Source: Cladorhizidae sp. MBARI D1340-BT2 (lineage: Eukaryota; Porifera; Demospongiae; Poecilosclerida; Cladorhizidae). Taken from it: 64,000 nt of DNA. The stretch spans positions 16,292,390 to 16,356,389 of the forward strand of contig JAQNBH010000002.1 in assembly GCA_028752905.1 (NCBI GenBank), read 5' to 3'. A program made the translations under genes and the position numbers. This document shows positions 1-64,000 of the stretch, in pieces. Position 1 is the first letter of the stretch. Each line of letters begins with the position of its first letter. Below the pieces are notes generated by a model. The model was not told the origin of the DNA. It did no database searches and saw nothing but the letters and a program-made list of their open reading frames with translations.

Positions 1-520
1 GCTTGCAATCCGAAGGCTCGCTACCCACCTCGTCAACCTTCACAGCTTCTTAAAGAGGCAGGGCTTACAATCCGAAGGCTCGCTGCACGTGCGGTGGAGT
101 GTGGGATGTCTAGAGGAGGCCACTTGATTTTGACAAACTACAAACCTGGTAGAGCATGGTTGTCTGTAGACAGCTACTCGGCGTTGCAATTACACTGTAG
201 ATTTGATGCCCTCTGCGCTGTGGCTCATGTGATGATATGTGACTCGCCGACCAAACCTTGGGAGAAATATACAAGGATTTTCTCGATAATCAAGTTTAAT
301 TTTCTCACTTGACGTTGGTTAAAGTGCTCTAGCCTCCGACGTTATTCCTGATGAAGGCTAGAGCATCTAGCCAAAGCATCGAGTGAGCGAATTATGATTA
401 TTGTGAAAGTCATTGTATCTATGCCAACTGAGAGTTTGTTGGGAGTTTTATCTATTAAAAAAAAAAAAGTATGTAATGGCTCAAATAATGATCTCATGTT
501 CGTTGGTGTGAAGTACAGTT
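1..520. other. No gene recognised; one dispersed repeat copy
   Basis: A short duplicated phrase (tgcaatccgaaggctcgct and a variant) is present at 4-21 and 67-84. From about 278 a copy of the palindromic dispersed repeat is present. Nothing else is supported. Confidence 0.6.
278..432. repeat. Palindromic dispersed repeat, copy 1
   Basis: Contains TTCCTGATGAAGGCTAGAGC and, inverted before it, a degenerate copy of the same phrase. The right end reads ATGCCAACTGAGAG, the complement of the CTCTCAGTTGACAT end seen in other copies. Confidence 0.7.
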
Positions 521-526
521 GCAGCT

Positions 527-2075
527 GTCCTATTAATGACTGTCTCTGTTGATAGGTAGAGGGTCCTGTTAATGACTGTCTGTATTGAAAGGAGGGTTCT
601 GTTAATGACTATCTATATTGATAGGTAGAGGGTCCTGTTAATTACTGTCTCTATTGATAGTCCTATTAATGACTGTCTGTATTGATATGTAGAGGGTCCT
701 GACTCCTGTTAGTGACTGTCTATGGATAGGTAGAGGGTCCTATTAATGACTGTCTGTATTGAAAGGAGCGTTCTGTTAATGACTATCTATATTGATAGGT
801 AGAGGGTCCTGTTAATGACTGTTTATTGATATGTAGAGGGTCCTATTAATGACTCTGTAATGATAGGAGAGTTCTGTTAATGACTATCTATATTGATAGG
901 TAGAGGGTCCTGTTAATGACTGTCTAGGTAAAGTGTCCTGTTAATGACTGTCTCTGTTGATAGGTAGACGGTCCTGTTAATTACCGTCTCTATGTATAGG
1001 TAGAGGGTCCTGTTAATGACTGTCTGTATTGAAAGGAGGGTTCTGTTAATGACTATCTATATTGATAGGTAGAGGGTCCTATTAATGACTGTCTGTATTG
1101 ATAGGTAAAGTGTCCTGTTAATTACTGTCTCTATGGATAGGTAAAGGGGCCTGTTAATAACTACATGTATATTGATAGGTAAAGGGTCCAGTTAATGACT
1201 GTCTCTATTGATAGGTAGAGGGTCCTGTTAATTACTGTCTCTATGGATAGGTAAAGGGGCCTGTTAATAACTACATGTATATTTAATGACTCTGTAATGA
1301 TAGGAGAGTTCTGTTAATGACTATCTATATTGATAGGTAGAGGGTCCTGTTAATGACTGTCTAGGTAAAGTGTCCTGTTAATGACTGCATCTGTTGATAG
1401 GTAGACGGTCCTGTTAATTACCGTCTCTATGTATAGGTAGAGGGTCCTGTTAATGACATGTCTGTATTGAAAGGAGGGTTCTGTTAATGACTATCTATAT
1501 TGATAGGTAGAGGGTCCTATTAATGACTGTCTGTATTGATAGGTAAAGTGTCCTGTTAATGACTGTCTCTATTGATAGGTAGAGGGTCCTGTTAATTACT
1601 GTCTCTATGGATAGGTAAAGGGGCCTGTTAATAACTACATGTATATTGATAGGTAAAGGGTCCAGTTAATGACTGTCTCTATTGATAGGTAGAGGGTCCT
1701 GTTAATTACTGTCTCTATGGATAGGTAAAGGGGCCTGTTAATAACTACATGTATATTGATAGGTAAAGGGTCCAGTTAATGACTGTCTCTATTGATAGGT
1801 AGATGGTCCTGTTAATTACTGTCTCTATGGATAGGTAAAGGGGCCTGTTAATAACTACATGTATATTGATAGGTAAAGGGTCCAGTTAATGACTGTCTCT
1901 ATTGATAGGTAGAGGGTCCTGTTAATTACTGTCTCTATGGATAGGTAAAGGGGCCTGTTAATAACTACATGTATATTGATAGGTAAAGGGTCCAGTTAAT
2001 GACTGTCTCTATTGATAGGTACTGGTAGATGGTCCTGTCTATATTGATAGGTAAAGGGTCCTATTAATGACTTTT
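527..2075. repeat. Minisatellite, about 36-bp unit
   Basis: Repeats of gttaatgactgtctctattg followed by ataggtagagggtcct, with many variants. From about 1190 to 2010 three units form a higher-order block of about 110 bp (with aaaggggcctgttaataact variants) repeated at least four times. Confidence 0.95.
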
Positions 2076-2676
2076 TGTACATACTTTTTTCTTGTTTATT
2101 TTATTTAAGTCGATCACTCTCCCACAAGAGATTTTGTTAATCGTTGATGTCGTTTACCATGGTAGAATATGTCAATGTAATATACAGCATCACACATAGA
2201 GATGTGGGTCATAAGTAGTTACCTGAGGGCCTCTGCTGTTAGATCTTGTCACAAGAGTAAGTTTCTGAAACCATCTGGTGGTCACTTCTTAGTAGAGAAA
2301 GATTGCGACTGCTTCTAGCTCAGCTCAAGACTCGATGAGCGGGTTTGCTTCGTTGGAAAGCTTTTACCTTTTTTGGTGATTTTGCATTGAATTGCATTGA
2401 ATCAAGAAACGGATTTGGTCGTCGCCATGCATTCAATAATTTTGGAGTCGTCTTGTAGCACAGATATGACAAGCAGACAAATTCCATGCAAGTTGTGGGA
2501 GGGGGGGGGGGGGAGAAGTAGGTCGATGATACAAGATCTTGAAGACAAATTTTACGAGGAGGGGGTGGGGGTTAGCGTTTTATTGGGCCGCCTTTTACTA
2601 TCTTCGCGAAGTATTCGAAGCACGTTGAAAGTGTATTTGAAGTAATTGGAACTGGCTGGCGCCTGCCTCTGTTCAG

Positions 2677-2700
2677 AACACACAGAGAGAAGCTACCATG
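2677..2700 (+). CDS. ABCD3: Possible 24-nt upstream micro-exon of ABCD3
   Basis: A strong pyrimidine tract and CAG acceptor end at 2676, and ATG is followed by the donor GTGAGT at 2701. The 24 nt keep phase 0 and would encode NTQREATM ahead of the exon at 3934, which also starts in phase 0. The N-terminal linker of the family is poorly conserved, so the peptide cannot confirm it. Only cDNA would settle this. Confidence 0.25.
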
Positions 2701-2805
2701 GTGAGTTGCTAGCTGAGGGCTGAGGTGTAAACCTTGCTTCTTTTGTGTTTCTTGTGGTCCACCATTTTAGAAAAACTAATTTGTTGTTTCTGTGAGATTC
2801 CTGTC

Positions 2806-3222
2806 GTAGTGAAGTTTATGACATCAGTGAAGTTGGCTATGACATCAGTTGATGTTGGCTATGACATCAGTTGAAGTTGGCTATGACATCAGTGAAGTTG
2901 GCTATGACATCAGTGTAGTTGGCTATGACATCACTTGAAGTTGGCTATGACATCAGTGAAGTTGGCTATGACATCAGTTGAAGTTAGCTATGACATCAGT
3001 TGAAGTTAGCTATGACATCACTTGAAGTTGGCTATGACATCAGTGAAGTTGGCTATGACATCAGTTGAAGTTAGCTATGACATCACTTGAAGTTGGCTAT
3101 GACATCAGTGAAGTTGGCTATGACATCAGTTGAAGTTGGCTATGACATCACTTGAAGTTGGCTATGACATCAGTGAAGTTGGCTATGACATCACTTGAAG
3201 TTGGCTGTGACATTAGTTAACC
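2806..3222. repeat. Minisatellite, 22-23-bp unit
   Basis: Unit gaagttggctatgacatcag plus t or tt, about 18 copies. Alternating 22- and 23-bp forms make short higher-order blocks. Confidence 0.95.
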
Positions 3223-3933
3223 AAAGAGTCTAGGCAGTTAATATATATATTATATTATTTTTAAAAAATGGAAAATTACAGTGGCGAAGATCAAGGGGGA
3301 AATGTCTCCCTTTACCATACTATAGATAGATAGATAGATATTCCATCATATAACAGCAGGGATATCCGCACCGAAATTGGAACGTATCCTTTTTGTTGAA
3401 CGAAACTGATATTTACACATGACACAACAAGCATAGCAAGTAACTATGGTGCTTTTCTTAAATAGAGGAGGACTCGGGGCAGCCTCGCCAGCAAACTGCT
3501 TGTGTAATGCAAGCTCTAGCATGGGAAGTTTGTTGGTAACATCCCCACGTTCCATGATTTGGAACCTATTGTCGGGAACATGAAAAAGCACCTGCGCTGG
3601 TATAGCCCTAAAATTAATAAATGGCTGGCGATGCTGACTTCTGGGGCGTCATGTCAATGTTTGAAAAATCAATCACGCACTACCAACTCCTGGTCCTGAT
3701 TCCAATTCCGAATATATTAAGTTAGTGGGTTTCATTCCTGGTAGTGTTGAGTGTGTAGAGGACAGACAAGAGAGAGAGAGCATGAGCTTTATAGGAGCTG
3801 CTGTTGTAAGTTCTTGTGTATGTTCGTTGTCAGGCGCAATCCCTTCACTGTTGGGTTTGGCCTGGCGACTGCAGTAGTTATGCAGTGGCATTCGGTTGCT
3901 ATTGCCTGATTTTTGTTTGATAATTATTTCCAG
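3223..3933. other. Unannotated upstream sequence
   Basis: Apart from a short (ATAG)n near 3325 I see no coding or mobile features. It would lie in an intron of ABCD3 if the 2677 micro-exon is real. Confidence 0.4.
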
Positions 3934-3986
3934 AAAGTGTCTTCGAGAAAAAACGAGAAAGCTGCTGTCGACATGAGGTTCATCAG
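3934..3986 (+). CDS. ABCD3: ABCD3 exon: N-terminal basic linker
   Basis: It follows acceptor TTTCCAG and precedes donor GTATGT. It encodes [17 protein letters not shown] and ends with two bases of an Arg codon completed by the next exon. The ...[12 protein letters not shown](R) stretch lines up with the charged linker and start of the first conserved helix in ABCD3. Confidence 0.75.
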
Positions 3987-6900
3987 GTATGTACATGTGA
4001 CGTCTGCACGTGCCACTAAATGTCAGTGTTTTGCGTGATTCTCAGGCATTATCGTTTTCTCCAGTGAGCTGTACAAGTGTGATTCACTCATACCTCAGTG
4101 TGTATATGCAGTACTGTATGTATACATGTGTGTATATGTATTTGTATGCATCTATATTACCGTAGGAGGTCACTTATCTGAATGCATTGGGGTCGGAGAA
4201 GGTGTTCGGGTAACTGAAATGTTCGGGTAACTTAATTTCGGTGTTGAAGGTCTCCAGCTTGTCCTTCTTCCTAAAAAAAAATAATAATAAAAAACCCGTG
4301 GAAAGTCGAGATTGCAAGTTGTGTTCACCTCCTCTCTACACAGCTAAACGTCTCCCACTCTTCACAAAATCACAGATCTTCATCTTACTGTGCTATTAAG
4401 GACGGGCCTTCTTTGTCTCTTGAACAGGTCTAGTCTTCTCTAGAGCTGCTCCGATACGGTGCAAGAATGTTCTGGAATAGCCTCTGCATTGGGAGAACGA
4501 TATATATACATTACAATAACCTTCTCAATAATCACTTGAAATTGTGTTCTCTCGACGTTGAGATGCTCTAGCCTTCATAGGAATAATGATGAAGGTTAGA
4601 GCATCTAGTCGAAACATCGAGAGAACACAATTTCAAGTGATTATTGAGAAGGTTATTAAAATCCCCTTCTCAATCATCAACTTCAATTTTTATTCACTCG
4701 ACGTTTCGACTAGATGCTCTAGTCTTCATCAGGAATATGTCAACTGAGAGTCCCTTTTACGCATGTGCAGAAGAACTGTTCCTGCGAAATAAGAAGTACA
4801 CTGATTGATGCCTGCCTTGACCCTTGATGTGGGCGTGGCTACGATTGCAGTGGGCAGGGCTATCTGTAGCATTCGGTTGATCGACGTACTCAGGTCACTG
4901 AAGTTCGGATGATGGACTTCCTATTTTAATATATGTTGACATGTACATGTTCATGCTCACATGTACATGTGTGGTGTATGCCAGTACATGCTTGCATGCC
5001 ATATTGCTTAGATTAGAATGTCCGTGTTCTACTCACTTCATGAGCTGTGTGTGCTACTAGAGGACACACCCTGTCATTTGAACATGACTAAAGGCCTGCT
5101 TGCAATGTGGTTGCAACAAGATTGCACGAGCTCAAGCTGACAATTATTGATGATCTGTTGCTAAATGCGTAACACTCCAGTGCGTAAAGCTGGAGTATAT
5201 TTTTTTCTCCCTTCTTTTTTCCCCTTCTTTTTTCTTCTTTTTTTCCCTTCTTTTTTTTCCCTTCTTTCTTTTTCTTCTTTTTTTTGCCCTTCTTTTCTTT
5301 TCTTCTTTCTTCCACTTCTTTTTTTCCCTTCTTTTTTCTTCTTCTTTTTTTCCCTTCTTTTTTTCCCTTCTTTTTTTTCCTTCTTTCTTTTTCTTCTTTT
5401 TTTGCCTCTTTTCTTCTTTCTTCCACTTTCTTTTTTCCCTTCTTTTTCCCCTTCATTTTTCCCCTTCTTTTCTTCTTTTTTTCTTCTTTTTCCCCTTTCA
5501 TTTGTCTTATCAAAAGAAGCACGACATTTCACTCTTTTCAAACGTTATCATATTCTTAATTTGACAAAAGAAAAACAATTACTGGATGTCTTTATGGAAT
5601 TTGGCAGTGTTTGTGCTCAGGCCCGTATCCTCTGTCCTAGTTTTCCATCTTCTTCATAGGTTGCTTGGGAAGGGATCATCGTTGTCAGGCTCTTAACGTC
5701 TCTTTCCTGTCGAGTTGGGTCGTCTCGCTGGCGATGCTTCCTGCCACACTCTCTGCTACGTTCTTTCCCGGGCTTTAAACGGTGAATGCTGATCATGTAG
5801 CCCATCTGTCTCCACTGAAAAGCCTCCATGTTTTTAAGGATTTCCTGCTGACCTGGTCTAATTGAGGGCGGGGAATATTTAGTTTCGAGATACTGTACTA
5901 AATAGTGCGCTGACTAATCGTGGGCGTGTTCTAATGAGGGGGAGGGGGGTATGGTCTAACCGAGGACTTATACGTATATGTAGAATGTGCATGTATGTCT
6001 ACATGTACTCATACTAGTAGTGACTGAGTGCAAGGCTTTGAATGGCGAGCAGAGAAGGAGAGCGAAACAAAAAAAGTTTTAATTTGAAATCCCTGCATAT
6101 TGTTGGGTTACATTGCTCCAGCCACGTGTCCTTGCCTTAGTGGAGCAGACGGCCATTTATTTGTACACTGTTGATGTCATTATGATGTAATGCTTGTGTT
6201 GTCATGTGGCCAAGAGCTGTGTGTATTGATGGGTGCCTTACACAATCCCAGCTGCTGTGAGGTCGAGCAGCCTCATGCCCTGCAACATTGTGGGATGGCA
6301 GATTTATGGAACAGAAGTGTGCTGTGTTAGTGTTGGCTGTGGGGGAGTTTTGGTGAGAGTCCTAGGAAGCTGCTTCCCTTGAAGATAGAAAGCTGTTTCT
6401 GCAGCTAAGAGTGAGGTCATCAGGAAGTGCTCTCTGTAGGAATTCTCCGGAATTCTAGTGGGAAGACCTTGCAGAAGCTGTTAAAATGATGTAGTTTGCA
6501 CTCTTGGCACTGTATAATGTGTTCAGTATGCTCTCCTCATTAGCACATCACTCCTCTATTGACTTGCCAGACATGCATCAGCCTATGTATGCTAACTATG
6601 TAGCCAGTTCTCTCTGTCCACAGAGAGCATCAGTCCCATCTTTATCTCACCATGACTGATAATGGTTTCTGCATCATGATAGGATACCTCCATAGTTACA
6701 GCATGATAGGGTACTCCATAGTTACAGCATGATAGAGTACCTCCATAGTTACAGCATGATAGGGTACCTCCATAGTTACAGCATGATAGGGTACCTCCAT
6801 AGTTACAGCATGATAGGGTACCTCCATAGTTACAGCATGATAGGATACCTCCATAGTTACAGCATGATAGAGTACCTCCATAGTTACAGCATGATAGGGT

Positions 6901-9900
6901 ACCTCCATAGTTACAGCATGATAGGGTACCTCCATAGTTACAGCATGATAGGGTACCTCCATAGTTACAGCATGATAGGGTACCTCCATAGTTACAGCAT
7001 GATAGGGTACCTCCATAGTTACAGCATGATAGGGTACCTCCATAGTTACAGCATGTTGATGCGTTGAGTTGGAATGGAACTCCATCATTCTTTCTTGTCA
7101 GCTGTCCACCATTGCAGCCCATTCTCCAACTTCCTGTCCAGCCAGTTTTCTTTCCCCCCTAGCATCGACTCTTCTGCCGGTCTCTCGACCACTCCCAGTT
7201 TACATACGCCTGCCTCATTAATGGTGGCTGACCCATCAGGGTTTCATTTAGAAAATTGTCCAAGGGGGGGCAACTGGAGGAATCTGGATATTAAGGGGGG
7301 GGCATGATGGTTAAAGATGTGACAAAGTTTCTAATGATACAATTTCCAAGGGGGAGGGAGGGGGGGGCAAAAAGGTTCCAAGAGGGGGGCAGCTGCCCCG
7401 CCCCCCTAAATGAAACCCTGCGCCATTCAAATCTTCAACAGGTAGATGTAAGGTCAACACATACATAGATGTGCCATGTGTGGCTATAGCATGTCTTCCA
7501 CCCAATTCTCCAGTGAGGGGTCTCTTCGGTCTCCAATCAATATCACGTGTATGTGCACATGATAGCACGAGTAGGATTACTCGTCCATTTTTATTAATTC
7601 TTTTTTTGTCTCATCCGGTTTACGTACTGGACGCGTGTTGCCGGGGTGTGATTTGCATCACGTGGTGGATAGCTAGCTTGCCGGTATATAACAAGCTCGC
7701 ACGAGTCTTGGCATCTCATCACTCCTGATGGAGGCTAGAGCATCTACGTCGAAACGGTCGAGAGAGTTAAATTTCAAGTTGATAATTGAGAAGGTCATTG
7801 TAATTTCGTCAGGGAATAGAAAAATTAACTTTCTCTGATTCTTAATAATGAGATATTTGATTTTGATGGCATTTTTACTTGATGGCATTTATTAATGAGG
7901 TACTTGATGGCATATATACTTGATGGCATTTATTAATGAGATACTTGATGGCATTTATTAATGAGATACTTGATGGCATTTATTTATGAGATACTTGATG
8001 GCATTTATTTATGAGATACTTGATGGCATTTATACTTGATGGCATTTATTAATGAGATACTTGATGGCATTTATTAATGAGATACTTGATGGCATTAATT
8101 AATGAGAAACTTAATGGCATTTATTAATGAGATACTTGATGGCATTTATTAATGAGATACTTGATGGCATTTATTAATGAGATACTTGATGGCATTTATT
8201 AATGAGATACTTGATGGCATTTATTAATGAGATTACTTGATGACATTTATTAATGAGATACTTGATGGCATTTATTAGTGACATACTTGATGGCATTTAT
8301 TAATGACATACTTGATGGCATTTATTAATGAGATTACTTGATGACATTTATTAATGAGATACTCGATGGCATTTATTAATGAGAAACTTGATGGAATTTA
8401 TTAATGAGAAACTTGATGGAATTTATTAATTAGATACTTGATGGCATTTATTAACCCTTTCACCGCTGACTTTCCTGGACATTTTTCCTAAAGTATACCA
8501 GATACAAAAAAAAATCATTATAAAATCAGCAATCCATTCATATCAGTTGTATTTTTGTCATGTGATAGCACCATTGTTTATAAACAATGTGATCTCATTA
8601 GTTAACCACATTATCAACCACAAGATATGAATATCATTATGCTAAATTTCTCTATCAATATCTAACATTTAATCAACAAAAAATGTTTATAATATATTTA
8701 CTCATTTAGTTAGCATTTAGTAAACATTAGTCATAATAATTTAGGCATATAGCAATATATAGCGGAGGGTTTTTGACAAAATTTGATCATATGATTCTAT
8801 AGCCCAGCAATACAATGGTTTATTATGTTATTGAAATTCAACTATTTGAGAAAGAACATGCAAATACAAATATGTAGATACTTTAGCTAACCTGAGAAGG
8901 CTTCCTGATCAATTTCATTATAACTAGAGAGCTGGTTATAGCAAAAGGAAGAATCCTGAGGGTTTAAAGTAGGGTCAACTACAGCGCTAAAGAATGCACT
9001 GCTGCACGATCAGAACTTGCATTTCCAAGGTAGCCACATATTTCTTCACCTTCTTCTTCCTCTGACTCATCCTCAGTGAGAGCAAAATTCTCGCTAGAAA
9101 CCAGGGAAAGTACTTCTTTAAGCGTTAAACATCCACTCATTTTTAGGTCGTCAAAACCGCGAACCGTCGGTAGTTGCACGTAATTTTCGCTAACTAATCG
9201 GGCGTTTCCGGATGTAATTTTTGGACGTCATATAGAGTAATAGTTGCTCTTTCCGGTGGTATGTAAATTATGACTCTAGGCCAAGCGATCGATTTATTAG
9301 CGATTTTTAAAGTCCATTACGCCATATGGCGCTTACAGCGGTGAGAGGGTTAATATAAAACTTGATGGAATTTATTAATGAGATACTTGATGGCATTTAT
9401 TAATGAGAAACTTGATGGAATTTATTAATGAGATACTTGATGCATTTATTAATGAGATACTTGATGGCATTTATTAATGACATACTTGATGGCATTTATT
9501 AATGAGATACTGGATGGCATTTTAATGAGATACTTGATGGCATTTATTAATGAGATACTTGATGGCATTTATTAATGTGATACTTGATGGCATTTATACT
9601 TGATGGCATTTATTAATGAGATGGGGACGAGGGGTGGCACAAGGCAGCCGAGGGAAATCCTGAAAACATGGCATCTTATTTTTGTGTGGTTGCTTGCTTG
9701 TGTAACTTTGTGTGACATGATGCTCGACTAAGTCAGCGAGGGACTCTTCAACTGGCACTGGACAAGTTGTTTTGGGGCGGCTAGTGCTAAGTCCTTGGGC
9801 ATTATAACAGCTGAGGCTTGATTTAGAGTTGCTCTCTGCATTGCCACTGCTGACCGATCAATTGCCTGCAGCAGCTCTCGGCATCGCCACTGCTGACCAA

Positions 9901-12900
9901 TCACTTGACTACCGCAGCTCTCGGCATCGCCACTACTGACCAATCACTTGACTGCAGCATCGCCACTGCTGACCAATCACTTGACTGCAGTGGCTCTCAG
10001 CATCACCACTGCTGACCAATCACTTGACTACAGCAGCTCTCGGCATCGCCACTGCTGACAGATCAATTGCCTGCAGCAGCTCTCGGCATCGCCACTGCTG
10101 ACCAATCACTTGACTACAGCAGCTCTCGGCATCGCCACTACTGACCAATCACTTGACTGCAGCATCGCCACTGCTGACCAATCACTTGAACTGCAGTGGC
10201 TCTCAGCATCACCACTGCTGACCAATCACTTGACTGCAGTAGCTCTCGGCATCGCCACTGCTGACCAATCACTTGACTACAGCAGCTCTCGGCATCGCCA
10301 CTGCTGACCAATCACTTGACTGCAGTGGCTCTCAGCATCACCACTGCTGACCAATCACTTGACTGCAGTAGCTCTCGGCATCGCCACTGCTGACCAATCA
10401 CTTGACTACAGCAGCTCTCGGCATCGCCACTACTGACCAATCACTTGACTGCAGCAGCTCTCAGCATTGCCACTGCTGACCAATCACTTGACTGTACAGT
10501 AGCTCTCGGCATCACCACTGCTGACTGACCTCTAGACTGCAGTAGCTTTCCTCTGCAGGAACGTCTCACAACACGACTACTGGGACACTCGACTGAACAT
10601 ACATAATTACAGCAAACTTTTTGATTTTTATATTTATTTGTTTAAGTTTTTTAAATTTAACATCGACAATGTTTTGATTACGTTTAAAATGGGATTCTTG
10701 GCGGGTGTGGAAATAGCACTGATGCCAGTGGAATGGAAACCTAAAACTGGACACACACCCCCTCACCATATTCGAGCTGCTTGACTGGTGATAATCCGTA
10801 TGGCACCCAACCTCGCCTAATAACTAGTAATGACTGCCAGACATTGAGTGGCGAGCGAAGAGAAAGATAAAAGTTAGAGCATGTTGATGAGTCGAGTAGC
10901 CGTGTCCGTCATCCATTCCTGTCAGCCATGCTGCCCGCTCTCACCTGCCTGTGCAGCAAATGTAATTATTTATTGTGTGAGGGCCTATGGAGGAGGTGGT
11001 TTTGGGGAGGGGCTTGCGGGGGTTGGGAGGGGGTTTCGGGGTCTTGGGTTTGTTGCTTGTGGCTGGGTTATTCTTCTATCTGGTAAGGGGTCACATCAGC
11101 TATTATCTGTGCAGCCCATTCTCACTTGTGTACAGTCAGGCCAGTCTAGCTCAAATCTGCTGCCAGGCAGTCTCTCAATCGATCTTTTCACAATTTGACA
11201 ACCATTTCCAAATTTACGTAAGCCTGCATTATTTAAGGCAGGAGACCAGTTCGTGTTTTTTCCCTTCATTTTATGTGTGAGCATTCGGTGGCATAGGTAC
11301 GTAGATATTAGATAGATAGATAGATACATCGGTATATACATGTACCATGCGCGGCAATACAGTGGAACCTCGCTTATCCTGAGCGAGGGACCAAGACATG
11401 TCCATAACTTTGAAATTGCTTGCAACTCTACTTATTCAATCTTTAGTACATGTATGTGTGGCTAGACACTGGTCATGTACACACACCATAAACATACAGT
11501 GCATGTATGTGTGGCACGCACTGGCCATGTAAACTGAATAAGTAGTCTCGGCTCCTAAGCGGCTGAAAACTTCCAGTCACCAAATTCCAAAGGGTTATCA
11601 TGTCTTCTGACCTTATCTGGTCTAGCAACGATGAGAAAATGTGAAAGTCAGCGAATACCTCACTCGATCTGATAAGACGCACTATATGAGCCTGTACATC
11701 GCAAAGTCAGTTGAAATGATGTCTTTAACATCGCATTAGTGAGATCCAAACTCACTTACTGCTTCCAGACTGGAGTCCTTGTCTCATCAAAGACATGGTT
11801 ACTCTAGAAAGAGTCAGCGACGAGCCTAGTGACTCCATATTTATTAATTATTCCCACTAATGTAGGTATAGCTGGAGATACAGAGCATCCTTGCCATGGT
11901 TCGACCAGTAAAGAACAGGTCAGCTAACTTTGATATATTCAAGGTCACCTCCTCTACTACCAGCTCCTCCTCCTCCAGCGAGCTCAAGTACAACTTCTGC
12001 AGTTATTCTAACTTGCTATTATAATCATCATTATGGCACTCGCCACCACTGCATCCCATCGACTACACCAAATGCCAATAAAATCTTGTTGTTACGACTG
12101 TTAGACTCAGCATACTTCACCATGTGAACTTGATATATAGCTCAAAAGATAGGTCTCTCTGTGTGCTCTCTTTTGACACAAAAAAATGTTGCGTAGGTAT
12201 ACTAATAGCTATGCTCAAGTGATCTGCAGACAAAGTGGGAGCACCTCAAAATGTTGAACATCTCTGCAGTTATGTCTCCATATTGGAAAGTGCTGGACAG
12301 TTGAAATAGGCATCTGCGGCTAGAGAAAGTCTGCTCTGCATGGACGAGTGTTTGCATTAGGCACTAAAACGTGAGGCACGTGGTCAAGCGTGGCTGCTGA
12401 TGGAAAGTGCTAGATAGTCAGCGGGGGATCAACCCATAAGCCTCAAAATCTTGAAGGCCTGTTGCCCTCTTTAAATAACTTTGCCATGGCCTATGCAACA
12501 TTTTTTTTAATTTATTTTTATTTATTTATTTTACGATCAAGAAGTGAGTACCCAGAGAGAAGTTACATATCTAGTTCATGCAGTGAAGTGTGCAGAATCT
12601 ATAGAGCTAAAGTCAAAACCTCAAGATTTTGTTGGTTCTACAGGTATATTTGTATGTCTATAAATACATACCTGTCTACAGATATGTCTGTGATAGTATG
12701 ACCCATCCTATACTCTCAGACTCCACCAACTCTTGATGTCTGTCCTTCCAACAATCACTACATTGTGTATAATTATAATAAAACCACAAGCAGCTGCTTT
12801 CCTTTGCCCACCACTCCTGTAATGCATTAATTGCAATAAACCATAGTTACAGACCACATGTACAAATCATATTAGACTCCACCAGGAAGCACCGTAAATG

Positions 12901-15900
12901 CAAATTCCCTCCTCAACCTGAGTTGCCCTGATCTTCAACAAAAGCAGGGTTCCACTGAACCAAGTTTTTTCATACAACTCCCCAGTGAGGGCTCGCTTCG
13001 CTCCCCGGCGATGCCGTCGAGAATAACTGCGTAGATATAATCCTGTATCCTACCCTCTGCGCGGTAAAGTTCATCCGTATCTGCTTGGTAAGGTGCTACA
13101 CATGTGCGGGTCGTCATGTAAGCATGATGGCGCCACTTTGCCGGGCCATTCTGCCACGGCCTGGCATATTTGTAGTGGTTGATAATGCATTTGGTTTCAT
13201 TATTGGGCTCGGTTTGGGGGCGAGAGGATCATCCCTAGGGGAGGAGCCTAGCCATGTACGAGCTCCTCAACTAGAGGTCATGTGTCCAACCCAACCTCTA
13301 CCTAGTAACTGCATGTATTTGTTTATGTATGATTGTGACATGCATGTACATGTTTGTGTGTGTTTGTATGTACATGTGTGTATGGATATGTGTTTGTATG
13401 CAGGCGGCTGTGTGGGATACTGCGCATCATTGTTCCCGGGTTCTTCACGCCTGAAGTGAGGGAGGGAGGGAGGGAGAGTGACCAAGTGGTTGTGGCGAGG
13501 AGGAGGAAATGACGAGTTGAAAGGAGAGGGTGGATTTATTTTTAATGAGTAGCAAATGTTTGTGTTATATACATGGACTTTAACTTGGCTGGGGAATAGA
13601 CTTATAGCTAGGCTGGGAGAGAGCATAGACTTATAGCTAGGCTTGGAGAGAACATAGACTTATGGCTAGGCTGGGAGAGAGCATATACTTATAGCTAGGC
13701 TGGGAGAGAGCATAGAGTTATAGCTAGGCTGGGAGAGAGCATAGACTTATAGCTAGGCGCATAGACTTATAGCTAGGCTTGGAGAGAGCATAGACTTATA
13801 GCTAGGCTGGGAGAGAGCATAGACTTATAGCTAAGCTGGGAGAGAGCATAGACTTATAGCTAGGCTAGGAGAGAGCATAGACTTATAGCTAGGCTGGGAG
13901 AGAGCATAGACTTATAGCTAAGCTGGGAGAGAGCATAGACTTATAGCTAGGCTGGGAGAGAGCATAGACTTATAGCTAGGCTGGGAGAGAGTATAGACTT
14001 ATAGCTAGGCTTGGAGAGAACATAGACTTATAGCTAGGCTGGGAGTGAGCATAGACTTATAGCTAGGCTGGGAGAGAGCATAGACTTATAGCTAGGCTTG
14101 GAGAGAACATAGACTTATAGCTAGGCTGGGAGTGAGCATAGACTTATAGCTAAGCTGGGAGAGAGCATAGACTTATAGCTAGGCTGGGAGAGAGCATAGA
14201 CTTATAGCTAGGCTGGGAGAGAGCATAGACTTATAGCTAGGCTTGGAGAGAGCATAGACTTATAGCTAGGCTGGGAGAGAGTATAGACTTATAGCTAGGC
14301 TGGGAGAGAGCATAGACTTATAGCTAGGCTGGGAGAGAGCATAGACTTCTAGGCTGGAGAGAGCATAGACTTATAGCTAGGCTGGGAGAGAGCATAGACT
14401 TATAGCTAGGCTGGGAGAGAGCATAGACTTATAGCTAGGCTGGGAGAGAGCATAGACTTATAGCTAGGCTGAGAGAGAGAGCATAGACTTATACTGGTAG
14501 CTTGGCTGGGAGAGAGCATAGACTTATAGCTTGTCTGGGAAATAGGTTTATAGCTAGGCTGGGAGAGAGCATAGACTTAATAGCTTGGTTGGGAGAGAGC
14601 ATAGACTTATAGCTAGGCTGGGAGAGAGCATAGACTTATAGCTAGGCTGGGAGAGAGTATAAACTTATAGCTTGGCTGGGAGAGAGCATAGACTTATAGC
14701 CAGGCTGGGAGAGAGCATAGACTTATATATAGCTAGGCTGAGAGAGAGCATAGACTTATAGCTAGGCTGGGAGAGAGCATAGCTAGGCTGGGAGAGAGCA
14801 TAGACTTATGGGAGAGAGCATAGACTTATGGGAGAGAGCATAGACTTATAGCTAGGCTGAGAGAGAGCATAGACTTATACTGTAGCTTGGTTTGGAGTGT
14901 GGAAGCAGTGAAGTATTGTAATGGTGAGGTTGTCAGACTAGCTTCTTGTGGTGTAGACGGGTTTCCTGCTTCTGGTGGCCCTGATGCTGGTGTTGCGGAC
15001 CTATGCTGATGTGTGGATGATACAGAACGGGACAGCCATTGAAGGGTAAGCTATTCCACTAGTGTTGGTGTCACTTCATCTGTCTCATCTTCCTCGTTTC
15101 TCCAATCCTCACCTATCTGTTTTCTCTCTCTCTCTCCGTCAATCCACCATTATTTTCAGCCTGTTTCTTCTCCCATATTTACATGCGTATGTATAACGTG
15201 CTTCTTGGATTCAATGGGTAAAGGGTTTATGGAAAATGTGTGTATAGAACTGTGTTTATAAAAAAGACACCCTTTACCAGAAGTCGAGCATTTTGCCTTT
15301 AAAAGCTCTCTGGAATATGACTTTATTCGAATTCCTCCCTCATCTTTTCCCTCTCCCTTCTCTCTCTATCCTTTTCTCTCCGCTCCCTGTCCTCTCCTCT
15401 CTCTCTCTCACTCCTTTCCTCTCATCTCTATCTCTCTTTTTTCTTTCTCGTAGCACCATAATAGGAAGAAATGTAGGACAGTTCAAAGTCCATCTCATGG
15501 AGTTCGTCTATGCTATGCCAATCGTAAGTTTTGACAAAGTACTTCATGAATGTACAGAATGGATGCTAGGCTTATAGTGTGTGTATATGTGTATGTATAT
15601 GTCTGTTTATACAAGTATGTGCAGGGTTTTGGGGGGGGGGGGGGGGGGAGGTGGAGGGGGGCATGTAGAAAATCTGTTAAGTTAAGTGTCACATGTTCCT
15701 ACAACCAGCATTCACAGTGCGGGGAGATTACTACAACCAGCATTCACAGTGCGGGGAGATTACTACAACCAGCATTCACAGTGCGGGGAGATTACTACAA
15801 CCAGCATTCACAGTGCGAGGAGATTACTACAACCAGCATTCACAGTGCGGGGAGATTACTACAACCAGCATTCACAGTGCGGGGAGATTACTACAACCAG

Positions 15901-18900
15901 CATTCACAGTGCGTGGAGATTACTACAACCAGCATTCACAGTGCGGGGAGATTACTACAACCAGCATTCACAGTGCGGGGAGATTATACTACAACCAGCA
16001 TTCACAGTACGGGGAGATTACTACAACCAGCATTCACAGTGCGGGGAGATTACTACAACCAGCATTCACAGTGCGGGGAGATTACTACAACCAGCATTCA
16101 CAGTGCGGGGAGATTACTACAACCAGCATTCACAGGCGGGGAGATTACTACAACCAGCATTCACAGTGCGGGGAGATTACTACAACCAGCATTCACAGTG
16201 CGGGGAGATTACTACAACCAGCATTCACAGTGCGGGGAGATTACTACAACCAGCATTCACAGTGCGGGGAGATTACTACAACCAGCATTCACAGTGCGGG
16301 GAGATTACTACAACCAGCATTCACAGTGCGGGGAAATTATACTACAACCAGCATTCACAGTGCAGGGAGATTACTACAACCAGCATTCACAGTGCGGGGA
16401 GATTACTACAACCAGCATTCACAGTGCGGGGAGATTACTACAACCAGCATTCACAGTGCGGGGAGATTACTACAACCAGCATTCACAGTGCGGGGAGATT
16501 ACTACAACCAGCATTCACAGTGCGGGGAGATTACTACAACCAAAGACGACATCCGAGTATACAATCGATTTTGTTCTGCCATTCCCAGACTTTGGATCTG
16601 CAATCTAGCTTTTGAAAAATTGCACCTTGCATGTACACGTGCCTCAAATCATCAAGTATTGAGTGCACACACAATACAACTCTATAATGAGCAATGCAAG
16701 TGACAGATTGAGTCAGTCATCCTGTGTCCAGTCTTCCTAGTCATCAAGTTACAGCTTCTCCTCTTTATCCGCATTCAGAACGAGCTCGTCATTCATGGCA
16801 CGAGTTGCGAGGTGAGGTTCCCTTGCTGCTCTTGGTGAGGTTCTCTTGCTGCTCTTGGTGAGGTTCCCTTGCTGCTCTTGGTGAGGTTCTCTTGCTGCTC
16901 TTGGTGAGGTTCCCTTGCTGCTCTTGGTGAGGTTCTCTTGCTGAGGTTCTCTTGCTGTTCTTGGTGAGGTTCCCTTGCTGTTCTTGGTGAGGTTCTCTTG
17001 CTGCTCTTGGTGAGGTTCCCTTGCTGCTCTTGGTGAGGTTCCCTTGCTGCTCTTGGTGAGGTTCCCTTGCTGCTCTTGGTGAGGTTCCCTTGCTGCTCTT
17101 AGTGAGGTTCCCTTGCTGCTCTTGGTGAGTTCTCTTGCTGCTCTTGGTGAGGTTCCCTTGCTGCTCTTGGTGAGGTTCTCTTGCTGAGGTTCTCTTGCTG
17201 TTCTTGGTGAGGTTCTTTTACTGCTCTTGGTGAGGTTCTTGCTGCTCTTGGTGAGGTTCCCTTGCTGCTCTTGGTGAGGTTCCCTTGCTGTTCTTGGTGA
17301 GGTTCCCTTGCTGTTCTTGGTGAAGTTCTCTTGCTGCTCTTGGTGAGGTTCCCTTGCTGCTCTTGGTGAGGTTCCCTTGCTGCTCTTGGTGAGGTTCCCT
17401 TGCTGCTCTTGGTGAGGTTCCCTTGCTGCTCTTAGTGAGGTTCCCTTGCTGCTCTTGGTGAGGTTCTCTTGCTGCTCTTGGTGAGGTTCTCTTACTGCTC
17501 TTGGTGAGGTTCCCTTGCTGCTCTTGGTGAGGTTCTCTTGCTGCTCTTAGTGAGGTTCCCTTGCTGCTCTTGGTGAGGTTCTCTTGCTGCTCTTGGTGAG
17601 GTTCTCTTGCTGCTCTTGGTGAGGTTTCCTTGCTGCTCTTGGTGAGGTTCCCTTGCTGCTCTTGGTGAGGTTCCCTTGCTGCTCTTGGTGAGGTTCTCTT
17701 GAGCTGCTCTTGGTGGTGAGGTTCCCTTGCTGCTCTTGGTGAGGTTCTCTTGCTGCTCTTGGTGAGGTTCTCTTGAGCTGTTCTTGGTGAGGTTCTCTTG
17801 CTGCTCTTGGTGGGGTTCCCTTGCTGCTCTTGGTGAGGTTCCCTTGCTGCTCTTGGTGAGGTTCTCTTGCTGCTCTTGGTGAGGTTCCCTTGCTGCTCTT
17901 GGTGAGGTTCTCTTGCTGCTCTTGGTGAGGTTCCCTTGCTGCTTTTGGTGAGGTTCTCTTGCTGCTCTTGGTGAGGTTCTCTTACTGCTCTTGGTGAAGT
18001 TCTCTTGCTGCTCTTGGTGAGGTTCTCTTGCTGTTCTTAGTGAGGTTCTCTTGCTGCTCTTGGTGAGGTTCTCTTGCTGCTCTTGGTGAGGTTCTCTTGC
18101 TGCTCTTGGTGAGGTTCTCTTGCTGCTCTTGGTGAGGTTCCCTTGCTGCTCTTGGTGAGGTTCTCTTGCTGCTCTTGGTGAGGTTCTCTTGCTGCTCTTG
18201 GTGAGGTTCCCCTGCTGCTCTTGGTGAGGTTCTCTTGCTTCTCTTGGTGAGGTTCCCTTGCTGCTCTTGGTGAGGTTCCCTTGCTGCTCTTGGTGAGGTT
18301 CTCTTGCTGCTCTTGATGAGGTTCTCTTGCTGCTCTTGGTGAGGTTCCCTTGCTGCTCTTGGTGAGGTTCCCTTGCTGCTCTTGGTGAGGTTCTCTTGCT
18401 GCTCTTGGTGAGGTTCCCTTGCTGCTCTTGGTGAGGTTCCCTTGCTGCTCTTGGTGAGGTTCCCTTGCTCTTGGTGAGGTTCCCTTGCTGCTCTTGGTGA
18501 GGTTCCCTTGCTGCTCTTGATGAGGTCCCCTTGCTGCTCTTGGTAAGGTTCTCTTGCTGCTCTTGGTGAGGTTCTCTTGCTGCTCTTGGTGAGGTTCCCT
18601 TGCTGCTCTTGGTGAGGTTCTCTTACTGCTCTTGGTGAGGTTCCCTTGTTGCTCTTGGTGAGGTTCTCATGCTGCTCTTGGTGAGGTTCCCTTGTTGCTC
18701 TTGGTGTGGTTTCCTTGTTGCTCTTGGTGAGGTACCCTTGTTGCTCTTGGTGAGGTTCTCTGCTGCTCTTGGTGAGGTTCTCTTGCTGTTCTTGGTGAGG
18801 TTCTCTTGCTGCTCTTGGTGGGGTTCCCTTGCTGCTCTTGGTGAGGTTCTCATGCTGCTCTTGGTGAGGTTCCCTTGTTGCTCTTGGTGAGGTTCCCTTC

Positions 18901-20021
18901 CTGCTCTTGGTGTGGTTCCCTTGTTGCTCTTGGTGAGGTTCTCTTGCTGCTCTTGGTGAGGTTCCCTTGCTGCTCTTGGTGAGGTTCTCTTGCTGCTCTT
19001 GGTGAGGTTCTCTTGCTGCTCTTGGTGAGGTTCCCTTGCTGCTCTTGGTGAGGTTCCCTTGCTGCTCTTGGTTGCTGTTCTTGGTGAGGTTCCCTTGCTG
19101 CTCTTGGTGAGGTTCTCTTGCTGCTCTTAGTGAGGTTCTCTTGCTGCTCTTGGTGAGGTTCTCTTACTGCTCTTGGTGAGTTCTCTTGCTGCTCTTGGTG
19201 AGCTTCTCTTACTGCTCTTGGTGAGGTTCCCTTGCTGCTCTTGGTGAGGTTCCCTTGCTGCTCTTGGTGAGGTTCTCTTGCTGTTCTTGGTGAGGTTCTC
19301 TTGCTGCTCTAGGTGAGGTTCCCTTGCTGCTCTTGGTGAGGTTCTCTTGCTGTTCTTGGTGAGGATCTCTTGCTGCTCTTGGTGAGGTTCCCTTGCTGCT
19401 CTTGGTGAGGTTCCCTTGCTGCTCTTGGTGAGGTTCTCTTGCTGCTCTTGGTGAGGTTCTCTTGCTGCTCTTGTTGAGGTTCTCTTGCTGCTCTTGGTGA
19501 GGTTTCCTTGCTGCTCTTGGTGAGGTTCTCTTGCTGTTCTTGGTGAGGTTCTCTTGCTGTTCTTGGTGAGGTTCCCTTGCTGCTCTTGGTGAGGTTCCCT
19601 TGCTGCTCTTGGTGAGGTTCCCTTGCTGCTCTTGGTGAGGTTCTCTTGCTCTTGGTGAGGTTCTCTTGCTGCTCTTGGTGAGGTTCCCTTGCTGCTCTTG
19701 GTGAGGTTCCCTTGCTGCTCTTGGTGAGGTTCTCTTGCTCTTGGTGAGGTTCTCTTGCTGCTCTTGGTAAGGTTCCCTTGCTGCTCTTGGTGAGGTTCTC
19801 TTGCTATTCTATTATTATTATTATTTATATTATTTGGGGGAGGGGGGAGTCCACCAGTTTAAAAGGTGGGTCCAGGGAGTACTAGTGCACCATCTGGTAA
19901 GGTATGCACTATGCACTGTGTTAATTAAGGGGAAGGACTGCAGATCAAAATATCAAAATTTGGGGGGGGGGGGGGGGAAGGAGTGTGACCTTATTTGGTT
20001 TGCTACAGACTTGATACTCTG

Positions 20022-20065
<44 letters not shown>

Positions 20066-23000
20066 ATAGATTTCTCTAGTCAACAACCTGCTGAAGGTAA
20101 GTGCATGTTGCTGTTTTTCTTTTAAGCAATAATCTGTTTTGTTTTTGATGAGGAGTATTTCACAGAGGGACGGAGGGGAAGGTGATAGTGGCACTAGCTT
20201 CCTTTCTCCCCCATGAGTTTTATACCACAATCCTAATTGACGGAGATGTAGACCTTTAAATATTTTTTAAAAAATTGCGAATTTAAAAATGTTATTATTT
20301 TATTATTGTTGTTATTATTGTTGTTGTTGTTGTTGTTGTTATTATTTTGGGCCTCTTGTGTAAATGTATATACATTAGTTATAATACCTGGTAAAATAAT
20401 GGGATGAGATAGAGTCTGACGAAAGAGGCACTAGACAGAATATTCCAATTTATATATATATCCGGTCAAGAACGCAGAATCTCCTCAGATTGGAGCCTGA
20501 ATCAACTCATAAATCCATCCCTGACAAAAGATATGGTTGCCTGATGGCAGAACCAAGCATTAGCAGACACAGAAGAGTACATGCGTGTCTTGAGGTCAAT
20601 CTCATCAACTAATTTTTTGTTATCGTGCATTAAAACTTTCCTCAATTAGTGCTAGACTTCACACCCTCTCATATGTCATGTATACTCAACCTACTGCTGT
20701 TGGTGTTGTGATATTATCTGTTGCTGTTGGTGTTGTGATACTATCTGTTGCTGTTGGTGTTGTGATACTATCTGTTGCTGTTGGTGTTGTGATACTATCT
20801 GCTGCTGGGCCAGGTCAGCATTACTTTCGTTACGACTTTTCAGCTTGTCAAACCTGTCACTCTGGCATGCATCAACTTATCAACCCAAACTAAGTTTGTT
20901 TATCAAAGACATAGTTAGTTCTTGTTGCACGCCAGGTTTTATTGAAAAAATTCCAAACGGTCTAGCAGCTAGATATTAATGAGTGCCCGTTACTTTCGTT
21001 ACGAATTTTGGACATAAAAAATTGTCTTCAAAGTTCGTTTGTGAATCCTAGAAAAAAGGCTCCTTCAATTTTTTTGATTTTCAATTATGTCTTACAGAAT
21101 GTAGTTGACTATCAATTCCCCTGGTTTATTTGTTACATGTTCAACGATAATGGGTGGACATCACCCATTATACTAAAAAGTGACTGTTACTTTCGTTACG
21201 TTACTTTTGATGCAAGTATTGATGGGAATGTGTTGCACTTTTATACATAATTATTGGATTCCAACACCAAATTACTTAAAAGTTTAAATACATTTATATT
21301 TACATAAAGATAATGTACAAAACATCACTGTGTGTGGGGGGAGAGGGGGTGCAGCAAGATGGACTGCAAGGTTGCATGAATGAGGAGGGGGTGAGACAAA
21401 GGTGGTTGCAAGGTGCATGAGCTGGCAGGGGGTGAGGAGGGGATGGTATAATATTGATCTGAAAGTTTGGTCACAAATTTAGTTAGTTATGTTCCACTCC
21501 TCAAGACATTTAACTATCTCCTTTTCATCACTGTCACTGAGAGTAACAAACCGGCTATAGTTGCTGATAGGAGCTGGTGGGCTAAGTCTGCAGAGAATGT
21601 CCTCTCTAGGTACTGGAAGTCGGTCATGTTTTGTAGGCCAGTTCCACCTATCCAGCCCACAACTCTTCATAAATGTGATGACAACATGAGTAGGGGAGCT
21701 TTGTACCACCTCGCCAATCCAGGCCTTCCTATCGTGCACTGCTGCCAAGAACTCTCCAGCTTTTAATTCAGATACTATAAAATTTTCACCAACTTCCACC
21801 TCCATCTCCATGTCTTGCTTCTTCTGTTGCTGGTTTGGGACAGAAAACTCCTGTGTCAGCTGAGAGTGTACGACCATCCCGTCAATATTGCGCAGGCAAT
21901 GATAGCCACGTATTCCAGCTACTGCTGGAGATGCATCCCAGAAAGCTTGCGTGAAGCCAATGTCATAATTTGACTTGTTGATATCTGCTTCATTCATCAC
22001 TGTAACCTCCACCGTCATCATATTAGATGCAGCTGCAGCGAATGATGAAGCATCCCTAACAAGCACCTGCCATGCCTTCACCCTGTTGTGGACATGCCGC
22101 TTTACACTGCCACCAGTCCCGTCAACTGGGCCTTTGCCATGCGAAGTTGCAAAGAAGTTCCAGGTGATGCTGAGGCCATGTGCCTCCTCAAGCTTCTGCA
22201 ACGCATTTACAATAAATCGGCTCTTGAACTGAGCTGATGTACCGTCGGACCAGATTGACAATTTAGTTATATCATCTGGTAGTCGGCTGAGGAGATTGTT
22301 CATATATGGGAGGATGGACCACTTCGAGTGATCAGTAGAATCTGAACAGATGACACCACTGTGGTGTTCTCCCCCGTACCACAATGAGTGGTGAACAGAG
22401 AGACAGGGCTGTGGCCCCAATGTGCTGACTGTATCTCATCTTGTTAGATGCACTCAAAATTCTCCGAAAAGTCAACTTGAAGTAGTGCATGAAATTTGTT
22501 GAAGTCAGGAGAAGTTGCTTCTGCATCTGCACGCTCTATGTTGTAGCTCTCGGCTTGAGCTCGCTTTACAAGGCTGTGGATCAGGAACTGGGAAGAAGTT
22601 TGAGAAGGTGCTGTTTGAGGTCCTCTGTTATCCCATCATGTTGGACTTTGTGCAACCTTTCATTGCCGTCTTTTCCCCATGACAACCAGGTCACTGCTTT
22701 CTCAACCATCACCACTAAATCATGTTGCTCCAGGAAGAGCTGGCCGTTCTCCACTCCTCACATTTGCCAAGCCAACACTCTGTCTTAGGGTTCTTGCACA
22801 CCCAGCTGTCTGGGGTTTTAGAACTATACTTCTCCAATGCTGGCTCCAACTTGTGGAATGCATCAAGTGCAAGTATGATGTCCTCGTGGTACTGGCAAAC
22901 ACAGTCATTCTGTGGAGTCAGACTTGAATATAGGACATGAGGTGGGTAGACTAGAACTTTTAAGTCAAATCTGAACATCGGGGTACTGTGCCAAAGAGAG

Positions 23001-25864
23001 GCCACGAGTCTCTTTCAGCGTACACACCAAATGGCGTGATTGTTTCTTTTCGCCAGCATGAGTAGTTGCTCGGGCGTCTTTGCGACCTGTTTGCAACGTT
23101 AATGGCCTGATCTCCCTTAACAGTTGTGCCAGATCCCCATCTTCATATGTACATATGTCTAATTTTACGTTACTTTCGTTACAAGCTTACCTTCCACTAC
23201 TTTTAAGTTATTTTCGTTACGTTACTTTCGTTACAAACCTTTGAACTGAAATAAACAAAAATTTGTTCCTGCGATCTTTACCAAAATTTTGGTGTAGATG
23301 AGTGACATTGTTGGGAAGATTATATCTAACTTTTATGAAGTTAGGTTTAGAACTCCATGAGCAAAGGGAACTTCTTGAAGTTGAGCGTTACTTTCGTTAC
23401 ATAAAAACATCGGGTTTGAAATTAACGTGCAATACTCGGGTAGATAGCTCTGAGCCAAAAATTATTCTAGATATTGGTAGACCTTTAAAATCCCCACACA
23501 AAAAGTAACACATAAGTGTAATATCTTTATGGTATCATATATTATAACATTCAATTTTTCCCCTCGAAATTACAGTTAAATTTTAACTCAACTTTCAAAC
23601 ACTGCTGTACTGTGTGTATGTTAGATATCCACATAAAACCAACTTTATTAAAGGTCCCAAGGAGTGTATTTTTAGGTTCATAAAAATTTTGGTCCCTACG
23701 ACAAAATATTTTTTTAGCTTTCCATGTCATGATTTTGTGACCTGGCCCTGCTGTTGGTGTTGTGATACTATCTGTTGCTGTTGGTGTTGTGATACTATCT
23801 GCTGTTGATGGTGTTGTGATACTATCTGTTGTTGGTGGTGTTGTGATACTATCTGTTGTTGATGGTGTTGTGATACTATCTGTTGCTGTTGGTGTTGTGA
23901 TACTATCTGTTGCTGTTGGTGTTGTGATACTATCTGTTGCTGTTGGTGTTGAGATACTATCTGTTGCTGTTGGTGTTGTGATACTATCTGTTGCTGTTGG
24001 TGTTGAGATACTATATGTTGTTGGTGGTGTTGTGATACTATCTGTTGCTGTTGGTGTTGTGATACTATCTGTTGCTGTTGGTGTTGTGATACTATCTGCT
24101 GTTGTTGGTGTTGTGATACTATCTGTTGCTGTTGGTGTTGTGATACTATCTGTTGCTGTTGGTGTTGTGATACTATCTGTTGCTGTTTTTGGTGTTGTGA
24201 TACTATCTGTTGTTGTTGGTGTTGTGATACTATCTGTTGCTGTTGATGTTGTGATACTATCTGTTGCTGTTGGTGTTGTGATACTATCTGTTGCTGTTGG
24301 TGTTGTGATACTATCTGTTGTTGTTGTTGAGATACTATCTGCTGTTGTTGGTGTTGTGATACTATCTGTTGCTGTTGGTGTTGTGATACTATCTGTTGGT
24401 GTTGTGATACTATCTGTTGGTGTTGTGATACTATCTGTTGCTGTTTTTGGTGTTGTGATACTATCTGTTGTTGTTGGTGTTGTGATACTATCTGTTGCTG
24501 TTGGTGTTGTGATACTATCTGCTGTTGTTGTTGTTGTGATACTATCTGTTGCTGTTGATGTGATACTATCTGTTGCTGTTGATGTGATACTATCTGTTGC
24601 TGTTGGTGTTGTGATACTATCTGCTGTTGTTGTTGTTGTGATACTATCTGTTGCTGTTGGTGTTGTGATACTATCTGTTGCTGTTGGTGTTGTGATACTA
24701 TCTGTTGTTGGTGGTGTTGTGATACTATCTGTTGTTGATGGTGTTGTGATACTATCTGTTGCTGTTGGTGTTGTGATACTATCTGTTGTTGGTGGTGTTG
24801 TGATACTATCTGTTGTTGATGGTGTTGTGATACTATCTGTTGCTGTTGGTGTTGTGATACTATCTGCTGCTGTTGGTGTTGTGATACTATCTGTTGCTGT
24901 TGGTGTTGTGATACTATCTGTTGCTGTTGGTGTTGTGATACTATCTGTTGTTGGTGGTGTTGTGATACTATCTGTTGTTGATGGTGTTGTGATACTATCT
25001 GTTGCTGTTGATGTTGTGATACTATCTGTTGCTGTTGTTGGTGTGATACTATCTGTTACTGTTGGTGTTGTGATACTATCTGCTGTTGTTGGTGTTGTGA
25101 TACTATCTGTTGCTGTTGGTGTTGTGATACTATCTGTTGCTGTTGGTGTTGTGATACTATCTGTTGCTGTTGGTGTTTTGATACTATCTGTTGCTGTTGG
25201 TGTTGTGATACTATCTGTTGCTGTTGGTGTTGTGATACTATCTACTGTTGTTGGTGTTGTGATACTATCTGTTGCTGTTGGTGTTGTGATACTATCTGTT
25301 GCTGTTGGTGTTGTGATACTATCTGTTGCTGTTGGTGTTGTGATACTATCTGTTGCTGTTGGTGTTGTGATGCTATCTGTTGCTGTTGATGTGATACTAT
25401 CTGTTGCTGTTGGTGTTGTGATACTATCTGTTGCTGTTGGTGTTGTGATACTATCTACTGCTGTTGGTGTTGTGATACTATCTGTTGCTGTTGGTGTTGT
25501 GATACTATCTGTTGCTGTTGGTGTTGTTATACTATCTGTTGCTGTTGGTGTTGTGATGCTGCCTGTTGTTGTTGTTGTTGTTGTTGTTGTGATGCTCTCT
25601 GTTGTTGCTGGTGGTGATGTATCTTTAGTATGGTCTGAACGAGCTAAAGCTGAGGTTCCGTACGAGGCTGTCCCAGTACCTCTATAGCAAATATATGAGG
25701 TGAGGGCTCCATAGCACTACTGTATGTACCATATGCATGTGTGTGCAGTGCTCCTGCCCGAAACCATTGTCTAGTAATAGTAGTAGTAGTAGTAGTATTC
25801 GGTTATTATTATTAGTAGTAGTAGTAGTATTCGGTTATTAGTAATTGTAGCAGTAGTGTTGTTG

Positions 25865-25922
<58 letters not shown>

Positions 25923-28900
25923 CATCATCATTATCATCATTATCATCATTATATGTAGTACATGTATCACTGTATTCTCACTGTAGATATAAGTCATGGT
26001 TCCTTTTGATTTCTAACTGCAATTACTATTGGAGGGGCAAATACTATTATATCCAAGTAGCCAATTAGCTCCACCTTGAGCACTGGGTGGATTGCGTGTC
26101 TTCGCAAGTTTGCTGAGCTTGCCCGTTCTTTGCTGAGTCATTGTGCTGGCTGGTGCGCAGAATTGCACTTTTGTCCACAATTAAGTCAGCGGTCCAGCTC
26201 AGCAATCTCGCTACACTGTAGATTTTAGAGCTCGTAAAACTCTCTAGGATCTATGGCTAGTCACTATAATCTACAAGAGAGGTTGGTCTATTCTTCATCT
26301 CTTCATCTAGGGAGTCCAACCTTCAGTGTTCAACTCGCAGTGACTTCACCCATGCCAACCAACTCCTCCATCTCAGGAAGCGCTACTTTTCTGTCCACCA
26401 CTCACCTCCTCTTGTTCCCCCCAAACTTTCTGTCTGCACTCCAGATTGCTGTTCAGCTCTGCAAATTGAAGCACTAGAAGCTTGAAGGCTGCAGTGTAGC
26501 TCCTCTCATCCACCAGCTGCACTGAAGCTTGAAGGCTGCAGTGTAGCTCCTCTCTCATCCACCAGCTGCACTGAAGCTTGAAGGCTGCAGTGTAGCTCCT
26601 CTCTCATCCACCAGCTGCACTGAAGCTAGAAGGCTGCAGTGTAGCTCCTCTCATCCACCAGCTGCACTGAAGCTTGAAGGCTGCAGTGTAGCTCCTCTCT
26701 CATCCACCAGCTGCAGTGAAGCTAGAAGGCTGCAGTGTAGCTCCTCTCTCATCCACCAGCTGCTAGAAGACTGTAGTGTAGCTTCTCTCATCCACCAGCT
26801 GCACTGAAGCTAGAAGGCTGCAGTGTAGCTCCTCTCATCCACCAGCTGCACTGAAGCTTGAAGGCTGCAGTGTAGCTCCTCTCTCATCCACCAGCTGCAC
26901 TGAAGCTAGAAGGCTGCAGTGTAGCTCCTCTCTCATCCATCAGCTGCACTGAAGCTAGAAGGCTGCAGTGTAGCTCCTCTCTCATCCACCAATTGCACTG
27001 GATTTCTGCCTTTATCTACTGTATAATAGTTTCAATAATAACACCTTGTCCAGTGTATGTCAAATTAAATTATGGGGGGGTGGGGGGGGGCTGCTTCCAC
27101 GGTTACAATTGGAAGGTCTATTCCTATAACCAATTGAAAAGCTACGCAGTTTCATCTGTAAGGGAGATTCTTAATCGAGGATGAGGGTATATGTTATTAT
27201 CATTGTCATCATTGCTGTTGTTGTTGTTAATTAAGAGAAGAAGGGAAAACATCAACAAGAACTTGTGAGCTTTCTTTTAGGCACTAAACTTGTACTATTG
27301 ATGTAACCATAACTACCTATGTACATGCACACAAAGTCTGGGGCTACCAGATTGAAAATGTCCAAAGTGAATGTAAGATTTGCGATGAACAGCCGAAATC
27401 TCGTGGTGAGGCGCTCAACACCGAAAAAGTACCCCTGCTGGGACTCGTGAAGGGACAACAGAGATGGTTTTGCCTCCTCTGCACAGCTAAAAATGGATGC
27501 TGCAGATTTGAAGTAAAAGTCCTCTCCTCCCATTTGCGCTGGATCCGGAGGTCCAGTTCCATCGGCATAGATCTATCATGCGTGTTTTGCTTGAGCAATG
27601 TTGCATTTCTGTTCACAGTGGAGAATCTTTATATGTAGTCAAAAAGTGGTTAATGTCTTGGACTTTTTTCTTCTCACCTTCTTCATGTCCAATTGTTCAT
27701 GAGAGAGGATTCGTACTCTGCCAACTTTTGTCTTTGTCTCCGTAACAATAATTACCTTGTCATTACTTGTGCTGATATTCTGGGAGGATAACAGTGTTTT
27801 AGAACTCTTGGTTTTAGAACAATAAATAAAATAGTCATTGTGATTACTTGTGCTGATACTCTGGGAGGAGCACAGAGTTTTAGAACTCTTGGTTTTAGAG
27901 CAATAAATAAAATAGTCATTGTGATTACTTGTGCTGATATTCTGGGAGGAGCACAGAGTTTTAGAACTCTTGGTTTTAGAACAATAAATAAAATAGTCAT
28001 TGTGATTACTTGTGCTGATATTCTGGGAGGAGCACAGAGTTTTAGAACTCTTGGTTTTAGAACAATAAATAAAATAGTCATTGTGATTACTTGTGCTATA
28101 TTCTGGGAGGAGCACAGTGTTTTAGAACTCTTGGTTTTAGAACAATAAATAAAATAGTCATTGTGATTACTTGTGCTGATATTCTGGGAGGAGCACAGAG
28201 TTTTAGAACTCTTGGTTTTAGAACAATAAATAAAATAGTCATTGTGATTACTTGCGCTGATATTCTGGGAGGAGCACAGAGTTTTAGAACTCTTGGTTTT
28301 AGAACAATAAATAAAATAGTCATTGTGATTACTCGTGCTGATATTCTGGGAGGAGCACAGAGTTTTAGAACTCTTGGTTTTAGAACAATAAATAAAATAG
28401 TCATTGTGATTACTTGTGCTGATACTCTGGGAGGAGCACAGTGTTTTAGAACTCTTGGTTTTAGAACAATAAATAAAATAGTCATTGTGATTACTTGTGC
28501 TATATTCTGGGAGGAGCACAGTGTTTTAGAACTCTTGGTTTTAGAACAATAAATAAAATAGTCATTGTGATTACTTGTGCTGATATTCTGGGAGGAGCAC
28601 AGAGTTTTAGAACTCTTGGTTTTAGAACAATAAATAAAATAGTCATTGTGATTACTCGTGCTGATATTCTGGGAGGAGCACAGAGTTTTAGAACTCTTGG
28701 ATAATTAGAAGAGTCATTGTGATTACTTGTGCTAATATTCTTGGAGTGGCATGAGTTTAAGATGTCTCTTGGTTTTAAAACTGTTCCATTTCTCAATGTA
28801 ATGTGTGTGCCTTGTAGAGGATTCACCTTTTACAAGATGACCAACTTGGACAATCGGATAGCCAATGCCGACCAGCTTCTTACTCAAGATGTGGAGAAGT

Positions 28901-31900
28901 TCTGCAACACGCTTGGAGATCTCTACTCCAATATATGCAAGGTGTGACCGTACATTCCTAGTCATGTGTGTGTGCGCGCACTGTCAATGATTTTCAGCAA
29001 TAGGTAATCTGGAAGGAACGATTTGATTGGTCGGTACCAGATTCATTATTTTACTTAGACACTATACTGTTGCTATGACAATATATAGATGTAGTTAAAA
29101 CCAGTTAGACTCTTCGACCAACTCAATCTGCACTATTTTAATAACCCTCAAGGCCTTTGTAATGTCCTCACTATAGTCATGTCCCTACGTCCATAGCCTC
29201 CTGGTTTATGATTGCCATGGATACCCCTTGATCTCAAGAAAGAGCACTAAGCATAAATTACCCGTCAAAATTCATATCATGTCGATATTATTTTTGGCGG
29301 TACAATATAATGTTTGTGTTATGGTGGACGGATTTTGAGCTGGTCGGTAGCGCAGATGACTGGCCGTCGATGCTCAGACGATGGGCGGGGGGTGGCAACT
29401 CTGGCCAGCACAGAAGGAGGATGTTGAGCCTAAAAGCTGGTTCACAATACACTGCCTGCACTTGTGACATGATACAACGTGACCATAATTATATTATTAT
29501 TTTTTATATATTTTTTATTTTATTCGTTTGTTTATATTAATTTATTGTATTTTATTGTATATATTAATTTGTTTATTTATTATATATATTTATTTGTTTA
29601 TTTATTATATATATTTATTTGTTTATATATATTTATTTGTTTATTTAATATATATATATATATTTTAAGAACAAACATATATAATGAGCAAACATAACAT
29701 ACCAGGATCATTAACACCTAATTAACACATGCTATATAGTTATATAATAATCAATTACAGAAATACCAAAATAATAAATAAATAAATTTGTTTAATATTT
29801 ATTTGTTTAATTTATTTATTTGTTTATTTATTATTTGTTTATTTATTTAATATATATTTATTTGTTGGTTTTATATATTTATTTATTTATTTACGCACAG
29901 GTCTCCTTTATTTCCTTTCTTTATTTGTTGAAGTTATTAACATCGAGTGCAATCGCATCACCTGATTAGAAGTCTAGTTCTGTTCATGTGATGCGTTGTG
30001 ACATTGTGTGAAACTGTCTTAACCTTTTGGCCGCTGACTTTATTTGTGTATATGTGTGTGTTAAAAACACAATTATATATTCTCAATGAACTCTCAACTG
30101 ACATAATAACATTAAAATCACCTTCTCAATAAATTTTATTCACTCGACGTTTCGAATAGATCTCTAGTCTTCATCAGGAATGCCAGAGCATCTAATCAAA
30201 ACATCGAGTGAATAAAATTTGAAGTTGATTATTGAGAAGGTGATTTTAATTATACGTGTATTCCATAGCTATGCATACTATATTTCAAACTACATGTATA
30301 TTTCAAGAATAACGTTATCCAACTGTTCCAACAGTTACAATTACAATTGGCCCCAGCTTGGTATGAGAATCAGCTCCCTTGAAATGAATAGCTCTGTACC
30401 TACAACATAACGCAGGGCAGAGCAATCCAGGCAGGAGCACTTCCTTTCCTCTCTGTGCCTACAACATAACGCAGGGCAGAGCAATCCAGGCAGGAGCACT
30501 TCCTTTCCTCTCTGTGCCTACAACATAATGCAGGGCAGAGGAACCCAAGCAGGAGCACTTCCTTTCTCAAGAGTGAACGTATTCAGAGTAATTACAGGTA
30601 AGCATAGGTGCAGCTGTCCTCCAAGAAAGGCTTCCAGAAGCAGCACTAAAGAGGCCATTCTTGGTGGCAGTTGAGATAATCAGCCATTTAAAAATTTCTT
30701 TCATTTTTCTCGCTTACCCCCTCAAGCCGGAAGTCAACTATTTAATTAGTGGGAGTGGTCTACTGGGGAGTGGTCTACAGATTTTTAAAAAATGTAAAAT
30801 ACGGTATTTAGCTTTATTTAGCTTGATTGGTTCATTTTTTTATAAATTAAATAAAATTGTGGGATTGTCTGAGTTTGTGCCTGTAGACACTTTTATATAC
30901 CAGTGGGAGGGAGAATATCTTATGCATACTGGAGTTGGATGGTTTGTGGTCTACGTTGCAAACGCAGTTCCTGGCCTAAGAAAGCTGCCGCCGTCATGAG
31001 GTTGACTGACCATCTTAGATTGCAGCCCTCTCTTCTGTTGCTCTGCCACTGTTCGACTGGAGTGACAAAGAACAAGGTCTCTTGCCATGTCACATTGCAA
31101 TGGTGGCATATCCGATCTCCTCTCGAAGAGTTGGGAGCTGATCTGAGCTCCCAGAAGAGTTTGGAGCTGATATGAGCTCCCAGAAGAGTTGAAAACTGAT
31201 CTGAACTCCTAGAAGAATTGAATGCAGATCTGAACTCCTAGAAGAATTGAATGCAGATCTGAGCTCCCAGAAAAGTTGAAAGCTGATCTGAGCTCCCAGA
31301 AGAGTTGAAAGCTGATCTGAGCTCCCAGAAGAGTTGAAAGCTGATCTGAACTCCTAGAAGAGTTGGAAGCTGATTTGAGATCCCAGAAGAGTTGGAAGCT
31401 GATCTGAGCTCCCAGAAGAGTTGAAAGCTGATCTTAGCTCCTAGATGAGTTTGGAAGCTGATCTGATCTCCCAGAAGTGATGGAAGCTGATCTGAGCTCC
31501 CAGAAGAGATGGAATGACTTGAGCAAGCTGGTCTGAGTTCCTAGAAGAGTTAGGAGCTGATCTGAGCTCCTAGAAGAGTTGGAAGCTGATCTGAGATCCC
31601 AGAAGAGATGGAAGCTGATCTTAGCTCCCAGAAGAGATGGAATGACTTGAGCTCCTAGAAGAGTTAGGAGATGATCTGAGCTCCTAGAAGAGTTTGGAAG
31701 CTCATCTGAGCTCCCAGAAGAGTTGGAAGCTGATCTGAGCTCCTAAAGAGTTCAAAGCTGATCTGAGCTCCTAGAAGAATTGAATGCAGATCTGAGCTCC
31801 CAGAAAAGTTGAAAGCTGATCTGAGCTCCCAGAAGAGTTGAAAGCTGATCTGAGCTCCCAGAAGAGTTGAAAGCTGATCTGAACTCCTAGAAGAGTTGGA

Positions 31901-34900
31901 AGCTGATTTGAGATCCCAGAAGAGTTGGAAGCTGATCTGAGCTCCCAGAAGAGTTGAAAGCTGATCTTAGCTCCTAGATGAGTTTGGAAGCTGATCTGAT
32001 CTCCCAGAAGTGATGGAAGCTGATCTGAGCTCCCAGAAGAGATGGAATGACTTGAGCAAGCTGGTCTGAGTTCCTAGAAGAGTTAGGAGCTGATCTGAGC
32101 TCCTAGAAGAGTTGGAAGCTGATCTGAGATCCCAGAAGAGATGGAAGCTGATCTTAGCTCCCAGAAGAGATGGAATGACTTGAGCTCCTAGAAGAGTTAG
32201 GAGATGATCTGAGCTCCTAGAAGAGTTTGGAAGCTCATCTGAGCTCCCAGAGGAGTTGGAAGCTGATCTGAGCTCCTAAAGAGTTCAAAGCTGATCTGAG
32301 CTCCTAGAAGAGTTTGGAAGCTGATCTGAGCTCCCAGAAGAGTTTTGAAGCTGATCTGATCTTCCAGAAGAGATAGAAGCTGATCTGAGCTCCTAGAAGA
32401 GTTTGGAAGCTGATCTGAGCTCCCAGAAGAGTTAGGAAGATGATCTGACCTCATAGAAGAGTTTGGAAGCTGATCTGATATTCTCTTCAAGAGCTGGTGG
32501 CAATTGATCTGAGTTCCTGAGTAGTTTTTTAGCTTAGAGAAACGGCCTTTGTTGAAGCACAGAAGTGTAAGTACACCTCGACACGCATGGTGTACATATA
32601 TAGCACATCCCAGCAACGCGAGGCCTCTATGGAGCTGGTCGGTACACTGGGAGCATCTTACCCGACAGATTGGAACCTAAAGCACACTGGTAGACATTGA
32701 GCATTTCAAGCAGAAGATGGTGCAGTGCCTAGGCCATCAATTCTCATCTACACATACAAATCTTTTTTCTGGTTTTCGCCTTTTTTCTCTCTTTTTTTTC
32801 GGGGGGGGGGGGGGGGGGGCGGAGGCTGGGGGGGCTCTCTGTTAGCACACCAGCTACTTCATCCATGAAAGAAAGAAATATGTTCAGAATCATTCCTCTT
32901 CGCATGTATATTGCGATTATGTCAATTGTAATATGTGCTCTCATTGCATGATGCTATACTGATTCATAGCTCTTTCACATGAAGAATGTTATGTCTGTCT
33001 GCCTGCCAAACTGTAAACACGATAAAGGATGAGGACTGAAATAACGTTGGCCATCATGATTTAGTGGTACCCCACTGCTTCCCTCTAGCTCTTACAAAAT
33101 TCCTGGGGAGAAGACTGATTACTGCATGCACACTGCTCCCCCTCCTTCCCTCTTCTCCTCCTGCCTTTCCCTGCTTTCCCTTCCTCCCTCTCCTCTTCCT
33201 CCCTCACCATCCTCCCCACCCTCACCATCCTCCCCACCCTCCCTCTCCTCCTCAACCCTCCCTTCTTGTCCTCTCCATACTGGCAGCCTATCCTAGACAT
33301 CTGTCTCTATGTCTATCAACTCACCGACAGCATCGGCTCGCGGGGACCCCTCACCATGCTGGCCTACCTTGCATTTTCTGGATTGATTCTCACTAAGTAA
33401 GTGGCACTAGTGTAATTATAGCTTCAGGGACGATTGTTTCCATAGTTACAGGTCCAGGGACGGTTGTTTCAGGAGTTATACATTTGTAGGTCCAGGGACG
33501 GTTGTTTCCATAGTTACAGGTCCAGGGACGATTGTTTCAGGAGTTATAGGTCCAGGGACGATTGTTTCCATCTATCTTTTATTACAAAGTACTAATATTC
33601 CTGTGCTGTACCTTATTCTCAGTTCTATTCTGCCATTTAAATGCTGCAATACTATTGTTGTTGTTGTCTCTTGTTCCTGCCAGACTTCGATCTCCTGTTG
33701 GTCTAATAACAGTCAAGGAACAGCAGATGGAAGGAAGACTGAGATACGTCCACTCGAGAGTCATTACTAATAGGTACTGATGGTTTGTGAATGGTGGCAA
33801 AGGAACACTGAAGAAAGTACTGCCAGTGCAAAGGAGATCTCTATGACAGGGGTGGTTTGTATGCAGCTGTGTTGACAACGACTAGCTAATTATGTGCAGT
33901 GACTTTGTCATAGCGATGCTATTTCAGTATAGTCACTAACAGGACTAGCTCAGTAAATTATGTTTTTAATCCACTGTTATACCGTGACCAATACAACTAT
34001 GTTTAGTATATCCACCACTAATGTCGGTAATTTTCACTAATTTTTTTTTCTGGGCTGATTTTGATTTTCTCGTTTGATCTGCATGAGAGCCTGTGTCATA
34101 TATAGTAACTCGCTTTAATTCAATGTATTGTGTGTGTCTCTCTGTTCCTAACAGTGAAGAGATCTCTTTCTACCAAGGCAGCTCCCGGGAGAGACAAACT
34201 CTCAACTCAACCTTCATGGAGTTAGTCGACCATCTCCGGGACTTCATTTTGTTTCGCTTCTCCATGGGATTCATTGACAATGTGATTGCGAAATGTGAGT
34301 AGAGCTGCTGCTCTGTAGCTGTTGAACCACAGGAGTTGTGGCTGTTGCTGTTGAACCACAGGAGTTGTGGCTGTTGTGATGTTATTTCTGTTGTTGTTGC
34401 TGTTCTTGTTGCTTGTTGTTGTTGCTGTTATTTTTGCTTGTTGTTGTTGCTGTTCTTTTTGCTGTTGCTTGTTGTTGTTGCTTGTTCTTGCTGTTTATGT
34501 TCTTGTTCTTGTTGCTTGTTGTTGCTTGTTCTTGTTCCTGCTGCTTGTTGTTGTTGCACTGTTCTTGTTGCTGTTGCTTGTTGTTGTTGTGCTTTTCTTG
34601 TTGATGCTGCTTGTTGCTGTTGTTGTTGCTGCTTCTTGTTCTTGTCGTTGTTGCTGCTTGTTCTTGTTGTTCATGTTGCTGTTTCTTGTTGCTGCTGTTT
34701 GTTTTGTTTCATTTGTTGTTGTTGCTGCTGGTTTGTTTACACTACATGTATTACCATCCATCTTCAGACATAGCTACAGTAATTGGCTTCTTGTCAGTGA
34801 GCCAGCCATTCCTGAACCTCTCTAATCCTAGACACATGAACAGCACCCACAGTGAGATCATGCTGGTGAGTGGCTACCTTCTCCTTTACTGTAGTGAGGG

Positions 34901-37900
34901 CCTGTGTGTGTGTGTGGTTACCTTGACAACCCACTGCAGTGAGCTCATGTTTGTACCTTGACTACCTACTGGAGTGAGGTCATGTTGGTGGTGCTTGACT
35001 ACCTACTGGAGTGAGCTCATGTTGGTGGTGCTTGACTACCTACTGGAGTGAGCTCATGTTGGTGGTGCTTGACTACCTACTGGAGTGAGCTCATGTTGGT
35101 GGTGCTTGACTACCTACTGGAGTGAGCTCATGTTGGTGGTGCTTGACTACCTACTGGAGTGAGCTCATGTTGGTGGTGCTTGACTACCTACTGGAGTGAG
35201 CTCATGTTGGTGGTGCTTGACTACCTGCTGGAGTGAGCTCATGTTGGTGGTGCTTGACTACCTACTGGAGTGAGCTCATGTTGGTGGTGCTTGACTACCT
35301 ACTGGAGTGAGCTCATGTTGGTGGTGCTTGACTACCTACTGGAGTGAGCTCATGTTGGTGGTGCTTGACTACCTACTGGAGTGAGCTCATGTTGGTGGTG
35401 CTTGACTACCTACTGGAGTGAGCTCATGTTGGTGGTGCTTGACTACCTACTGGAGTGAGCTCATGTTGGTGGTGCTTGACTACCTACTGGAGTGAGCTCA
35501 TGTTGGTGGTGCTTGACTACCTACTGGAGTGAGCTCATGTTGGTGGTGCTTGACTACCTACTGGAGTGAGCTCATGTTGGTGGTGCTTGACTACCTACTG
35601 GAGTGAGCTCATGTTGGTGGTGCTTGACTACCTACTGGAGTGAGCTCATGTTGGTGGTGCTTGACTACCTGCTGGAGTGAGCTCATGTTGGTGGTGCTTG
35701 ACTACCTACTGGAGTGAGCTCATGTTGGTGGTTCTTGGCTACCTACTGGAGTGAGCTCATGTTGGTGGTGCTTGACTACCTACTGGAGTGAGCTCATGTT
35801 GGTGGTGCTTGACTACCTACTGGAGTGAGCTCATGTTGGTGGTGCTTGACTACCTACTGGAGTGAGCTCATGTTGGTGGTGCTTGACTGCCTACTGGAGT
35901 GAGCTCATGTTGGTGGTGCTTGACTACCTACTGGAGTGAGCTCATGTTGGTGGTGCTTGACTACCTACTGGAGTGAGCTCATGTTGGTGGTGCTTGACTA
36001 CCTACTGGAGTGAGCTCATGTTGGTGGTGCTTGACTACCTACTGGAGTGAGCTCATGTTGGTGGTGCTTGACTACCTACTGGAGTGAGGTCATGTTGGTG
36101 GTGCTTGACTACCTACTGGAGTGAGCTCATGTTGGTGGTGCTTGACTACCTACTGGAGTGAGCTCATGTTGGTGGTGCTTGACTACCTACTGGAGTGAGC
36201 TCATGTTGGTGGTGCTTGACTACCTACTGGAGTGAGCTCATGTTGGTGGTGCTTGACTACCTGCTGGAGTGAGCTCATGTTGGTGGTGCTTGACTACCTA
36301 CTGGAGTGAGCTCATGTTGGTGGTGCTTGACTACCTACTGGAGTGAGCTCATGTTGGTGGTGCTTGACTACCTACTGGAGTGAGCTCATGTTGGTGGTGC
36401 TTGACTACCTACTGGAGTGAGCTCATGTTGGTGGTGCTTGGCTACCTACTGGAGTGAGCTCATGTTGGTGGTGCTTGACTACCTACTGGAGTGAGCTCAT
36501 GTTGGTGGTGCTTGACTACCTACTGGAGTGAGCTCATGTTGGTGGTGCTTGACTACCTACTGGAGTGAGCTCATGTTGGTGGTGCTTGACTACCTACTGG
36601 AGTGAGCTCATGTTGGTGGTGCTTGACTACCTACTGGAGTGAGCTCATGTTGGTGGTGCTTGACTACCTACTGGAGTGAGCTCATGTTGGTGGTGCTTGA
36701 CTACCTACTGGAGTGAGCTCATGTTGGTGGTGCTTGACTACCTACTGGAGTGAGCTCATGTTGGTGGTGCTTGACTACCTACTGGAGTGAGCTCATGTTG
36801 GTGGTGCTTGACTACCTACTGGAGTGAGCTCATGTTGGTGGTGCTTGACTGCCTACTGGAGTGAGCTCATGTTGGTGGTGCTTGACTACCTACTGGAGTG
36901 AGCTCATGTTGGTGGTGCTTGACTACCTACTGGAGTGAGCTCATGTTGGTGGTGCTTGACTACCTACTGGAGTGAGCTCATGTTGGTGGTGCTTGACTAC
37001 CTACTGGAGTGAGCTCATGTTGGTGGTGCTTGACTACCTACTGGAGTGAGCTCATGTTGGTGGTGCTTGACTACCTACTGGAGTGAGCTCATGTTGGTGG
37101 TGCTTGACTACCTACTGGAGTGAGGTCATGTTGGTGGTGCTTGACTACCTACTGGAGTGAGCTCATGTTGGTGGTGCTTGACTACCTACTGGAGTGAGCT
37201 CATGTTGGTGGTGCTTGGCTACCTACTGGAGTGAGCTCATGTTGGTGGTGCTTGACTACCTACTGGAGTGAGGTCATGTTGGTGGTGCTTGACTACCTAC
37301 TGGAGTGAGCTCATGTTGGTGGTGCTTGACTACCTACTGGAGTGAGCTCATGTTGGTGGTGCTTGACTACCTACTGGAGTGAGCTCATGTTGGTGGTGCT
37401 TGACTACCTACTGGAGTGAGCTCATGTTGGTGGTGCTTGACTACCTGCTGGAGTGAGCTCATGTTGGTGGTGCTTGACTACCTACTGGAGTGAGGTCATG
37501 TTGGTGGTGCTTGACTACCTACTGGAGTGAGCTCATGTTGGTGGTTGTCGAGGGTATCGCTCTGGCTCTACTCCCGAATGGTAACTAATGCTTATATTGC
37601 TTCCACCAGAGTTCCTTTTCAAACAGTGAGTGCCCCTTATCTTAAACCAGAGAAGTTTAGGTTATGATAAAGACTTGAGACACACACTGCTATAATTTGA
37701 CAGAACTCCACTGTGTGACTGTATGACTTAATTAAATACCCTGACAGCCTGAACATAGAGAAAACAGGAGATTATAATCACACAAGATACACAGGCCAAG
37801 TCAAACATACACAGAGCAGGTGGGCTTCCATAAGCTAATATAAAATAATGGTGTGAAAGGTGCGAATGAGACCTCTGAGTACATCCAATCTTAAGCTAAT

Positions 37901-40900
37901 TGTAACTAGCTAATTAGTCAAGCCTGCAAGGGCCAGTTCGAGGCCTTCATGGCCGATGTCTAGGGTCAGCCCTCGACATCTCCCCGGCCCAAGTTGAAAG
38001 TCCTCCTCCAGTGAAGGTGGTCTCGGTTCTGGGTTGATGATCGTCTAGGAGAGGGGTCGTCGCTTCTTCTGTCGGTGTCGCCTCAGGTCCTTTACTCTTC
38101 CTACTCGGCTCGGCTTCTGGCCATTTTGATCGTGTTTGCCTGGTCGATACTTAATATCAAAGTTGTACGCTTGGTGTGCTAACGCCCATCTCATCAAGCG
38201 TCTATTCAGGTGACTCGATTCTTGAAGGGCGACTAGAGCTCGATGGTCGATCACTACAGTAGATCTTTGCCCTTGTAGGTGGGTGGCGAAGTGGCCCACA
38301 GCCTTCACTACTGCTGGCACTCCATTTTAGATGCGCTGTAGTTCATCTCAGCAGCTGTCAATATTTTGGAGAGGTATGCCACGGGGAATTCCTCTCCTTC
38401 ACGTTCTACAGATAGGACAGCTGGCGTCTGTGTGAAGCACCCACTTGTCTCCTGGCCTAGGAAGTGTAAGTGTGTGCTCGTCACAAAGAACATTGACAAG
38501 ATGGTTAAATGAATTTGTTTAGCATTTGTTCCACTCTATGAAACAAGGGGCACCCTTTTTCAATAGGGGACCCACCCACCTGGCAAAATCAGGGATGAAC
38601 CTCCGGTAATAGCCGACGGTGCCCAGGAAAGCCCTTAGCCCCTTCTGATTGGTTGGCCTATGAAAGTCTCTTAAAGCCTTTATCCTTGCCTCTGGGACAC
38701 TGACCAACCCGTCACCAATTTCGTGACCCAAGTATTGTAAGGAATGTGCACCCCACACACACTTGCTGGGCTTGGCTGTCAAGCCTGCTTCCCTAAGGGC
38801 ACCTAACACACCTGTCATGTGTACAAGATGTTCCTCCCAAGAAGAAGAAGAGATCAAGACATCGTCTATATAAATATATTTATACTACATCACATGATCT
38901 GTGGCTAATTTGATTGGTTAATAACTATAGGTTACATATAATAACTATAGGTTACATAGGTGCATAACCTACAATTTTAACCGCATGTAGTTTAGCGCAT
39001 GCGCAATGCAGTATAAGTAAGATAGCCTATACTCCACTTGCGGGTTATGCGCCAGTGTAACCTACTTGTTTGCGGTTACATAGGTGCATAACCCACTCTT
39101 TTGAATAGGCTATCCTATATACAGTATATAGCGCTATGCTCAGCATGTTGGCTCAAAGCCGTATGCATGCAACGTTGAAATGTTGCGGGTGCATTCATTA
39201 ACCCCAAGGCATGCATGCGCGTAAATGCGAACTTGCCCCATGTGAGCAAAAAGCAGGTTTGTCCAGGCTAACTTTGTCTAAAGGTACCTCAAAGAAGCCT
39301 TTGTTCATATCAAGTTTGGTCAGCCATGTTGCTCCAGCAACATTGTCGAGAAGCTCCTGCACCACAGGCATTTGGTATGGATCTGCCTTCGTTGCCTTAT
39401 TCAAACCCCTGTAATCTATACAGAGTCAAATGCCTGTAATCTATACAGAGTCAAATGCCTGTAATCTATACAGAGTCAAATGCCTGTAATCTATACAGAG
39501 TCTAATGGCATTGGTCACCTTCTTACGTACCGGTACCTTTGGGAAAGACCATGGGCTTTTTTATGGTACCAGAATGCCGTGCCTGACTAGCGACTGAATT
39601 TCTTCCTTCAGCTCTGCTCTCCAGCCGGGTGCTATCCTATAAGGAACCAATCTAATTGGCTTTGATTCCCCAGTATCAATTTCATGTACATCATGCTTGG
39701 CAGTTCTATGGTTATTACATCTGGGAATTGATCTATGAGCTTGCAATTGTGTCTGCTGAATGTCAGACAGGACTGGAACTCCCATCTTGACCTTTCCTAC
39801 CGGTACAGGAGTCCCTTCGCTTTCATCCGCTACCACTACCCGATAGAGGTTAGCCACTGGAGTTCGCCATTCCTTGAGACGATTGACATGAACTACGGAG
39901 TAATGGGATCTCTTTTCAGGGACAGCAATCTTGTAATTGCAATCCGATAGCTTGGCCATAACCTCGTAGGGCCCTTCCTAAATGGAATGTAGCTTTCCAG
40001 TTAACCCTGGAGTATGGCGGAGGACCATATCACCTGGTTCAAAACACCTCAGTTTGGTACCCAAATCATATGCAGCCTTTGATTTTTCTTTATAAGCTTC
40101 TTCATTTTTATATGCGGCTTGGTGTAGAATGGTAAGGGTTTCCCTAAGTTCGTTCACCCATTCTACACACTGATAAAGCTATGGTCACCTTTGACCCACC
40201 CAGACTTCATAGCCTCTAAGGGTCCTCTGAGATTACGTCCATGGACTAACTCATAGGGAGAGAATCTGGTTGCAGCATGGGGAGTGGTAAGCCAGTAGAC
40301 AATATTTCAATAGTCTATCCAATTCCTCTTTACCTCCCTCTACTTTCCTAAGCATCCCCTTCAAGCACGAGTGCCACCTTTCGAGCACACCATTTGTTAG
40401 GGGGTGGTAGGCTGTAGTTTTCAGTTTTTCAATATTTAGTAGACAACACAATCTACTATTAACCTTCCCAATAAATACAGAGCCTTGTGGTCGGAGAGTA
40501 ATTCCATGGCAATGCCTGTGTACGCTACTACCTCCATTATGCCCTCTGCAACTGTTATGGCATCCACTTTTTTCAGTGGTATCATAAGGAAATCTTGTGC
40601 CCAAGCACATTACAGTTAGTATGTACTTGAACCCGCTCTTGGTTCTGTTCAAGGGACCTACCAAATCACATGCTAAGCGTTGATATGGAACAGAGATGAT
40701 GGGAGTTACAGTTAGAGGGGCTTTTGGTTTGAGCTGCCTGCCTACCCTCTGGCATTCCGGGCATGCACTACAGTAAGCCTTTACATCTTTCCTCAACCCT
40801 GGCCAAATATAATGTTGGGCAAGACTCGCCACCATCTTGTTGTGGGAGAAATGTCCCCTGGCTAAGCCTCTGTGCCCTACGTCTAAAACCTCCCGACGCC

Positions 40901-43900
40901 TACAATAAGGGACAACAGCTCGAGTCCATTCCCTCCCAGGGTCTATCTTTCCACAAATATCCATCCTCCCTCTTCTCTGCCTTCCTCCTCATCTCCGACA
41001 AACTACCATCTTCCTTTTGCCGGGTGATGAGCTCGTTGACCCCCTCCTTTCCCCTGCTAAGGATAGGGAGTGGCTGATCGCTAAAGACACCTGTCTCGAG
41101 CCCGTTAAGACAATCTGCCTCACCCGACGCCGAAGCATCTTCCTGCACCTGGTCCTCACTCACACACCCTGCCTCTGCAACCACCCTTGAGCTATGACCG
41201 CTTACTCCTTCCTCTTCTGGACGAATAGTAGAGGAGCTATCCTCCACCTCTGCTGATTTAGTCAACTCAGATTCCCGCTTGGGTGATCGGACTTCAGTGT
41301 TAGCCATCTTCCTATTTGATTTTGGCTTTGGTGAGGGCAGTTGTTTTGGTTCAGCACCATCCCTTATCCTCTGCTAGATGGTTAATGACTTCCCCGTCCT
41401 CAAGCACCTGGCTTTCGGCCCAACTAGAGATGAAGGAACATCAACTTCCTCAGTTATGGGCCTACGCGTAATCCAAGCCTTCACACTAGGGTGATCCCTA
41501 CCCAATAAGATGTAATTAGCATCACCATCAATAACAAAAACAACCATAGACTTCTTAATGATACCGTCTACTTTTAAGTCTACATTGGCAGTTTTAAGGT
41601 TAGCTATCCCTCTGTTGGCTAGTGCGGCCTTCGCCATCCTACCCGTGTACTGGTGGGTTTGTATTAATCTTGCCGGCAATGTGGTACGATTGGCCCCAGT
41701 GTCAATCATACACTCACAAGGTCTGCCACTTCTTGTGCCTACACGCAACAATTCTGAATAGACCTCAGCTTCGGTATCGGAATGGATCGTGCCTATTTTC
41801 ATTTTTTTCCTCGTGGCAATCTTTCCTGGTGTGGCCTGGCTTGCCACAGTTATAGCAAATTATAGGCTTAGCTGAATGTTGGGCTCCCTGGTTACCAGAC
41901 CCGGCTACCACCTGACCTCCACCCTGACTCACCACAGTAGGCCTACCCCCACCCTTGCTTCTGTTAGGGTACCCACCTTGCCCATCAGGAGATGCTGTGT
42001 CCATGGGATGGTTCCAGTAGTGCTGCTTTTTGAAGCTGTGCGTCCATTCCGAAGGGTGTCTGTGCATCCTGGCTCACTCTACTGGAGACTTGGATGCCCA
42101 GGCTGCCTCCAGCTCATCCACCATCTGCTGTACTGAAGTGTAGTCCTTGCTCCTCAGGGAATGACCGACTTCTGGTGAGTAGTATAGAGTGTTGGGACAC
42201 CTCGGAATTGTTCGAATACGTGGTCCATCCTGTCATTCACTTGCTGGGCTAAACGATTGATTCCGTGAATGATGGGAGCGAGGTGGCTTCGGGGAGATTG
42301 TTGGTCACTCGGGTAACTTCTCTGCACAGTCCTTCTAGCTTTGGCGTCTGTGTAGCCTAACCTCTCCAATAGCGGTGATTAAAATGTTTGGTAAGGGACC
42401 GTTGGGTCCAATTCCTGGTACACTGACAATCCCCTTCCGGTGACTTGCTTCCGCAAAATCGTCAGCCAGTCGTCTTTCTTGAAGTCTCCTTCTGCCATCG
42501 AAGTTTCGAACATGGCAAAGTAGGCCTCCGGGTCCGTTAGGTCATCCAGTTTCTGTAGTGTTTGGAGGATGAGCTGTTTCTTCTTTGAGTCCTCTCGAGC
42601 GACTGCTTCAGCTGCTCTTAGTTCTTCTGCTTGTCTTAAACGTTCCATACTCTCTTTCTCCATTTCCATCATCCTCGCTTGTCTATCTTTTTCCGTTTGT
42701 TCCCACCGTTTCATCCTCGCGAGCTCGAATTCCCTGTGCTCCTTTTCAGCTTCCAGGCGGAACTCCTCTCTTTCGTGTGCCTTCTTCGCCCTCTGTCTGG
42801 CCATTTTTTCTTCAGCTGTGGTGGTAATGAGTGCAGCCAAAGCTTGCTGGCATAGAATCTGGAGTGGACGGCACATCCAAGGTAGGAACGCCCGTTCTGT
42901 GGAATCCATGGGGTTGTCTTCCTCTGGGGACCATTTTCCCTTCTCTGAGTCGTTAGATCTTGTATTGTACGGGTGAGCACCGTCCATTCCAAACTTGTGT
43001 TAGCAACGAGTAGCGAGAATTTTTTTTGCTTGAGCAGATTGTAATGATGGCTGGTCTTTCCTGTTCTTGGTCACCGCTGCCACCATGTGTCGAGGGTATC
43101 TCTCTGGCTCTACTCCCGAATGGTAACTAATGCTTATATTGCTGCCACCAGAGTTCTTATTCAAACAGTGAGTACCCCTTATCTTAAAACCAGAGAAGTT
43201 TAGGTTATGATAAAGACTTGAGACACACAGTGCTATAATTTGACAGAACTCCACTTAGGTCTGGCTGTCTGACTTAAATACCCTGCCAGCCAGAACGTAG
43301 AGGAAGCAGGAGATTATAATCACACACGATACACAGGCCAAGTCAAACATACACAGAGCAGGTAGGCTTCCATAAGCTAATATAAAATAAAAGTGTACAA
43401 GGTGCTAATGAGACCTCTATAAGTACATCCACTCTTGGGTTGTAACTAAGCTAATTAGTTGAGCAAGGGCCAGTTCGAGGCCTTCATGGCCGATGTCTAG
43501 GGTCAGCCCTCTACTGTGGTGACCTTGACACCTGCTGCAGTGAAGTCATTTTGGTGGTGACCTTGACTACCTAGCCCACAAATAAGGTCGAATGTCAATG
43601 GCTAACCTTGAGTCTTTAATCTAAATATGAAATATAGAATTGTGAGCTCAGAGAAACCTCCCTTATCAAGGAATCTCTTGGCACCTAGGGAGGCCATAAC
43701 TCAGAAGTTGCCTGTAACTTAGTAAATTAGCAGCTGTGCTCCTTGACTAAAAGCTTTAGAACCATCCCATCCTGGTCAGGTGGACTGCATAAACTGATGA
43801 CCATACCAGTAATTATGTTGCCTTGCATGAGGGGGAAAGACACATTCACTGTTAAAAGAAGCTGCCCTGGTATAGAGATAGAGTCCCCTCCTGCCTTCCT

Positions 43901-46900
43901 GTCTTTAAAATCTCTGCAAGGGTGGTTTCACTGTATCAAGGTGACTCCCTCAACCTGTACACACAGTAGCTGCTGGGGATAATACATGTAAGCTTCAGTT
44001 CCACTACTGACTCTGCTACATAAGTTCAAGCAACCATTTGTATCTACACATGTATGTGTAACCCATGAATATAGTTGTTGCTAATATTGGTGTTGACTTG
44101 GAGTTTACAGAGGATTACTGACTAATATGCAGGATTACTACAGAAGTGGACGAATGTTGGTAAGGATGGCTGAAGCCATAGGAAGACTCGTGCTATCCGG
44201 GAGAGAACTGACACGGCTTGCAGGGTAAGGGTTAATCAGAGATCACATCGTAGCCAAACTTTTTGCCTACATACTCTGGAAGGGTAAGGGTTAACTAAAC
44301 ATCAAAGCCATACTTTATCCTGTCCGGCAGGTAAAGTACACAGGCTGTTTGGCATTTGGGAAGGGTTAATCAAACAAGTGTGTATTCATTTACAGACCCT
44401 TTACCTATTAATATAATACTGCTTTGTAGTCCATAAATAGGTAAAGGGTCATGTAAAATGTTTGTTGTAATTAAATTCTTGACTAGTAAATTGTTCTCAG
44501 GGAACTCAGTTGACATGACAAAATTAGTCAAAATTACATTGACCTCATTGACCTCAATAGAGTAAAATGCAAGTTGATTATTCAGGTCATTTTTATTTAT
44601 TTGTTTATTTATTTGGTCTTGTATATATACACTACTTTTAAAAAATGTGGGGGAATATATTATTAAGATTATTATTGCTATTAAGTACATACATATAAGT
44701 TTACAACTTGGGTTATAGGGATTGGTTGACCTTTGGACGACGAACTCTCATCGGGTTTAATGGTCGGGTGTAGGAATTGACCTTTACTCTTTCAGGTTCA
44801 CCGCTCGGGTTTGTGAGTTACTCGTTGTTCTGCGCGACATGGAGAAGGGAGTCTATGAACGAACTATGGTTACGAAATCTAGCGGTAAGCATAATGGGCG
44901 CTGTTGCTGTTGTCAATGTTTGTTTGTTTGTTTTCCTCGTGTTGATTACATTTGGATTGCTCCAGCTCGTACTGCTTCCTTCTTGCTGCAAGCTTGTGTA
45001 AAATGTTGACGTGTTTGTTGGTGCATCAATTGTTTTATTGTGTTTGCCTTATGTCGTGTTGATGCTCTTGTTGATGTGTTTGTCAATATCTTTGTTGTTC
45101 TTGTGTTTGTTGATGTCTTTGTTGTTCTTGTGTTTGTGTTGATGTGTTTGTCGATGTCTTTGTTCTATTTGTGTTGCTGTTTGTGTTGATGTGTTTGTCG
45201 ATGTCTTTGTTGTTCTATTTGTGTTGATGTGTTTGTCGATGTGTTTGTTGTTCTGTTTGTGTTGATGTGTTTGTCGATATCTTTGTTGTTCTATTTGTGT
45301 TGATGTGTTGTCGATGTCTTTGTTGTTCTTGTGTTTGTCGATGTCTTTGTTGTTCTATTTGTGTTGATGTGTTTGTCGATGTCTTTGTTGTTCTGTTTGT
45401 GTTGATGTGTTGTCGATGTCTTTGTTGTTCTTGTGTTTGTCGATGTCTTTGTTGTTCTGTTTGTGTTGCTGTTTGTGTTGATGTGTTTGTGTTGATGTGT
45501 TTGTCGATGTCTTTGTTGTTCTGTTTGTGTTGATGTCTTGGTTGTTCTATTTGTGTTGATGTGTTTGTCGATGTCTTTGTTGTTCTATTTGTGTTGTTGT
45601 TTGTGTTGCTGTTTTTGTTGATGTGTTTTGTTGTTCTTGTGTTTGTGTTGTTGTGTTGATGTGTTTGTTGTTCTTGTGTTTGTGTTGATGTGTTTGTCAA
45701 TGTCTTTGTCGTTCTATTTGTGTTGATGTTGTTAGACCTTGTCCTACTAATTTGCTTATCCTACCCTTCTCCTGGTCCTAAACCTAGGTACATTGGCAGA
45801 GATAAGTTAAAATTATGATTATAGAACTGGTACAGAGAATCAAAAACAAATGTTACAGAACTGAGCTAACTCGACTGACGATCCCAGAGCGGGCTGCCTT
45901 TAAATAGGCTGGCCACACTCCAATGGGCATTTCCGTATAAGGTATTAGTATAAGTCATGGGTGCGTGTGGTATAATAATTATAGTTATTTTAGTGCAAAC
46001 GAGTGTCTGGTAAGTTCAATCGTGGCTTTCACCTTGTCCCATGGTTGTGGTCCCGGCTGTGGTCACGGCTGTTAGGCTGGGTCCTAACATCTCCCCCTCC
46101 TTGTGGGGTCGAAAGCTATCCTCTGGTGGGTCTTGGTCCCAGGCTTGTCGGGAGAGACCATCAGCATTGGCATTGTCCTTGCCTGGCCGATATGTCACCG
46201 TGAAATCAAAATCCTGGAGCGCTAGGGCCCATCTGGTCAGTCGCCCATTTGTACCTTTCATAGAATTCAGATACTTAAGTGCTCGATGGTCGGTTTGTAT
46301 GCAAAAGTGTCTGCCGAGGAGGTAGGATTCGAAATGTTTGAGCGCTAGGACTATTGCAAGGCATTCTTTTTCCGTAGTGGAATATCTTGTTTCTCGATCC
46401 AACATTTTCTTCGAATAATAGGCGATGGGCCGGTCACCATCTTTGCCATCTGGTTGGCTGAGCACTGCTCCAATGCCTCGATCAGACGCATCTGTCTGTA
46501 GCAAGAAATCAAGATTATAGTTGGGTGTGACTAGGATAGGCTGTTTCGCTAGTGCCTGCTTTAGCTGTGTAAATGCTTCTTCACAATAACCTGTCCATTG
46601 CACTTTATTAGGTGCTAATGTGCGTGTTAGGTCAGATAAAGGTGCTGATAATGAGCCAAACTGTGGTATGAACCTGCGATAATAGCCTGCAATTCCAAGA
46701 AATGCTCGAACATCTTTTTTCGTTTTGGGTTGCTTGAAGGTTCTTACTGCTTCTGTTTTGCTCTGTTGTGGAGTAATCTGTCCATTGCCAACAACATGTC
46801 CTAGATATTTACACGTAGCCATGCCTACTTGGCATTTGCTGGGTTTCACAGTGAGCCCATGTTGTTGTAACTTATTCATGAGGAGGGAGAGGTGAGCGAG

Positions 46901-49900
46901 GTGGTCTGTCCATGACGAGCTGTAGATGACTATATCATCTAGATAAGCGGCAGCAAACTCTTGCATTCCTTCTAGCGTCTTATCCATAAGCCTCTGAAAT
47001 GTCGCTGGAGCATTCCTGAGGCCAAAAGGCATTTTGGTGAAGCGATATTTGCCCAGTTTGGACATAAAAGCTGTTTTATCACGGTCTTGTGGTAGGACAG
47101 GAACTTGGTAATACCCCTTAGCTAGATCAAAAGTGGAGATAAATGTAGCATCACCCAGTGTCTCGAACAGCTCGTCAATGCGAGGCATTGGGTAGGGATC
47201 GACAACTGTAACGGCGTTAACATCTCTATAGTCGACACAGACTCGGACGGACCCATCAGGCTTCTTGACTGGAACAATTTGAGAGGCCCATGGGCCTGAG
47301 CAAGGCTCTATCACTCCTGCTTTTAGCATGTCCTTTATCTCCTGGAGAACCTGTTGTTCCCAAGCCTTGGGTAGACGTCTGGGCACAGTTCTTATGGGCG
47401 TTGCATCACCTGTGTTGATCACGTGCATTGCTTCCTTTGTACAGCCAGGTACTCCAGTAAATACTGTTGGGAACTTTTCCACCAATTGGTTGATATCAAC
47501 TTTTTGAGGTTTGGTAAGAACTTCACCAAGTGTTAGCTGTAGCTTTGGTTCATCTGGCTTCGGGTAGAGGTTAGTTGAGATTGAGATTTCAGTAGTTTCA
47601 TTGATTTCATCGATGGAGGCGACAAGCACCATCGCTTCAGGTGATTTCCACCTCTTCAGCATCATTCCATGGACATGCCGTTTTCTTTTTGTCTTGTCTA
47701 CCATGTCAACTGTGTATGTGACTGGCGATGTCTTCCCGGTTATTAGGTACGGGCCCATCCATTGGGCTTGAAGCTTTCCAGATGGAACTGGCATGAGGAC
47801 CAGTACTTGTTCACCGATTTCAAACTGAATGTCTTTGGTTTTCCTGTCATATCTTTCCTTCATCTTACGTTGTGTCTCTCTTTGTTGTTCCTGGGTGAGC
47901 TGTTGCATTTCATCCAACTTTTCCCTCATGTCCAACACCCATTGCAATGTGGTTGTATCGTTCACCTTGTCTCCCATCCATGCATCTCGAAGAACATCCA
48001 ATGGTCCTCTCACATACCTTCCAAATAGTAGCTCAAACGGTGAATATCCAGTGCTCTCGTTGGGTACCTCGCGATATGCAAAAAGCACATAAGGAAGTAG
48101 GTTGTCCCATTCCCTTTTGTCGTTCGTTACCTTTTTCAGCATGGACTTGAGGGTGCCATGGAACCTTTCCACGGCTCCATTTGTCTGCGGGTGGTAGGGT
48201 GTGGTAGTAAGGTGTTCAATGTTGAGGAGGGCAAGTAGTTCTTTCATCAGTCGTGAGCAAAAGTTAGAACCTTGGTCAGTCAAAATCTGCTGGGGAATGC
48301 CCAGTCTTGAGAATATCTCAACAAGTGCTTCTGCTATGGTCTCTGTGTCTGTCTTTTTGAGTGGCACTGCCTCCGCATAACGACTTCCGTAGTCTATCAT
48401 TGTGAGGATAAACTTATTTCCTTTTTTCGTTCTTGGGAGGGGTCCCACTATATCTATGGCAATTCGCTGGAATGGCTCCGGAATGATCGGCATCGGTATA
48501 AGGGGGGTTCTATTCCCTTTCTGTCTGGAGTGTATCTGGCAAGTTGGGCAGGACTCACAAGCATTCCTGACGTCTCTGTGTAGACCCGGCCAAAAAAATC
48601 GCCTCAACAATCTGTATCTGGTTTTCTTGATGCCCAAGTGACCTGCCATAGGGATAGTATGTGCCAATCGAATGGCTTGTGCTCTTCTCTGTTTCGGGAG
48701 GACGAGCTGACTAAATGTCCCACCTGTGTGATAGGCGCCTTTCCTGAAGAGAAGTCCTTGTTCCACATAATAAATCGAATCAGGGTCGCTGGCAGCTGAT
48801 TCCCAAAGGGGTTGGAGTGTAAGGTCATCATGCTGCTCTGCTTTTAAGTCTTGATCAGGTTCTCGCTGTTCTGTTTCGACATGTGTGTCTTCTGGACCAT
48901 CTGGGTCTATTAAGGACTGTTCATCCTTCTTGTATTGGTCATCCATGACTGGATTGAGCAGGTTGCTCTCTTCTTCCCCATCATCATCAGAATCTAGGAG
49001 GTTGAGAGGAGTAACTGGTGAGTCTGCTGTAGCTCTATCATCTACTGCCTGTTGTTGTTCCTCAGCTTGGATTTGCTTCCGTGTCACCAAGACTGTCGGT
49101 TCTTGTCGTTTCTTTTCGGCTTCAGTTGCCAGCTTGAGAATATCCAAAAAATCTGGGGTATCTATTCCTAACACCACATCGTCTTCCGTAAGGTCTGCTG
49201 ATACAGCCACTGTGTGGGTACAGTCATGTCCGAAGATCTCTAAACCTGCCTCTGCCAGAGGGTAGTGACTGACTTTGTTATGAATGCAACGGATGGGGAT
49301 GGTATCTCCATTCTTGTTCTCTTCGGTGATGAGCTTTTCTGCTACCATGGTGATCTGACATCCAGTATCTATTCTGATGGTACATTCTCTTCCGTTCACT
49401 CTGCCTGTGGTGATAAAACTGTAATGTTTGTCCGGTAGCTTGCTTAAGAAAACTTTCTTGGGGCATTGTGCTGCCACATGTCCCCAACTATTGCAGTTGA
49501 AGCACATGGGCCCCTTTTCTGGGCTAAAGTACTTTGAGAGGTCCTTCTTATGCTCTGATCCATGGTCGATTTGAGATTGAATGGGTGGTGGCTTCATGAA
49601 AGTGTTCGGTCCCCACTTGGGGATGGTTTTAAATTGTCATCAGCAGTTTGACTTCGTTCTTTTGGCTTAAAATCTCTCAAATAGGACTGCCTATCTCTCC
49701 ATTTCCCATCTTTGCGAAAACTTCCGTAGTCCAGGCTGCGATCCCGAATATACTGATCACAGAGTTTGCCCGTCTCTGCTAAGGAGGTAGGACGCTGGGA
49801 CCTTACCCATGAAGCAATGTGCAATGGCATACTTCGTAACAGGTGTTCACTGGCAAATCGTTCGGTTGCCTCTCTATTGCTCTTGCAATCTTCAATACAT

Positions 49901-52900
49901 AATGCTGTAATATCCTCAAGTCGGTTTGCGAGTTGTGTCGCTGATTCATCGGGTTTCCTGATAATGGCCCACCAGTTGGCCATATGTGTCTCCTTTGTCA
50001 CGTTAAACCGTTCTAGCAAGGCTTTCTTAACCCTACTATAATCTGCGACATCTTCAGTAGGGATTGCAAGATAAGCATCAAGTGCCTCCTCTTTTAATGT
50101 TGCTTGAAGGTGTGCTGTCCATTTATGGTCGTCCACTTCAAAAGCTGTCATATGCTTCTCGAAGCGGAGTAAGTCAGACAAGAGTCTATCACCCCCACTA
50201 ATGGCTTCTAGTTTGGGAAGGGTTGGTTTTGGCTTATTTGCTTTAAGAGTGCGTTCGAGTAACTCTGCCATCTCGTTAGCATGTCGTTTCAATTCTACTC
50301 TCTGTCGCTCTTCCTGTAGCCGCCTTTGTTCTTCTTGCTCCTGCTTAGCTACATCAATTTCTCTCTGTCTCATGGCCAGCTCCTGTTCCCATCTCCTCTG
50401 CTCCCTATCTGCTTGCTGTTGGCGGAGTTGTTGTTCTTGCTGGCGTGCTTCTCGGTCGCTTTGTTGCTGCAGTAAGAGTAGTTGCAGTATGTCATTTGTG
50501 GTCTTGGTTTCTGTAGCAGATCTGGTCTGCCGTAGTTCAATTATTGTGTCATCTATTTCTGTTGATGTTGCACAATTAGAGAGTTCAGTGGATTCGAGGT
50601 CGGTTCTCCCTTTCTTGGTTGTCCTATCCGAACGGGTTTCCATATGTCACTTATGCACCTTCAGTTTGTAACAATTCAAGCAATTTCAACAGCAATCTTA
50701 GCTAGTCGAGTAGTCAGCTGACCGTCTATTCTAAGCTATCAACTGAGTCTAGTTAGTAGCTGGTTTCCGCTGCCACCATATGTTAGACCTTGTCCTACTA
50801 ATTTGCTTATCCTACCCTTCTCCTGGTCCTAAACCTAGGTACATTGGCAGAGATAAGTTAAAATTATGATTATAGAACTGGTACAGAGAATCAAAAACAA
50901 ATGTTACAGAACTGAGCTAACTCGACTGACGATCCCAGAGCGGGCTGCCTTTAAATAGGCGGCCACACTCCAATGGGCATTTCCGTATAAGGTATTAGTA
51001 TAAGTCATGGGTGCGTGTGGTATAATCATTATAGTTATTTTAGTGCAAACGAGTGTCTGGTAAGTTCAATCGTGGCTTTCACCTTGTCCCATGGTTGTGG
51101 TCCCGGCTGTGGTCACGGCTGTTAGGCTGGGGCCTAACAGACGTGTTTGTTGATGTCTTTGTTGTTCTATTGTTGTTGTTTGTGTTGATGTGTTTGTTGT
51201 TTTTGTGTTTGTGTTGCTGTTTTTGTGCTTGTTGTTGTGTTAATGTTTGTTAATGTTTTAGTTGTCTTGGTGTTTGTGGTGTGTCATAAACAGCTGTCAC
51301 TTTTGTCAACATGTTCAGTATCGTTGCTATAGCACAACATTGGTTCGTTATTGGGTTTTGTTGTTGTCGTAGCAACTGGACAGCTTGGAATGCCGTTGGT
51401 GCCTGGTGCTGGTATGGTGGTGGAACAGGATCATGTGATCAGGTGTGTGGGCATCTATCATGACTTTGTGCTGGGAGGAAGGCGAGGAGAACAGTGTTGT
51501 GTTCTCTCCTCCCTCCCTCTCTTCCCCCCCCCCTTCTTCCTTCTCACTTCTTTGCCTCGCCTCTCTGTGGGGAAAAATCGTTCCATTCTATCACACCTTC
51601 ATTGGTCCCCTACCCCCCACCCCACACACACACCCTCATTAACCACGTCTGCTTCCAAAGGTTTGAGTCGGTACCGTTGGTGACTCCCAATGGAGATGTG
51701 CTTGTACATGACTTGAACTTTGAGGTCAAGTCGGGTATGAACGTACTTGTCTGTGGGCCCAACGGCTGCGGCAAGAGTTCCCTTTTCAGGATTCTTGGAG
51801 AAGTAAGCGTAACCAAGCACTACAGCCAAATTACACACACTTGTGAAGTATTGGTTTAATGTTGGCTATTTGAACAAGAACTTGGATGGGGGAAATGAAC
51901 TCCTCAAATGAGGTCAACGCATAGTCAACCATCTTGAATTTTCCATCGTGCATCGTGTCTGTCCTAGCTGTTTGAATATCTTTAGCAACCATTTATATGG
52001 CGAGAGTTATTCTCCTACCGGTTCCTGTTACGTAATGGGGAGGAGTGTTAAGTGTTGCTTGTTTCCACACTCCATCTCGACTAGGAGGCTTTGTTGTGCT
52101 AAGGGATGATAGGTTGACAAGGCGTCACGGTTGAGCTCTGGCTGCAGTGAGGTCCTCTCATGGGTTGCAATGGATGGATAGAAGAAAGCTGTAATACTAA
52201 CTATCTAGTCGGCCATCAAGGCTTCGTACTGGATTTTTTTCTTCTCTCTCTCATTTCTAGTGGAGTTGTTTAGCATGCCTGCAGTTATTTCCTTGGTCCA
52301 CTCCTTTTTTTAATTTTTTATTATTATGTATTATTATTTCATTATTATTTTTTATTATTTTTACAAATGCAACCGACACCTTGTAAATTAAAGGATGGTG
52401 GACCACCGGATATCTCTGCGAGGAAATCATGCGGGTTTTCAAGGTTATAAGGAACAAAACAACAAGAATAAAAATATTAAAAAATTATAATAACAAACTC
52501 TCAGTTGACTTGACGAAATTACAACGACCTTCGCAATAAATCAACTTGAAATTTACTCTCGCCATGTTTTGACTATGTTGAAGGCTCTAGCTTTCATCAG
52601 GAGTTTGATTTTTTTTAAGAGGGTCATTGTGACAACATCCATATTACCCTCGAACTCCACTTATCCGGGAAGCTTGAGACTGGGCACTGCCCATAACTCA
52701 GAAATGCTCGCATCTGGGAACATCCCACGTTTTCCCCAAAATCGATGATTTGCCCTGGATTTTGCATCTCTACATACGTGTGTATTAGATGCATGCATAC
52801 TGACTAGGTGCATGCATACTGCACATGTGCACTGACTAAAAACGAGAACACGCTCATTCTGATCTTTTAAAGAAATGGTGGAGGTTGCCCTGTCTCATCT

Positions 52901-54917
52901 AAGCTACATGCCATTTTTCACAAGAAGATTTCAAGCCACAACTGGTGAAATTTCTAGGGCATTGAAAACTTTACTGGGTGTTACTGAACGGTGGTCTTCC
53001 ACGGCCTCCTCCCCTTTACTCTCATCGTTGTTGCTGGCAGCCTTCCCGGTTGTTCTAGTCTCAGATATCTCCAGGTACAAGCTATAAATGAGAGGAACTA
53101 GCTAGAAAGAAAAGCATCTGAGCAAGTCCCACTCTCAATCAACAAGAAATTGGCTTGTACTACTGTCAAAACAAGCGGCTCTTCTGTAAGGTAGAAGAAT
53201 GCGCAATGCACGTGACGCAAAGGTGCCCGGAAGACGGATATACTCGGATGTGGGGCATCCAGATGAGGGGGTTTGCGTGTATATGCCAATAACAATTGTC
53301 GACTTGCCCCGGGGGGGGGGGGGGGGGATATCCCCCCGGGATATCCCTCTTCCTCCCTTCCCTGTATGACACATTTATCTTTATTTAATTTTTAACATTA
53401 TTTATGTTATTTTTGTTGTTGTTGTTATTATTTTGTTGTTTTTGTTGTTGTTGTTATTGTAGCTTTGGCCGTTGTTTGGAGGTCGGCTGATAAAGCCGAA
53501 CAAGAAAAAACTGTTCTATGTGCCGCAGCGACCGTACATGACCTTAGGTTCGCTCAGAGATCAGGTGATCTATCCTGACACGCACTTGGATCAGAAGCGG
53601 AAGAGAATTACAGACGAAGAGCTGGCCGAGTTCCTGAATAACGTATGTGGCTAATAAATTAAGAGTGTGGGAGAGAGAGAGGCTACTAGAGAGAGCAACT
53701 CTGCAACTTTCCCATCCTACATTTGATTCGGCAATAAATATTATTACTGGATATTATTATTCACGACTACAATCAATTGGATGACCCTTTACCATTTAAA
53801 ATACTATACACTACTGTAAACCCAGAAAAGTTAGCGGGCCATTAATGTTAGCGAATTTAGCGATGAGGAAAAAATCGCTAAGTTAATAGGCAGCCAACAT
53901 TTTGGCAATATAAGTACAAAGTTCAAAAACACTCACGCGCGTGTGCTAGCTGTCAGCAGAGCACGAGGTCGTCGCTGATTAGGAGCTTTCGAGTTTTGAT
54001 CGAGCAACTGCGAACTTACAATACAGCTATGTCGATTGTTCGTTGGTTGAAAGGCAATGCTGGTGGATCTAGCTCAGTAGCTCAGTTTGTTTACCAGAAG
54101 GCGACGGAGCAACAGCTGCAGCCAACAAATTATCAATTCATTCCATATGTCACTACTACTATATAGAGCGAGACTGGATTTGGCTGACGATCAGCCTGCA
54201 TTGGCAATATTCAATGTGTTTGCAGCTCATCGCTGTAGTTCTGTTCTTAAAAAGCTTCAAGACAACAATATCCACCAAGTGTTTGTTCCTGCAAGCTGCA
54301 CAGGAGAGTTGCAGCCACTTGATTTGTGCGTAAATGAAGATTTAATTAATGAAGGACTCCTTCACGAGGACAGGTGGTATGTTAATGAAATCCATGAAGC
54401 CCTGGATGGTGGGAAAGAGATATCAGCTGTTAAAGTGAATCTTCGTGCATCATTGATCAAGCCCCTGCATGCAAACTGGTTAATCAAGAGTCTTAGCAAT
54501 CTTTCATGCAATACTGAAAGACTAAAACAAGCATTCAAAAAACCTGGAATCATGGACTTTATTAATGATTAATGTACTGTTCTTATTTTCACAAGGATTT
54601 CACCTTGTTTTTCATGCTATAAAACGTTAACATTAATGGTCGCTAAAATGTGCATGATATCAAAAACGCTAAATAAAACGGTCGCCAACTTTTCTGGGTT
54701 TACAGTAATCATTATATTTAAATAAATTTTAAAAACCTGTGTAATATTGATTTTTATTTTTTCATGTCGAGTAGGAGCAAGCCTTACGCAGACGTACGTC
54801 GTCAATTTTGTACATGTAAGGATTTCCCAGTGCATGTACATTTGAAAGGAAGATGAATAGTTAAACGGTTACTAAGCAGAGCCTAGAGATTATTATTATT
54901 ATATTTTATTATTTATA

Positions 54918-54996
<79 letters not shown>

Positions 54997-57095
54997 TATT
55001 GCATATCCTTTCTTTAAGAGCAAAAGGATTCGGAGTGATTACTGGTAGACATGATGCCTGTGCAGTTTTCCGAATAAGAAGGGCTTCCAGAAAAAGCTGT
55101 AAAGGCCTGGAAGAGACGGTCTATAAAAGTGCAATCGTCATCCATTTTGCTCGCTCACCCTCTCAAGATGGAAGTAAAGTTTTATTCTCCTCCACCAAAT
55201 GCTTGCATTTCGAACGCAACACGTCTATTTCTGTACGCAGTCAGAGTATTGATACAGTCTACTGGGAACGTGCTGGTAGATATTCAGCACGATCACTTCA
55301 TATTATGATCAAATGTGTGTCTGTAGGCACGTGTTAGTGGTTAATTTTTTGGACAATAAATAAAAAAAGTTCATTAACACCTAATTAACACATGCTAGTT
55401 AATTATTCAAATATTGTGGTTTGTTAATTAAGTGTCAATGATATGCATAATCCTTGAGATGGTTGGTGAGCAACAATTTTCTTGGGCTGTATATACCAGG
55501 GGGCTGTATATATCAGGGCAATAAAACACTCCATCAACTTAATACTGCATATGTTTCTTATGCATTGTCCAGTAGTGATGGCTGAAGTGGTAATGCTCCT
55601 CACTTGGTGTTAGCATGTTTTTAATCACTGGTGTACATTGAAACTGTATTATTGTCTCGCCGTGCAGGTGCAGCTGTCGTACCTGTACGAGCGCGAGGGA
55701 GGATGGGAGGCTGAGCAAGACTGGATGGATGTGCTGAGTGGTGGGGAGAAGCAGCGGATGGCTGTACGTACAGGACATGGACAGTACTGTAATGCGGGAT
55801 AATTTCGAGGGTTTAAATATTCACTGGCCCATGACCATGATGAACTGAAGAATTTTTATTTTTTCGTGGAGGGGGGGGGGAGGGGGATTGTGAAATGAAT
55901 GACATCATGCTCTACTGGCTTTTGTCGTATCTATTCACAGCCTAATTCGGACCATTAAAATTGCGTATTTACCTTTAAAAATTAACGTTGCTCTACGTAT
56001 CTTGGTTATTACCAAGCTCATTATTACCAAGCTCAGCATCTACTCAAGTTAAAGTTTCTCTGAAATAAAAGAGTAGAAGAGCTGTAAGCTGCATCAGTTA
56101 ACTTTTTTAAAATAATATGTAGTTTTTATTAAATATTCGCAGGTATATAGTGACTAACAGAATATTTCACTGGTGAAACTCATGCTCTGCTGTAGTTTGC
56201 AGTTGGGGAAAACCACAAACATTAAATTCCTCGAAATATTCCTATATACAATTGCCCATGCATCGTAGGAAGTGTCTTCCAATTGGTGGATACAACACCT
56301 TGAGAAATTGTTGTGGCTGGAATCGTCAGAGCTGATCTCTGAACATGCATCATTTCTCTCTCTCTCTGTCTCTGCCTATGTCTTCACTAGATGGCACGAC
56401 TGTTCTACCACCAGCCACAGTTTGCCATCCTTGATGAGTGTACTAGTGCAGTCAGTGTGGATGTGGAGGGATTCATCTATTCACACTGTAGGGAGGTGAG
56501 GACTTCCTCTACCCTTGTCCTTCCATTTCTTCTTGATTTTCTCAGCTATTCAATAAACTCTCAGTTTACATAGAATGATCTTCTCAATAATCAACTTGAA
56601 ATTGTCTTCTCTCAATGTTTCGACTAGATGCTCTAGCCTTCATCAGGAATACAGCATCTAGGAATACAGCATCTATGTAGTCGAAACGTCGAGAGAGTAA
56701 AATTCAAGTTGAAGTTCACTGTAGTTTTATTATGTCAGCAGAGTTCGTTGAGAGTATACTTTCTTTCTCTAATCTCTTACCTTCCATCCTTTCTTTCTCT
56801 GTGACCTCCTCCCTTGCCTACAACTCCTCTTCTCCTTGCCTTTCTTCTAACATGGGAAATCCTAATTTCTTGCAGAAAGGAATAACGCTTTTCACCGTGT
56901 CTCATAGGAAGTCGCTATGGAAACACCACGAGGTAGGCTTGACAGACTAATTATTTTAAGGGTGGAAACATAAAACTGTGTGGGTGGATTCTCAATAATG
57001 TTTTATCGTAAATATAGTTCGTGCTTCAGTTTGATGGCAGGGGAGCGTATGACTACAAGCACATAGACTCAACCACTGAAGAATTTGGTTCCTAG
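3934..57095 (+). CDS. ABCD3: Peroxisomal half ABC transporter, PMP70/ABCD3 type, 20 exons found, 5' end missing
   Basis: Twenty exons join in phase to about 610 codons ending at TAG 57093-57095. The family imports fatty acyl substrates into peroxisomes as a dimer of half transporters: a membrane domain followed by one nucleotide-binding domain. Seen here in order: basic stretch and first membrane helix region (exons 3934-15045), motif [13 protein letters not shown], membrane domain with [20 protein letters not shown] and the [12 protein letters not shown] loop, then Walker [11 protein letters not shown]-loop [11 protein letters not shown], signature LSGGEKQR, Walker B FAILDE, H-loop [13 protein letters not shown] and C-terminal EEFGS. 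These match ABCD3 better than ABCD1, 2 or 4 as I know them. Human ABCD3 is about 659 residues, so about 45 N-terminal residues are unplaced, probably left of the window or in an exon I did not recognise. The introns, not the exons, carry all repeats and transposons. No frameshift or stop was seen, so the gene is probably functional. Confidence 0.95.
4515..4668. repeat. Palindromic dispersed repeat, copy 2 (near-perfect hairpin)
   Basis: Two arms of about 65 bp beginning aaccttctcaataatcactt are inverted around about 4588. The inner part contains TGATGAAGGTTAGAGCATC followed by TAGTCGAAACATCGAGAG and its mirror. Confidence 0.8.
4669..4756. repeat. Palindromic dispersed repeat, copy 3 (half copy)
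   Basis: A second half unit directly adjoins copy 2 and reads CACTCGACGTTTCGACTAGA, TGCTCTAGTCTTCATCAGG, then the end ATGTCAACTGAGAGT. Confidence 0.75.
5201..5500. repeat. Pyrimidine-only tract (polypurine on - strand)
   Basis: About 300 nt of almost only C and T, in imperfect ttctttttttcccttc repeats. Open frames here are low-complexity artefacts. Such mirror-like tracts can form triplex DNA. Confidence 0.9.
5501..6675. other. Intron sequence, nothing recognised
   Basis: No splice-bounded coding exon, RNA gene or clear transposon end was recognised. Confidence 0.4.
6680..7055. repeat. Minisatellite, 27-bp unit
   Basis: About 14 copies of ccatagttacagcatgatag followed by ggtacct. The unit length is a multiple of three, so several frames stay open without being genes. 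Confidence 0.95.
7056..7720. other. Intron sequence with G-rich patches
   Basis: Several G-rich runs at 7263-7400 (for example gggggagggaggggggg). The phrase tttcatttag appears at 7244 and, inverted, as ctaaatgaaa at 7406, so the G-rich patch is the interior of a small inverted repeat. Confidence 0.4.
7724..7800. repeat. Palindromic dispersed repeat, copy 4 (half copy)
   Basis: TCCTGATGGAGGCTAGAGCA, then TCTACGTCGAAACGGTCGAG and aagttgataattgagaagg. Only one half is present. Confidence 0.7.
7850..8450. repeat. Minisatellite, about 25-bp unit, left part
   Basis: About 23 copies of gatacttgatggcatttatt followed by aatga, continuing after the insertion at 8455-9349. Confidence 0.95.
8451..9353. 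mobile_element. piggyBac-like nonautonomous transposon with TTAA target duplication
   Basis: TTAA at 8451-8454 is followed by CCCTTTCACCGCTGA, and the right end is the inverse, CAGCGGTGAGAGGG, followed by TTAA at 9350-9353. The terminal inverted repeats match at 13 of the first 14 positions, start with CCC and sit directly next to TTAA, which is diagnostic of piggyBac-type insertion. The 895-bp body interrupts the 25-bp minisatellite, which resumes in the same unit on both sides. No full transposase is present. The body is AT-rich (8480-8900) except for the short relic at 8979-9179. Confidence 0.85.
8979..9179 (-). pseudogene. Possible N-terminal transposase relic in the piggyBac-like element
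   Basis: A 66-codon minus-strand frame starts [20 protein letters not shown] and contains the acidic run [11 protein letters not shown]. An acidic N-terminal region is common in piggyBac transposases, and its place near one end of a deletion derivative fits. No catalytic part is present, so the assignment rests on context. Confidence 0.4.
9354..9622. repeat. Minisatellite, about 25-bp unit, right part
   Basis: Same unit as 7850-8450, here with more variants. Together they were one array before the piggyBac-like insertion. Confidence 0.95.
9835..10545. repeat. Minisatellite, about 43-bp unit
   Basis: Units of ctgaccaatcacttgactgc and agcagctctcggcatcgcca in alternating variants; a subset lacks the agcagctctcgg part, giving a higher-order pattern of long and short units. 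Confidence 0.93.
10546..11359. other. Intron sequence, nothing recognised
   Basis: No recognisable coding exon. A G-rich stretch lies at 10986-11050 and (GATA)n at about 11309. Confidence 0.4.
11360..12957. mobile_element. Possible pogo/Tigger-type element by its ends
   Basis: CAGTGGAACCTCGCTTATCC at 11360, preceded by TA, closely resembles the Tigger/pogo terminal repeat. An inverse GGTTCCACTG ends at about 12957, but it is not followed by TA and the next bases match poorly. The pairing may be accidental. No transposase was seen inside, and a relic of another repeat (12121-12430) lies within it. Confidence 0.35.
12121..12430. repeat. Relic of one arm of the foldback repeat at 62443-63953
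   Basis: Shares acttgatatatagctcaaaa and gataggtctctct, the caagcgtgg phrase and the order of intervening blocks with 62725-62980, at clearly reduced identity. Confidence 0.75.
12958..13403. other. Intron sequence, nothing recognised
   Basis: No mobile element seen. A (TGTATG)-like stretch at 13312-13400 leads up to the acceptor of the 13404 exon. Confidence 0.4.
13404..13455 (+). CDS. ABCD3: ABCD3 exon: pre-TM segment
   Basis: Acceptor TATGCAG and donor GTGAGG flank it. One base completes Arg, then [17 protein letters not shown] follows, ending in phase 0. The IVP-x-x-F...E pattern matches the family just before the first transmembrane helix. It lies 9.4 kb after the previous exon. Confidence 0.85.
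13590..14890. repeat. Minisatellite, 29-bp unit
   Basis: About 44 copies of agcatagacttatagctagg then ctgggagag, with single-base variants and some truncated units near 14780-14840. It fills most of the intron 13456-14956. Confidence 0.97.
14957..15045 (+). CDS. ABCD3: ABCD3 exon: first TM helix and [13 protein letters not shown] motif
   Basis: Acceptor GTGTAG, donor GTAAGC, start in phase 0. It begins [20 protein letters not shown] and carries the [10 protein letters not shown] motif that is nearly invariant in ABCD3. It ends with two bases of a Gly codon. Confidence 0.97.
15454..15523 (+). CDS. ABCD3: ABCD3 exon: membrane domain, first loop
   Basis: Acceptor TCGTAG, donor GTAAGT. It completes Gly and encodes [20 protein letters not shown] then MPI, ending in phase 0. 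This matches the loop and start of the second helix in the family. Confidence 0.95.
15631..15648 (+). repeat. G homopolymer
   Basis: Eighteen G in a row, followed by further G-rich sequence to 15660. Confidence 0.9.
15700..16540. repeat. Minisatellite, 32-bp unit
   Basis: About 26 highly uniform copies of attactacaaccagcattca then cagtgcggggag. Because 32 is not a multiple of three and the unit has no stop in any frame, all three + frames read open for 310-350 codons. These frames are artefacts. Confidence 0.97.
16541..16809. other. Intron spacer between two minisatellites
   Basis: Nothing recognised. Confidence 0.4.
16810..19803. repeat. Minisatellite, 23-bp unit, about 3 kb
   Basis: Around 130 copies of ttgctgctcttggtgaggtt plus ccc or ctc. 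Two main unit types differ by C/T near the end; rarer units are shortened (ttgctcttggtgagg). It is the longest array in the window. Confidence 0.97.
20022..20063. repeat. (GT)n microsatellite
   Basis: About 20 GT dinucleotides just upstream of the 27-nt ABCD3 micro-exon. Confidence 0.95.
20070..20096 (+). CDS. ABCD3: ABCD3 27-nt micro-exon
   Basis: It is nine codons, ISLVNNLLK, between acceptor TTTATAG and donor GTAAGT, in phase 0 on both sides. The acceptor directly follows a (GT)n tract that ends at 20063 and would make a poor pyrimidine tract. The peptide continues ...AMPI and is followed by YGLNEL in the next exon, as in the family. Confidence 0.92.
20690..20807. repeat. Minisatellite, 27-bp unit, left fragment
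   Basis: Four copies of gttgctgttggtgttgtgat then actatct, cut off by the transposon at 20808. Confidence 0.95.
20821..21199 (+). promoter_or_regulatory. Left cluster of TTACTTTCGTTAC motifs
   Basis: Exact copies at 20821-20833, 20990-21002 and 21187-21199. They are probably subterminal transposase-binding sites; that role is inferred from position only. Confidence 0.6.
21479..23150 (-). pseudogene. Decayed transposase-like gene of an uncharacterised animal family
   Basis: Reading on the minus strand from about 23150: [30 protein letters not shown], then in other frames [20 protein letters not shown], a Cys-containing stretch [17 protein letters not shown], the short motif [16 protein letters not shown], and in the last 313 codons [45 protein letters not shown] recognise these as hallmarks of predicted proteins common in cnidarians, sponges and fish without assigned function. 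Several frameshifts and stops separate the blocks, so this copy is dead. Asp in DFSEN, WSDG and VDGTGG could be catalytic as in DDE enzymes; that is inference. Its position between the TIRs argues that it is the element's transposase. Confidence 0.7.
23170..23400 (+). promoter_or_regulatory. Right cluster of TTACTTTCGTTAC motifs
   Basis: Exact copies at 23170-23182, 23222-23234 and 23388-23400, and one with a C to T change at 23208-23220. All have the same orientation as the left cluster, so the clusters are direct and not inverted. Confidence 0.6.
23748..25600. repeat. Minisatellite, 27-bp unit, main part
   Basis: About 68 copies of gttgctgttggtgttgtgat then actatct, with variants of 24 to 33 bp. 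It ends in (GTT)n about 25 nt before the acceptor of the 25629 exon. One frame is open for 641 codons of (V/A)GVVILSV-type repeats and is not in the frame of the adjoining exon, so it is not a gene. Confidence 0.97.
25629..25699 (+). CDS. ABCD3: ABCD3 exon: [19 protein letters not shown] segment
   Basis: Acceptor ATCTTTAG lies right at the edge of the 27-bp minisatellite; the donor is GTGAGG. It begins [20 protein letters not shown] and ends with two bases of an Arg codon. Confidence 0.95.
25770..25950. repeat. Trinucleotide repeats (TAG)n, (ATT)n, (ATC)n
   Basis: Successive simple repeats: TAG at 25780-25850, ATT at 25865-25915, ATC at 25916-25950. Confidence 0.9.
26050..26464. other. Intron sequence, nothing recognised
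   Basis: Moderately complex sequence without splice-bounded coding potential that I can recognise. Confidence 0.35.
26465..26998. repeat. Minisatellite, 47-50-bp unit
   Basis: About 11 copies of gaagcttgaaggctgcagtg then tagctcctctctcatccacc and agctgcact; length varies by loss of a CT pair. Confidence 0.95.
26999..27764. other. Intron sequence, nothing recognised
   Basis: A G-rich run at 27075-27092 and (GTT)n at 27215-27230. No coding exon seen. Confidence 0.35.
27765..28735. repeat. Minisatellite, 81-bp unit
   Basis: Twelve copies of a unit starting ctgggaggagcacagagttt and ending gattacttgtgctgatatt. As 81 is a multiple of three, frames on both strands stay open; they are artefacts. 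Units with acagtgtt recur with shortened gctatatt, indicating a higher-order pattern of about five units (27.8-28.1 kb and 28.1-28.5 kb). Confidence 0.96.
28818..28941 (+). CDS. ABCD3: ABCD3 exon: [20 protein letters not shown] motif
   Basis: Acceptor CTTGTAG, donor GTGTGA. It carries [20 protein letters not shown] and [18 protein letters not shown], the most conserved part of the ABCD membrane domain, and ends in phase 0. Confidence 0.97.
28942..30077. other. Intron sequence, AT-rich stretch
   Basis: From about 29490 to 29900 mainly tatttatttgttt-like AT repeats. The 27-bp phrase starting tcattaacacctaattaaca at 29712 recurs at 55372. At 30021 ttaaccttttggccgctgac resembles the piggyBac-like end at 8451, but no partner end was found. 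Confidence 0.5.
30078..30246. repeat. Palindromic dispersed repeat, copy 5
   Basis: Begins gaactctcaactgacataat; the centre is TCTTCATCAGGAATGCCAGA, and arms carrying CACTCGACGTTTCGA and its inverse end in gattattgagaaggtgatt. Confidence 0.8.
30395..30560. repeat. Tandem repeat, 58-bp unit, three copies
   Basis: Three copies of a unit beginning cctacaacataacgcagggc and ending gcaggagcacttcctttcc. Confidence 0.93.
30561..31115. repeat. Dispersed repeat related to 55005-55330
   Basis: Shared order of phrases such as ggcttccagaa, tttgctcgct/tttctcgctt, accc(c/t)ctcaag and ggaagt with 55020-55180. The similarity is patchy, so family and ends are unclear. Confidence 0.4.
31120..32480. repeat. 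Minisatellite, 28-29-bp unit with a 533-bp higher-order repeat
   Basis: About 48 copies of gctgatctgagctcccagaa then gagttgga with many variants. The block from about 31240 to 31773 recurs at 31773-32306 with the same variant order, an offset of 533 bp. Confidence 0.95.
32481..33286. other. Intron sequence with a G19 run and CT-rich tract
   Basis: Nineteen G at 32801-32819. A long C/T-rich tract (33120-33270) precedes the acceptor of the 33287 exon and probably forms its pyrimidine tract. Confidence 0.6.
33287..33396 (+). CDS. ABCD3: ABCD3 exon: membrane helix
   Basis: Acceptor CTGGCAG after a long CT-rich tract; donor GTAAGT. It begins [20 protein letters not shown], then a hydrophobic helix ([14 protein letters not shown]). 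It ends with two bases of a Lys codon. Confidence 0.95.
33420..33570. repeat. Minisatellite, 26-32-bp unit, about five copies
   Basis: Repeats of ggtccagggacggttgtttc followed by catagttaca or aggagttata. Confidence 0.9.
33684..33773 (+). CDS. ABCD3: ABCD3 exon: cytosolic helix segment
   Basis: Acceptor CTGCCAG, donor GTACTG. It encodes [20 protein letters not shown] then YVHSRVITN and ends with two bases of a Ser codon. It corresponds to the RRPIG...TEQ...Y.NSRLITN region of the family. Confidence 0.95.
33774..34154. other. Short intron, nothing recognised
   Basis: Ordinary intron sequence between two ABCD3 exons. Confidence 0.5.
34155..34294 (+). CDS. ABCD3: ABCD3 exon: EAA-like loop
   Basis: Acceptor CTAACAG, donor GTGAGT. 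It contains [19 protein letters not shown] (the EAA-like coupling loop) and [17 protein letters not shown], ending one base into a Tyr codon. Confidence 0.96.
34320..34735. repeat. TTG/CTG-rich low-complexity repeat
   Basis: Irregular ttgttgctgttcttgttgct repeats between the exons at 34155 and 34768. Confidence 0.9.
34768..34865 (+). CDS. ABCD3: ABCD3 exon: helix and THSE motif
   Basis: Acceptor CTTCAG, donor GTGAGT. It begins (Y)[17 protein letters not shown] and ends [13 protein letters not shown] in phase 0. The last bases and the donor resemble the unit of the 37-bp minisatellite that fills the following intron. Confidence 0.95.
34866..37540. repeat. Minisatellite, 37-bp unit, seeded at a splice donor
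   Basis: About 70 very uniform copies of ctacctactggagtgagctc then atgttggtggtgcttga. The first degenerate units (34866-34965) grade into the exon end and donor: exon AGTGAGATCATGCTG then GTGAGTGGCTACC against unit agtgagctcatgttggtggt. Rare variants (gaggtcatg, ctgcctac, ttggctac) are scattered. Confidence 0.97.
37546..37978 (-). repeat. 3' LTR of the degenerate element (left copy)
   Basis: Starts TGTCGAGGGTATC and ends CCCTCGACA, giving short terminal inverted repeats. The purine-rich GGGCCGGGGAGA on the minus strand at 37979-37990 adjoins it and is the likely polypurine tract. Confidence 0.9.
38045..38499 (-). pseudogene. RNase H remnant
   Basis: [20 protein letters not shown], then after a frameshift [20 protein letters not shown] and [11 protein letters not shown]. 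It is the last domain before the 3' LTR, confirming that integrase is not in the usual 3' position. Confidence 0.82.
38880..39150. mobile_element. Small insertion in the RT of the degenerate element
   Basis: About 270 bp that do not code, splitting RT between the NAPATFQ-like region and YIDD. It contains ggttacataggtgcataacc twice (38950 and 39075) and inverted tgtaacc/ggttaca and ataggcta/tagcctat phrases, so it looks like a MITE. Ends were not resolved. Confidence 0.5.
39412..39512. repeat. New 25-bp minisatellite inside RT remnant, four copies
   Basis: The RT segment cctgtaatctatacagagtc is repeated four times with the joiner aaatg. In the parent reading this is the conserved DYRGLN region, so the array arose after insertion of the retrotransposon. 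Confidence 0.9.
40251..41307 (-). pseudogene. Integrase remnant, upstream of RT
   Basis: [14 protein letters not shown] and CSACPECQ give the HHCC zinc module. The core keeps the first Asp ([16 protein letters not shown]) and the Glu (NGVLERWH), but the segment around the second Asp is scrambled (LRPQGSVF). The 135 codons before it (41307-40900) form the spacer between protease and integrase. Confidence 0.8.
41374..42067 (-). pseudogene. Zinc knuckle and protease remnant
   Basis: [14 protein letters not shown] is a CX2CX4HX4C nucleic-acid-binding knuckle. In an overlapping frame [13 protein letters not shown] carries the aspartic protease DTG active site. The two lie in different frames. Confidence 0.8.
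42154..42987 (-). pseudogene. gag remnant of the degenerate Gmr1-like element
   Basis: The first 202 codons are open, starting [19 protein letters not shown], with a long charged coiled coil ([20 protein letters not shown] and on). The capsid-like part begins near [19 protein letters not shown], then a stop at about 42379 interrupts; a 71-codon piece in a shifted frame continues to 42154. Confidence 0.8.
43072..43085 (-). other. Primer binding site, tRNA-Leu type (degenerate element)
   Basis: On the minus strand, two bases after the 5' LTR, TGGTGGCAGCGGTG is complementary over 14 nt to the 3' end (including CCA) of animal tRNA-Leu(AAG) as I know it. Confidence 0.75.
43088..43515 (-). repeat. 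5' LTR of the degenerate element (right copy)
   Basis: Matches the left copy with small indels and substitutions (for example TATCTCTC for TATCGCTC, and an altered terminal CTCTACT). This divergence fits an older insertion than the element at 45730. Confidence 0.9.
43516..43575. repeat. Remainder of the 37-bp minisatellite right of the retrotransposon
   Basis: gtggtgaccttgacacctgc then tgcagtgaagtcattttggt and gactacctag continue the degenerate units. Confidence 0.8.
43649..43933. mobile_element. Possible short MITE with pogo-like ends
   Basis: CAGAGAAACCTCCCTTATC at the left and the inverse GGGTGGTTTCACTG at the right give imperfect terminal inverted repeats. No clear target duplication was seen. 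Confidence 0.35.
44133..44224 (+). CDS. ABCD3: ABCD3 exon: end of membrane domain
   Basis: Acceptor ATGCAG, donor GTAAGG. It encodes [20 protein letters not shown] then [10 protein letters not shown], ending with two bases of a Gly codon. It is 9.3 kb after the previous exon because of the minisatellite and an LTR retrotransposon. Confidence 0.95.
44225..44795. other. Short ABCD3 intron with partial dispersed repeat
   Basis: ctcagttgacatgacaaaat at 44506 and gcaagttgattattcaggtc at 44570 are a reduced copy of the palindromic dispersed repeat. Confidence 0.5.
44796..44884 (+). CDS. ABCD3: ABCD3 exon: linker to nucleotide-binding domain
   Basis: Acceptor TTTCAG, donor GTAAGC. It begins (G)[19 protein letters not shown] and continues [10 protein letters not shown], ending one base into the next codon. 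FTARV.ELL.VL.D...G.YERTMV is a family hallmark. Confidence 0.95.
45005..45729. repeat. GT-rich minisatellite, variable unit, left part
   Basis: Irregular repeats of gttgatgtgtttgtcgatgt then ctttgttgttctatttgt. It continues at 51145-51270 after the retrotransposon. Confidence 0.92.
45730..46089 (-). repeat. 3' LTR of the young element
   Basis: Starts TGTTAGACC and ends CCTAACA. On the minus strand AAGGAGGGGGAGA directly precedes it (46090-46102) as polypurine tract. Confidence 0.95.
46016..49597 (-). CDS. pol: Pol polyprotein, order PR-INT-RT-RH
   Basis: 1193 codons, uninterrupted. Residues 32-45: zinc knuckle [14 protein letters not shown]. Asp77-Thr-Gly: protease active site ([11 protein letters not shown]). 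Residues 190-260: acidic linker. Residues 313-353: integrase HHCC module; catalytic Asp382 (IDIVGP), Asp441 (LTDQGSNF), Glu477 (NGAVERFH); residue 614: MGPYLI of a GPY/F-type C-terminus. Residues 735-980: reverse transcriptase with Asp824 ([10 protein letters not shown]), YLDD at 885-888, and [10 protein letters not shown]. Residues 1030-1150: RNase H with Asp1036, Glu1077, Asp1103 and Asp1146. It ends without a chromodomain. The last 75 nt reach into the 3' LTR. Integrase before RT is the reverse of ordinary gypsy elements and typical of Gmr1-like ones. It appears functional. Confidence 0.96.
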   Translation of the reverse strand: MKPPPIQSQIDHGSEHKKDLSKYFSPEKGPMCFNCNSWGHVAAQCPKKVFLSKLPDKHYSFITTGRVNGRECTIRIDTGCQITMVAEKLITEENKNGDTIPIRCIHNKVSHYPLAEAGLEIFGHDCTHTVAVSADLTEDDVVLGIDTPDFLDILKLATEAEKKRQEPTVLVTRKQIQAEEQQQAVDDRATADSPVTPLNLLDSDDDGEEESNLLNPVMDDQYKKDEQSLIDPDGPEDTHVETEQREPDQDLKAEQHDDLTLQPLWESAASDPDSIYYVEQGLLFRKGAYHTGGTFSQLVLPKQRRAQAIRLAHTIPMAGHLGIKKTRYRLLRRFFWPGLHRDVRNACESCPTCQIHSRQKGNRTPLIPMPIIPEPFQRIAIDIVGPLPRTKKGNKFILTMIDYGSRYAEAVPLKKTDTETIAEALVEIFSRLGIPQQILTDQGSNFCSRLMKELLALLNIEHLTTTPYHPQTNGAVERFHGTLKSMLKKVTNDKREWDNLLPYVLFAYREVPNESTGYSPFELLFGRYVRGPLDVLRDAWMGDKVNDTTTLQWVLDMREKLDEMQQLTQEQQRETQRKMKERYDRKTKDIQFEIGEQVLVLMPVPSGKLQAQWMGPYLITGKTSPVTYTVDMVDKTKRKRHVHGMMLKRWKSPEAMVLVASIDEINETTEISISTNLYPKPDEPKLQLTLGEVLTKPQKVDINQLVEKFPTVFTGVPGCTKEAMHVINTGDATPIRTVPRRLPKAWEQQVLQEIKDMLKAGVIEPCSGPWASQIVPVKKPDGSVRVCVDYRDVNAVTVVDPYPMPRIDELFETLGDATFISTFDLAKGYYQVPVLPQDRDKTAFMSKLGKYRFTKMPFGLRNAPATFQRLMDKTLEGMQEFAAAYLDDIVIYSSSWTDHLAHLSLLMNKLQQHGLTVKPSKCQVGMATCKYLGHVVGNGQITPQQSKTEAVRTFKQPKTKKDVRAFLGIAGYYRRFIPQFGSLSAPLSDLTRTLAPNKVQWTGYCEEAFTQLKQALAKQPILVTPNYNLDFLLQTDASDRGIGAVLSQPDGKDGDRPIAYYSKKMLDRETRYSTTEKECLAIVLALKHFESYLLGRHFCIQTDHRALKYLNSMKGTNGRLTRWALALQDFDFTVTYRPGKDNANADGLSRQAWDQDPPEDSFRPHKEGEMLGPSLTAVTTAGTTTMGQGESHD
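49594..50643 (-). CDS. gag: Gag polyprotein of the Gmr1-like element
   Basis: 349 codons, from ATG at 50643. Residues about 60-130 are a glutamine- and charge-rich coiled coil ([20 protein letters not shown]). Residues about 140-310 look like a capsid: [20 protein letters not shown], then [20 protein letters not shown] and [16 protein letters not shown]. That last part resembles the helical pattern of SCAN domains, and published work derives SCAN from Gmr1-like gag. The zinc knuckle is not in this ORF but opens the pol ORF. The stop TGA overlaps the pol start in ATGA, so pol is probably made by termination-reinitiation or a -1 shift. The protein would form the particle that packages element RNA. 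Confidence 0.88.
   Translation of the reverse strand: METRSDRTTKKGRTDLESTELSNCATSTEIDDTIIELRQTRSATETKTTNDILQLLLLQQQSDREARQQEQQLRQQQADREQRRWEQELAMRQREIDVAKQEQEEQRRLQEERQRVELKRHANEMAELLERTLKANKPKPTLPKLEAISGGDRLLSDLLRFEKHMTAFEVDDHKWTAHLQATLKEEALDAYLAIPTEDVADYSRVKKALLERFNVTKETHMANWWAIIRKPDESATQLANRLEDITALCIEDCKSNREATERFASEHLLRSMPLHIASWVRSQRPTSLAETGKLCDQYIRDRSLDYGSFRKDGKWRDRQSYLRDFKPKERSQTADDNLKPSPSGDRTLS
50767..50778 (-). other. Primer binding site, tRNA-Leu type (young element)
   Basis: Two bases after the 5' LTR the minus strand reads TGGTGGCAGCGG, complementary to the CCGCTGCCA-CCA end of tRNA-Leu. The degenerate element at 37546 has the same site. Confidence 0.8.
50781..51139 (-). repeat. 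5' LTR of the young element
   Basis: Identical to the left copy except for GGCGG for GGCTGG, ATAATCATT for ATAATAATT, and GGGGCC for GGGTCC near the end. Confidence 0.95.
51145..51270. repeat. GT-rich minisatellite, right part
   Basis: gtttgttgatgtctttgttg units continue the array at 45005-45729. Confidence 0.85.
51373..51442 (+). CDS. ABCD3: ABCD3 exon: linker with PLVPGAG
   Basis: Acceptor GTCGTAG, donor GTGTGT. It encodes (A)[20 protein letters not shown] then VI, ending with two bases of an Arg codon. The P-L-x-PGAG turn is shared with the family. Confidence 0.93.
51661..51802 (+). CDS. ABCD3: ABCD3 exon: Walker A
   Basis: Acceptor TTCCAAAG, donor GTAAGC. It carries [20 protein letters not shown], then [17 protein letters not shown], the ATP-binding P-loop, in phase 0 at its end. 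Confidence 0.97.
51803..52493. other. Intron sequence, nothing recognised
   Basis: Ordinary sequence with an AT-rich patch at 52306-52370. Confidence 0.4.
52494..52640. repeat. Palindromic dispersed repeat, copy 6 (half copy)
   Basis: caaactctcagttgacttga, then aaatcaacttgaaatttact and gctctagctttcatcaggag. Confidence 0.75.
52641..53462. other. Intron sequence with G17 run
   Basis: The phrase ccctcgaactccacttatcc at 52651 resembles the pogo-type end at 11360. Seventeen G at 53311-53327 are flanked by CCCC and TCCCCCC, a potential hairpin. (GTT)n lies at 53410-53460. Confidence 0.45.
53463..53642 (+). CDS. ABCD3: ABCD3 exon: Q-loop region
   Basis: Sixty codons between acceptor ATTGTAG and donor GTATGT. 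It begins [20 protein letters not shown], then [18 protein letters not shown] with the Q-loop glutamine, and ends EELAEFLNN. Confidence 0.97.
53812..54707 (+). mobile_element. pogo/Tigger-like DNA transposon, deletion derivative
   Basis: CTGTAAACCCAGAAAAGTTA at 53814 is mirrored at the right end (TAACTTTTCTGGG-type sequence with one change, ending 54705), and both ends are flanked by TA (53812-53813, 54706-54707). The TIRs are about 23 bp. The 892-bp body contains a small leader frame from ATG 54029 and part of a DDE transposase. Size and content indicate an internally deleted copy. It lies in the intron before the signature-motif exon of ABCD3. Confidence 0.88.
54087..54572 (+). pseudogene. 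Partial DDE transposase (pogo/Tigger, CENP-B-like)
   Basis: 161 codons containing [40 protein letters not shown] and [20 protein letters not shown], the C-terminal half of a DDE_1 transposase of a type common in invertebrates. The usual IFDVF motif reads IFNVF, so a catalytic Asp appears to be Asn. The N-terminal DNA-binding domain and first catalytic Asp are missing. It is not active. Confidence 0.85.
54886..55002. repeat. (ATT)n microsatellite
   Basis: About 117 bp of ATT repeats with one TTT interruption. Confidence 0.95.
55005..55410. repeat. Dispersed repeat related to 30561 and 29712
   Basis: gggcttccagaaaaagctgt and gctcaccctctcaagatgga resemble 30640-30730. The 27-bp phrase beginning tcattaacacctaattaaca at 55372 is identical to 29712. 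Confidence 0.5.
55668..55763 (+). CDS. ABCD3: ABCD3 exon: ABC signature
   Basis: Thirty-two codons between acceptor GTGCAG and donor GTACGT. It begins [20 protein letters not shown] and ends [12 protein letters not shown], with the LSGGE signature intact. Confidence 0.97.
55764..56390. other. ABCD3 intron, nothing recognised
   Basis: Contains a G10 run at 55871-55880; otherwise ordinary sequence. Confidence 0.5.
56391..56495 (+). CDS. ABCD3: ABCD3 exon: Walker B and D-loop
   Basis: Thirty-five codons between acceptor CACTAG and donor [26 protein letters not shown] contains Walker B (FAILD) and the catalytic Glu; [15 protein letters not shown] follows. Confidence 0.97.
56556..56728. repeat. 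Palindromic dispersed repeat, copy 7
   Basis: aaactctcagtttacataga, TTTCGACTAGATGCTCTAGC, CTTCATCAGGAAT, then TGTAGTCGAAACGTCGAGAG and attcaagttgaag. It lies in the intron between the Walker B and H-loop exons. Confidence 0.85.
56876..56932 (+). CDS. ABCD3: ABCD3 exon: H-loop
   Basis: Nineteen codons, [19 protein letters not shown], with the switch histidine in TVSHR. Acceptor TTGCAG, donor GTAGGC. Confidence 0.96.
57018..57095 (+). CDS. ABCD3: ABCD3 terminal exon
   Basis: Twenty-five codons and a TAG stop after acceptor AATATAG. It begins [20 protein letters not shown] and ends EEFGS, the same end as vertebrate ABCD3, so the C-terminus is complete. Confidence 0.95.
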   Translation, partial: FVLQFDGRGAYDYKHIDSTTEEFGS

Positions 57096-57784
57096 TCTAT
57101 CAACTGTGTGTATTAATGTATGAATGATGGATGATTATACAGGTTAAAAAAAGTGGCCATGGTCAATTAATTTAGAATTATTATTATTACTATTTGCCAT
57201 TATTTATTTTACTGCATAATCGCATTATGTTCATTGTTAAATTTCTTTTAAGCTTGGTGATGGCAAATGAAACAAATGCTTACTTCATCCTGTGCTGGTG
57301 ATGGCAAGTGTGTTGATATTTATGTCCATGTGTTTGCACAAGTGGTCGACATGTAAATATTTGGTAGTGGCTAAGTCGGACAATTTTGGGGCGTTTCTCC
57401 ATTGATTGCTCACACCCTCAGACAGCACAGAATATATGAAGTACACTTTTAAAAAATCATTCTGGTAACTGCCTATTTGTGCAAAAAGCTTGAAGCTTCA
57501 TTGTGGCATTCCTGCTCATTTTTTTTGTATGTAGAACAAAGCACTAATTTAAAAAAATATTATAAATAAAAACTCTTGTGTACTTATCACCTGCTTCCAA
57601 TCAAGCTTTGTCAAGGCAATGGCAGCATTGTAACCACAATAAGTGGCATTATATAAATGTACAAATTTCAAGGATAACTCAAGATGTACACCCACATTGA
57701 TACCTATTGGCAACCCGGACTGCCGTCATCTATGGAGTCGTTAAGTTCACCAACATGACAAATAGACATTAAATATTTAGAAAC
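57096..57784. other. 3' flank of ABCD3, probable 3' UTR and intergenic DNA
   Basis: AT-rich. A candidate AATAAA lies at 57565. Nothing else recognised. Confidence 0.5.
57565..57570 (+). terminator. Candidate polyadenylation signal of ABCD3
   Basis: AATAAA lies 470 nt after the stop codon. The region is AT-rich and such hexamers occur by chance, so this is only a candidate. Confidence 0.25.
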
Positions 57785-57918
57785 TCAATTGAACTCTCAG
57801 TTGACCTCTCAGTTGACATAATGATATTGCAATGTCCTCAATAATTGACTTGGAATTTAATCTCTCGATGTTTCGACTAAATGCTCTAGCCTTCATCAGG
57901 AATAAGAATAAGGTCATT
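57785..57918. repeat. Palindromic dispersed repeat, copy 8 (half copy)
   Basis: gaactctcagttgacctctc with a duplicated end, then ttgacataatgatattgcaa, TTTCGACTAAATGCTCTAGC and CTTCATCAGGAAT. Confidence 0.85.
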
Positions 57919-59607
57919 GTAGTATTTAGAAATTGTTGTAGACGACATTTCGACAACATGATTTGGTCATCTTCAAGGTGATGGATGACGTGCTTGGATT
58001 AGCTAATGTGTGTCGGCAGATGATTGGTGAAGAAACACAAGTACTGGCTCAGTCTTGGTATATAGCTGCTATATATATGAAACTATCCAGTTCAGACCAA
58101 GGGGAAGCTAACAATGGAGGAGTGGGGGAAGAAATCTTGAAAACTGTTGGTGGAGACTGAGTAACAGAGAGGGCATTGACCAAGGAAGCCAATCAGTTCC
58201 CAATTATCATCTCCGAGTGAGACTTCAGGATTAGATGCACTGGTAATGGAACCGAGGGAGGTGTGGTAGATGAGGCATCATTGAGGGTATCGTATGATTC
58301 AGGGGTGATATTCAGTACTTCTCAGATACCATGTATCTTCAATCAGTTTGTGGGGCCAAGAATCCAATGGCATAGTTATACTAGGTCAAATGCTAGTCGA
58401 TATTCCTGGGGCTTCGTCCGTGTGACGGAACCAGAGAGCAAGTTCTCCTTGCTTGAAAGAGCCTGCATGAACAGCTAGAGGTGGTGCCACACGATGTGCA
58501 GTGAGAGGGGAATCTTCTCCATCTATGGTGAGAAGATGAGAATAATGGAGTAGCAAGCTTGATATTTGTGGACACACCAGTGATGCAGTGAGGTGCAATG
58601 ACATCTCTCTGTGTTCATGGTTAGCTGGGACACTGGAGCTATAGGGAGCGGCATTCTACAGCGTTTACTTCCAACTTTGATGATAATAGTTCATGCATCA
58701 TGGTAAAATGGTCATGTTCCTCACCTCCATGGATATGCTCATGGTGATGAGCTGTCAGAATGTAAGTTAATCATGATTTCCTGTCGTAACCATGCACTTG
58801 TTATCACTTGTCTGTACAACCAGTTTCCTTTCGTGAGATTCCATTTTCTTGGTATTTATTGATTGACACATTCATATTTTGGGGGGGGGGGGGGGGGGGG
58901 GGGGGGGAATACATAGAGATACATTTGCCATGCCCAGCAATAGAGGATGGGAAAGGAACTTTGATGATAACAAAACTATCAACATGCTGCAACCATGAAG
59001 GTGTGATATCTTATACCATCAATCTTAGCAAGGTGAACACACTGTACTGCTGCTATATATGACCACCACTCCATTGGCACAAATGTTATTCCCACAGAGT
59101 GACAGGTCTCTGTATGTATATACGTGAAGTCACCTTCCTATCCTTCCTCACAGGTAGAGTATGGCTCTGGGTGGAAGAGGTCAAGTCGACTTGAGTTTTT
59201 GCAGGGTGAAGATGAAGATCACAGTACTAAGACACTGACTGTCCCCCTTTCCAGTTTGCAAAATTGCAAAATAAGAGGTCTGTGTATGAGTGAAAGAATT
59301 TTCCTCCTGTACGCTAGAACTATACACTGAGCAGAAGAAAACAGCGCATTCTAGGCGTCTGGATAGCGAGAGCAAAGGTTTCCCCAGTACGGTACGGTGA
59401 TTATGCAACGAGTTTGTAGCTGGAGTGGACCTGGGCGAGCAGAATTACAATGTGAATTTTTAACACGTTACATACTAGATTCTCGTCTTTAGTTGTGTGG
59501 ATGATTATAGCTGGAGACAGTCTATATAGCCAAATGCAGCTCTGCGCACGCCCAGTTTTGTCCCGCCAAGTTCCAATTTCGTCAGGGTAACGCCAAACCA
59601 TTAGAAC
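57919..59607. other. Intergenic region, two unassigned open stretches
   Basis: Open frames at 57963-58160 and 58263-58478 (+) could be pieces of one decayed gene, but I recognise no family. At 59157 an acceptor-like CTCACAG is followed by an open stretch (VEYGSGWKRSSRLEFLQGED), also unassigned. A G27 run is at 58881-58907. Confidence 0.3.
58881..58907 (+). repeat. G homopolymer of 27
   Basis: The longest of several G runs on this strand (also 2501-2513, 15631-15648, 19962-19977, 32801-32819, 53311-53327). Confidence 0.95.
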
Positions 59608-59746
59608 ATGACCTTTAGCTGGAATTTGTTTGTCGTGTGTTTTCTGCATCCTGTTGTGACTGCTTTATATCCAAAAGAATGTCATTGTGCGAGTGATTGT
59701 AAGAAATCCTGTTTCAGAAACTCGCCTACACAATGCCAAACAATTT
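59608..59746 (+). CDS. Ig-domain gene exon 1: signal peptide
   Basis: ATG at 59608 begins a hydrophobic leader, then LYPKECHCASDCKKSCFRNS and TQCQTI. Donor GTAAGC follows at 59747, leaving one base of a Tyr codon. Confidence 0.6.
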
Positions 59747-59874
59747 GTAAGCTGTCGTTTTGTCTAGCACTTCAATTACGAGTACTGTGTGTATGTATTG
59801 GAGGTTAATATGTGCACTGAGAAATGCCTACGGTGAGAAGAAGCATAATACCTTTAATTTTTATTATATTGCAG

Positions 59875-60154
59875 ATCGAATAGGTGATGCCAGTCCACCA
59901 CTGACAACCAGCGTCTCAATTAATTGCGGACCTTACTCTCATAATCTTGGTTATTATTGGTCATATGGAACTAGTTTTTATTCAATAAAACAAATAAATA
60001 GTGAATCAAATCCAGCCATTAATCCAAGTTTCATTAGTGGGATGCGCATTCTTTCACTGAAAAATATCTCGAGTGCACAAGAAGGACTATAATTATCAGT
60101 GCAAATTGCATAATAATCAGCGACCACCCAATATTGTTGTTCTTCTAGTTGAAG
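59875..60154 (+). CDS. Ig-domain gene exon 2: Ig domain, frameshifted
   Basis: Acceptor TTGCAG, donor GTATGT. It encodes RIGDASPPLTTSVSINCGPY and on, with an off-by-one frame between about 60070 and 60095. The exon length of 280 is one base off the 1-1 phase expected. Confidence 0.65.
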
Positions 60155-60280
60155 GTATGTATATATATATACTAATCATGGACTTACTGATACTGATCTC
60201 TCAGCATGCATGTAGTATATATTGAAGAAAAAGTCTGTGTATATCAGTACAATTATATGCATATGCTTGCTTCTCTTCAG

Positions 60281-60697
60281 GTCATGCATTCTTCAAATCT
60301 TGTCCCGAAAGTAGCAATGGCAAAAACTGTGCCACCACAGAATATCTCCAATCAAAGGTCAAAAGTGGCATTTTCTTTGATACTGCTTTGGGGTACCGGA
60401 ATATTGGTTCTTGTGGTGTTAAGCAGAGAATATCTGCAATGGAACTGATTAAAGTACATGCTGGAGGGTTCAAAAGACTGTTTCATTGTCAGAATATATC
60501 GACTACTAATTGTCATAGTAACACTCGAATCAGTGTTTCATACAAAGGCAGCAATAGGTTTGACTTCCAGCTTTTACTGAAAGATTTATTATTCTCTGAC
60601 GCTGGGAGATATATAGCAATTGTCGAATTATATAATCATCATGGGTCTAATCTTTGTACCTCTATCAGTAGGATATTTGCACTCCTGGTTACTGCTG
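60281..60697 (+). CDS. Ig-domain gene exon 3: second Ig-like domain
   Basis: Acceptor CTTCAG, donor GTATGT; 417 nt, fully open in phase 1-1. It contains GHAFFKSCPESSNGKNCATT, KRLFHCQNISTTNCHSNTRI, and the Ig-type FSDAGRYIAIVELYN. Confidence 0.7.
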
Positions 60698-60906
60698 GTA
60701 TGTTCTATATATTTAACAACCTTAATGGCTACTTATTTTGTATTACCATAAATGCTCCAGTTATGCATCGTTCTAATTATGCATAAAAAATTCGTTCTTT
60801 TCTAAAATTAATTTCTAATGATTCATCTTGTATGATGTCTATTTTTTGTGTTTCATTTGTCTATCAAGCCTTTTTGTTCTAACTGCATGATCGATATTTG
60901 CTGTAG

Positions 60907-60975
60907 GTGCTTCGCTCTCTTTTACTTTGATAGTTAGAGGCCACTATGTGTATCATAGTAGAATGTACTTAATAG
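60907..60975 (+). CDS. Possible exon 4 of the Ig-domain gene
   Basis: Acceptor CTGTAG and donor GTGAAG keep phase 1 (GASLSFTLIVRGHYVYHSRM then YLI). No motif confirms it. Confidence 0.3.
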
Positions 60976-62442
60976 GTGAAGTAGCTGCAACAGCTTCAGA
61001 ACACGGTAGAGTGAGGCTTACTCTACTCTAGCTATATTCTGTGCTGCAAGGTTTTGTACCTCTCCTGTTTGCTTCATCAAATAGAAAACTTGAAGCTCAG
61101 CATCGGTGTCAGAGCTCGAGTCTACCGCTATAGCCACTGCTGATAGGGGAAGAATGGCAACAACTTTCCATGGCCTTCCTATTTTCATGACCTTAAGTTT
61201 TGAACTGGCATGACTATCAAGTCAATACTAGAGGACTCTTTTGGGGCAACACAGTGAAGTAGTTATTTAGGCTACTCTATATTTCATCTAACCATGTGCA
61301 GTAATAGAATGACATTGTATTATTCTAAGAACAAGTCATTTTCTATTGTTGCATCATGTTCATAATAGAACAATTCTATTTATGGGTCACAGCAGATTGA
61401 GAATTATTATTTCCATGGCGCTTTCCATGGCGCACAGAGCTTTTATTGTAGTTTTGTTTCTTACATGGTTTGCTAATCTCAAGGCAAAATTATTCACTAT
61501 ATATCTCAGATCTAACAAGAGGCAACCAAAGGAATACAGTCATATATATATACCAAATGCACTTCATTGAAATGTGACATTAAACTACCTTTCATCTGAA
61601 ACTTTTTATCCAGAAAAAAAATCTGGACCAACAACCATATCTGTTAAATCTGTTCACTGTTCACATTCAGTGTGGCCATGACCATATAAAATATATATAT
61701 ACAGATCTGACACGCTTGAGAAGTCAAAATATGATGGGGAGGGGGGGGGGATTGCAGAGTGCAAGAAAAAGAAATTTCATTATTAATCAGGACAATATTT
61801 ATCTACATATCTATCCACGAAGCAAAGTTGAGTACTATGCATGTCCAAATAACTCTACAGAGCCAGTTATCGTGAAGCCAGTAATGTCCAAGGGGTCCCT
61901 TGTGCCAAGAAACAGCAGACTGGGTGCAATCTCCACCATTTTGTATGATATATGCAAAGGTTGTCTATGAATTCATGGAGTAGCTGCTCCCTCTCATACC
62001 AAGACCAACATCCTGATGGGACTGGCAAAGGATACGATGTTGTCCTTCCATCCCAGCAGACATGAAGTTACATATATTTATTTTTTTCTAATGTTTTTAA
62101 CTATAGCCTAAAATAAATTGTCAGTTCGTGGGTAGGCAGAATTTACCTACCTTGCTTGGGTTCTTTTGAAGTGGCATCTAGGCACTTACTTCATTTGGAA
62201 CCCCACCAAGGAGGGCCAGGAGCTTGGGGGGAGCATGTACAGCACAACTAAGGTTGTGCCAGATTTGTAGGGTGCTAGGGCATTCAGCTTTACATATATT
62301 ACAGTTGGGGGAATCTGCAAATAGGCCCTGGCGTATTATGCTAGTAGGTGGTTCAGAGATTTGAGAATAATGCTGGAAAAATAGGCAAGCTTTCAGGAAA
62401 AATAGGCAGACTTTCAGGAGAAATCGAAATGATTTCTTAATT
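60976..62442. other. Intergenic or intron sequence, nothing assigned
   Basis: An open stretch at 61346-61570 includes a hydrophobic run (HRAFIVVLFLTWFANL) followed by basic residues, which could be a membrane anchor and tail, but no splice link to the Ig exons was established. A G10 run is at 61741-61750. Confidence 0.3.
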
Positions 62443-63953
62443 AAGGGGGGACTACACCTGAAAAACTTTGGAGTTTTTTTTAAAAAAATTTATCAGTTCA
62501 AACTGTTGCTGTACATATCTACTAGCCAATTCTAAAGTTTTAGAGCTATTGGATGCTCCATTTCAAAGTTATGATGGTTTTGTCCATGCATTTCTTATTG
62601 ATTTGAAGAGAAACCAACAAGGAACACTAAAGGGGGGGGGGACACCACCATTTTTTAAATTAAAACAAATAAACTTGTGGTTACCACTTTATAGCTCTGT
62701 AGATTCTGTAAACTTCATGGTATGGACTTGATATATAGCTCAAAAGATAGGTCTCTCTTTGTGCTCTCTGTTGATACTAAAATATTTTTCATAGGTATAA
62801 CTATGCATAGTTACTGGACCTAAAGTGGAGGGAACCTCAAAAACCTGAATGCCTGAACTGGCAGCATAAATATCTCCTGATTGCCAAGTGCTAGAGAGTT
62901 GAAATTGGCACCAGTGGCTATTCAATGAGTGTTTTCATAAGGCGCTAAAATGTAAGTAGGTGGTCAAGCGTGGCGGGTGGAAAATGAGTTTTATGGATTA
63001 TTAACGAAATTCATTTTCCACCCACACGCTAGACCACGTACTTAGATTTTAACGCCTAATAAAAACACTCGTTGAATAGAGTAGGGCCTCCTCTAGCTAA
63101 TTTCAACTCTCTAGCACTTGGCAATCAGGAGATATTTATACTGCGGCATTCAGGTTTTTGAGGTTCCCTCCACTTGTAGCTCCTGTAACTTGGCTATAGT
63201 TATACCTATGAAAAATATTTTAGTATCAACAGAGAGCACAAAGAGAGACCTATCTTTTGAGCTATATATCAAGTCCATACCATGAAGTTTACGGAATCTA
63301 TGGAGTTATAAAGTGGTAACCACAAGAAGAAAAAGGGGGGAAATACATGTGGGTCACTCTCCCCCAAAAATGCAACTGTCCCTCCTTCAACACATTATTG
63401 CCAGGAATTTTGAAAATCTATTTTGTTCTGATTTTGCGGCGAACATACCTTTGCCACACTTGACTCAATTTCAATATTTGAGGATTCATTTGAGAGCTCT
63501 TTTAGTGATCTGTGATATAACGGTTTGATTTTTTTTTATTACTTGAAGCATTGCCGAGTTATGGTGATTAGAAGAGGTGACTGTCACAGATTTTGCGTTT
63601 ATTTTGTGTGGTTGGAAATGAAATGCCTTAGAACTAATGAACAAGAGATGTGTTGAAAAATATGCCTCCGTTATATCACAACTAAATGTCTTGGTAAGCT
63701 ACAAACCAAATTTGGGCATCTGTAGACCAGGCACTTGGGAAATATCCTCGCCGCAGTTTGGGGGGTGCAATTTTTGGAGTGACCCTTGCCTTTTTGGATG
63801 TATCTTCTAAGAAAATGTGCCTATAGAGACATTTCACATTAAAGCACACAGAATGAGCAATAAGTTGGTATCAAAAGTAAGAAAGGGAGGGAAAGTTATG
63901 ATGGCTACAAAAATGCGTTCAAATTTTGGTGGTTTCAGGTGTAGTCCCCCCTT
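62443..63953. mobile_element. Foldback/MITE-like element with a 315-bp internal inverted repeat
   Basis: GGGGGGACTACACCTGAAA at 62445 is mirrored by TTTCAGGTGTAGTCCCCCC ending at 63951, each with AA/TT outside. Inside, 62672-62987 (from ttgtggttaccactttatag) is inverted at about 63009-63327, around a short spacer at about 62998. The arms are about 95% alike by eye. There is no coding capacity. A diverged single arm occurs at 12121-12430. Confidence 0.8.
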
Positions 63954-64000
63954 TTAAGGCCTGTCCACACTGCACACTGAATGCGCGTTAGATCTCAACG

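Follow-up and report, generated by a model that had tools for sequence, protein, structure and literature searches.

The locus considered here raises three questions: whether a segment with inverted ends, repeated motifs and a broken gene, lying in a stretch of 64,000 nucleotides from the sponge Cladorhizidae sp. MBARI D1340-BT2 (the window, meaning the whole stretch that was analysed), is a DNA transposon, how it would move, and whether its relatives form an undescribed superfamily. The segment is a real DNA transposon of 2,942 bp (20807-23748), whose ends were fixed from the comparison of 15 copies. Very probably, it is a cut-and-paste element in a non-autonomous form with an internal deletion, of a group that works through an array of transposase sites in the manner proposed below. 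Its outer features are as follows.

20807..23748, minus strand: whole transposon copy of family A, 2,942 bp (copies, ends and repeat-phase restoration)
20807..20817, plus strand: terminal inverted repeat (TIR) GGGCCAGGTCA at the gene 3′ end (end comparison)
23738..23748, minus strand: TIR GGGCCAGGTCA at the gene 5′ end (end comparison)
20803..20806, no strand: left target site duplication (TSD) TGCT (copies and repeat phase)
23749..23752, no strand: right TSD TGCT (copies and repeat phase)
20695..20802, no strand: left part of a 27-bp minisatellite, the target (repeat analysis)
23753..25581, no strand: right part of the minisatellite (repeat analysis)

The gene lies on the minus strand, so that its 5′ end is at the right of the element. 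The first-pass annotation had described TIRs of 10 bp (GGCCAGGTCA) at both ends; the inverted ends are indeed present, but their true length in the 15 copies is 11 bp. The same annotation had preferred a CTGCTG duplication and offered TGCT as an alternative, and it is the latter that holds. The phase of the minisatellite is best regained by removing 2,946 bases (26 of 27 positions, against 15 of 27 for the runner-up), which equals the element plus 4 bp and thus gives TGCT as the duplication; the apparent CTGCTG arises from the local repeat, which contributes matching bases. A 6-bp TSD was also rejected because 11 of the 15 copies have an exact 4-bp TSD and none has a longer one.

These copies were obtained by searching the 857-Mb genome that contains the window for the subterminal motif (379 occurrences, versus 117 for the reversed control) and by fetching 19 regions from the matches listed. 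Both ends (element positions 1 and 2942) were present in 14 of the 19, which with the window gives the 15 copies, and the others (L012, L013, L021, L022 and L025) are partial. Beside the 11 exact duplications, L016, L023 and L024 have a TSD with one mismatch and L026 has none. Divergence among 14 of the 15 copies is 1.2-5.4%, the divergent L028 being left out. Two copies, L024 and L055 (the latter from a later search), also lie within minisatellites whose phase is best with the element plus 4 bp removed; L051, L040 and L046 have no array usable for this test. TIRs with a TSD of fixed length in many copies, as expected of a cut-and-paste transposon, were therefore found in family A, and they recur in the families B-E introduced below.

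The motif TTACTTTCGTTAC occurs within the element, just as first reported, at six exact sites and one variant site in two subterminal clusters. The variant has one mismatch, and all seven lie on the plus strand; seven sites were reached in 0 of 100 shuffled sequences (mean 0.04).

20821..20833, plus strand: motif, 14 bp from the gene-3′ tip (motif scan)
20990..21002, plus strand: motif, 183 bp from the gene-3′ tip (motif scan)
21187..21199, plus strand: motif, 380 bp from the gene-3′ tip (motif scan)
23170..23182, plus strand: motif, 566 bp from the gene-5′ tip (motif scan)
23208..23220, plus strand: variant motif TTATTTTCGTTAC, 528 bp from the gene-5′ tip (motif scan)
23222..23234, plus strand: motif, 514 bp from the gene-5′ tip (motif scan)
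23388..23400, plus strand: motif, 348 bp from the gene-5′ tip (motif scan)

In 12 of the 13 other copies scanned, the 380-bp site has a tandem partner 14 bp inward, which in the window copy is degenerate (about 21201-21213, located by eye).

Between the two clusters lies the gene, which had been called decayed. Its DFSENF, WSDG and FFATSHGKGPVDG blocks are present on the minus strand in more than one frame.

21476..23087, minus strand: broken transposase gene, matching residues 193-718 of protein P0001 in several frames, N-terminal part missing (protein comparison)
21479..22435, minus strand: longest open piece (318 codons); contains WSDG and FFATSHGKGPVDG, the blocks of the second and third Asp (open reading frames)
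22444..22635, minus strand: open piece with QVDFSENF (first Asp) (open reading frames)

The gene is more than decayed, for it has lost a stretch that two members of the same family, L036 and L045, have kept. Their extra stretches of about 960 and 700 bp share one junction, at element coding position 660/661, and encode N-terminal parts absent from the window copy. Residues 1-192 of P0001 were matched in 0 of the 14 family A copies scanned, 11 of these 14 have a recurrent stop at about query residue 233, and none has an intact gene. Since the N-terminal deletion is shared and the stop is recurrent, the numerous A copies appear to be a sub-family that had lost internal sequence, was already broken, and spread by means of transposase supplied from other sources. 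The window copy, being itself internally deleted and broken, was probably moved in trans, and the transposase of other copies would be what mobilises its family.

Relatives of the gene were then a means to see whether protein and transposon ends travel together. Of the 83 matches to P0001 in the sponge's own genome, 30 (L029-L058) were examined with 1.5-kb flanks, and a locus was taken as qualifying when it had an inverted pair starting with GGG that agreed in at least 10 of 11 positions, together with an exact 4-bp TSD. Sixteen of the 30 qualified, compared with 26 of 870 combinations of swapped left and right flanks, a control that included same-family pairs. Seven of these loci belong to family A (three, L032, L033 and L039, are already in the count of 15 copies) and nine to four other families, each with its own motif of about 13 bp.

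Family A: ends GGGCCAGGTCA, 7 qualifying loci, coding-strand motif GTAACGAAAGTAAC
Family B: ends GGGCAAGGACA, 2 qualifying loci, coding-strand motif GTAACGTGCGTAA
Family C: ends GGGCAATTCCATGC, 1 qualifying locus, coding-strand motif GTCACGGAGTGAC
Family D: ends GGGCAATTCC, 2 qualifying loci, coding-strand motif GTGACGGAAGTAC
Family E: ends GGGCCTGATCA / GGGCCCGATCA, 4 qualifying loci, coding-strand motif GTAACGGAGTTAC
L001 (another public record): GGGCAATTCCAT at both ends, no TSD, coding-strand motif GTGTTGGACGTAC

The TSD AAAT is common to two of the four family E loci, which may represent a single event. The criteria excluded fourteen of the 30 loci; the ends of L040 are those of B, beside a TSD with one mismatch, and L042 has CAG ends and the TSD ATAA. 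Elements of families C-E are longer, 3.3-3.7 kb, and uninterrupted frames were found in L043 (699 aa) and L001 (690 aa), the L001 protein being 31% identical to P0001 and 42% identical to the L043 frame. The suggestion that the gene belongs between TIRs, which would have failed had relatives never been flanked by them, is thus borne out in five families, where GGGC TIRs are accompanied by 4-bp TSDs that are exact, and, outside the sponge genome, by the TIRs of L001.

The motif clusters, which the first-pass annotation had proposed to look for, also surround the relatives' genes. When one element per family plus L001 were compared (at most two mismatches, either strand), the sites of these six representatives fell, counted from the gene-3′ tip, at 13-16, 180-193, 367-380 and 389-402 bp and, counted from the gene-5′ tip, at 348-378, 514-528, 528-543 and 551-566 bp, and every site lay within 700 bp of at least one tip. 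The full set of eight sites is present in D and L001 alone; one 3′-end site is absent from the window A copy, and one or two 5′-end sites are absent from each of B, C and E. The mean distance to the nearest site of another family was 7.1 bp, versus 79.6 bp for random positions and 75.6 bp for shifted arrays, an agreement reached by 0 of 2,000 in either control. In addition, the B motif, previously unseen, was sought in the windows predicted from the other families and was found there; of 300 random placements, as good a result was given by 1 for L031 and by 0 for both L051 and L040. The B representative, L051, was picked for completeness, L040 and L031 deviate at one or more sites, and some sites are missing from three E copies (L052, L056 and L057). 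The same motif test was not significant for L042 (56 of 300 random placements as good). DNA matches among the six representatives (E ≤ 1e-3) fall within the gene, except that A and B have in common a 129-bp stretch at the gene-5′ end (71%), and D and L001 a stretch of 50 bp; since they are otherwise confined to the gene, the geometry goes beyond plain sequence similarity around the sites. We read most of the motifs as two GTNAC half-sites.

The protein family to which the window gene belongs is an animal one, mostly of about 700 aa, whose core has no Pfam match above cut-off. Organism names were all those of animals among the 120 matches listed in each of two relative searches, one of which named Strongylocentrotus, Paramuricea, Styela, Patella and Bacillus rossius among the hosts. 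Viral, phage and plasmid collections yielded no relative, and in GTDB genomes the only one among 98 pattern matches was L001, a 4-kb contig of a bacterial metagenome-assembled genome that we read as putative eukaryotic contamination. The predicted layout is a helical N-terminus, a Cys/His-rich region that probably binds zinc, an RNase H core and a C-terminal β barrel that we take as SH3-like, in an order similar to that of retroviral integrases. As the first-pass annotation had proposed, the structure model shows an RNase H fold resembling that of retroviral integrase, with three Asp at the would-be catalytic sites (D400, D476 and D517 in P0001) that are invariant in 74 of 74 aligned sequences; such a fold with such a triad is what a DDE/D transposase would be predicted to have, and the three residues are putatively catalytic.

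Database comparisons gave no confident match to a known family, neither in Pfam nor in PDB sequence searches. The four pieces of the window gene had no Pfam match; among 7 and 10 single relatives the sole match above its cut-off was the Ulp1 domain of P0082; and with the 74 aligned relatives, for which 25 of 56 Pfam families were listed, weak matches were most often to HAS-barrel (in 5 members, with E 5.1e-4 at best) and to DUF7869 (in 3). The PDB sequence search gave two matches, neither of weight nor to an integrase (E 0.42 and 7.2), and Foldseek with the whole model found nothing at E ≤ 0.001 among PDB and viral models.

DUF7869 (PF25273) is the nearest sequence relative found, if only weakly so. 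Its three matches among the 74 members lie at E ≤ 1 (best E 5.5e-4), the best scoring 20 bits, below the Pfam cut-off of 26, and hhalign of the profile A1 with one DUF7869 frame from the sponge genome gave E 1.4e-4 and a probability of 53%, in an alignment that pairs SDG, H, D and KR. The DUF7869 copies examined differ in that their TIRs are longer and lack GGGC, and in a single candidate TSD, of 6 bp. DUF7869 was matched at 150 places in the sponge genome, many with open frames.

In the mechanism that we propose, the longer elements of families C-E would encode a transposase of about 700 aa with a D-D-D triad, whose subunits would bind six to eight subterminal sites, mostly of two GTNAC-like half-sites, lying at set distances from the tips: about 14, 182, 375 and 392 bp on the gene-3′ side and about 360, 520, 540 and 555 bp on the gene-5′ side. 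The bound array would then assemble into an asymmetric synaptic complex, in which the triad would cut the GGGC...GCCC tips, and the cut tips would be joined to target DNA 4 bp apart, giving rise to the 4-bp duplications. The ordinary part of this scheme, made up of synapsis, cutting at the GGGC tips and joining with a 4-bp stagger, is likely, with a cutting chemistry that we infer. The transposase would bind the motifs, and the geometry suggests what would be the unusual part, an asymmetric array of conserved spacing whose motif is free to change. Subterminal repeats are known in CACTA and hAT transposons, and end arrays in Mu and Tn7, which have several transposase-binding repeats near their ends. 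The present elements share such multiple repeats with them, but these systems have other TSD lengths and ends, and here the spacing is conserved even though the motifs differ between families.

As to classification, the undescribed superfamily first suggested stands as a tentative reading, at somewhat below an even chance: it would be an animal superfamily with a DDD transposase, GGGC ends, a 4-bp TSD and an asymmetric array of fixed geometry with up to eight transposase sites, set against Sola by description only. That Repbase already has it under Sola, Sola2 being likeliest, which would make it a new family or lineage within a superfamily already described, is likewise quite possible while falling short of an even chance. 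Sola elements have DDD transposases and 4-bp TSDs and occur in protists, plants and bacteria, and the terminus of Sola2 is GRG. By description rather than sequence, the family shares the 4-bp TSD, the short TIRs and the Asp at three positions, and its GGG ends would suit GRG, whereas the relatives listed come only from animals. The accessible text of PMC3627910 gives dictyostelid Sola2 TIRs of 12-13 bp, 4-bp TSDs of the form AWWT and a transposase of 888 aa; AWWT is matched by 0 of 11 exact TSDs in family A, though two family E loci match it with AAAT, and the present transposase is shorter, at about 700 aa. Apart from this AT-rich target, Sola is the described group that fits best, as judged from its description; the portions available of PMC10294476, PMC4455052, PMC11071193, PMC5199201, PMC5753468 and PMC9783078 do not give Sola termini.

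A branch of the known integrase-like group (Ginger1/2, IS3EU/GingerRoot, IS481EU, Polinton) is improbable, even if the closest structural matches of the predicted core are retroviral integrase cores and IstA (IS21). Retroviral integrases and IstA are about 10% identical to the family, whose third residue is invariably Asp, which has subterminal site arrays and in which no reverse transcriptase was noticed, and no integrase family is among the 25 of 56 Pfam families listed. According to the accessible part of PMC10045372, 4-bp TSDs are made by Ginger1 and some IS481EU families and 4-5-bp TSDs by Ginger2, so that the TSD length of both Gingers agrees with that found here, whereas the GGGC..GCCC termini differ from the TA..TA (mostly in GingerRoot) of IS3EU/GingerRoot, a group with a 6-bp TSD rather than 4, and from the TNT..AYA of IS481EU, and both were rejected. 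So were Academ, with a TSD of 3 bp in the available text of PMC5199201, and piggyBac and Kolobok, whose target in the partial source text is TTAA, a sequence found in 0 of 11 exact family A TSDs and 0 of 16 TSDs of qualifying loci.

It is more improbable still that the protein is a passenger gene in elements moved by another transposase: the family A copies, with no intact gene among those scanned, at least seem to have been moved in trans, but TIRs enclose members of the protein family in A-E as well as in L001, the protein has an integrase-like core, and its frame is uninterrupted in L043 and L001. Finally, chance association of TIR, motifs and gene as unconnected repeats can practically be discounted, for while the 10-mer TIR alone is poor evidence in 64 kb (5 matches with at most one mismatch, equalled by 26 of 100 shuffles), 15 copies share the same ends, mostly with 4-bp TSDs, and the site alignment was reached by none of the 2,000 controls.

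The array of sites with conserved spacing did not appear in the parts of the literature searched, little of which was aimed at subterminal repeats, and even if the family belongs to Sola, this site ruler may still be new. For a widespread animal protein family that has no Pfam name, the analysis provides a likely function, that of a transposase. If the binding sequence does vary with the transposase lineage while the distances stay, the transpososome would measure distance along some 400-570 bp of DNA at each end, and may do so on nucleosomes, the step from 14 to 182 being about 168 bp. A geometry conserved while the motif changes would then offer a natural experiment on the co-evolution of transposases and their sites, and a view of the way in which eukaryotes assemble such a synaptic complex, which may happen on chromatin.

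Two relatives were delimited elsewhere in the genome of the window:

L028 1680-6736, older relative with similar ends and the TSD TAGG
L042 582-4143, relative with CAG ends, not GGG

The first of these diverges by about 20-30% across most aligned stretches and contains an internal tandem array, and the second is flanked by a candidate 4-bp TSD, ATAA. Several element copies are housed in minisatellites, at window 20807, at L024 841 and at L055 821.

Minisatellites are also abundant throughout the window (1-64000), which holds 64 partly overlapping tandem-repeat rows with a score of at least 100; arrays built from units of 23, 27, 29 and 37 bp are longer than 1 kb.

At the protein level, the entries of note are P0082 (residues 591-726), P0206 and P0212: some relatives are fused to a Ulp1 peptidase domain (PF02902), and one fish relative bears the name sentrin-specific protease 2.

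The genome of the window gave 150 scored matches to DUF7869 (PF25273), the nearest sequence relative found, though a weak one, among them two copies of about 3.5 kb each:

L059 1439-4940, DUF7869 copy
L060 1436-4888, DUF7869 copy

These two copies, with a 656-aa frame, are 98% identical across most of their length, and their ends form an inverted match of about 34 bp. A single candidate 6-bp TSD, CATATG, was read by eye at the L060 copy; L059, L061 and L062 have their flanks in common and were counted as one insertion. The DUF7869 genes look like another mobile family in this genome.
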